Assembly: GCA_947463445.1 (NCBI GenBank)
Contig: CANHRS010000021.1
Coordinates: forward strand, 1-35,173
Origin: Flavobacteriia bacterium
GTDB lineage: Bacteria > Bacteroidota > Bacteroidia > Flavobacteriales_D > Crocinitomicaceae
Direction: 5' to 3'
DNA length: 35,173 nt
Shown: positions 1 through 35,173 of the stretch, piece by piece
Layout of the letters: each line of letters begins with the position of its first letter
How positions within the stretch are numbered: the first letter of the stretch is position 1
Made by a program: the position numbers and the translations under genes
Notes under the pieces: model-generated
What the model was told of the DNA's origin: nothing
What the model saw: the letters and a program-made list of their open reading frames with translations, nothing else
Database searches by the model: none

Positions 1-582
1 CTTCACGGAATAAGACATAATGCTAACATCTGAAAAATTCGCTTGATCCAAAGCCTCACGAATATACCCTACTCGTCCATCCATCATATCCGAAGGTCCA
101 AGTATATCTATTCCAGCTTGCGCTTGAGCAATTGACATTTTTGCTAGAATTGGAAGTGTTTCATCGTTGATAATTTTACCGTCGCGAACCAATCCATCGT
201 GTCCATCCGAAGAATATGGATCCATAGCCACATCACTCATGAGTACGATTTCAGGAAAACGATCTTTCAAAGTACGAATTACATCTAAGTAGAAATTATC
301 CGAAGCATAACTATGCGAAGCAATTGCATCTTTCAAACGCTCTTCAATCGCAGGGAAAAGTACATACGTATTGATTCCTAATTCCAAACATTTCTCCACT
401 TCAGGAAGTAACTTATCTATACTCCATCTAAAATTATTAGGCAACGATTTAATTTCCGATTTAATCCCTTTTCCATCTTGTAAAAAGATAGGGTAAATCA
501 AATTTTCAGCACCTAATTTTGTTTCTTCTACCATTGCTCGAATGGCAGCGTTTTTACGATTTCTACGAGGACGAATTAACAT
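1..582 (-). CDS. hemB: Porphobilinogen synthase (delta-aminolevulinic acid dehydratase), 5' part
   Basis: This enzyme condenses two 5-aminolevulinate molecules to porphobilinogen in cytosolic tetrapyrrole (heme) synthesis. The first 194 codons are present and the frame is open to the window edge, so the C-terminal ~130 residues of a usual ~325-residue protein lie outside. Residues 117-130 read DVAMDPYSSDGHDG, the metal-switch segment in its aspartate form; the Zn-type family has cysteines at these places. LGPSDMMDGRVG (161-172) is a family hallmark. The last codon in the window encodes K194 in SYSVK, the expected Schiff-base lysine. The chosen ATG at 580-582 gives the usual MLIRPRRNR start. 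The 60 bp between this ATG and the thiolase terminator is mostly a heptad repeat array, so its promoter is unclear. Recognition is very secure. Confidence 0.96.
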   Translation of the reverse strand, partial: MLIRPRRNRKNAAIRAMVEETKLGAENLIYPIFLQDGKGIKSEIKSLPNNFRWSIDKLLPEVEKCLELGINTYVLFPAIEERLKDAIASHSYASDNFYLDVIRTLKDRFPEIVLMSDVAMDPYSSDGHDGLVRDGKIINDETLPILAKMSIAQAQAGIDILGPSDMMDGRVGYIREALDQANFSDVSIMSYSVK

Positions 583-585
583 ATG

Positions 586-627
586 AGTGACAGTTAAAAG
601 TGACGAGTGATGAGTTACGAGTAACGA
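586..627 (-). repeat. Heptad tandem repeat array upstream of hemB
   Basis: Read toward hemB, five exact 7-nt units follow one another: TCGTTAC, TCGTAAC, TCATCAC, TCGTCAC, TTTTAAC. They are followed by TGTCACTCAT, which abuts the start codon. The same unit type and the same CACTCAT end occur upstream of icmF (16840-16860) and of the sensor kinase gene (18840-18873), in the same orientation relative to the gene. No function is known to me. Confidence 0.75.
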
Positions 628-642
628 ACGAAGTATTCTTGT

Positions 643-678
643 AAAAAACAAAAGACTCTAATAAATTAAAGTCTTTTG
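643..678 (-). terminator. Intrinsic terminator after the thiolase gene
   Basis: On the minus strand a perfect 9-bp stem (CAAAAGACT at 670-678 paired with AGTCTTTTG at 649-657) is followed directly by six T residues. It lies about 27 nt past the thiolase stop codon and should insulate hemB from thiolase transcription. Confidence 0.75.
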
Positions 679-704
679 TCTTTTTGTCTTGTATCAAAAG
701 ACTA

Positions 705-1886
705 TTATATATTTTCAATGATAATTGCAGAGGCACCACCACCACCATTACAAATTGCAGCACCACCGTATTTTGCGTTATTTTGTTTTAACACGTTTAC
801 CAACGTCACTAAGATTCGTGATCCTGAGTTACCAAGTGGGTGACCTAAAGCTACCGCACCACCATAAATATTTACTTTTTCAGGGTCTAAGCCTAATATT
901 TTAACGTTTGCCAAACCTACTACTGCGAACGCTTCATTGAATTCCCAGAAATGAATATCATCTTTTTGTAAGTTTGCTTTAGCCAAAGCTTTATCTACCG
1001 CCTTTGCCGGTGCAGTTGTAAACCATTCTGGCGCATGTGCTGCATCCGCATAGGAAATGATTTTAGCAAGTGGTTTTAAATTATATTTCGCAACCGCTTC
1101 CGCTGAAGCTAACACCAATGCTGAAGCACCATCATTTAACTTAGAAGCATTGGCAGCAGTAATTGTTCCTTCTTTATCAAAAGCAGGACGTAGAGATGGG
1201 ATTTTATCTAAAAAAACATTTTTGTATTCTTCATCTTCTCCAACTAATATTGCATCTCCTTTACGTTGTGGAACAGAAACTGGCACCACTTCATTTGCGA
1301 AATGCCCGTTTTTCCATGCAGCTGCTGATTTTTTATACGAATCAACAGCAAAAGCATCCTGATCTTCGCGAGTAACATTATATTCTTTAGCACATAACTC
1401 AGCACAATTACCCATCGGAACTTTGCTGTATACATCTAATAAACCATCTTTGGTAATTCCATCTAACATCAAAATATTGCCAAATTTCGTACCATTTCTT
1501 CCATCGATATAGTGTGGTGTTTGCGACATATTTTCCATACCACCAGCAACAACTAGATCATTGTCACCAGCTATGATGGATTGCGCACCTAACATTACCG
1601 ACTTCATTCCGGAAGCACATACTTTATTAATGGTTGTACTTGGAACGGTATTCGACAAACCAGCTTTTAATGCAGCCTGACGAGCAGGAGCTTGACCAAC
1701 ACCAGCTTGCAATACGTTACCCATAAATACTTCTTGAACATCTGCAGGATTGATTCCAGCTTTATCAATTGCTCCTTTGATAGCGGTAGCCCCCAAATCA
1801 GTAGCCGATACACTTGAAAACGCACCTAAAAAACTCCCTATTGGTGTTCTAGCTGCAGAAACGATATATACTTCTTTTTTGTTCAT
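705..1886 (-). CDS. Acetyl-CoA C-acetyltransferase (thiolase)
   Basis: Thiolases condense two acetyl-CoA to acetoacetyl-CoA or cleave 3-ketoacyl-CoA; the enzyme acts in the cytosol. The protein has 393 residues, the normal family length. The catalytic set is visible: C90 in NKVCASGMKS (acyl carrier), H349 in GGAVALGHPLG, and C379 in CNGGGGAS near the C-terminus. NEAFAVV (317-323) is the other thiolase signature. The ATG at 1884-1886 gives MNKKEVYIVSAART, the standard thiolase beginning; a longer open frame upstream runs over the probable promoter and is discounted. The gene is flanked by terminators, so it is probably monocistronic. Whether it serves biosynthesis or fatty-acid/ketone breakdown cannot be told from sequence. 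Confidence 0.95.
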   Translation of the reverse strand: MNKKEVYIVSAARTPIGSFLGAFSSVSATDLGATAIKGAIDKAGINPADVQEVFMGNVLQAGVGQAPARQAALKAGLSNTVPSTTINKVCASGMKSVMLGAQSIIAGDNDLVVAGGMENMSQTPHYIDGRNGTKFGNILMLDGITKDGLLDVYSKVPMGNCAELCAKEYNVTREDQDAFAVDSYKKSAAAWKNGHFANEVVPVSVPQRKGDAILVGEDEEYKNVFLDKIPSLRPAFDKEGTITAANASKLNDGASALVLASAEAVAKYNLKPLAKIISYADAAHAPEWFTTAPAKAVDKALAKANLQKDDIHFWEFNEAFAVVGLANVKILGLDPEKVNIYGGAVALGHPLGNSGSRILVTLVNVLKQNNAKYGGAAICNGGGGASAIIIENI

Positions 1887-1906
1887 AGATTCAAATTTTG
1901 ATGGCA

Positions 1907-1914
1907 CGAATATA
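1907..1914 (-). promoter_or_regulatory. Candidate -7 box of the thiolase gene
   Basis: TATATTCG on the minus strand matches the Bacteroidota -7 consensus TAnnTTTG at all but one position and sits 20 nt before the ATG. The ilvE gene has the same octamer at exactly the same 20-nt distance. I see no TTG -33 box at the expected spacing. Confidence 0.35.
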
Positions 1915-2029
1915 CTAAGAAAGCATCTAAAATATAGAAGACTTTTTGAATTAATAAAATTGATTATGAACAATGAAAAGTGCGTAATGGTTAAAAAAAC
2001 ATATACGTAATTAAGGAATATATAATTAC

Positions 2030-2061
2030 AAAAAAAGTCCCTAAAGTAAACCTTAGGGACT
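2030..2061 (-). terminator. Intrinsic terminator after ilvE
   Basis: On the minus strand AGTCCCTAA pairs perfectly with TTAGGGACT across an 8-nt loop and is followed by a run of seven T residues. It begins about 23 nt past the ilvE stop codon. This is one of the clearest terminators in the window. Confidence 0.85.
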
Positions 2062-2084
2062 TATATAACTAGGAATGCTATTAT

Positions 2085-3155
2085 TTATGCTTTTAACAAC
2101 CAACCAAATTCATCTGGGCTAACACCCGACTTTAGTTCATTCATGTATTTCTCGATTTTCAAAGAAAATTCTCTCGTTTCAATTGCTGGAAGCACATAAT
2201 CTTCACCTCTAAATCCAATTTTATGGATATGCGCAATTGTAGCTGCTGTACCCGCACCGAATGCCTCGGTACACGATCCATCTTTTATAGAAGTAATTAC
2301 CTCTTCCACCGTAATTTTACGTTCTTCGATTTCATACCCCCAATGTTTTGCAACTTCCAATACGCTTCTTTTTGTAATACCACGTAAAATTGTATCACTA
2401 TCTTCCGAAGGAGATAAAATTTTACCATTGATAACAAAAACAATATTCATCGTACCAGACTCTTCTACGAATGTATGCGTTTTAGCATCTGTCCACAACA
2501 ACTGATGATAGCCTTTTTGTTGTCCTTTTTTAGCAGGATACAAAGAAGCACCATAGTTTCCAGCAACTTTTGCTCTACCTACACCACCTTCAGCAGCACG
2601 CGTATAATGTTCTTCGATTAACACATTCACTGGCTCATTATAATAAGCACCAACAGGACAAGCGAAAATGATAAATTTGTATGTATCCGATGGACGTATA
2701 CCAACAAATTCATCCGTAGAAAACATAAATGGACGAATATATAAGGAATAACCAGGTTTATTTGGAATCCAATCTCTTTCTAACTCTACAAATTTACGAA
2801 CACATTCCACAAAAATTCCTTCAGGAATAATTGGCATGCATAATCGCTCACAGGATTCAATAAATCGTTTAGCATTCATTTCAGGTCTAAAAATCAATAA
2901 ATCTCCTGTTGCAGATTTATTCGCTTTCATACCTTCAAAAACAGACTGTCCGTAATGTATTGCTGAAGTTGCAGGATGAAAAGAAATTGGACCAAAAGGA
3001 ACAATTTCAGGCTCTTGCCACTCTCCATCACGATACTCCATAACAAGCATATGATCTGAAAACATTTTTCCAAAGGGAAGATTTTCCCAATCTACTTTAG
3101 AAATCTTAGATTCCGTATTTGTAGTAATTTTAAAATTTACTGTTTGTTCTAACAT
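2085..3155 (-). CDS. ilvE: Branched-chain amino acid aminotransferase
   Basis: This PLP enzyme transfers the amino group between glutamate and the 2-keto acids of leucine, isoleucine and valine. The protein has 356 residues, as in the longer BCAT (type II) subfamily. HYGQSVFEGMKA (67-78) and SLYIRPFMF (137-145) are family motifs. K196 in GGVGRAKVAGNYGAS is the expected PLP lysine, and EESGTMNIVFV follows in the cofactor region. The ATG at 3153-3155 is the only start that gives a normal N-terminus. It is flanked by its own terminator and probable promoter, so a single-gene unit is likely. With a thiolase and an acyl-CoA mutase nearby it could feed branched-chain breakdown as well as synthesis; that is inference. 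Confidence 0.95.
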   Translation of the reverse strand: MLEQTVNFKITTNTESKISKVDWENLPFGKMFSDHMLVMEYRDGEWQEPEIVPFGPISFHPATSAIHYGQSVFEGMKANKSATGDLLIFRPEMNAKRFIESCERLCMPIIPEGIFVECVRKFVELERDWIPNKPGYSLYIRPFMFSTDEFVGIRPSDTYKFIIFACPVGAYYNEPVNVLIEEHYTRAAEGGVGRAKVAGNYGASLYPAKKGQQKGYHQLLWTDAKTHTFVEESGTMNIVFVINGKILSPSEDSDTILRGITKRSVLEVAKHWGYEIEERKITVEEVITSIKDGSCTEAFGAGTAATIAHIHKIGFRGEDYVLPAIETREFSLKIEKYMNELKSGVSPDEFGWLLKA

Positions 3156-3175
3156 AATCTGTGCGTGTTATACTG

Positions 3176-3183
3176 CGAATATA
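3176..3183 (-). promoter_or_regulatory. Candidate -7 box of ilvE
   Basis: TATATTCG on the minus strand lies 20 nt before the ilvE ATG and differs from TAnnTTTG at one base. The octamer and its distance are identical to those upstream of the thiolase gene. No convincing -33 box is seen. Confidence 0.35.
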
Positions 3184-3251
3184 TGAAAATAAAATAAAAA
3201 ATTTCATCTACGCCTTTAAAAACCCTTATAAACTTTGGAAAGAAGAAAAAA

Positions 3252-4628
3252 TTAATCGTAAGCAACTTCCTCTGAAAGAATAAATTCCTTTTCGCTTTTC
3301 GCTATTACAATGGATGCTAAACAATTCCCTAAAACATTTACACTTGTACGAGCCATATCCATTAACGCATCGACAGCTAATATAACACTTGCTTTTTCCA
3401 CCGGCAATTTCAAATAAGCAACTGCACCCGCTAGAATTACGAAAGATGCTCCTCTAACACCCGCAACACCTTTGGAGGTTAACATTAAAAGCAAACCTAT
3501 GCCTATTTGTTCCCCAATAGACAAATCTTTCCCACACATTTGCGCAACAAAAATGGTCGCTAACGAAAGATACAAGGTTGTTCCATCTAAATTAAAACTA
3601 TACCCGGTAGGAATTACGAAGGATACCACTTTTTTCGAAGCACCCAACTTCTCCATGTTTTCCATTGCTTTCGGAAGGGCCGCCTCACTACTAGCGGTAG
3701 CAAAAGCTAAAGAAACAGGTTCTGTAACGGCTTTTATAAAACGTTTAATAGGTATTTTAGCCATCAGAGCGATAGGCAATAACACACAAGTTATGAAAAC
3801 AATTAACGAGACATATAATGTTCCTACTAATTTAAATAAGTTCATTAATATATCAATCCCGGATTTTGCAACCGTACTTGCTAAAGCGCCAAAAACTGCG
3901 AATGGCGCAACATACATGACAATATCTGTAAATTTGAACATCACTTCACTTAGGCTTTCACACCCTTCCAACATTCTATTTTTGTGTGAAACATTCGTTA
4001 ACATACTAATCGCAACCGCAAAAATGATAGAGAAAATAACAATTTGCAGTACTTCGCCTTCTGCCACTGACTTCGCAATATTTTCTGGGAACATTTCTAC
4101 TAAATGATCTTTAGCAGGTTGTTTAAGTAAATCTTGCGATTTTTCTAATGCTGCAGATGTTGTCTCTACTTTAACTCCTTTTCCGGCCTGACTAATGTTT
4201 ATTGCTAATAATCCAATTATCAATGCAAAGGTTGTAACAATTTCAAAGTATAAAATACTTTTTAATCCCATACGACCCAATTGTTTTAAATTACTATGTC
4301 CGGCAATTCCTATAACTAAGGTGGAGAAAATTAATGGGGCAACTAATGTTTTAATGAGTCGTAAAAAAATCGTGCCTAACTTCCCTAAATCTTTAGCAAA
4401 TTCGGGAAAATCAATACCAACTTCAATTCCTAATATCATGGAAGTAAATATCCACAACGATAGTTTTCGCTTTTTAAATGTCACAAAAGTAACTAAAGCC
4501 AACACTAAATAACGTATTGATTTATAAATATATGGATTAGAAATTGGAAGTTTTGATTCAATAAAAAATAATGCTCCGAATAGTAAAAAACAGGAAACAT
4601 ACGTAAACATGGAAGTAAGAAACTTCAT
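3252..4628 (-). CDS. Sodium/proton:dicarboxylate (glutamate/aspartate-type) symporter, DAACS family
   Basis: This inner-membrane secondary transporter takes up C4-dicarboxylates or acidic amino acids with Na+ or H+. Family signatures are all present in the C-terminal half: the serine-rich ATASSEAALP hairpin, GYSFNLDGTTLY (the NMDGT-type motif) and MDMARTSVNVLGN. Several hydrophobic segments fill the N-terminal half, with two at the extreme N-terminus (MKFLTSMFTYVSCFLLFGAL onward) before the conserved core. The start at 4626-4628 gives 458 residues. An upstream in-frame ATG at 4718 would add 30 residues but lies beyond the probable -7 region (4655-4670), so it is disfavoured. Substrate cannot be assigned. 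The gene is divergent from the unknown membrane protein gene at 4763. Confidence 0.88.
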   Translation of the reverse strand: MKFLTSMFTYVSCFLLFGALFFIESKLPISNPYIYKSIRYLVLALVTFVTFKKRKLSLWIFTSMILGIEVGIDFPEFAKDLGKLGTIFLRLIKTLVAPLIFSTLVIGIAGHSNLKQLGRMGLKSILYFEIVTTFALIIGLLAINISQAGKGVKVETTSAALEKSQDLLKQPAKDHLVEMFPENIAKSVAEGEVLQIVIFSIIFAVAISMLTNVSHKNRMLEGCESLSEVMFKFTDIVMYVAPFAVFGALASTVAKSGIDILMNLFKLVGTLYVSLIVFITCVLLPIALMAKIPIKRFIKAVTEPVSLAFATASSEAALPKAMENMEKLGASKKVVSFVIPTGYSFNLDGTTLYLSLATIFVAQMCGKDLSIGEQIGIGLLLMLTSKGVAGVRGASFVILAGAVAYLKLPVEKASVILAVDALMDMARTSVNVLGNCLASIVIAKSEKEFILSEEVAYD

Positions 4629-4654
4629 AAGTATAGTGTTTAAAATGAATGACG

Positions 4655-4670
4655 TAAAGATACGAATATA
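4655..4670 (-). promoter_or_regulatory. Candidate promoter region of the symporter gene
   Basis: Two overlapping-type -7 candidates adjoin on the minus strand: TATATTCG (4663-4670) and TATCTTTA (4655-4662). Each has one mismatch to TAnnTTTG. Either would place the transcript start between the two possible ATG codons and so favours the downstream one at 4628. Confidence 0.3.
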
Positions 4671-4762
4671 TAATTTGAAAAAGGATTGCATTGCAACTAC
4701 AAAACATCTAACAAACAATTAATAATGCTTATTTTTATCCTATAAGGACAAACTTGATACAT

Positions 4763-5875
4763 ATGACACTTCAGATTGGTAGATTTAAATTATTTATTAT
4801 CAGCGTAATTTTACTTTTTCTTTTATTTTTTGCACCAAATTTACGCATGTTAGTCATCGGACAAAAAACCGATGGTACAGTATTTAAATTGAGTGCATTT
4901 ACAGCGGGTGAGCACAATTCACGGGTAAATTTTATTGCGGAAAACAAGCTTGAATACCGATTTGAAGTTAATTCTAATGTAAAGGGAACGGCTACAGTAA
5001 TCTACGATCCTAAAAATCCAGCGGATGCATACTTATTCAACTTTATGAATTTCGTATTAGAAAAAATTATATTTAGTTTGTTAGCCGCAATTCCATCAAC
5101 CATATTTGTTTTTTTCTTTTTGAAAAAAAATCAATACCTATTTATTGATTTAAAGCGTTTTAAATTCAGTAAAGGGTTAAAAAAATGGACGGAAGCAGAT
5201 GCTGAAAAATTCACACAATTAACATCTGAATCACTTAGTTATACTGTTAAACCATTTGAATTTTCCTATTTAGTTAATCCAGATGTAAAATTCACAAACA
5301 AACTCATTACTGTCACACTTCAATATTTATTTATGAATAAGTATATCGAAATTACTACAAAATTGGTGCAGGTTAATAAAACCGATGATAAACAAAAACC
5401 AAGACCTTTTGTTCGATTAGGCTCCAACTATACAAAAGAAGTGAATTTAACACCCATTGAACGCGAATTATTAACTATTTTTTCATCCAATGAGAGTTTG
5501 AGATTACATGAAATCCGAATGAAACTGCAACAAAAATTTGGTCTAGAATTTGAAAAATTTCATTCGGAAGTAGTTAAACCTTATTTTGCAAAATCTGAAT
5601 TATTCAGTCAAGGTAAGACGAGTGAACTTGGAAAGCAAGTATTATCAGAAGTGAATAATCGTATCTTATTCATTGAAAAACATCTAGATAGCTTAAACAC
5701 TGAACACCTAGTTGCATTATCCCAATTATTAATCAACTTGCATGCTTGTTGGTTATTTATTCCTACCGAATCTTTTGATAAAATTAAATCCGCATTGATT
5801 GAACGAAAAGAAGAAATTGATTCTGATTTGATTGCGAAAATCTCCTCTGCATATCAACGAATATCCATTAATTAA
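4763..5875 (+). CDS. Membrane protein of unknown function with DUF3592-like N-terminal region
   Basis: I do not recognise this gene as a named protein. The 370-residue product has one N-terminal membrane segment (about residues 7-26). A short extracytoplasmic beta-rich stretch follows, with the pattern GTVFKL then YRFEVNSNVKG then YDPKNPADA, which resembles DUF3592 proteins. A second membrane segment lies near residues 98-119. The remaining ~250 residues look cytoplasmic: a mixed alpha/beta stretch and a helical C-terminus with a possible winged-helix-like segment (NLTPIERELLTIF, about 228-240). The ATG at 4763 was chosen; an in-frame TTG at 4754 is less likely. It is divergent from the symporter gene and convergent with the LRR gene, so it is probably transcribed alone. 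No catalytic motif was found. Confidence 0.75.
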   Translation: MTLQIGRFKLFIISVILLFLLFFAPNLRMLVIGQKTDGTVFKLSAFTAGEHNSRVNFIAENKLEYRFEVNSNVKGTATVIYDPKNPADAYLFNFMNFVLEKIIFSLLAAIPSTIFVFFFLKKNQYLFIDLKRFKFSKGLKKWTEADAEKFTQLTSESLSYTVKPFEFSYLVNPDVKFTNKLITVTLQYLFMNKYIEITTKLVQVNKTDDKQKPRPFVRLGSNYTKEVNLTPIERELLTIFSSNESLRLHEIRMKLQQKFGLEFEKFHSEVVKPYFAKSELFSQGKTSELGKQVLSEVNNRILFIEKHLDSLNTEHLVALSQLLINLHACWLFIPTESFDKIKSALIERKEEIDSDLIAKISSAYQRISIN

Positions 5876-5911
5876 TAGTGATTTTTCACTACTTAATTCT
5901 TAGAGATTGCA

Positions 5912-7081
5912 TCAATATGCTTCCTGACTTTTCTTTTTCAGTATTTTCTTCTGTTCAGCAGATAATTTCAACCCTCGATTATCATTAAAATTAAAATACT
6001 TAATACTTGGCATCGTCCATATTTCATTCGATACTGACTTCAATTTATTAGCATGGACATCCAAGTGCGTTAGACTTACCAATTCAACAAGATTTGAGGG
6101 TAAGGTAATTAACAGATTATCGTTTATATAAAACTCTTTTAAATTAACTAAATTAGAAATCGTTTCTGGAATATTACTTATTTTATTAAATCCTAAATTT
6201 AAAATTTCAAGAGTAAAAAGTCGCGTAATTACGTCAGGAAACTCGTGAATTTCCCAAAATGTCATCTCCAATTCCTTTAGGTTTTCTAATTGCGAAAAAC
6301 TTTCATCCAATTTCACTAAAGGGTTAAAACTTAGATTTAAATACACCAATGCTTGCAGTTTCGAAATATCTTTGGATAATTCTTTTATCCCATTTTCTTG
6401 TAAATCTAGTCGTGTAAGATTAACTAATTCACCTATGGAGTTGGGGATTACAGTTATTTTATTTCTAGACAGGTTGAGTGTTTTTAGACTTACATTTGCA
6501 TTTAGAACTAAAGGATATAACACAAAGCGATTAATTGAAAAATCCACCCCTTCTAAATTTTTTAAATTAGCAAAAGATTCTGGCAGATTAGCAATTCTAT
6601 TATTACTTGCCGCTAACCAAAAAAGTTGCGACATATTCCCAAATTTTTCAGGAAGAAAGTTGATTTTATTGATAGAAACGTCTAATTCTTTTAAATTTTT
6701 TAGTTCACATAATGCATTAGGCAGAACGCTCAATTGATTATGACTAACATTTAACGTTTTTAAATTTTTAAGTTTACCAATAGCTTCGGGTAATTTACTA
6801 ATGTTATTAAATGAAACATGTAGATAATGTAAATTGACTAATTTACCAATCGATTCCGGCAGGACAGTCAACTTATTTTGCGCTAAATTAAGTTCCTCTA
6901 GGTTTGTGAATAAAGAAATTTCTTCTGGTACCTTTTTTAATTTAGTGTAACTTAAGTCAAGTTTATAGACATTTGGAGCGTTTTTTACAGCATCATGCAT
7001 ATTGGTATATACCCTATCGCGTTGTGCATTACAAAGTGTAATCCAAAACAAACAAGCTACTAGGAGTAATATTTTGAACAT
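5912..7081 (-). CDS. Secreted leucine-rich repeat protein
   Basis: The 389-residue product starts with a signal peptide (MFKILLLVACLFWITLCNA, likely cleaved before QRD). About 14 consecutive 23-residue leucine-rich repeats follow from residue ~37 to ~375, of the pattern LPxxIgxLxNLxxLxlsxNxi, the SDS22/Shoc2-like bacterial type. A short lysine-rich tail ends it (KKILKKKSQEAY). There is no C-terminal sorting domain and no membrane anchor, so a periplasmic or surface-released location is inferred. LRR solenoids bind proteins or other ligands; no ligand can be proposed. It begins 2 nt after the MFS transporter stop codon on the same strand, so the two are probably cotranscribed. Confidence 0.88.
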   Translation of the reverse strand: MFKILLLVACLFWITLCNAQRDRVYTNMHDAVKNAPNVYKLDLSYTKLKKVPEEISLFTNLEELNLAQNKLTVLPESIGKLVNLHYLHVSFNNISKLPEAIGKLKNLKTLNVSHNQLSVLPNALCELKNLKELDVSINKINFLPEKFGNMSQLFWLAASNNRIANLPESFANLKNLEGVDFSINRFVLYPLVLNANVSLKTLNLSRNKITVIPNSIGELVNLTRLDLQENGIKELSKDISKLQALVYLNLSFNPLVKLDESFSQLENLKELEMTFWEIHEFPDVITRLFTLEILNLGFNKISNIPETISNLVNLKEFYINDNLLITLPSNLVELVSLTHLDVHANKLKSVSNEIWTMPSIKYFNFNDNRGLKLSAEQKKILKKKSQEAY

Positions 7082-7083
7082 AA

Positions 7084-8436
7084 TTAACTTAAACCAATTC
7101 TACGACCAATAACTTTTTCCTGTTTTGGTATAAACCAAAGTAAAATAAATCCAATCAAAAAGAAAACTCCGATTGAAATCACAGAAAATCGTAAGTCACC
7201 TGTAACTGCTTCTATGATTCCAAAGAAAAATGTTCCAAATACAATCCCAATTTTTTCGGTCACATCATAAAACGAAAAATAACTTGCATGATCTTTAGTT
7301 TCCGGTAAAAATTTAGAATAAGTAGACCTTGCAAGCGCTTGCACCCCTCCCATTACTAAACCAACCGTAGCGGCTAATACATAAAACTGGACTGGTGATG
7401 TTATGAAATAAGCACCTACACAGATCCCCAACCAAACTGTAAGCGCAAGCATTAATGTTTTAATATTTCCTATTTTACTTGAGAGTCGCGACATACAGAA
7501 AGCGCCGATCGCACCTAAAATTTGAATTAATAAAATTGCGATTATTAATCCAGACTTTTCTCCTCCATTTGGCCAATCTATTTCCTTAGAAGCAAAGATG
7601 GTTGCCATGAGCATCACCGTTTGAACACCCGTATTGAAGAAGAAAAATGCATACAAATATTTTTTTAATCGTTTTGTTTTTTTGAATTTTCGATAGACAA
7701 TATATAACTCTCTGAAACCACGCCATAATCCTCTTTTTGGTTTTCTACCGTATACATTATTTGGTAATACACGGTATGTAAATTGACTAAATACAATCCA
7801 CCAGATTCCGACAAACACAAAACACCATTTGGTTGGATACCCTAATACTTGAATCCAAATTAGACAAAGTACAAGAAGTAACATAGAACCAAAATACCCC
7901 ATACTAAAACCGCGTGCAGAAATTTTGTCTTGGTCTTGTGGCTCAGCAATTTCAGGTAAAAAGGCGTTGTAAAAAACTAAACTATTCCAAAAACCGATAC
8001 TTGCGAAGAATACAGATAACATCCCTAATTCTATATGATCTGGATTAAACCAGTACAACGAAATACAAGCTAATGCGCCGAGATAACAAAAGAAACGCAT
8101 AAATTTCTTTTTACTTCCAGTATAATCTGCTATCCCTGATAACATTGGGGATAGAAAAGCAACCACTAAAAAAGAAGCAGAAAGTACAAAAGAAAGTAAA
8201 ACAGAATTCGTTACGTTAATTCCCAAAAAGTCGACTTTAACAGCTACTCCATCTGGTAAATCCAATTCCTTTGCTTTATCAATCGTAGTTTTAAAAAATC
8301 TTGCTTTAAAATTATTCGTAGTTACCGTATCATAAAAAATTGGAAAAATTGCAGAAGAAATTACAAGATTATACACCGAGTTAGCCCAGTCATAAAACAC
8401 CCAACCTCTAATTATTTTTTTATTTCCTTTTTCCAT
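7084..8436 (-). CDS. MFS transporter, UMF1/Atg22-like family
   Basis: This is a polytopic inner-membrane transporter of about 450 residues with roughly 12 hydrophobic segments. The N-terminal IRGWVFYDWANSVYNLVI is the UMF1/Atg22-like signature, and GVQALARSTYSKFLPE marks the conserved loop in the second half. A long basic central loop (about residues 225-260, RKPKRGLWRGF then KKTKRLKKY) separates the two halves. The ATG at 8434-8436 gives MEKGNKKIIRG; the frame stays open upstream to a TTG at 8463, which is unlikely. Fungal relatives export amino acids from the vacuole, but bacterial substrates are mostly unknown. The downstream LRR gene follows after 2 nt. An upstream TATCTTTC at 8447-8454 could be its -7 box. 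Confidence 0.85.
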   Translation of the reverse strand: MEKGNKKIIRGWVFYDWANSVYNLVISSAIFPIFYDTVTTNNFKARFFKTTIDKAKELDLPDGVAVKVDFLGINVTNSVLLSFVLSASFLVVAFLSPMLSGIADYTGSKKKFMRFFCYLGALACISLYWFNPDHIELGMLSVFFASIGFWNSLVFYNAFLPEIAEPQDQDKISARGFSMGYFGSMLLLVLCLIWIQVLGYPTKWCFVFVGIWWIVFSQFTYRVLPNNVYGRKPKRGLWRGFRELYIVYRKFKKTKRLKKYLYAFFFFNTGVQTVMLMATIFASKEIDWPNGGEKSGLIIAILLIQILGAIGAFCMSRLSSKIGNIKTLMLALTVWLGICVGAYFITSPVQFYVLAATVGLVMGGVQALARSTYSKFLPETKDHASYFSFYDVTEKIGIVFGTFFFGIIEAVTGDLRFSVISIGVFFLIGFILLWFIPKQEKVIGRRIGLS

Positions 8437-8521
8437 TATTTTAGTTGAAAGATATAGAGACAAAAGATGAAAGACTTTTAGAAAAAAAATTAGAACCTAT
8501 AAATAAATCTACAAATAATTA

Positions 8522-8556
8522 GGTCTTTGCTCTTTGATCTTTCCGTCTTAGTTCTT
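8522..8556. repeat. Degenerate heptad tandem repeat after the dehydrogenase gene
   Basis: Five 7-nt units follow one another on the plus strand: GGTCTTT, GCTCTTT, GATCTTT, CCGTCTT, AGTTCTT. They end directly at the stop codon of the dehydrogenase gene, in the gap before the MFS gene. The unit sequence differs from the TCGTCAC arrays but the 7-nt period is the same. Confidence 0.55.
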
Positions 8557-8557
8557 T

Positions 8558-9772
8558 TTAATCATTTACATATTCTTGTAAGTATGCGAAACCTTCCGTT
8601 AATTCACCGTCTAAAGTAGTTTCACTACCTCGTCCGATAATATTATCCGGATCACCATTAAAGAATGTAGGTAATATAAATTGTATAAAATCATTTCCAA
8701 AATCTTCGGAAGCATCTTTTGGTAATTCGCAAGGTAGGTTATCCACTGCCATTACTGTAATTACTCCATCTTGCTGAAAATCTGATTCTTCACCAGTTTT
8801 TGGATTGTACCCATAAATAGGATCCGCTATTGTACTTGGACGTAAGGTAGAAGCGATAGGTCCTGCAATATCACATGAAATATCCGCCACTACTTTCAAA
8901 CGTAAATTCTCTTTTTCCAAATCTTCTTTCGTCAATAAATTTGGTGATTTATTCGACCAAAAATGACACGCAACATACATATCCGACTGATTAATGAACG
9001 TAGGGAGAGTCGATTTATAGTCGGTCGGATTCATATAAAATTCCTTTTTATCAAACTCTTTACCATCTTTTCGTGCATAATAATCTCCCACTTCTAAATG
9101 GGTGAAAACTGCTTGATTAAATTCTTTCGCCAAAAATTCATTTGGAGCAACTTCCATGATCGGTAATAGATGTAAAATCTCACGTGCACCAAACCCTACT
9201 CTACCAAAACCAGTTGCAACAACCTTTGTATTTGCTGGAAGAATCACTTTTTTTAATTCCTCTTCTAATTCCTTACGGTCATGGCATTCCGTGGCTTTTT
9301 TGAGTGTATATAAATTATTTTTTAATCCAAAAGCTCTAAAACCATTATAACAACCTACAATACCGGCATAACGACCAAAACCAATTAAACGCTTGCCTAC
9401 TTTATTTTTAAGAACTTCATAATCAATTAATTGAATCTTTTTAACGAGAATTTCTTGTAGTAATTTTTTATTGTAGGATTGTTTTTTGATTGTATGCGAA
9501 AAAAACATAAAGCGTTTATTCGGAATCAATGCTGTAACAGGAACTTCTTTTACCCCCATTATTAAATCACATGCTGACAAATCTTCTTGAACCAAGATTC
9601 CTTTGTCCGTGTATTGGTTATCAGAAAAACTTCTGATCGGACTAGGTTGCACAATAATTTCTACCTGAGGATATTCCGCTTGAATTCTTTGACATTGTTC
9701 TGGCGTAAGTGGTACTCTAAAATCAGCAGGTACTTTTCCTTCTCTTATTATTCCAATTTTAAACTTTTCCAT
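8558..9772 (-). CDS. Saccharopine dehydrogenase (lysine-forming)/alanine dehydrogenase-like NAD(P)-dependent oxidoreductase
   Basis: The 404-residue protein has the AlaDH/PNT-type N-terminal domain and a Rossmann domain with TGFGRVGFG (187-195). R19 in ADFRVPLTP, K75 in GVKEVP and H93 in FFSHTIKKQ match the catalytic Arg-Lys-His arrangement shared by alanine dehydrogenase and yeast-type saccharopine dehydrogenase (LYS1). Segments such as GFGRYAGIVG (131-140) and VVADISCDIAGPI resemble LYS1 more than alanine dehydrogenase. Such enzymes interconvert an amino acid and a 2-keto acid with NAD+. It is the last gene of a four-gene operon, starting 3 nt after the HAD phosphatase stop. Its substrate is uncertain: lysine breakdown is one option, and a keto acid made by the upstream genes is a speculative alternative. 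Confidence 0.8.
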   Translation of the reverse strand: MEKFKIGIIREGKVPADFRVPLTPEQCQRIQAEYPQVEIIVQPSPIRSFSDNQYTDKGILVQEDLSACDLIMGVKEVPVTALIPNKRFMFFSHTIKKQSYNKKLLQEILVKKIQLIDYEVLKNKVGKRLIGFGRYAGIVGCYNGFRAFGLKNNLYTLKKATECHDRKELEEELKKVILPANTKVVATGFGRVGFGAREILHLLPIMEVAPNEFLAKEFNQAVFTHLEVGDYYARKDGKEFDKKEFYMNPTDYKSTLPTFINQSDMYVACHFWSNKSPNLLTKEDLEKENLRLKVVADISCDIAGPIASTLRPSTIADPIYGYNPKTGEESDFQQDGVITVMAVDNLPCELPKDASEDFGNDFIQFILPTFFNGDPDNIIGRGSETTLDGELTEGFAYLQEYVND

Positions 9773-9775
9773 ATT

Positions 9776-10465
9776 TTATATAGTTCCCAACGGTGTTGGT
9801 AATAAATAATTATCTATAAATTCTCGAACGCAACCTTGTCCACCTTTCAAGGACAAAATCACATCTACTTGTTTTTTAACTACTTCCACAGCATCAGCAG
9901 GACATGCAGAAAAGCCTGCTACACGCATAATACCTAGATCATTAATATCATCTCCAAGGATAGCGACCTCCTCGAATGAAATTTGCATTTCCTCCATCCA
10001 AGATTCTAACACGGAAATTTTGGAATCACGACCAACATAACATCGTTTCATTCCAAGCATTTCAGCGCGTTTATGCACCAACCCACCTGTAAATCCGGAA
10101 GAAATAATTCCTACTTCTACCTCCCCTTGTTTCACAACTTCGATAATCCCCATACCGTCTTTGGTATTGAATTTCTTCTGTTGATCTGCGTTTTCAGAGA
10201 AAATCATACCACCATCAGTCATCACACCATCCACATCCAAAATAAGCAATTTTATTTTAGCCAATTTTTCTGTCAAATACTCATTTTTATAGAGCGATTT
10301 GAATAAGAGCGCATGTAAATCTAATTCGTATTCTTCTGTAATAGCTTCTAACTCCACCAATGGAATTTCGGTCACACTTTCCACTTGAAAATCAGCTAAA
10401 AAAGACTCGAAATCTAAACCAAATTTAGCACATAGTCCACGAATATTTTGTTCTAAAAAAACCAT
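9776..10465 (-). CDS. KdsC-like HAD phosphatase with an N-terminal HTH-like extension
   Basis: Residues ~70-225 form a C0-type HAD phosphatase like KdsC, which removes phosphate from KDO 8-phosphate. LDVDGVMTDGG (76-86) carries the nucleophile D77 and acid/base D79, S122/S123 lie in GIISSG, K149 follows, and GDDINDLGIM (171-180) is the last motif. The first ~60 residues are not part of KdsC. Their pattern (NIRGLCAKFGL, then LVELEAITEEYELDLHALLF) resembles a worn Cro/CI (XRE) helix-turn-helix, but no clear recognition helix is left. The start codon directly abuts the stop codon of the DAHP synthase gene, so the two are cotranslated. Because that partner has DAHPS rather than KDO8P synthase motifs, true KdsC function is only one possibility. 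Confidence 0.8.
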   Translation of the reverse strand: MVFLEQNIRGLCAKFGLDFESFLADFQVESVTEIPLVELEAITEEYELDLHALLFKSLYKNEYLTEKLAKIKLLILDVDGVMTDGGMIFSENADQQKKFNTKDGMGIIEVVKQGEVEVGIISSGFTGGLVHKRAEMLGMKRCYVGRDSKISVLESWMEEMQISFEEVAILGDDINDLGIMRVAGFSACPADAVEVVKKQVDVILSLKGGQGCVREFIDNYLLPTPLGTI

Positions 10466-11464
10466 TTATACAATGTTATATCCTACGCTTGTTGCTACAG
10501 GACGTAAAGAAGAGATTAAACTTTCAAATTCAGGATGATTCAATTGTTGGGATGCATCCGATTTTGCAACCGATGGATCAGGGTGTGCTTCAATCAATAA
10601 ACCATCTATTCCCATTGCTACACAAGCACGAGCTAAATCCGCAACACCATAGGCATACCCCATTGCATGACTTGGATCTAAAATGATTGGTAAATTAGTA
10701 TGCTGTTTTAACCAAGCAACACCACATAAATCTAATGTAAAACGTGTACCAGTTTCAAATGTTCGAATTCCACGTTCACATAAAATAACGTTTGGATTTC
10801 CACCTGAAAGTACAAATTCAGCTGCTTGAACAAATTCTTGAAGTGTTGTTCCAAATCCGCGTTTGATTAATACCGGCTTTTGCGTTTTAGCACATGCACG
10901 CAGAATTCCTTGGTCATACATTGCTTTTGCTCCAACTTGAATAACATCAGAATACGCAATAACTTCCTCAATATGTGTAGCGTCTCGAACCTCTGTAATT
11001 ACCGTTAGTCCAAACTCTTGACGCATTTTTGCTAATAGTTGTAAGCCCTCTAAACCTAAGCCTTGAAAACTATATGGACTAGTTCTTGGTTTATAGCAAC
11101 CGCCACGCAATACATTTAATCCTAAACCACTAATAAAACTAGCAGAAGTTCGAATTTGTTGTTCACTTTCTACTGAACAAGGTCCACCGATAATAACGGT
11201 ATTTTTAGTATCACCTCCAATCAACACATTACCAAACTGTACGGTACGTTTTTTTGTTAAAAATTTACTCGAACCTAATTGTAAATCGTTTGCAAACACC
11301 CAATTATTTGCTGTTTTATCCACTAATTGACTAGGCACTTCCTTAACACCAGATCCAGTTATTAAGTAATTTTCACCTTCATAGGAAATGTGAAAAGCTT
11401 GTATTTCTGCTGCTAATTTTATTGCTGCTTGTTCTGTAATATTATTTTGTAATTGAAGTATCAT
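10466..11464 (-). CDS. aroF: 3-deoxy-7-phosphoheptulonate synthase, type I-beta
   Basis: The enzyme condenses phosphoenolpyruvate with a sugar phosphate (erythrose 4-phosphate in DAHP synthase) at the head of the shikimate pathway. An N-terminal ferredoxin/ACT-like domain (about 1-75) precedes the TIM barrel. The metal ligands C96 (GPCSVES), H266 (DPSHA), E292 (IEAHP) and D303 (SDASQ) keep the spacing of the Thermotoga enzyme. KPRTSPYSFQG (125-135) is the DAHPS form of the substrate motif; KDO8P synthases have KANRS there. Two places differ from what I expect: GAKAMYDQGIL where most have GARNxQNF, and DPSHAMGYAYG where most have a basic residue after the glycine. The gene overlaps the upstream epimerase-like gene by 4 nt (ATGA). 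Specificity is likely but not certain. Confidence 0.85.
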   Translation of the reverse strand: MILQLQNNITEQAAIKLAAEIQAFHISYEGENYLITGSGVKEVPSQLVDKTANNWVFANDLQLGSSKFLTKKRTVQFGNVLIGGDTKNTVIIGGPCSVESEQQIRTSASFISGLGLNVLRGGCYKPRTSPYSFQGLGLEGLQLLAKMRQEFGLTVITEVRDATHIEEVIAYSDVIQVGAKAMYDQGILRACAKTQKPVLIKRGFGTTLQEFVQAAEFVLSGGNPNVILCERGIRTFETGTRFTLDLCGVAWLKQHTNLPIILDPSHAMGYAYGVADLARACVAMGIDGLLIEAHPDPSVAKSDASQQLNHPEFESLISSLRPVATSVGYNIV

Positions 11465-12465
11465 ATTTCTCCTCGAATTAGGTTCACAAAAGTAACAATT
11501 CCAACCGCTTTTTTGGCTTCATCCAACACCGGTAAATACGTGATAGGAAATGCATATTTTTTTATAAGTTGAAGCATCTCATTGACAGTAGATTTCTCTT
11601 GAATTCCAACTGAATCTCTATTAATCATGGATGTCACATTCAGATTTGTTAAATCATCTATAGAATTAAGTAAAGACTTACGTACATCTGCATTAGAGAC
11701 TAAACCAACAAATTCATTATTTTCACGAACTACTATAGCAAAACCAAGCTTGCCTTTTTCAATAGTTTCAAGTATAATTTTAAAAGTTAAATTGCTTTCT
11801 TGAATAACCGGCGTTTCCGCTAATGGAATCATAAAATCACGTAACACAAATTGAGATTCAACATTTCTTTTGGTAAGATTCATTAAAGCATGTCCAATAC
11901 TCGGTCCATTAAACAAATATGAACCAGATACAGAGCTGCTTACCCCCATATTTCTCAATATGAATGAAACCTCGCCATTCACCCCACCATCTACGTGAAT
12001 AGATTTTGTTGGATATATTTTTTTAAAATTTCGGATTTTTGAGAAATTAAACGTATCGAACACCCCCCCACTTTGACCTGGAATTGTTGCCATTACCAAA
12101 ATAAAATCAAAATCTTCATACTCTTGAAAAACAGCTACATCCGTTGGTGTAATTACAGCTAAGCCTTTTTTTCCTGTAAAATTGGACGGAAACTCTATTT
12201 TTTCTTTTAATTCCTCGTATTGAAATGTTACATATTCTACTGGATTATCTCTAATTAAATCCTTGTATTTACTCGGATAAGGGGTGATAATATGTAAATC
12301 AATTGGTAGGTCGCACCAAGTTCTAATTTTTTTTATATCCTCAAAAACAGAAACATCGTCATTACAATCTACATGTAATAAATCCACCTGATGCGCTACT
12401 AAATCTAAAACAACGTCTTTGAGTGGACGTTTTTTATCACTATATATAGATGCAGAAATTTTCAT
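11461..12465 (-). CDS. Ribulose-phosphate 3-epimerase-like TIM barrel fused to a CBS domain pair
   Basis: Residues 1-200 resemble pentulose-5-phosphate 3-epimerases (Rpe). The four metal-ligand positions are kept: H31 and D33 in LLHVDC, H58 in DLHI, and D159 in HVDGG. The phosphate loop region ATIPGQSGGVFD (126-137) parallels the NPGFGGQ segment of Rpe. The usual MDGHFVPN motif is replaced by CNDDVSVF, so the substrate may differ. Residues ~205-334 form two CBS domains, which commonly bind adenosyl nucleotides as regulators. Canonical Rpe lacks CBS domains, while the KDO-pathway isomerase KdsD has them on an unrelated SIS fold. It is the first gene of a four-gene operon and its stop overlaps the DAHP synthase start (ATGA). 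Function is inferred only. Confidence 0.75.
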   Translation of the reverse strand: MKISASIYSDKKRPLKDVVLDLVAHQVDLLHVDCNDDVSVFEDIKKIRTWCDLPIDLHIITPYPSKYKDLIRDNPVEYVTFQYEELKEKIEFPSNFTGKKGLAVITPTDVAVFQEYEDFDFILVMATIPGQSGGVFDTFNFSKIRNFKKIYPTKSIHVDGGVNGEVSFILRNMGVSSSVSGSYLFNGPSIGHALMNLTKRNVESQFVLRDFMIPLAETPVIQESNLTFKIILETIEKGKLGFAIVVRENNEFVGLVSNADVRKSLLNSIDDLTNLNVTSMINRDSVGIQEKSTVNEMLQLIKKYAFPITYLPVLDEAKKAVGIVTFVNLIRGEI

Positions 12466-12531
12466 TGTTTAAAATTACAAAAATTAAGCTAAAAAATTTA
12501 GAAATCTACTACATCTCCGCTAGTATTTCCC

Positions 12532-12558
12532 GTAAATAACTAATCACTATTTATTTAC
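12532..12558. other. Inverted repeat between the alpha/beta hydrolase and epimerase-CBS genes
   Basis: GTAAATAA (12532-12539) and TTATTTAC (12551-12558) are perfect 8-bp arms around an 11-nt loop. No T-run follows on either strand, so it is not a standard terminator. It could be an operator or a transcript-stabilising hairpin for the hydrolase mRNA 3' end. The rest of this 120-bp gap shows nothing else. Confidence 0.35.
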
Positions 12559-12585
12559 CTAAGATACGTTCATTTTTTTCTCGAA

Positions 12586-13368
12586 CTATCTTGCGCGCAA
12601 CCAATCTAATGTCACGCGGTTAAATTCTTCTGCCTGTTCGATATTAACAATATGTCCACAATTTTCTACCACAGCCATCGTTCCATTTGGTTCTAAGACT
12701 GCCATTTTTTTAACATCTTCAATAAACATATGATCCTGTCTTCCTGAGATAAATAAAATAGGAAGTCCATGGGGTTGTTTCTGATAGCGTTTAAGTAGAC
12801 TATCCAAATAGCGTGTAATTCCAAACCAACGTATAAATTCAGATTTCTTCATTTTTTTTGCTTCATGAATAAATACCGCGCGCGATTTAGCATGATTTCT
12901 TCTGGGAAGTATAATAACTGCAAATAAGGTGTATAGGAACATGAACGGCACCACTTTTTTAAGCGTATTACCCACCACAATTAAAAAGCGGGAGAAATTA
13001 GTAAGACTAATAATGGCGCCTGACATAATCATCGAATTAATACGTAAACTATTTAATTCAACTAGTTGACGAATTAGAATTGTTCCAAGGGAAACACCAA
13101 TGAAATTTGCGCGCTCTATTTTATTTAAATCCAACACATCGTAAACTTCTTGAGCTATGGAAGGAAAAGAATAAATCAACCGTTTATTAACCGATTCATC
13201 CACTTTTGTTCGTCCGTGTCCACGTAAATCAATCAATAAAAGATTGTATTCCTTACGATATGTGTTTATTTGTTTAAACCAAATGGTCGAACTTCCACCT
13301 GCACCATGGATAAATACTACCCAGGGTGCACTTGTGTTTTCGTGTTTATATAAGATGTGATGTAACAT
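12586..13368 (-). CDS. Alpha/beta-fold hydrolase
   Basis: The 260-residue protein is a cytosolic alpha/beta hydrolase. VVFIHGAGGSSTIW (17-30) forms the oxyanion loop, S93 in GVSLG is the nucleophile, D212 in SGRQDHMF and H239 in NCGHIVN complete the triad, and IDLRGHGRT (46-54) is the usual strand-4 motif. A hydrophobic cap stretch (FMFLYTLFAVIILP, 142-155) could bind lipid or the membrane. The family includes esterases, lipases and acyl-CoA/thioester hydrolases, so the substrate cannot be named. The gene starts 46 bp after the icmF stop on the same strand, with no terminator seen between them, so it may be cotranscribed with icmF. Confidence 0.85.
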   Translation of the reverse strand: MLHHILYKHENTSAPWVVFIHGAGGSSTIWFKQINTYRKEYNLLLIDLRGHGRTKVDESVNKRLIYSFPSIAQEVYDVLDLNKIERANFIGVSLGTILIRQLVELNSLRINSMIMSGAIISLTNFSRFLIVVGNTLKKVVPFMFLYTLFAVIILPRRNHAKSRAVFIHEAKKMKKSEFIRWFGITRYLDSLLKRYQKQPHGLPILFISGRQDHMFIEDVKKMAVLEPNGTMAVVENCGHIVNIEQAEEFNRVTLDWLRAR

Positions 13369-13414
13369 CTATTTACAATAATTCATAACTACCCATGTAT
13401 AATTCAAATGTAAA

Positions 13415-16400
13415 TTACATATTTCTTCTATACTGTCCCCCTACCTCAAACAAAGCATTTGTAATTTGACCCAACGAAGAATGTTTACACGCTTCCATTA
13501 AGGTTTCAAAAACATTTTTATTATGAATAGCAGCTAACTGCACATCGCGTATCGTTTTTGCTGTATCGTCTTTTTTGAAATCGTGTAATGCTTCCAACAT
13601 TGAAATTTGATATTGTTTTTCCTCTTCGGTAGCACGAATTACTTCACTTGGAATAATCGTTGGTGAACCTTTAGAACTCAAGAAAGTATTTACTCCAATA
13701 ATTGGATATTCTCCAGTGTGTTTCAATGTTTCATAATACAAGGATTCTTCTTGAATTTTAGAACGTTGATACATCGTTTCCATTGCTCCTAGAACGCCTC
13801 CTCGTTCTGTAATACGATCAAATTCAGCCAATACCGCTTCTTCAACTAAATCAGTCAATTCTTCAATAATAAAACTTCCTTGTAATGGATTTTCGTTTTT
13901 CGCTAAACCTAACTCACGATTTATGATTAACTGAATCGCCATCGCACGACGCACAGACTCTTCTGTAGGAGTTGTAATCGCTTCGTCATACGCATTGGTA
14001 TGTAAGGAATTACAATTATCGTAAATCGCATATAAGGCTTGAAGTGTTGTACGGATGTCGTTGAAATCAATTTCTTGTGCGTGTAACGAACGACCAGAAG
14101 TCTGGATGTGGTATTTCAACATCTGTGCTCTAGGATTCGCTCCGTATTTTTTCGCCATTGCTTTCGCCCAAATTCTCCTAGAAACACGACCAATGACCGC
14201 GTATTCTGGATCGATACCATTGGAAAAGAAGAAGGATAAGTTTGGTCCGAAATCATTGATATCCATCCCCCTACTCAAATAATACTCCACAAAGGTGAAT
14301 CCATTTGCTAAGGTAAATGCCAACTGCGAAATTGGATTTGCGCCCGCTTCTGCAATGTGGTAACCAGAAATCGATACCGAATAGAAATTACGTACTTTTT
14401 GATCGATGAAATACGCTTGTACATCCCCCATTAAACGCAATGCGAATTCTGTAGAGAAAATACACGTGTTTTGCGCTTGATCTTCTTTTAATATATCTGC
14501 CTGAACCGTTCCACGTACTTGTGCCAAGGTATCCGCTTTGATTTTCGCGTATACATCTGCAGGTAATACTTGGTCACCAGTTACACCTAAAAGGAATAAT
14601 CCTAAACCATCATTTCCTTCCGGTAATTCCCCTTGGTAACGTGGACGTTCCGTGTTTTTCGCTTTGTAAATTGCTTCAATTTTCGCATTTACTTCTTCCG
14701 CTAAACCGTTTGCGTGAATGTACTTCTCACAGTTTTGGTCGATTGCAGCATTCATGAAGAATCCTAACAAGATTGGCGCAGGACCGTTAATTGTCATCGA
14801 AACCGATGTTTTTGGGTCGCTCAAGTCAAAACCTGAGTATAATTTCTTCGCGTCATCCAAACAACAAACAGACACCCCGGAGTTACCAATTTTACCATAA
14901 ATATCTGGACGCACATCTGGATCGTTTCCATATAAAGTTACGGAATCAAATGCTGTAGATAAACGTTTTGCGGGCATACCTAAACTCACATAGTGGAAAC
15001 GTTTATTGGTACGTTCTGGTCCACCTTCCCCTGCAAACATTCGCGTTGGATCTTCTCCTTCGCGTTTGAATGGGAATAAACCTGCTGTATATGGAAATTC
15101 ACCCGGAACATTTTCTTGTAAATTCCAACGTAAAATATCTCCCCATGAAGTATATTTTGGTAAAGCGATTTTAGGAATTTGAGAACCCGACAAGGAGGTA
15201 GTATGCGTTTCTAAGGTCAATTCTTTATCGCGTACTTTGAATCTGAAAATTGGATCTTTGTATAAAGCCTTTTTTGCTTCCCAATTTTCTAAGATTAATA
15301 AATTCTTAGGATCAATATTTAATTTTTCAATTTCAAACGATTCTTGTAATCCTTTAACAATTCTGTCTTTATCGTCGATGGATAATTTACCTACCGTTTC
15401 AATCGATTTTAGAAGTCCAAATAATTTATTCGCTACTTCCACTTGTTGGTTCACCCATTTATCGTATCCACGATTATTCTCAGAAATTTCAGACAAATAA
15501 CGTGTTCTATCTGGCGGAATTACAAAGATTTTCTCGGACATTTCATCCGTAACTTGGAACGAAGATGTAAGTGATGCAGCTGTTTTCTCATTCATTGTTT
15601 GAATGATTACCGAATATAAAGTATTCATTCCTGGGTCGTTAAACTGCGATGCGATGGTCCCATATACAGGCATATCATCTGTGTTTTTGTCCCATAAATT
15701 ATGGTTTCGTTGGTATTGTTTACGTACATCACGCAAGGCATCCAAGGCACCTCTTTTGTCAAACTTATTCAATGCAATTACATCGGCAAAGTCCAACATA
15801 TCAATCTTTTCTAATTGTGTCGCAGCACCATATTCTGGTGTCATCACGTACAAAGAAACATCCGAATGGTCTAATATTTCAGTATCCGATTGACCAATTC
15901 CAGAAGTTTCTAAAATGATCAAATCGTATTTTGCTGCTTTTAAAACTAAAATTGCTTCTGCTACGTGTTTCGATAAGGCTAAATTGGATTGACGCGTCGC
16001 TAACGAACGCATGTACACACGTTTGTTTTTAATCGCATTCATACGAATACGGTCACCCAATAACGCACCACCCGTCTTACGTTTCGAAGGATCCACTGAT
16101 ACTACTGCAATGGTTTTTTCTGGGAAATCTAACACAAAACGACGCACCAACTCATCCACTAACGAAGATTTACCAGCTCCACCTGTTCCAGTAATTCCTA
16201 GTACAGGAACCATCGAGTTTTCAGCCAATTTATGTACAGCATCCAACATTCCTTTCGATTCTTCTGGATAATTTTCTGCTGCAGAAATAACACTTGCAAT
16301 CGTTGGAACATGTTTTTGCTCCAATTTACTTAAATCCAAATTGGTATTATTTCCCAGCGGATAATCACTTTTTTGCACTAGATCATTGATCATACCTTGC

Positions 16401-16795
16401 AATCCCATGGATCTTCCATCATCCGGATGATAGATACGTGTAATTCCATACCCTTGTAATTCTTCAATTTCAGAAGGTAAGATTGTTCCTCCACCACCTG
16501 CAAAAATCTTGATGTGTGGCGCACCTTTTTCTCGCAGTAAATCGTACATGTACTTCAAGTACTCGTTATGTCCTCCTTGGTAGGAAGTCATTGCAATCGC
16601 TTGCGCATCTTCTTGAATCGCACAATCTACTACTTCTTCCACACTGCGGTCATGCCCTAAATGAATTACTTCACATCCAGTAGTCTGGATGATACGTCGC
16701 ATGATATTAATAGCAGCATCATGTCCGTCGAACAATGAAGCAGCGGTTACAATTCTAACTTTATTTACTGGTTTGTAAGGTGTAATTGGATCCAT
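13415..16795 (-). CDS. icmF: Fused isobutyryl-CoA mutase (IcmF), adenosylcobalamin-dependent with built-in G-protein chaperone
   Basis: IcmF reversibly rearranges isobutyryl-CoA and n-butyryl-CoA; some members act on other branched acyl-CoAs. The 1126-residue protein has the fused order. First is a B12-binding domain with the cobalt-ligand histidine H25 in LFDGHDAA. Next is a MeaB-type GTPase with P-loop GTGGAGKS (203-210) and NKFDKRGA. A linker follows, then a mutase barrel from ~540 to the end. [19 protein letters not shown] (about residues 580-600) has phenylalanine where methylmalonyl-CoA mutase has tyrosine, an IcmF mark. B12 must be supplied by the cell. The start at 16793-16795 gives [10 protein letters not shown] palindrome and a heptad repeat array lie just upstream. 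The downstream hydrolase gene may share the transcript. Confidence 0.93.
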
Positions 16796-16801
16796 AATTT
16801 G

Positions 16802-16814
16802 TTACTTAAAGTAA
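16802..16814. promoter_or_regulatory. Palindromic operator candidate upstream of icmF
   Basis: TTACTTAAAGTAA has 6-bp palindromic arms around one central base and lies 6 nt before the icmF start codon. A TATCTTAG (one mismatch to TAnnTTTG) lies just upstream on the minus strand, so the palindrome would fall near the transcript start. Repressor binding is inference. Confidence 0.35.
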
Positions 16815-16839
16815 GTGGACGCTAAGATAAGGAAAATGA

Positions 16840-16860
16840 GTGACGTGTTACGAGCGACGA
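16840..16860 (-). repeat. Heptad tandem repeat upstream of icmF
   Basis: Read toward icmF, three 7-nt units TCGTCGC, TCGTAAC and ACGTCAC are followed by TCATTTT. This is the same unit family, the same orientation toward the gene and the same CACTCAT end as the arrays upstream of hemB and of the sensor kinase gene. Confidence 0.65.
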
Positions 16861-16916
16861 GGGAAGAATATTAAAATGAACTTCGACTACTGTAAGAATT
16901 AAGAAGATATAAAATT

Positions 16917-16982
16917 ATGCAATTTCGGAATAAAACTTATGTAATTTCGGAATTTTATCTATGTAATTTCGGAATTTAAAAC
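16917..16982. repeat. Left 22-bp iteron array downstream of the ATPase gene
   Basis: Three units with an exact 22-bp period begin at 16917, 16939 and 16961. Each carries ATGTAATTTCGGAA (first copy ATGCAATTTCGGAA) followed by an AT-rich spacer. The core AATTTCGGAATTT is a near-palindrome centred on a G, as expected for a dimeric binding site. Positions 16937-16978 are identical over 42 bp to 18206-18247 on the far side of the ATPase gene. The array lies 28 bp past the ATPase stop codon. Confidence 0.9.
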
Positions 16983-17009
16983 AATTAATTAATCTCAAAA
17001 TATTAATTA

Positions 17010-18164
17010 TCAAATAAATAAATCACTCAACTTACTCCAAGAAACAATTTCTTCATTTGATCTTTTCTGATTTAATTCAGAAGTGTTTACGAGGTAATGA
17101 TTGTAGGAATATCCTTCTGTGTCATCCAAGTAATGTAAGGCTTTTAGATATTCACTTTTAACCGTTTGTGATGCCTTCATTTCCAAACAAGACACTGTTA
17201 CACCATCTACTAAAAGCAAATCAATTTCATTCCCGTTGCTATCTCGCCAAAAGTAAAAATCCTGAGCAACTCCTTTGTTTTTATGTGACTTCATCAATTC
17301 CAAGATGCAATAATTTTCAAATAACGCCCCTTTGTAGGTGGAGAGCACCAAATCTTCCGGCTTTTTAATCCCTAATAAATATGCAACTAATCCTGTGTCA
17401 TAAAAATACAACTTAGGCGTTTTAACGATTCGTTTTGAAAAATTAGCATACCAAGGAACCAAGGTAAATGCGATGTAACTCGATTCTAACAACGACATCC
17501 AACGCTGTACCGTTTTACTATCGACACCTAATTGCTTGGAAATACTAGAAGCATTGAACAGTTGTCCGACATGATGCGCCAACAAGGATAAAAACTTTCG
17601 AAACAGCGCTAAATCTTGCACGTTGATAATCGTTTTCACATCGCGCTCGACATACGTACGAATGTAAGCAGGATAAAAGTCACGTGGTTGAATCTGTTTA
17701 TCATACACACGGGGATAACTTCCATTAAAAATAGACGTAAAAACATCTTGTTGTTTTACGGTTTCAATTTCGTCTTGTGCTAAGGGTAGCAATTCCATTA
17801 AGTACACCCTACCTGCTAAACTTTGGGTGATTTTTTCTAACAACAAAAAATTTTGCGAACCACTTAACACATACTGCCCTGTTAGTCCAGAATCATCGAC
17901 AATTTGTTGAATGTATGAAAATAACTGCGGTGCATTTTGCGCTTCATCGATGATAACATATTTATCATAAATTGCTAAGAATCCACGCGGGTCACTCAAT
18001 GCAAATTCTAGATTGTCTGGATTTTCCAATGAGACATAGCGATATTCCGGAAACACTAACTTTGCTAAAGTCGTCTTACCCGATTGTCTAGGTCCTGTAA
18101 ATACTAACACCGGAAACTTTTCAGCCATCTCCAGCATCTTGAATCGTGCGTTTCTTTGTATCAT
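17010..18164 (-). CDS. AAA-family ATPase with winged-helix segment and DUF4143 (PD-(D/E)XK-like) C-terminus
   Basis: The 384-residue protein has Walker A GPRQSGKTT (24-32), Walker B VIIDEA (70-75) and a sensor-like LSGSQNF (100-106) in the N-terminal ATPase domain. SSISKQLGVDSKTVQRWMSL (206-225) looks like a winged helix-turn-helix. The C-terminal DUF4143 domain keeps a possible nuclease-type set: E283 in LFENY, D315 in GNEIDLLL, and E328 and K330 in LEMKAS. No membrane segment is seen. The gene stands alone between icmF and an unrelated small operon, bracketed by two nearly identical 22-bp repeat arrays. A TACCTTTG box 4 nt before its ATG suggests a leaderless transcript with the upstream array over the -33 region. 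The biological role of this family is unknown to me; DNA binding at the repeats is inference. Confidence 0.9.
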   Translation of the reverse strand: MIQRNARFKMLEMAEKFPVLVFTGPRQSGKTTLAKLVFPEYRYVSLENPDNLEFALSDPRGFLAIYDKYVIIDEAQNAPQLFSYIQQIVDDSGLTGQYVLSGSQNFLLLEKITQSLAGRVYLMELLPLAQDEIETVKQQDVFTSIFNGSYPRVYDKQIQPRDFYPAYIRTYVERDVKTIINVQDLALFRKFLSLLAHHVGQLFNASSISKQLGVDSKTVQRWMSLLESSYIAFTLVPWYANFSKRIVKTPKLYFYDTGLVAYLLGIKKPEDLVLSTYKGALFENYCILELMKSHKNKGVAQDFYFWRDSNGNEIDLLLVDGVTVSCLEMKASQTVKSEYLKALHYLDDTEGYSYNHYLVNTSELNQKRSNEEIVSWSKLSDLFI

Positions 18165-18168
18165 GTTT

Positions 18169-18176
18169 CAAAGGTA
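18169..18176 (-). promoter_or_regulatory. -7 box of the ATPase gene
   Basis: TACCTTTG on the minus strand matches TAnnTTTG exactly and ends 4 nt before the ATG. This implies a leaderless or nearly leaderless mRNA. No TTG box lies at the -33 spacing; that region is taken up by the 22-bp repeats beginning at 18186. Confidence 0.45.
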
Positions 18177-18185
18177 TAATTTTTT

Positions 18186-18251
18186 ATGTAATTTCGGAAA
18201 AAAGTTTATGTAATTTCGGAATTTTATCTATGTAATTTCGGAATTTATAAA
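18186..18251. repeat. Right 22-bp iteron array over the ATPase promoter
   Basis: Three ATGTAATTTCGGAA units begin at 18186, 18208 and 18230, again with an exact 22-bp period and in the same direct orientation as the left array. It starts 22 bp upstream of the ATPase ATG and 10 bp upstream of its likely -7 box. A bound protein would therefore cover the -20 to -85 region. Confidence 0.9.
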
Positions 18252-18326
18252 ATAAACAAAATATAAAAAGACAATTTTAAATTGATTTATACCGTTCTAT
18301 TTCATACCTTTAATTAAACAAAAATC

Positions 18327-18479
18327 ATGAATACATTCATCCTACACGAACCCAACCGAGAATTGACTGAAGGGTACTTTACTGCTCTTATGAAATACTC
18401 CGTAGTTTTCTTCATCGCATGGAAACAAAGCCCTGAAATTGAAGGGTTGGTGATAGAATTAAACAAACACATCGCATGA
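18327..18479 (+). CDS. Small 50-residue protein, translationally coupled to the DUF1653 gene
   Basis: I do not recognise this product. The ATG at 18327 opens a 50-codon frame (MNTFILHEPN to IELNKHIA) whose TGA overlaps the ATG of the next gene as ATGA. That overlap is the best evidence that the frame is real. The protein is mildly hydrophobic in the middle (LMKYSVVFFIAWK, 21-33), too short and polar at its ends for a firm membrane call. An AT-rich leader precedes the start and no Shine-Dalgarno is seen, which is normal in Bacteroidota. It could be a leader peptide for translational coupling or a partner protein. Confidence 0.55.
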   Translation: MNTFILHEPNRELTEGYFTALMKYSVVFFIAWKQSPEIEGLVIELNKHIA

Positions 18480-18694
18480 AAATAGGAAAATACCGTCATT
18501 ATAAAGGAAAAGAATATGAAGTGTTAGGAGTTGCTACACACAGCGAAACCCTAGAAGAATTGGTAGTGTATAAAGCACTTTACGACATCGAAGGGAAGGG
18601 AAAAGATTCGTTATGGGTACGCCCAAAAGGGATGTTTGAAGAAGAAGTGGTAGTGGATGGTGTGGTTCAGAAACGTTTTGAATTAATTGATTGA
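18476..18694 (+). CDS. DUF1653 domain protein
   Basis: The 72-residue product matches DUF1653: KIGKYRHYKGKEYEVLGVA (2-20), ALYDIEGKGKDSLWVRPKGMF (33-53, the conserved Y and WVRP region) and a closing KRFELI. These small beta-rich cytosolic proteins have no established function that I know of. The ATG overlaps the TGA of the preceding 50-residue frame (ATGA), so translation is probably coupled. A second repeat type (18687-18753) begins at its 3' end. Confidence 0.85.
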   Translation: MKIGKYRHYKGKEYEVLGVATHSETLEELVVYKALYDIEGKGKDSLWVRPKGMFEEEVVVDGVVQKRFELID

Positions 18695-18753
18695 CAGATT
18701 ACAGATTGACGGATTAGCAGGTTGCAGATTGACGGTTTTAGGTTTTAGGATTT
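18687..18753. repeat. Short tandem repeats with 7-8 nt period after the DUF1653 gene
   Basis: Units of the form ATTGACAG, ATTACAG, ATTGACGG, ATTAGCAG, GTTGCAG, ATTGACGG follow one another, then GGTTTTA and GGTTTTAGGA. The sequence differs from the TCGTCAC arrays but the scale is the same. No coding frame passes through it. Confidence 0.6.
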
Positions 18754-18839
18754 TAACCATTAAGAAATTTAGAAGATAAGGACGAGATGAAAAGATGGGG
18801 TTGAGTAAATTAAGGCATAAACTTCTTCTTATGATATAT

Positions 18840-18873
18840 TCGTCACTCGTCACTTACGTCACTCGTCACTCAT
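18840..18873 (+). repeat. Heptad tandem repeat upstream of the sensor kinase gene
   Basis: Two TCGTCAC units, a TT insertion with ACGTCAC, and a further TCGTCAC run toward the kinase gene and end in TCATTTC. It is the cleanest of the three TCGTCAC arrays in the window. The rest of the gap from 18695 to 18986 holds another repeat and two inverted repeats but no gene. Confidence 0.75.
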
Positions 18874-18901
18874 TTCACCGATACAATTTCCTATTTCACA
18901 G

Positions 18902-18971
18902 ACAAAGTACCCCAATATACCTATTTAAGTTTTTACTTTGTAGGAGTTTATCGAGTTTTGCTTCATAAACT
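18902..18971. promoter_or_regulatory. Two inverted repeats in the leader region of the sensor kinase operon
   Basis: ACAAAGTA (18902-18909) and TACTTTGT (18934-18941) are perfect 8-bp arms 24 nt apart. Directly after them AGTTTAT (18945-18951) and ATAAACT (18965-18971) form a 7-bp hairpin with a 13-nt loop, 15 nt before the kinase ATG. They could be operator half-sites or a leader hairpin affecting translation. LytTR regulators usually bind direct repeats, which I do not see here. Confidence 0.4.
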
Positions 18972-18986
18972 TTAAAACTATAAACA

Positions 18987-20045
18987 ATGAAACGTATTGC
19001 AATTTTTGGAGTCCATTTGAGTTATTGGATAATTTACTTTTTAACAACATTTGTATTATTTGCTGTAATAATAGCATCATTATCAAAATCTATTGGAGAT
19101 ACTGGTATTATAAGTTGGAGAGACATTTTTATACATAATAATATCCTCCCACCTTTATTAGGATTTTATTTTTTTTACTTTGTTGTTTTTCCAAGTCTCA
19201 AAAATAAAATCAAATGGTACTATCTTTTAACCTTATGTATCGGTATCTGTCTTTTTGTGAGTGTAATTGAAGCAAGTATTTTATATTTTTCAAACTCATC
19301 GAAGCGAGTTAGTAATTTATCAAATAAAGAGGGGCAGCAAGTTTTTTATTTTATTCTGTCTTCGATTGTTGCCTTAGTTCACGGAATCCTCGGACTTTTT
19401 ATGCGTGCTTTCTTTGACTGGTTCAAACTACGTAAAGAAAAAGAGCAACTAACCGAACAAAATCACCAAATAGAATTAGCATTAGTGACTGCACAACTAA
19501 ACCCTCATTTTTTGTTTAATTCGTTAAATAATATTGACATTCTCATCCACAAAGACCAAGAAAAAGCATCTAATTATTTGAACAAATTATCCGATATTTT
19601 ACGTTATATGTTATTTGATGCAAAAGCGGAATACATGCCATTTGACAGCGAACTTCATTTTATTGAGAAATATGTAGCTCTACATCAATTGCGCGCCGCT
19701 AATTCCGATTACGTAAAACTTACTAATGAACTAGAAAACACGCATGGTCAAGTGGCATCCTTGGTATTTATTCCTTTCATCGAAAACGCCTTCAAATATT
19801 CATCGACCTACAAAGAAGGAAATGCGGTACAAATTGTATTCACCTCCCAGGAAAAGAAACTTTCTTTTGTATGTAAAAATCGAATTACGCAAACGAACGA
19901 ACCGTTCTCAAACTCCAATGGACTTGGAAATGAGTTACTCAAAAAACGCTTGGATTTGATCTATAAAGAAAATTACACACTCGATATACAGGAAGAGAAT
20001 GGTTATTTTTGTGTCGCACTGACAATACCGTATGAAGCAAATTAG
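18987..20045 (+). CDS. LytS-type sensor histidine kinase
   Basis: The 352-residue inner-membrane protein has four hydrophobic segments (about 7-30, 54-70, 76-100 and 118-140). A short coiled linker (147-165) follows, and then a His_kinase domain. H174 in AQLNPHFLFNSLNNI is the phospho-accepting histidine typical of LytS/YehU kinases. N267 in FIPFIENAFKYSS is the N box, and NGLGNELLKKRL the G box. It lacks a recognisable input domain beyond the membrane helices. The 3' end overlaps the response regulator gene by 14 nt, so the pair is cotranslated and functions together. Two inverted repeats and a heptad array precede the start. Confidence 0.92.
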   Translation: MKRIAIFGVHLSYWIIYFLTTFVLFAVIIASLSKSIGDTGIISWRDIFIHNNILPPLLGFYFFYFVVFPSLKNKIKWYYLLTLCIGICLFVSVIEASILYFSNSSKRVSNLSNKEGQQVFYFILSSIVALVHGILGLFMRAFFDWFKLRKEKEQLTEQNHQIELALVTAQLNPHFLFNSLNNIDILIHKDQEKASNYLNKLSDILRYMLFDAKAEYMPFDSELHFIEKYVALHQLRAANSDYVKLTNELENTHGQVASLVFIPFIENAFKYSSTYKEGNAVQIVFTSQEKKLSFVCKNRITQTNEPFSNSNGLGNELLKKRLDLIYKENYTLDIQEENGYFCVALTIPYEAN

Positions 20046-20718
20046 TTGTATAATTGTAGAAGATGAGCCTTTGGCAATGGAGCGCATGTTGCAGTACGTT
20101 GCTAAGGTTCCTTTTCTATCGCTTGAGGCGCATTTTGACAATGGCATGGATGCTTTATTGTACTTAAAACAACAAAACGTTGATTTGTTATTGTTAGACA
20201 TTAATACAGGAGAAGTTACAGGAATACAACTGGCTGAACAACTTGCAAAAGAATGTGCAATTGTATTTACTACTGCTTATCCTGAATTTGCGCTCAAAGG
20301 TTTCGAATTGAATGTGACCGATTACTTATTAAAACCTTTTGCCTTCAACCGATTTTACACGGCGATGGAACGCGTGCAACAATCACTCTCTCACAAGCAA
20401 CAACACATAGCTCCTACCAATTTATTTATCAAAACGGAATATCGTTTGGAGAAAGTAGCTATTTCAGATTTGAAATTCATTGAAGGGATGGGAGATTACC
20501 GTCGTATACATTCCTCTCAAAAGAAAATTATGACGCTTCAAACATTCAAAGAACTGGAAGACGAGTTGAAAGATACATCAGTCCTACGTGTACACAAATC
20601 CTACATGGTGAATCTAGACTTTATTGAAGGTATCGAACGAGATAGAATTATGATTGGTAAAGAATTGATTCCAATTTCAGAAAAGTATCGCAAAGTATTT
20701 TATGAACGGATAAAGTAA
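20032..20718 (+). CDS. LytTR-family response regulator
   Basis: This is the partner of the overlapping LytS-type kinase. Receiver domain residues E10/D11, D56 (LLLLDINTG), T80 and K101 (LLKPF) are present, so phosphotransfer should work. The loop after D56 is NTGEVTG instead of the usual xMPxMTG, a minor oddity. A LytTR DNA-binding domain fills residues ~130-228, with RLEKVAISDLKFIEGMGDY and RVHKSYMVNLDFI as family motifs. The target genes are unknown; the flippase and FemAB-like genes downstream on the same strand are candidates by position only. Confidence 0.93.
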   Translation: MKQISCIIVEDEPLAMERMLQYVAKVPFLSLEAHFDNGMDALLYLKQQNVDLLLLDINTGEVTGIQLAEQLAKECAIVFTTAYPEFALKGFELNVTDYLLKPFAFNRFYTAMERVQQSLSHKQQHIAPTNLFIKTEYRLEKVAISDLKFIEGMGDYRRIHSSQKKIMTLQTFKELEDELKDTSVLRVHKSYMVNLDFIEGIERDRIMIGKELIPISEKYRKVFYERIK

Positions 20719-20723
20719 AAGTT

Positions 20724-20745
20724 TATCGTATTTTTGAAAACGATA
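20724..20745 (+). other. Hairpin after the response regulator gene
   Basis: TATCGT (20724-20729) pairs with ACGATA (20740-20745) just past the response regulator stop. There is no T-run after it, so termination is doubtful. TATTTTTG at 20729-20736 inside the loop is an exact TAnnTTTG match and might instead serve the flippase gene, with a ~100-nt leader. Confidence 0.3.
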
Positions 20746-20840
20746 CCAAATAGAACACTAAATTTCGAAAGTTAAAACGAAAAACTTATTGTAATCTAAA
20801 TAAATTCGAAATAATTTTCAATAAAAATCGTTACAAATAC

Positions 20841-22109
20841 ATGCTAAAAATTAGAAGTTTAATTCAATCATCCCCTTTCAAAAGTCTAGCGATACAATTG
20901 AGTGGTTTTGCATTATCTTTTTTAGTCAGTATCGTTTTAACTAATTTATTTGATGCTAAAATTTATGGAGAATACGTATTAGTTTATTCTACATTAGATA
21001 TGTTCGCTGTTTTTTCTTTGATGGGATACAATCAGTTGTTTTCTATTGAAGTTCCTAAACTCAAAACCGACCAAGCAAGATTTGGTGTTTTTAAAATTGC
21101 TACCCGAAAAAGTTTTATTAATTCCATAATTATTGGTTTTGGAATTTTACTTTTTGGAATTTTTTATCCATTTCAAGAAAAAAACATTACTTACTTACTG
21201 ATTTCCTCTGCCTTTATTTTACCAGTTATTAGTCTAACAATAGTAAATACTAATTTTTTATACAGCATTAAAGAAACGATTTATCCGCAAATAAATGATA
21301 AAATACTCAGAATTATACTCTTCATCGCATGTGTTTTTATTCTCGCACAATTTTCAAGTTCCATAGTAGTGGTAATAGTTGCGTTTTTATTTTCCAATAC
21401 ATTTACATTTTTAATTTCCAATTTTTTACGAAAAAAAAGAATTAATTATCCGAAAACCATATATACAACACCATCAAAAAAATTCAATAATTCAATTTAT
21501 TTACTCCTCATTATCAACTCCATAAATCTAATATTTTCAAAAACAGACGCCTTACAAATAGCTTATTACTTAGGTTCTGACTTTGCTGGTGCAAATAATA
21601 TTTACATGAAAATGTCTCAGATTTTACATTTAGTCATGAGTAGTTCATTATTGATTTTCAGTCCGAAAATATCGAAAATAATTGCCCAAGAACGATTTGA
21701 TATTGTTCGAAAAGAATTAAAAAAAGTGTTTCGTTTCGCGTTACCATTTGTTATTATCTTGTTAATCATAGTAGTAACATTAAGTCCAATTTTCCTTAAT
21801 TTTTACACATCAAACATTTATAAATCTCATAGTTACAGTATAACATTATATTGTCTTTCTGCACTATTGAGCATACTAACCGGACCAGCTGCGATGATTT
21901 TACTATTATCTAATAAATTAAAAGCGTTAATTTTTGGGTTTAGTTTGGAATTAATTCTCAATCTAATTTTAAACGCCATATTAATACCACGGTACTCTAT
22001 CGAAGGAGCTGCTTATGCAACGATTCTTAGCGAACTAGCCGTAAATTTATATTTTGCCTATATTTGCTCCAAGGCTTTTAAGTTAAATACCTTGTTCTTC
22101 GGAAAATAA
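20841..22109 (+). CDS. Polysaccharide biosynthesis flippase (Wzx/MATE-like)
   Basis: The 422-residue protein is hydrophobic throughout, with about 12 membrane segments. The N-terminal pattern FALSFLVSIVLTNLFDAKIYGEYVLVYS is typical of oligosaccharide-lipid flippases. These move undecaprenyl-linked sugar units across the inner membrane for O-antigen or exopolysaccharide synthesis. The last helices (AAYATILSELAVNLYFAYI) fit the same family. No glycosyltransferase or polymerase gene is nearby, which is unusual for a Wzx; the next gene is a FemAB/GNAT-like protein. Confidence 0.85.
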   Translation: MLKIRSLIQSSPFKSLAIQLSGFALSFLVSIVLTNLFDAKIYGEYVLVYSTLDMFAVFSLMGYNQLFSIEVPKLKTDQARFGVFKIATRKSFINSIIIGFGILLFGIFYPFQEKNITYLLISSAFILPVISLTIVNTNFLYSIKETIYPQINDKILRIILFIACVFILAQFSSSIVVVIVAFLFSNTFTFLISNFLRKKRINYPKTIYTTPSKKFNNSIYLLLIINSINLIFSKTDALQIAYYLGSDFAGANNIYMKMSQILHLVMSSSLLIFSPKISKIIAQERFDIVRKELKKVFRFALPFVIILLIIVVTLSPIFLNFYTSNIYKSHSYSITLYCLSALLSILTGPAAMILLLSNKLKALIFGFSLELILNLILNAILIPRYSIEGAAYATILSELAVNLYFAYICSKAFKLNTLFFGK

Positions 22110-22236
22110 TTGAAAATGAATATTGCTATCTTAGAAGTTGAATGTTGTGCAGAAGTATTATGTTCCACTATCTTACTATTTTATTAATTACGTATCACGC
22201 AGATTATCAATGTAATTTAGCCCAAAGTATTTTTAA

Positions 22237-23175
22237 ATGAGTGTATCATTAAGCATAAAACTACTTACCAATCTTCAGATTGACAAAAAACGTTGGGATG
22301 AAACCATGGAGTCCGCTCACAATGGAATTGTTTATGGATATGCTTGGTATTTAGATGCTGTATTTCCAAATTGGACTGCCTTAGTATCGGAAGATTACAC
22401 ATATATTTTTCCGATAACCTCAAATCGTAAATTTGGTTTATCATACTGGTACTCTCCAATTTACACCATGCAACTTGGTCTTTTTTCAACGCAAGAACTG
22501 ACAGACGAAGTGCTACAGCTATTTTATGGGCTACTACCTAATTCTATTGTTTCATTTGACTTTAGTGTAAATGCTAAAATTCAACAAGTACCATATGGCT
22601 TTACTACACACATAAAAACATGTCAATACATTAATTTAACTTCTTCCTATACCGAATTAACAAAAGCGTATTCAACCAATTTAAAACGAAATCTAAAAAA
22701 AGCTAACAAAGCAAATTTACGCATTGAAGAATCGCACGATATAGCATCTGTTGTCTCAATGTTTCGAGTTCATCGAGGTGAATCTTTAGAAACTGTAACT
22801 CAAAAAGATTATGAAAAACTGTTCAAGGTAATTCAGTATGCCTTGTTCGTTCAAAAAGGTAAAATTTACCAAGTATATCTCGAAGAAGAATTGTTAGCAT
22901 CTTGTTTTTTTTCATACGCTAACAATCGAATTATCTACCATAAAGGTGGTGTAAATCCAAATGGAAAAAAACTTGGAGCTATGCATTTTTTGATCGATTA
23001 TATCTTGCAAAAAAACGAACAAACTTGCTGTGTTTTCGATTTTGGAGGCTCTTCGATTCCTGCTGTAAAACAATTTAATAGCAACTTTTGTAAATCTGAA
23101 TATACCTATTTACAACTTCAAAAAGGAAATCGTTGGATTACTCTAGGAAGAAAAATAAAAAATTCGTTATTTTAA
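22237..23175 (+). CDS. FemAB/GNAT-like acyltransferase
   Basis: The 312-residue protein fits the acetyltransferase-type FemAB group. NLKRNLKKANKANLRIEE (about 146-163) and FDFGGSSIPAVKQFNSNF (about 265-282) match the two most conserved stretches of these proteins in Bacteroidota. Such enzymes transfer acyl or aminoacyl groups, often in envelope or polysaccharide decoration. Its place after the flippase gene suggests that role, though the gap of 127 bp leaves the operon question open. The gene is convergent with bshB1 and its last 9 nt overlap the bshB1 3' end. Confidence 0.75.
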   Translation: MSVSLSIKLLTNLQIDKKRWDETMESAHNGIVYGYAWYLDAVFPNWTALVSEDYTYIFPITSNRKFGLSYWYSPIYTMQLGLFSTQELTDEVLQLFYGLLPNSIVSFDFSVNAKIQQVPYGFTTHIKTCQYINLTSSYTELTKAYSTNLKRNLKKANKANLRIEESHDIASVVSMFRVHRGESLETVTQKDYEKLFKVIQYALFVQKGKIYQVYLEEELLASCFFSYANNRIIYHKGGVNPNGKKLGAMHFLIDYILQKNEQTCCVFDFGGSSIPAVKQFNSNFCKSEYTYLQLQKGNRWITLGRKIKNSLF

Positions 23176-23892
23176 AGCGAAAATATCTGTTACGCCAATA
23201 GTTCTTTCCACCGTAAATCCTTCTGCATACCTCACTCCTATTGCACGGCCCATTTCAGCCATTCTACCAGAAAGAAAATCTAAAAAATCTTGTCCAGAAA
23301 TAGGCGTTTTCGGACCTTCTTGATCAGGATTAAAAAATTGCGTTTTATAGGCTAATATAGACTGCATTTTTTGTTCATAGAAATCGGTTACATCCACCAC
23401 AAAATCTGGTTTTATATAGCGATCTTGAATATAATGATACACTGCTTTTGGTCGATATGCCTCTTGATTTAAACCATTATAGGAAGTTTCTATTTTTGTT
23501 AATCCAGCTAAGAAACATGCTTCAGAAACTAATTTACTTCCTTTTGCGTGGTCAGGGTGACGATCTTCTGTCGCATTGGCAAACACGATTTTTGGCTGTA
23601 ATAATCGAATTTGTTCTACAATTTTCAGTAAGTTTTCTTTCGTGTTTTCCAAAAAACCATCTTCCATTTTTAAGTTATGTCGATAACTTACCCCCATAAT
23701 TTCAGCAGCATCGCTTGCCTCTTGATAGCGCGTTTCAATAGTTCCTCGAGTACCTAATTCACCTTGTGTTAAATCGACAATTGCAACTCTTTTTCCTTGA
23801 GAAATAAAAGTACAAAGTGTACCTGATGCTGATAACTCTACATCATCGGGATGGGCTCCAAAAGCTAGTATATCGTACTTGTTATCTATCAT
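23167..23892 (-). CDS. bshB1: Bacillithiol biosynthesis deacetylase BshB1
   Basis: BshB1 removes the acetyl group from N-acetylglucosaminyl-malate in bacillithiol synthesis, a thiol that buffers redox stress in the cytosol. The 241-residue protein is a LmbE-type zinc deacetylase. FGAHPDDVELS (11-21) and EDRHPDHAKGS (109-119) supply the zinc ligands and catalytic aspartate, with LTQGELGTRGT between. Its ATG overlaps the hepT stop as TAATG, so it is probably translated by coupling to the toxin-antitoxin genes. bshA and bshC are not in the window. Its 3' end overlaps that of the convergent FemAB-like gene by 9 nt, with no terminator between. Confidence 0.95.
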   Translation of the reverse strand: MIDNKYDILAFGAHPDDVELSASGTLCTFISQGKRVAIVDLTQGELGTRGTIETRYQEASDAAEIMGVSYRHNLKMEDGFLENTKENLLKIVEQIRLLQPKIVFANATEDRHPDHAKGSKLVSEACFLAGLTKIETSYNGLNQEAYRPKAVYHYIQDRYIKPDFVVDVTDFYEQKMQSILAYKTQFFNPDQEGPKTPISGQDFLDFLSGRMAEMGRAIGVRYAEGFTVERTIGVTDIFALK

Positions 23893-24242
23893 TATTTATT
23901 TTCCGAAATTAATTTATCAATATCCGATTTCAATTTGGGTAAATGATTTATCAGTATGGACCAAATGTTTTCATCAGAAATACTATCATATGCATGTATA
24001 ACTTGGTTTCTTAGACCGATTATTGATTTTGCATTTGTAATTTGGTTTTCAAAACTAGAATCTTGTTTTATAATACGATTTACTGCTTCTCCAATTATTT
24101 CTAATTCTCTTTCAGTTGCTCTTTTTAAAACTATATTGTTTTTGTATTCAAAAAAGTCTTTTGGATAAATTGTAAAAAAAATATCTATTTCGTTGATAGC
24201 AATTTGAATATCATATATCCATTTTAAAATTCGTTCATCCAT
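23892..24242 (-). CDS. hepT: HepT-like HEPN ribonuclease toxin
   Basis: The 116-residue protein is a HEPN-domain helical bundle of the HepT type. RNQVIHAY (78-85) is the RX4HXY motif: R78 and H83 form the RNase site, and Y85 is the tyrosine that the MntA partner is known to AMPylate in studied systems. It follows mntA with an 8-nt overlap and its stop overlaps the bshB1 ATG. The module would cut RNA when the antitoxin is lost. Confidence 0.9.
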   Translation of the reverse strand: MDERILKWIYDIQIAINEIDIFFTIYPKDFFEYKNNIVLKRATERELEIIGEAVNRIIKQDSSFENQITNAKSIIGLRNQVIHAYDSISDENIWSILINHLPKLKSDIDKLISENK

Positions 24243-24534
24243 AGATTAATTCTTTATTTCTATTGATAGAATTAATCAATACTGGATTTTTTAGTGTTTG
24301 TTCTTCTAACAAATCAATTTCTCGATTAAACAATTCATTTAATTTTTCTTTTAAAATCAAATAGTTATCAAAATATAAAGAAAGTTCGAATGGTTTAAAT
24401 TTTACTAAAAAATCGATATCACTTGTTACTGAAAATCTATTTGTAATTGCAGAACCAAAAACATACAATTTTTCTACATTGTGTAATTTACACAAGGTAT
24501 TAATTGCTTCTTTTTGATTTTCTATTGAGAACAT
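24235..24534 (-). CDS. mntA: MntA-like minimal nucleotidyltransferase antitoxin
   Basis: The 99-residue protein is a minimal nucleotidyltransferase. GSAITNRFSVTSDIDFLV (27-44) gives the GSX10DXD motif with D39 and D41, and D74 in REIDLLEE is the third acidic residue. Family members neutralise HepT by adding AMP to its motif tyrosine. The gene overlaps hepT by 8 nt (TGA inside the hepT start region), a normal arrangement for this pair. It starts 37 nt after the ccsBA stop with no visible terminator, so some read-through from ccsBA is possible. Confidence 0.9.
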   Translation of the reverse strand: MFSIENQKEAINTLCKLHNVEKLYVFGSAITNRFSVTSDIDFLVKFKPFELSLYFDNYLILKEKLNELFNREIDLLEEQTLKNPVLINSINRNKELIYG

Positions 24535-24571
24535 ATTGCAAATTTATAACCTAAAATCTTAAAGCGCTAAT

Positions 24572-27500
24572 TTATTTTTTTGTTTTAAAAATTTTAAAAG
24601 ATATCTTTTTCAGAATTTCATATCCTAGTAAATAAAAAGCAAACTTAATAACAAGTACAAGCGCAACAAATACAAATGAAAATTGACTATTTTCTATAGT
24701 TTTAACATACGATTCATTTAAGTCAGTTGATGAATTAAAGACACTCATCACGAAATTAATTGATATTAACATTATTAATAGAATTGGAATCACAATTGTA
24801 CAAAATACATTTTGAAACAATATTTTTTTGAAAGACTTTTCTTTTAGTTTATCTGAATAATATTTTACTCTATCGGATGATATAATCGAAAACAAAGCAA
24901 AGCATCCAATGGAATAAAATATCCAATCTGGAACTTCTGCTAATCCTTCACCTTGTGCATAGGAATGTAATCCAACCAAATAAAAGTTCACACCGAAGAA
25001 GGTAAAGATAATCGCTCCATAACTCCAAAAACTTACGAGGTTAAATGTAAACTTACTTGCTAAACCAGGAATGTAACGTAAGTGTAATAAGATAGCATAA
25101 ACTAATACGGAAACCAAAGCCCATGTCTCTTTTGGATCCCAGCCCCAGTATCTACCCCAGGATTCATTTGCCCAAATACCACCTAAAAACGTACCAATGG
25201 TCAACATAAACAAACCAATTGTAATCGTTAATTCTGAAATTGCAGTGATTTCATTAATTTGTTTGGTGATGCGTTTACCGTTTACGGAAGTTCTAAAAAT
25301 ATACATGATTTGATTTAGGAAACCTAAAATTGCTCCCAAACCAAGGAAACCATAACTACCTGTAATGATAGCAACGTGTATCATTAACCAATAGGATTTT
25401 AATACTGGTTGTAATGGCGTAATTTCTGGATCCATCAAATTTAATTCAGTAACAAACAAAATGAAGAAGGATAAAATGGCTGTACCTGCTAATACAGCTC
25501 CATTTTTACGGGAGAATATAAAACCAGCTATCATCGCAACCCAAGAGATAAACACAACTGCCTCATACCCATTACTCCATGGAGCGTGTCCGGAAATATA
25601 CCAACGCATTCCAATACCTATTCCATGATAGATAAAAATGACACCAATCAAGAGAATAAAAGGCATTGAAATTTTCTTGAATTTTTTATCTGTATTTTCA
25701 GTCGGTGTAATAAATACACGAATAAAGTAAATCACCAATAAAATCAATCCCAAAACAAAATAACTATACATCGTATTCTTGAAGATATTCATTTTATTAT
25801 AGCGGATTTCCATATTTACCATCGTTTCAGAAGGTACAATTTTCTTAGAAGTTACTCGTTGGAATTTTTTAAGTGCATTCAGATTGTCTAAGGCTAAACC
25901 ATAAGAATTAGTTTCTTTTGACTTAGCGACAGACATTAAATAGCGCATTGCAAGTTTAGATGACGTTGTGTCTTTTTGCATTAAACTCATATCCAATGGC
26001 ACATACCAAGCATTATTTGGATCATTTTTTAATGGTATGATTTTCATATAGGTCCATTGAAAAATGGAACCGACTACTTGAAAACGCTCTACTAACTTGA
26101 TTATTTTTTTATCAAATTCAGAACGTTTAGACTCCATTTTTTGGTGCGCTTCATTGTATTTTGTGATCCACTTAAAATTTCCTTGTTTATCCACTAATTC
26201 TTGATAACTCACACATTTCTTAAGTTTTAAAGGTTCTCTTAATACCGAAGGAACAGAAATTACAGCTTCTTTAATCCAATGCGGTGGATACATGTGCATA
26301 CTAAACACCGTTTGAACAGCGTTTTTATCATTAAATTTATTTTTTCCGTAAATCTTACGCAATAAATTATCACAAAGGGTATGAATAGGCACGATTCTAC
26401 CATCATAATCTTGAACTAATAAGCTAGACAAGTCTTCACTATGTTCTTCCGACATAATATGAAAAACATCTTTCGGAGCTTCTTTCGCATACTTATGTCC
26501 TGCGTGTTCATCCTGCGCAGTTACATTAAACGAAATCAAACCAGTAAATAAAATTACAAGTACACCAATGTTTTTAGCTTTGGATTTTTGAATAATGCCT
26601 AATAATTCTTTAAATCGACCTACAGGAGCAAATAAAGACATAACCATACCAATCATTAATAATAAATACCCAAAATAGGTAATGTTTGTTCCCCAAAAGT
26701 CATGGTTTACACTTAATTTGGTTCCTTTTTCATCTGCATCATAACTCGATTGAAAAAAGCGGTACCCATCGTAATCCATCACGTGATTCATAAAAATTGT
26801 ATGGTCTTTTGTGTATTTTTTTTCTGGATCCAAAACGGTTACATCACTTTCAAAAGAAGATGCAACGTCAGAACCCGGATACCTAGCTAAACGAAAATCT
26901 TCACATCCAATTTCGAATGGTAAATAGATTTTTGTAGAACCATATTCCATTTCGTAGGTTAAACCCTCAAAATTAAACACGGTATGTTCTGGTATTTGTC
27001 CGATACCTCCAATTAGTTCTACTAGTTTGGATTTTGCGCCATCTGTAATTTTTACAGTTACTATATCTACGCCAACATTTTTCTTACCGGAAGACATTTT
27101 CACCATTTTAGCATGAGGAATTTCTCTTTTAAAAACAAATTGTTGTCCTGCAACTACATACAATGTTGTAGGTAAGAATGGAACTAAAGTATCCGTTGGT
27201 ATTTTAGTAAATGCTTCCTCAGGTGGGTTTTGTCCAGACTGTCTGTATTTCATCATACTAGCCATTGGTAAATATTGTATTGGTAATTTTGATTTTACCA
27301 TCAATTTTCCATTGACTTTCATAATATCTATACCGGGCATTGCATTTTTCTTCTCGTAGGATAATGCATTTTCACCAACCATTACAAAACCATCAGGAGC
27401 AATGTAGTTAGATTTCATTCCGTCGGTAACTACTTCTAATACACCTGACTTAATCGTATCGTGGATCAACAAAGAATCAATTTGTTTCTTCTTAAAGTCT

Positions 27501-28000
27501 ACATACTCTATGGTAATCGGCGTTTTATGGTTTGGAAAATCTACATCAAATTCAAAATCATTACTTGTTTCCGCAGATAAAAAAGTTTTTTGGTTTACTT
27601 CATATTGTTTTACACGGTCATTTATTCTAAACCAAATATGTGGATCAGATGCATAAATGAAATTACTTGTTTTACCCTCTCGTATCGACATTAAGCCTTC
27701 AAATCCAAAAAAACGGGTAACTCCTGCTCCAATCAAAATAATGATGAAAGAAAAGTGAAAAGTTAACATTGCTATTTTTTCGCGACGAAACATATTATAT
27801 CGGAAAATATTGACAATTAAATTCATAGCCAAATAAACCAACAAAACCTCAAACCATCTTGCATTATACACTAAAATTTTTGCAGTTTGAATATCGTATT
27901 TTGATTCAAGAATAGTTGCCCATCCAATTGCAACTAAAAAAACGAGCATTGCAAGTGCCATTAATCGCATGGAAAACAGTGGAGTTAAAATTTTTCTCAT
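24572..28000 (-). CDS. Fused ResB-CcsA cytochrome c biogenesis protein (system II)
   Basis: This inner-membrane protein carries heme to the periplasm and helps attach it to apocytochromes c. The 1142-residue product joins an N-terminal ResB-like part (membrane segments near 8-28, 45-65 and 75-100, a large periplasmic region to ~430, and another segment ~435-460) to a C-terminal CcsA part (~740-1080). HGIGIGMRWYISGHAPWSNG (about 790-810) and the tryptophan-rich WGRYWGWDPKETWALV (about 945-960) are the CcsA/WWD signatures. Between them a periplasmic stretch (~490-735) is longer than in proteobacterial fusions. The start at 28000 directly follows a 12-bp perfect palindrome. The gene is probably its own unit, after the terminator at 28148. 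Confidence 0.92.
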   Translation of the reverse strand: MRKILTPLFSMRLMALAMLVFLVAIGWATILESKYDIQTAKILVYNARWFEVLLVYLAMNLIVNIFRYNMFRREKIAMLTFHFSFIIILIGAGVTRFFGFEGLMSIREGKTSNFIYASDPHIWFRINDRVKQYEVNQKTFLSAETSNDFEFDVDFPNHKTPITIEYVDFKKKQIDSLLIHDTIKSGVLEVVTDGMKSNYIAPDGFVMVGENALSYEKKNAMPGIDIMKVNGKLMVKSKLPIQYLPMASMMKYRQSGQNPPEEAFTKIPTDTLVPFLPTTLYVVAGQQFVFKREIPHAKMVKMSSGKKNVGVDIVTVKITDGAKSKLVELIGGIGQIPEHTVFNFEGLTYEMEYGSTKIYLPFEIGCEDFRLARYPGSDVASSFESDVTVLDPEKKYTKDHTIFMNHVMDYDGYRFFQSSYDADEKGTKLSVNHDFWGTNITYFGYLLLMIGMVMSLFAPVGRFKELLGIIQKSKAKNIGVLVILFTGLISFNVTAQDEHAGHKYAKEAPKDVFHIMSEEHSEDLSSLLVQDYDGRIVPIHTLCDNLLRKIYGKNKFNDKNAVQTVFSMHMYPPHWIKEAVISVPSVLREPLKLKKCVSYQELVDKQGNFKWITKYNEAHQKMESKRSEFDKKIIKLVERFQVVGSIFQWTYMKIIPLKNDPNNAWYVPLDMSLMQKDTTSSKLAMRYLMSVAKSKETNSYGLALDNLNALKKFQRVTSKKIVPSETMVNMEIRYNKMNIFKNTMYSYFVLGLILLVIYFIRVFITPTENTDKKFKKISMPFILLIGVIFIYHGIGIGMRWYISGHAPWSNGYEAVVFISWVAMIAGFIFSRKNGAVLAGTAILSFFILFVTELNLMDPEITPLQPVLKSYWLMIHVAIITGSYGFLGLGAILGFLNQIMYIFRTSVNGKRITKQINEITAISELTITIGLFMLTIGTFLGGIWANESWGRYWGWDPKETWALVSVLVYAILLHLRYIPGLASKFTFNLVSFWSYGAIIFTFFGVNFYLVGLHSYAQGEGLAEVPDWIFYSIGCFALFSIISSDRVKYYSDKLKEKSFKKILFQNVFCTIVIPILLIMLISINFVMSVFNSSTDLNESYVKTIENSQFSFVFVALVLVIKFAFYLLGYEILKKISFKIFKTKK

Positions 28001-28012
28001 AATGTATACATT
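28001..28012. promoter_or_regulatory. 12-bp perfect palindrome abutting the ccsBA start codon
   Basis: AATGTATACATT is its own reverse complement and touches the ATG of the ccsBA gene. It could be a regulator site or block ribosome access; chance is not excluded in AT-rich DNA. The other 135 bp up to the terminator at 28148 show no clear promoter. Confidence 0.3.
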
Positions 28013-28147
28013 AATAATTAATTTTTTTTGACTAATTCCATTGGAAACTATATGCTTAGAGAATAAAATTGATAAAAAATCAAATTCAATTAGCTAAACA
28101 AAAAACTTTTAGAATCCTATTATTTAGTTGTTTTCTACCCTAGTAAA

Positions 28148-28181
28148 TAGAAAAATCCACAGTCGTTAACTATGGATTTTC
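28148..28181 (-). terminator. Intrinsic terminator after the DUF4834 gene
   Basis: On the minus strand AAAATCCATAGT pairs with ACTGTGGATTTT (one mismatch) around a short loop, and a T-rich tail follows. It ends the carB-DUF4834 unit about 10 nt past the DUF4834 stop and should isolate ccsBA. Confidence 0.7.
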
Positions 28182-28190
28182 TGTAATTAT

Positions 28191-28445
28191 TCATTTTATT
28201 TCTTCGTAATCTACGTCTTTCACATTGTCCGGTTTAACATTTCTCAAAATAGAAATCTTCCCTTTATTTCGTTCAAAATGCGCTTTTTGTTTCTGAATTT
28301 TATCTTGATCTTCTCTAAATTTAGTTTGTTCGGCAATATTTCTTTTCGCTACAAGTAATTGTCCTAAATATTTTAGTACAACCATTGCTCCTAGAAGCAT
28401 CAGAATCGTTTTGAAGACTCCTGAGACACTTGCCGTAACAACCAT
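28191..28445 (-). CDS. DUF4834 small membrane protein
   Basis: The 84-residue protein has one membrane segment (about 9-28, GVFKTILMLLGAMVVLKYLG) followed by a charged tail rich in K, E and Q (about 33-62) and an acidic end. This layout matches the DUF4834 family of Bacteroidota, which has no known function. It starts 1 nt after the carB stop and is followed by a terminator, so it is cotranscribed with carB. Whether that link has meaning for pyrimidine or arginine synthesis is not known. Confidence 0.8.
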   Translation of the reverse strand: MVVTASVSGVFKTILMLLGAMVVLKYLGQLLVAKRNIAEQTKFREDQDKIQKQKAHFERNKGKISILRNVKPDNVKDVDYEEIK

Positions 28446-28446
28446 T

Positions 28447-31263
28447 TTATCTAGATAAGTGCATGTTACGTTCCGAATAAATCTTTGTAAAGAAAGGGTC
28501 TTTCAAATCTTTGATAAATCGAATCCCTTCACCTGTAGATTTCATTTCTGGTCCTAATTCCTTTTTCACATCTGGAAATTTTTCATAAGAGAAAACAGGA
28601 ATTTTAATGGCATATCCTTCACGTTTAGGATTAAAATTAAAATCTTTCACTTTGGAATGTCCCAACATTACTTTAGTTGCATAGTTTACATATGGTTCAT
28701 CGTATGCTTTTGCAATAAAAGGTACAGTTCTAGATGCTCTTGGATTTGCTTCGATGACATATACCTTATCGTCTTTAATTGCAAATTGAATATTAATTAA
28801 TCCTTTTGTTTTTAGAGCAATAGCTACTTTACGTGTAATTTCTTCTATTTGAAGCATTACGAAATCCCCTAAATTATATGGAGGTAATAATGCATAAGAA
28901 TCACCAGAGTGAATACCAGCAGGTTCTATGTGTTGCATAATTCCTATGATATACACATCTTCTCCATCACAGATAGCATCCGCTTCTGCTTCGATGGCTC
29001 CTCCAATAAAGTGATCTAATAAAATTTGGTTGCTTCCCATCTCACCGATGATATCCACAACGTGATGCTCTAATTCTTCTTTATTGATGACAATTTTCAT
29101 TTTTTGTCCACCCAATACATAGGAAGGACGTACTAACAATGGGAATCCTAATTCATCGGATAAAACCAATGCTTGTTCCGCATCCTGCACAATTCCATAT
29201 TTAGGGAAAAGAATGTTGTTTTCTTCTAATAATTTAGAAAAACGACCTCTATCTTCTGCTAAATCAAGTGCTTCGTAACTAGTACCTAAAATTTTGATCC
29301 CAAATCGGTTTAATTTTTCAGCTAATTTTAATGCAGTTTGTCCACCTAACTGAACGATTACCCCTTCTGGTTTTTCGTGTTGAATAATATCGTAGATATG
29401 TTCCCAGAATACAGGTTCGAAGTATAATTTATCTGCTGTATCAAAATCGGTGGAAACTGTTTCAGGATTACAGTTAATCATAATTGTCTCATAACCGCAT
29501 TCTTTCGCAGCCAAAACACCATGCACACAACTATAATCAAATTCAATTCCTTGTCCGATACGGTTTGGTCCTGAACCTAATACAACTACTTTTTTCTTTT
29601 CTGATACAATACTTTCATTTTCATATTCAAAGGTAGAATAGTAATATGGTGTTTTTGCTTCAAATTCTGCTGCACATGTATCTACCAATTTAAATACACG
29701 TTTGATTCCCATTTCCGTACGTTTCGCATGTACTTCAGATTCTAAACAACGCAATAAATGAGCGATTTGTCTATCTGCATACCCCTTTTGTTTTGCAGTA
29801 AACATCAAATCTTTTGGCATATTTCCTAAATGGAATTTCTCCATTTTTCGCTCTAATTTGATTAAATCTTCAATTTGCTTTAAGAACCAAACGTCGATCT
29901 TCGTTTTCTCGTGGATAGTTTTAAATGGTATTCCTAATTTAATTGCATCGTAAACATGAAACAAACGATTCCAAGAAGCGAATTCTAAGGAATGTAAAAT
30001 TTGTTCTTGATTTGTCAACTCTTTTCCATCTGCACCTAAACCATTTCGGTCAATTTCTAACGATTGACAAGCTTTTTGAAGAGCCTCTTGGAAAGAACGT
30101 CCGATACCCATAACCTCTCCTACTGACTTCATTTGAAGTCCAAGTTTGCGGTCAGTTCCTGGGAATTTATTAAAGTTCCAACGTGGTATTTTTACAATAA
30201 CATAGTCTAGCGTTGGTTCAAACAAGGCAGAAGTACTTTTGGTAATCTGATTTTTCAATTCATCCAAATTGTAACCTATCGCTAATTTTGCAGCAATTTT
30301 AGCAATTGGATATCCTGTTGCTTTCGATGCTAATGCAGAAGAACGAGAAACGCGAGGATTAATTTCAATGGCAATAATATCTTCTTTTTCATCTGGAGAT
30401 ACTGCAAACTGTACATTACATCCACCTGCAAAATTTCCAATAGAACGCATCATTTTTATGGACATATCGCGCATTCTTTGGAATGTAGTATCTGATAATG
30501 TCATTGCAGGTGCAACAGTGATGGAATCCCCAGTATGAATCCCCAGTGGATCAAAATTTTCAATCGAACAAATAATAACTACATTGTCATTATTATCACG
30601 CAATAATTCTAATTCATATTCTTTCCAACCTAGAAGCGCTTTATCAATCATTACCTCGTGTATCGGAGATAATTGAAGTCCTCTTTCTAATAAGTTATCA
30701 AATTCTTTTGGATCGTGCACTACCGAAGCTCCTGCACCACCTAAGGTGTAAGAAGCACGAATACATAATGGGAAACCAAACTCTTGCGCTATTTCTTTTC
30801 CTTCCAAAAATGATTTAGCAGTTTTTTGTGGTGCCATTGGTACACCAATTTTACCCATTAGATCTCTAAATTCCTCGCGATTTTCCGTGATATCAATTGC
30901 TGCGATATCTACACCAATCATTTTAACTCCGTACTCTTCCCAAATACCCATCTCCTCGCATTTCATCGCAAGATTTAATCCTGTTTGTCCACCCATAGTT
31001 GGTAAAACAGCATCAATTTCGTGTGATTGAAGAATTTTAACGATGTATTCTGGTTCTAGCGGCCACAAATAAACATTATCCGCAACTAATTTATCTGTCA
31101 TGATAGTTGCTGGATTAGAATTGATTAATGTTACTTCTATACCTTCTTCTCGTAAAGAACGAGCAGCTTGTGAGCCGGAGTAATCAAATTCGCAAGCTTG
31201 TCCAATAACAATAGGTCCGCTTCCGATAATTAATACTGATTTGATGGATTCGTTTCTTGGCAT
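28447..31263 (-). CDS. carB: Carbamoyl phosphate synthase large subunit, without the C-terminal regulatory domain
   Basis: With CarA this enzyme makes carbamoyl phosphate from glutamine, bicarbonate and two ATP for arginine and pyrimidine synthesis. Two ATP-grasp halves are seen: the first starts at SVLIIGSGPIVIGQACEFDYSG (9-30), with INPRVSRSSAL later. The second starts at KVVVLGSGPNRIGQGIEFDYS (~560-580), with IEANPRASRTVPF near 870. The protein ends at residue 938, at DPFFTKIYSERNMHLSR. The usual 1050-1075-residue enzymes continue into an MGS-like domain of ~130 residues that binds UMP and ornithine, which is missing here; the reading frame ends cleanly. A strong promoter lies 55-84 nt upstream. 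carA is not in the window. DUF4834 follows after 1 nt. Confidence 0.95.
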   Translation of the reverse strand: MPRNESIKSVLIIGSGPIVIGQACEFDYSGSQAARSLREEGIEVTLINSNPATIMTDKLVADNVYLWPLEPEYIVKILQSHEIDAVLPTMGGQTGLNLAMKCEEMGIWEEYGVKMIGVDIAAIDITENREEFRDLMGKIGVPMAPQKTAKSFLEGKEIAQEFGFPLCIRASYTLGGAGASVVHDPKEFDNLLERGLQLSPIHEVMIDKALLGWKEYELELLRDNNDNVVIICSIENFDPLGIHTGDSITVAPAMTLSDTTFQRMRDMSIKMMRSIGNFAGGCNVQFAVSPDEKEDIIAIEINPRVSRSSALASKATGYPIAKIAAKLAIGYNLDELKNQITKSTSALFEPTLDYVIVKIPRWNFNKFPGTDRKLGLQMKSVGEVMGIGRSFQEALQKACQSLEIDRNGLGADGKELTNQEQILHSLEFASWNRLFHVYDAIKLGIPFKTIHEKTKIDVWFLKQIEDLIKLERKMEKFHLGNMPKDLMFTAKQKGYADRQIAHLLRCLESEVHAKRTEMGIKRVFKLVDTCAAEFEAKTPYYYSTFEYENESIVSEKKKVVVLGSGPNRIGQGIEFDYSCVHGVLAAKECGYETIMINCNPETVSTDFDTADKLYFEPVFWEHIYDIIQHEKPEGVIVQLGGQTALKLAEKLNRFGIKILGTSYEALDLAEDRGRFSKLLEENNILFPKYGIVQDAEQALVLSDELGFPLLVRPSYVLGGQKMKIVINKEELEHHVVDIIGEMGSNQILLDHFIGGAIEAEADAICDGEDVYIIGIMQHIEPAGIHSGDSYALLPPYNLGDFVMLQIEEITRKVAIALKTKGLINIQFAIKDDKVYVIEANPRASRTVPFIAKAYDEPYVNYATKVMLGHSKVKDFNFNPKREGYAIKIPVFSYEKFPDVKKELGPEMKSTGEGIRFIKDLKDPFFTKIYSERNMHLSR

Positions 31264-31317
31264 AAAATGCGCTTATTTAGATTTCAATTTTACAAATAGT
31301 TAACTACAAATTGAGCG

Positions 31318-31347
31318 CAAATTTAGCTAAAAATTATTGGTGAACAA
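31318..31347 (-). promoter_or_regulatory. Promoter of carB
   Basis: On the minus strand TTG (31345-31347) is separated by exactly 19 nt from TAAATTTG (31318-31325), an ideal match to the Bacteroidota TTG-N19-TAnnTTTG pattern. It gives a leader of roughly 50 nt before the carB ATG. Confidence 0.65.
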
Positions 31348-31390
31348 TTGAAACAACTAAAAATAAATTAACTATTTATCAACGAAAAAA

Positions 31391-32350
31391 TCAATTTGTG
31401 AATAGCGAAATATTATTTTTTAGTTCTATTTCCTTACATACTTGAATTCCACCTGTATGAATAAATAATACATGTTTATTATCATATTCTTTGGCTTCTA
31501 GTTCTTGTAACATACCATAAAACGCTTTAGCAGTATAAATTGGATCTAACGGGAGTTTGTACACATTATAAATTTCTTGAATAAAACCGAGTAATTCAGG
31601 AGTGTATTTTCCATATCCTCCAAAATGATAATCAGGATGAACTATCACATCTTCAAGTAGCTCTTTTGCTAAGTCGTCTTGAAATAAAAACCATTTTAGT
31701 TTGCCAAACATTTCTTCAGACGCATCAAATCCTTTTAGGACTGGAATTACATGTAATTTACTATTGGCTGGCTTTCCTAATAAAAGTCCACAACTGGTTG
31801 TTGTTGTACCTTGTGCTACAAAAACTTCATCCACGGGTTCATTTATTTCTTTCCAAATTTCCTGACAACCAACCATTCCAAGATAATTCCCTCCTCCTTC
31901 TGGAACAAAATAAAAATTAGTATGTTCCGCTTTTACTTCGTCGATATATTGCTTGTCGTTTCTAAGTGCATATTCTTCTCTTGGTATAAAAATTAATTGC
32001 ATTCCAAGTTCAGCACATCGCTTGAGCGTATCATTTGCATTTTTAGTTAATTCTTCTCCGCGAACAAAACCAATACTTTTAATATTTGCGCGATTAGCAG
32101 CGAATGCAGTTGCAAGTAAATGATTCGAATATGCTCCACCAAATGTAAAAACACCAGCGTAATTACCTTGTTGAACCTGTAATAAATTATATTTTAGTTT
32201 ACGCCATTTATTTCCTGAAACTTCTTCATGTATCAAGTCATCTCGTTTGACAAAAAGTTTAATTCCTCTAGCAGTAAATCTAGGAATGTTTATTTCTTGG
32301 AGAATAGATAACGAGGTATCAAATAAGGGATGGTTTATTTCCATATTCAT
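31391..32350 (-). CDS. 1-aminocyclopropane-1-carboxylate deaminase/D-cysteine desulfhydrase family protein
   Basis: This is a fold-type II PLP enzyme of 319 residues. K48 in SGNKWRKLKYN is the expected PLP lysine, FGGAYSNHLLATA (70-82) is the substrate loop, and FIHTGGIQ closes the active site. Family members deaminate 1-aminocyclopropane-1-carboxylate or release sulfide from D-cysteine; which applies cannot be read from sequence. A second ATG at 32344 is as likely as the first, because the -7 box TATATTTG ends only 4 nt before the first ATG. The gene is divergent from gcvT across a short shared promoter region. Confidence 0.87.
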   Translation of the reverse strand: MNMEINHPLFDTSLSILQEINIPRFTARGIKLFVKRDDLIHEEVSGNKWRKLKYNLLQVQQGNYAGVFTFGGAYSNHLLATAFAANRANIKSIGFVRGEELTKNANDTLKRCAELGMQLIFIPREEYALRNDKQYIDEVKAEHTNFYFVPEGGGNYLGMVGCQEIWKEINEPVDEVFVAQGTTTTSCGLLLGKPANSKLHVIPVLKGFDASEEMFGKLKWFLFQDDLAKELLEDVIVHPDYHFGGYGKYTPELLGFIQEIYNVYKLPLDPIYTAKAFYGMLQELEAKEYDNKHVLFIHTGGIQVCKEIELKNNISLFTN

Positions 32351-32354
32351 ACTT

Positions 32355-32362
32355 CAAATATA
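32355..32362 (-). promoter_or_regulatory. -7 box of the PLP deaminase gene
   Basis: TATATTTG on the minus strand matches TAnnTTTG exactly. It lies 4 nt before the first ATG and 10 nt before the second, so it favours the second start or a leaderless mRNA. No -33 TTG is found at standard spacing. Confidence 0.4.
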
Positions 32363-32381
32363 TTACAATATCACTGCCCGA

Positions 32382-32414
32382 TTGTGTTTGTCAACAAAAT
32401 AAATTCTACTTTTG
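32382..32414 (+). promoter_or_regulatory. Promoter of gcvT
   Basis: TACTTTTG (32407-32414) matches TAnnTTTG exactly. TTG at 32382-32384 lies 22 nt before it; a TTTG at 32387-32390 lies 16 nt before it. The box overlaps an in-frame TTG at 32412, which rules that codon out and fixes the gcvT start at 32433. Confidence 0.6.
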
Positions 32415-32432
32415 CCAAAAGAAAATTATCAA

Positions 32433-33515
32433 ATGAAAAATACAGCTTTAACAGAAAAACACATTGCGCTTGGAGCGAAAATGGTACCGTTTGCAGGATA
32501 CAACATGCCTGTTCAATACGAAGGAGTGAACCTAGAGCACGAAACTGTGCGTAATGGGGTTGGTGTTTTTGACGTTTCTCACATGGGTGAGTTTTTATTA
32601 ACTGGACCAAAAGCTTTAGATTTAATTCAAAAAGTTACTTCGAATGATGCCTCTACTCTAGTTGTAGGTAAAGCACAATATAGCTGTCTTCCAAATGGTA
32701 AAGGAGGAATTGTAGATGATTTGATAGTCTATAAAATGAAAGAAGAGCAATATCTTTTAGTAGTAAACGCTTCGAATATAGATAAAGATTGGGATTGGAT
32801 TTCTTCGCATAATGATTTAGGAGTGGATATGAAAAATATCTCCGATGATTATTCATTATTAGCAATTCAAGGTCCTAAAGCAGCAGAAGCGATGCAATCT
32901 TTAACATCCGTAGACTTAAAAGCAATTCCTTATTATAATTTCGTAGTAGGTGATTTCGCAGGTGTTGAACATGTAATTATTTCAGCAACAGGTTATACAG
33001 GTTCTGGAGGTTTTGAAATTTACGTAAAAAATGATGCGGTGAATGCATTGTGGGACAAAGTGTTTGAAGCAGGTGCTCCATTTGGCATTAAACCTATTGG
33101 TTTAGCTGCTCGTGATACTTTACGTTTAGAAATGGGATTCTGTTTATATGGAAATGATATCAACGATTCAACATCACCATTAGAAGCTGGATTAGGATGG
33201 ATTACGAAATTCACGAAAGAATTTACAGATGCTGAATTTTTGAAAAAACAAAAAGAAGAAGGAGTTACCCGTAAGTTAGTTGCTTTTGAAATGATTGACC
33301 GTGGTATTCCTCGTCATGACTACCCTATCGTTGATGCAGATGGAAAAGAAATTGGAATTGTTACTTCTGGAACCATGTCTCCTTCTATGAAAATTGGTAT
33401 CGGATTAGGTTATGTAACTTTAGAAAATTCCAAATTAGATTCTGAAATATTTGTTTCTATTCGAGATAAAGGAATTAAAGCAAAAGTTGTTAAATTGCCT
33501 TTCTATAAAAATTAA
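32433..33515 (+). CDS. gcvT: Glycine cleavage system aminomethyltransferase (T protein)
   Basis: GcvT takes the aminomethyl group from the lipoyl H protein, releases ammonia and passes the one-carbon unit to tetrahydrofolate. The 360-residue product has the standard length. [19 protein letters not shown] near the N-terminus, [11 protein letters not shown] (~94-104, folate/catalytic aspartate region), [12 protein letters not shown] and [20 protein letters not shown] are family hallmarks. The ATG at 32433 follows an exact -7 box by 18 nt. gcvH and gcvP are absent from the window. A strong terminator follows. No glycine riboswitch is possible in the very short leader. Confidence 0.96.
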
Positions 33516-33533
33516 GAACAATCTATGATTTTG

Positions 33534-33561
33534 AAACCGCATTGAGAGATGCGGTTTTTTT
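33534..33561 (+). terminator. Intrinsic terminator after gcvT
   Basis: AAACCGCAT (33534-33542) and ATGCGGTTT (33549-33557) form a perfect 9-bp stem with a 6-nt loop, followed by T residues. The T-run meets the stop codon of the convergent CoA-transferase gene, and the A-run on the other side makes it usable from both strands. Confidence 0.88.
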
Positions 33562-34615
33562 AGTTTATATCAAACGAAATACTTGTTACACGTTTGGTAA
33601 CTTGTCCTTGTATCACCTCTTCTCTCACTAAATCTCGTGCTGTTTTATCATTAAAAACTTCTTCCAGGTTTTTTATGTGTCCACATGGGATATGATTGAT
33701 TAAAGCCCATTCTAAAAACTCTGCTACCGTAAACTGTTTAACTGCTGGCTCCAGAAGTTTAGCAAGCGCATCTCGATGAGTAACACGGGCTTGATTTGAA
33801 ATAAACCTAGTATCATTCAAGTATTGAACTAGATTTAATTTTTGAAGTAACTTCCTGAATTGATTATCACTACCAATTGCAAACGTAATCTGCTGACCAT
33901 CCACTGTTGTGAAAATTTCGCCGTATGGAGCAATAGAAGGATGTAAGCTTCCAATTCTTTGCGGAATCTTGTTGTTCATTAAATAACTAGAAGCTTGATT
34001 GACTAGACTACATACAGCAGTTTTATACAAAGAAACATGTACGTCTTTTCCAATGCCAGATTTTTCACGTGCTAATAAAGCAAGTAATATACCTTCTTTT
34101 AATTGATGCGCAGTTAACACATCAATTAAGGCTACAGGCATTTTTATTGGGTCAGTTGTACTTAAACCATTCATTGACATAAATCCACTTTCTGCTTGCA
34201 AAATCAAGTCATAAGCTACCCTGTCTGAATCCGATCCAAAGCCACTAACACGACCATGAATTAAGCGTGGATTTATAGTATGTAAACGTTCCGATTCAAT
34301 ACCAAATTTGGAATAATCACTTGATTTAAAATTGGAAAGTAGAATATCCGCTTCTTTTATTAATTCTAAGAAAGTAGTTACATCTTTCAAATTCAATAAA
34401 TCCAAAGAGATGTATTTTTTCTTGTAATTTACACTAGAAAAGTAAGCAGATATAGTATCCGTGTTTTCTCCTGTCACTTTCCACGTTCGGGTGACATCTT
34501 TATGTGTTGGATGCTCAATTTTAATGACATCTGCTCCAAGTTCTGCAAAAAACATACCTACAGATGGACCTGCAAGTACTGTTGAAATATCGATAATTTT
34601 AAGATGAGAAAGCAT
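33560..34615 (-). CDS. Family III CoA-transferase (CaiB/BaiF type)
   Basis: Family III enzymes move CoA between carboxylic acids. The 351-residue protein begins LKIIDISTVLAGPSVGMFFAELGADVIKIE (5-34), the standard opening. D136 in RVAYDLILQAESG is the catalytic aspartate that forms the acyl anhydride. It is shorter than most members (380-430 residues); the beginning and end look intact, so loops are probably trimmed. Members include carnitine-CoA transferase, formyl-CoA transferase and 2-methylacyl-CoA racemase, and the substrate here is unknown. The ATG overlaps the stop of the RlpA-like gene as TAATG. Confidence 0.87.
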   Translation of the reverse strand: MLSHLKIIDISTVLAGPSVGMFFAELGADVIKIEHPTHKDVTRTWKVTGENTDTISAYFSSVNYKKKYISLDLLNLKDVTTFLELIKEADILLSNFKSSDYSKFGIESERLHTINPRLIHGRVSGFGSDSDRVAYDLILQAESGFMSMNGLSTTDPIKMPVALIDVLTAHQLKEGILLALLAREKSGIGKDVHVSLYKTAVCSLVNQASSYLMNNKIPQRIGSLHPSIAPYGEIFTTVDGQQITFAIGSDNQFRKLLQKLNLVQYLNDTRFISNQARVTHRDALAKLLEPAVKQFTVAEFLEWALINHIPCGHIKNLEEVFNDKTARDLVREEVIQGQVTKRVTSISFDIN

Positions 34616-35004
34616 TATTGAACTCGTTTTACCACTACATGTGTAGTGCCTTTACGGATAAAATTCAATTTTTTTGCAGCTTTCTTGGATAAATCAATTA
34701 AGCGCTTAGCACTTTTAGGTAAACGATCATTTATTTTTACATAGACAACCGAATCATTATCCAAATTTTGTACACGCACTACAGATCCAAAAGCTAATGT
34801 TTGATGTGCTGCCGTGTATTTATTTTGACTGAAAATTTCTCCAGAAGATGTTTGTCTACCATGGAATTTATTTGCGTAATAAGAAGCATGACCCGACTCC
34901 AAATAACAATCTTGCTCTGGTAAAAATGAATACAAAACTACTGTAGTAAGTAATGTAAAAATGGACGTCCATACTTTCACGCATTTTGATTTCATAGGAT
35001 GCAT
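34615..35004 (-). CDS. RlpA-like double-psi beta-barrel protein
   Basis: The 129-residue protein has an N-terminal membrane/signal segment (about 11-28) and then an RlpA-like DPBB domain. GHASYYANKFHGRQTSSGEIF (38-58), AAHQTLAFGSVVRV (65-78) and INDRLPKSAKRLIDLS (91-106) are the family motifs, including the H67 and D104 pair of the lytic transglycosylase-like site. No lipobox cysteine follows the signal and no SPOR domain is present, so it is smaller than classical RlpA. It probably acts on periplasmic peptidoglycan. ATGs at 35004 and 34995 are both possible starts. It is translationally coupled to the CoA-transferase gene by a TAATG overlap. Confidence 0.87.
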   Translation of the reverse strand: MHPMKSKCVKVWTSIFTLLTTVVLYSFLPEQDCYLESGHASYYANKFHGRQTSSGEIFSQNKYTAAHQTLAFGSVVRVQNLDNDSVVYVKINDRLPKSAKRLIDLSKKAAKKLNFIRKGTTHVVVKRVQ

Positions 35005-35173
35005 TTTAAGCGAGCGGCGAAATTAAGGGCATGGTCTTAAAAATGAATTCTAAATCTAGTGGATGTTATGAACATGAAAAATAAAGAAATTAACAGGTTG
35101 TCAACATATTTTTAAATAACACAACTTAAAAAACTTAAAATTAAGCACTTAAAATTTATTTCATTTTTAACAA
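35005..35173. other. AT-rich non-coding end of the window
   Basis: No reading frame, tRNA or terminator is seen here. ACTTAAAA occurs three times close together (35124, 35133 and 35147), and ATGTT/AACAT make a small inverted repeat near 35065. The promoter of the RlpA-like gene should lie at the left edge. The next gene is outside the window. Confidence 0.4.

Follow-up and report, generated by a model that had tools for sequence, protein, structure and literature searches.

The locus analyzed here raises the question whether a single gene, enclosed by two copies of the same short repeat array, is an ordinary chromosomal gene or a small mobile module which recognises its own borders. The window, i.e. 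the whole stretch of 35,173 nucleotides that was analyzed, contains the following features:

17010 to 18164, minus strand: AAA_14/DUF4143 ATPase gene, 384 amino acids
18185 to 18243, plus strand: promoter-side iteron array, units at 18185-18199, 18207-18221 and 18229-18243, period 22
16916 to 16974, plus strand: downstream (3') iteron array, units at 16916-16930 (one mismatch), 16938-16952 and 16960-16974, period 22
16937 to 16978, plus strand: left copy of a 42-bp identical stretch, equal to 18206-18247
18206 to 18247, plus strand: right copy of this stretch, equal to 16937-16978
18169 to 18176, minus strand: Bacteroidota-type -7 box TACCTTTG, between the promoter-side array and the start codon
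13415 to 16795, minus strand: flanking long ORF, presumably IcmF-like, used as anchor for the orthologous site

The array units, TATG(T/C)AATTTCGGAA, are all located on the plus strand with a strict 22-bp step, and both arrays read TATGTAATTTCGGAA on this strand, with C for T in one unit. The initial annotation had described two direct arrays of three units around one gene. The unit positions confirm this arrangement, including the period and the same orientation of both arrays, and the proposed 42 identical base pairs are indeed the longest exact match between them. It had also named a unit scattered across the genome apart from any ATPase gene as an observation that would speak against a self-bordered module. 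In the 2.56-Mb assembly, the 15-bp unit with at most one mismatch was found six times, each time within one of the two arrays, and the backwards-read control pattern gave one match. Two arrays in other genomes stand without the gene (L007 and L014, described below). Judged from its position, the promoter-side array would cover the -33 region, a place for a repressor. The spacer to the right of the islet also contains short tandem repeats at 18689-18755 and 18840-18872 (GATTGACAGATTAGCA-like and TCGTCACTCGTCACTC).

The window protein was assigned by Pfam to AAA_14 (E 1.8e-27) and DUF4143 (E 7.9e-50), both above the curated cut-offs, with an additional sub-cut-off match to AAA_22. We take COG1373 to be the same family as PF13173 (AAA_14) plus PF13635 (DUF4143). 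The same Pfam search showed no transposase, recombinase (DDE, serine or tyrosine) or HUH/Y1 domain. The protein has a P-loop (GPRQSGKTT, residues 24-32) and a Walker B motif (VIIDEAQ, 70-76), followed by a helix-turn-helix or winged-helix-like segment at about 182-254, predicted from the secondary structure of the model, and a PD-(D/E)XK-like C-terminal domain. The four residues initially proposed for the latter, E283, D315, E328 and K330, are invariant in an alignment of ten sequences, and together with K30 of the P-loop they are jointly retained in 119 of 123 relatives (E328 or Q at this position). The AlphaFold2 model, built with an alignment of 17 sequences, is of high confidence, with a mean pLDDT of 87.8. 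A Foldseek search placed archaeal Cdc6/Orc1 bound to origin DNA at the top, with STAND ATPases, RFC and RuvB near it and DnaA and ORC among the list. VC1899 and Can2, which we take to be PD-(D/E)XK nucleases, appear at ranks 5 and 14. Since the whole-chain TM-scores of the matches listed are low (0.2-0.4), these similarities are domain-level hints only. A sequence search with the window protein gave no convincing solved structure.

Of 100 genomes sampled from the bacterial family, 72 contain relatives of the gene (E <= 1e-10), with up to 15 per genome. The window genome itself shows 14 DUF4143 matches (E <= 1e-15), and the two family members fetched from it (L173 and L179) have upstream arrays with a period of 32-33. 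For the comparison, 130 family loci were collected, 30 plus 80 from among the matches listed in the family search and 20 further ones, which is a part of all matches. Removal of five duplicates and two loci with too short flanks left 123 relatives, which are clustered by descent, so that counts over them are counts of non-independent events. As control we used 267 genes from 20 regions of related genomes; a random-window control was discarded because its windows took in the arrays themselves.

Upstream of the start codon, 72 of the 123 relatives and 1 of the 267 control genes have a tandem array (period 20-60, score >= 13) whose end is no more than 60 bp away. The periods in the relatives are mainly 22-23 and 31-33 bp. 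If a promoter palindrome (score >= 14 within the last 130 bp) is counted as well, 98/123 relatives and 23/267 controls have one or the other; a palindrome of this score occurs upstream of 22/267 control genes. Both an array and flanking repeats are lacking in 22 relatives; 10 of these possess such a promoter palindrome. The type of the array unit largely tracks the protein tree, in which many forks are weak, with exceptions including L110 and L176. Proteins and proximal promoters also diverge together. Pairs that are 60-90% identical at the protein level have the proximal 130 bp in common in 73-80% of cases and the stretch from -300 to -170 in 1-6%. Above 90% identity the values are 100% and 53%, between 50 and 60% they fall to 10% and 0%, and below 50% either stretch is common to 0-1%; these pairs are again non-independent. 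A TAnnTTTG box, which we take to be the consensus of the Bacteroidota -7 box, occurs no farther than 60 bp from the start in 103/123 relatives and 56/268 controls. Of the 68 genes with both elements, 33 have the end of the array 0-10 bp before the box and 8 have it 11-17 bp before; in 16 the array overlaps the box or extends a little beyond the point where the box begins, and in 11 it is located elsewhere.

In a sample across the phylum, 25 of 30 loci were usable, including the window and L282 from the window's own bacterial family. Without the window, an operator of the tandem or palindromic type is present in 18 of the 24 usable genes, and a strong direct repeat on both sides in 6. Three distant relatives on viral contigs (L022, L024 and L029) show upstream repeated words about 22-23 bp apart, with other units. 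Across the relatives, the array belongs to the gene. Arrays or palindromes on the promoter side alone are more frequent among the relatives than brackets, which suggests that the array serves autoregulation in the first place.

Brackets, i.e. direct repeats close to both gene ends, were detected in 20/123 relatives and 0/259 controls. Outer duplications, located just outside the array, occur in 11/123 relatives and 0/259 controls, with the downstream copy beginning at a distance of 3 to 51 bp from the stop codon. Repeats placed otherwise are found in 9/123 relatives and 4/259 controls. No control gene (0/267) has a direct repeat as strong and as close to both gene ends as that of the window; farther out, a score of >= 16 anywhere within 300 bp was reached in 2/267. 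The brackets recur with unrelated sequences in at least four protein clades. Bracketed loci are the window locus and L061, L044/L046, L104, L059/L127/L120-L123 and L138, and L263 from another genome of the phylum is bracketed too. A general rule of bracketing for the family is rejected. The contrary evidence named in the initial annotation, homologues lacking flanking repeats, exists in part, namely as the 103 relatives without a close bracket. In five distant plasmid relatives (L015-L019) no repeat pair on both sides was found above shuffled flanks, and ten relatives from viral contigs included two with a two-sided pair (L029 and L026).

The 11 outer duplications are 36-139 bp long. As their copies are only 74-92% identical, they appear to be old or imported and not fresh target-site duplications. 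At L107, a duplication of 98 bp includes the start of the neighbouring gene, and both copies map to one stretch in the islet-free genomes G000, G024, G054, G085 and G106. Eight relatives were compared at this site. The islet is absent in six (the five named and G041) and present in G093; G066 is unsure, with a related islet (L054) on another contig and a homologous upstream flank. In the five islet-free genomes with both flanks placed, the site is occupied by other sequence, 26 to about 900 bp in length; the G000 contig ends about 0.4 kb past the site. A clean insertion at L107 was therefore dropped, and the case is suggestive only. At L271, outside the 123 relatives, a 164-bp duplication covers the 5' end of a gene which presumably encodes an oxidoreductase; on one side this gene is truncated, on the other it stays open up to the end of the part that was read. 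A 273-bp duplication at L134 lies farther out and was left out of the 11. L268 carries a 159-bp direct repeat (911-1069 and 2501-2659, 98% identical), one copy of which overlaps the relative's ORF; it is perhaps a recent partial duplication.

For the identification of filled and empty sites, the exact tandem unit was scanned in genome_contigs, which gave eight loci. At six of them a relative of the gene stands with arrays on both sides, and at two (L007 and L014) there is one array and no relative within the stretch retrieved. L007 is a lone array with no relative of the gene within its 6.6 kb. The genomes of L007 and L014 carry other family members, the nearest being 46% and 43% identical. 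L014 is the empty partner of L009, at a site other than that of the window. The flanks of the two are 94.7% identical over 3.86 kb on the left and 88.5% over 1.2 kb on the right. A base-by-base comparison of the junctions showed that L009 contains the gene and arrays of four and three units, whereas L014 contains three units and no gene, so that the difference is the gene plus one array. Both L009 arrays start and end with the same words as the single L014 array, and the left one has an extra unit. With only eight exact tandem-unit loci in genome_contigs, an explanation of the arrays as pre-existing, widely conserved target sites is disfavoured.

The window site was also searched in the genus with the flanking long ORF as anchor, and a match was obtained in 9 of 13 genomes. 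Seven of these have the gene and arrays; the other two have no gene and one decayed array, consisting of two units with one and two mismatches in G001 and of one unit with one mismatch in G041. A clean empty site with one array, as the initial annotation had suggested looking for, was thus seen at two sites, in L014 against L009 and in G001/G041 against the seven filled genomes. The two samples are not additive, because most filled loci are the same genomes again: four exact-unit loci are genus genomes by exact identity, and L008 is apparently G077. G085, which forms the deepest row of the anchor tree, is filled (the tree is midpoint-rooted and most of its inner branches are unresolved). For this reason the gene-less sites of G001 and G041 most simply look like losses which left one array behind. 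Direct repeats can recombine, so that such losses need no dedicated enzyme, and plain recombination between the repeats would suffice at the window site. In G093, a second downstream array is present at this site, perhaps as a relic of another copy.

Movement was assessed by comparing islets with their surroundings. L141, L145 and L154/L155 are 92-93% identical at the DNA level from -120/-134 to +8/+46 (L145 and L155: 92% over -128 to +8). Within about 9 kb on each side they have no other match of at least 100 bp in common, save for about 110 bp beside L141. This match, at about +237 to +343 downstream of the gene, is a second, incomplete copy of the gene start and perhaps a relic of another insertion. 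The islet genes of G082 and G100 are 98.7% identical in DNA and their rpoB parts 81.7%; for G045 and G037 the values are 94.0% and 82.1%, and G045 or G058 against G037 or G082 gives 93-95% for the islet genes and 82% for rpoB. G069 and G045, which belong to one genus, show no islet excess (86.3% versus 87.6% for rpoB). In L155 and L069 the islets are located at the same gene end and are accompanied by a 59-bp duplication. Its right copies agree in 57/59 positions and its left copies in 48/59, which indicates that the right copy of the target-gene end came with the islet. In blocks of 40 bp, the upstream flanks of L069 and L155 are mostly 67-87% identical (one block at 100%, two at 57% and 35%). 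The outer operator reaches 90-92%, the last block before the start 72%, and the sampled blocks of gene and right copy 92-100%; behind them identity is 30% or less. At the level of sequence comparison, this shows that operator and gene move horizontally as a unit in some relatives, once with a repeat copy. L054 versus L106 was first taken for a recent jump and then demoted, because the wider flanks are homologous.

The window copy shows no recent move, since islet and flank are similarly diverged from G085 (77.7% and 79.7% identity), and it looks vertically inherited within its genus. The exact tandem unit was not found in viral_contigs, nor did a single-protein search reveal relatives there; an alignment-based search gave ten distant ones. 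Distant relatives (24-44% identity) are also present in seven phage records. On an Emticicia plasmid (L017, 2232-5691), a relative lies between the genes of L-ribulose-5-phosphate 4-epimerase and L-arabinose isomerase, oriented opposite to both. Another one, on the Runella plasmid pSP2_2 (L015), has a CRISPR-associated gene nearby and a WYL-domain gene as its neighbour, surroundings which invite the label of a defence gene.

Taken together, we consider it rather probable that the locus represents a mobile islet of minimal size which regulates itself and is composed of an iteron array and a gene of the AAA+ ATPase/PD-(D/E)XK type. A mobile islet is preferred to an ordinary gene because of the bracketing, the empty sites with one array and the relatives which travel with their arrays. 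The proposal of a module recognising its own borders agrees with these empty sites, with a unit private to the locus and with the joint transfer of operator and gene in relatives; it has to be restricted in so far as bracketing is not a family rule and the empty window sites look like losses. Likewise, mobility is supported by horizontal transfer in some relatives, whereas the window copy itself looks vertical.

The life cycle of such an islet could be as follows. The DNA-binding domain would recognise the 22-bp-spaced units of the promoter array and thereby repress its own promoter. Operator, gene and any direct-repeat copy would enter chromosomal sites horizontally, as comparison shows for some relatives, though not for the window copy. 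The ATPase-nuclease probably nicks or cuts DNA and may so start entry or exit. Recombination between the two direct copies would remove the gene and leave one copy as a scar, an outcome seen at the compared sites, and the excision might be driven either by the protein itself or by host recombination. The second array would form the other border of the islet in the window's clade; in relatives, other direct repeats take this position, either palindromes or a copy of the target-gene end (36-139 bp, 11 cases). A wider reading is more tentative, and we give it somewhat less than an even chance: AAA_14/DUF4143 genes may represent a large group of mobile elements which are autonomous, consist of one gene and lack a transposase. 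The iteron-binding ATPase-nuclease would recognise its own private array or palindrome, repress itself and use the array, the palindrome or a carried target-gene end as attachment site on entry and exit, and the standing of the family in defence, which is deduced from its embedding in other loci, would partly be a by-product of mobility. Such autonomous elements would be categorically new.

The best surviving alternative, which we regard as rather unlikely, is a gene of anti-phage defence (PDC-S01) which resides in the chromosome, has its own specific autorepressor site and is gained and lost by ordinary horizontal transfer and homologous recombination, the second array being accidental and without a part in movement. 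The PADLOC PDC-S01 models match the window protein (best 2.3e-100), the arrays are in promoter position, recombination between direct repeats accounts for the losses, and inheritance within the genus is vertical. According to PMC12988326, PDC-S01 is an ATPase fused to a member of the PD-(D/E)-X-K superfamily, is counted as a candidate defence gene and is the fourth most common defence across prokaryotes; the same text states, however, that validation is pending for most such candidates. Accident also explains poorly why brackets with unrelated sequences recur in at least four protein clades and in L263, and why duplications of neighbouring sequence begin 3 to 51 bp after the stop in 11/123 relatives but in none of the controls.

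Much less probable is an integrated mini-replicon, in which the arrays would be iterons of replication initiation or partition beside an Orc/Cdc6-like AAA+ initiator and a circle would integrate by homology. An initiator gene with adjacent iterons is a classical arrangement, Cdc6/Orc1 leads the Foldseek matches, which also list DnaA, ORC and RuvB at low whole-chain TM-scores, and relatives, each with less than 60% identity, are found in 384 plasmid records. However, the islet is a single gene of about 1.3 kb, a number of relatives have a promoter palindrome only, the nuclease residues conserved in 119/123 are not expected of an initiator, and a free circle was not seen. Finally, we consider it very improbable that the arrays are structural repeats of the host (terminator or interspersed repeat) placed on both sides by coincidence: small palindromic repeats do generally occur beside genes, as in the 22/267 controls with a score >= 14 upstream, but the unit is private to the window locus, array and bracket frequencies are far above those of control genes of related genomes, and the operator is co-inherited with the protein.

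The preferred reading, a self-bordered mobile islet, has to be set against what is described for the family. To our knowledge, this gene type is not known as a mobility gene. The literature searched, which contained no preprints and few subscription papers, gave no description of arrays, bracketing or empty sites of AAA_14/DUF4143 genes. COG1373 is included in a table of genes shared within gut mobilomes, alongside transposases and conjugation genes, in PMC10782964, and the family is named in PMC4406477 and PMC3861447. Thus, the protein family is already known, and the mobile-islet-like arrangement of arrays and gene seems to be new. If the reading as mobile islets with their own borders is right, a testable life cycle becomes available for a very large set of functionally uncharacterised genes, together with a readable operator per protein and many natural pairs of a protein and its probable DNA site. 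It would also be a caution against inferring defence from embedding. The pairs of filled and empty sites make gain and loss directly testable.

Compared with known systems, the window protein is a full-length member of AAA_14/DUF4143 (PF13173 and PF13635; PDC-S01) with PD-(D/E)XK-type residues; in the literature found, this family is described without self-specific promoter arrays, bracketing or a mobile unit of array and gene. RAYT/REPtrons are similar in that a single gene is bracketed by its own palindromic or iterated repeats. They differ from the window, where a Y1/HUH transposase domain is lacking and the repeats are not dispersed in the genome, all six matches being in the two arrays. 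The single-gene size and the empty sites resemble those of IS elements and gene-end islands, and like the latter the L155/L069 islet carries a copy of the target-gene end. In contrast to both, the window protein has no transposase or recombinase, and the islet borders are direct iteron arrays or palindromes, with diverged outer duplications of 36-139 bp. Iteron-plasmid initiators and archaeal Orc1/Cdc6 origins combine AAA+ and helix-turn-helix or winged-helix-like domains beside iterons, a layout also predicted here, whereas the window protein has a nuclease-like domain in addition. Homing endonuclease genes are nuclease genes which spread into an empty allele; in the islet, however, the array is duplicated around the gene and the recognition site is not split, as the comparison of L009 with L014 shows.
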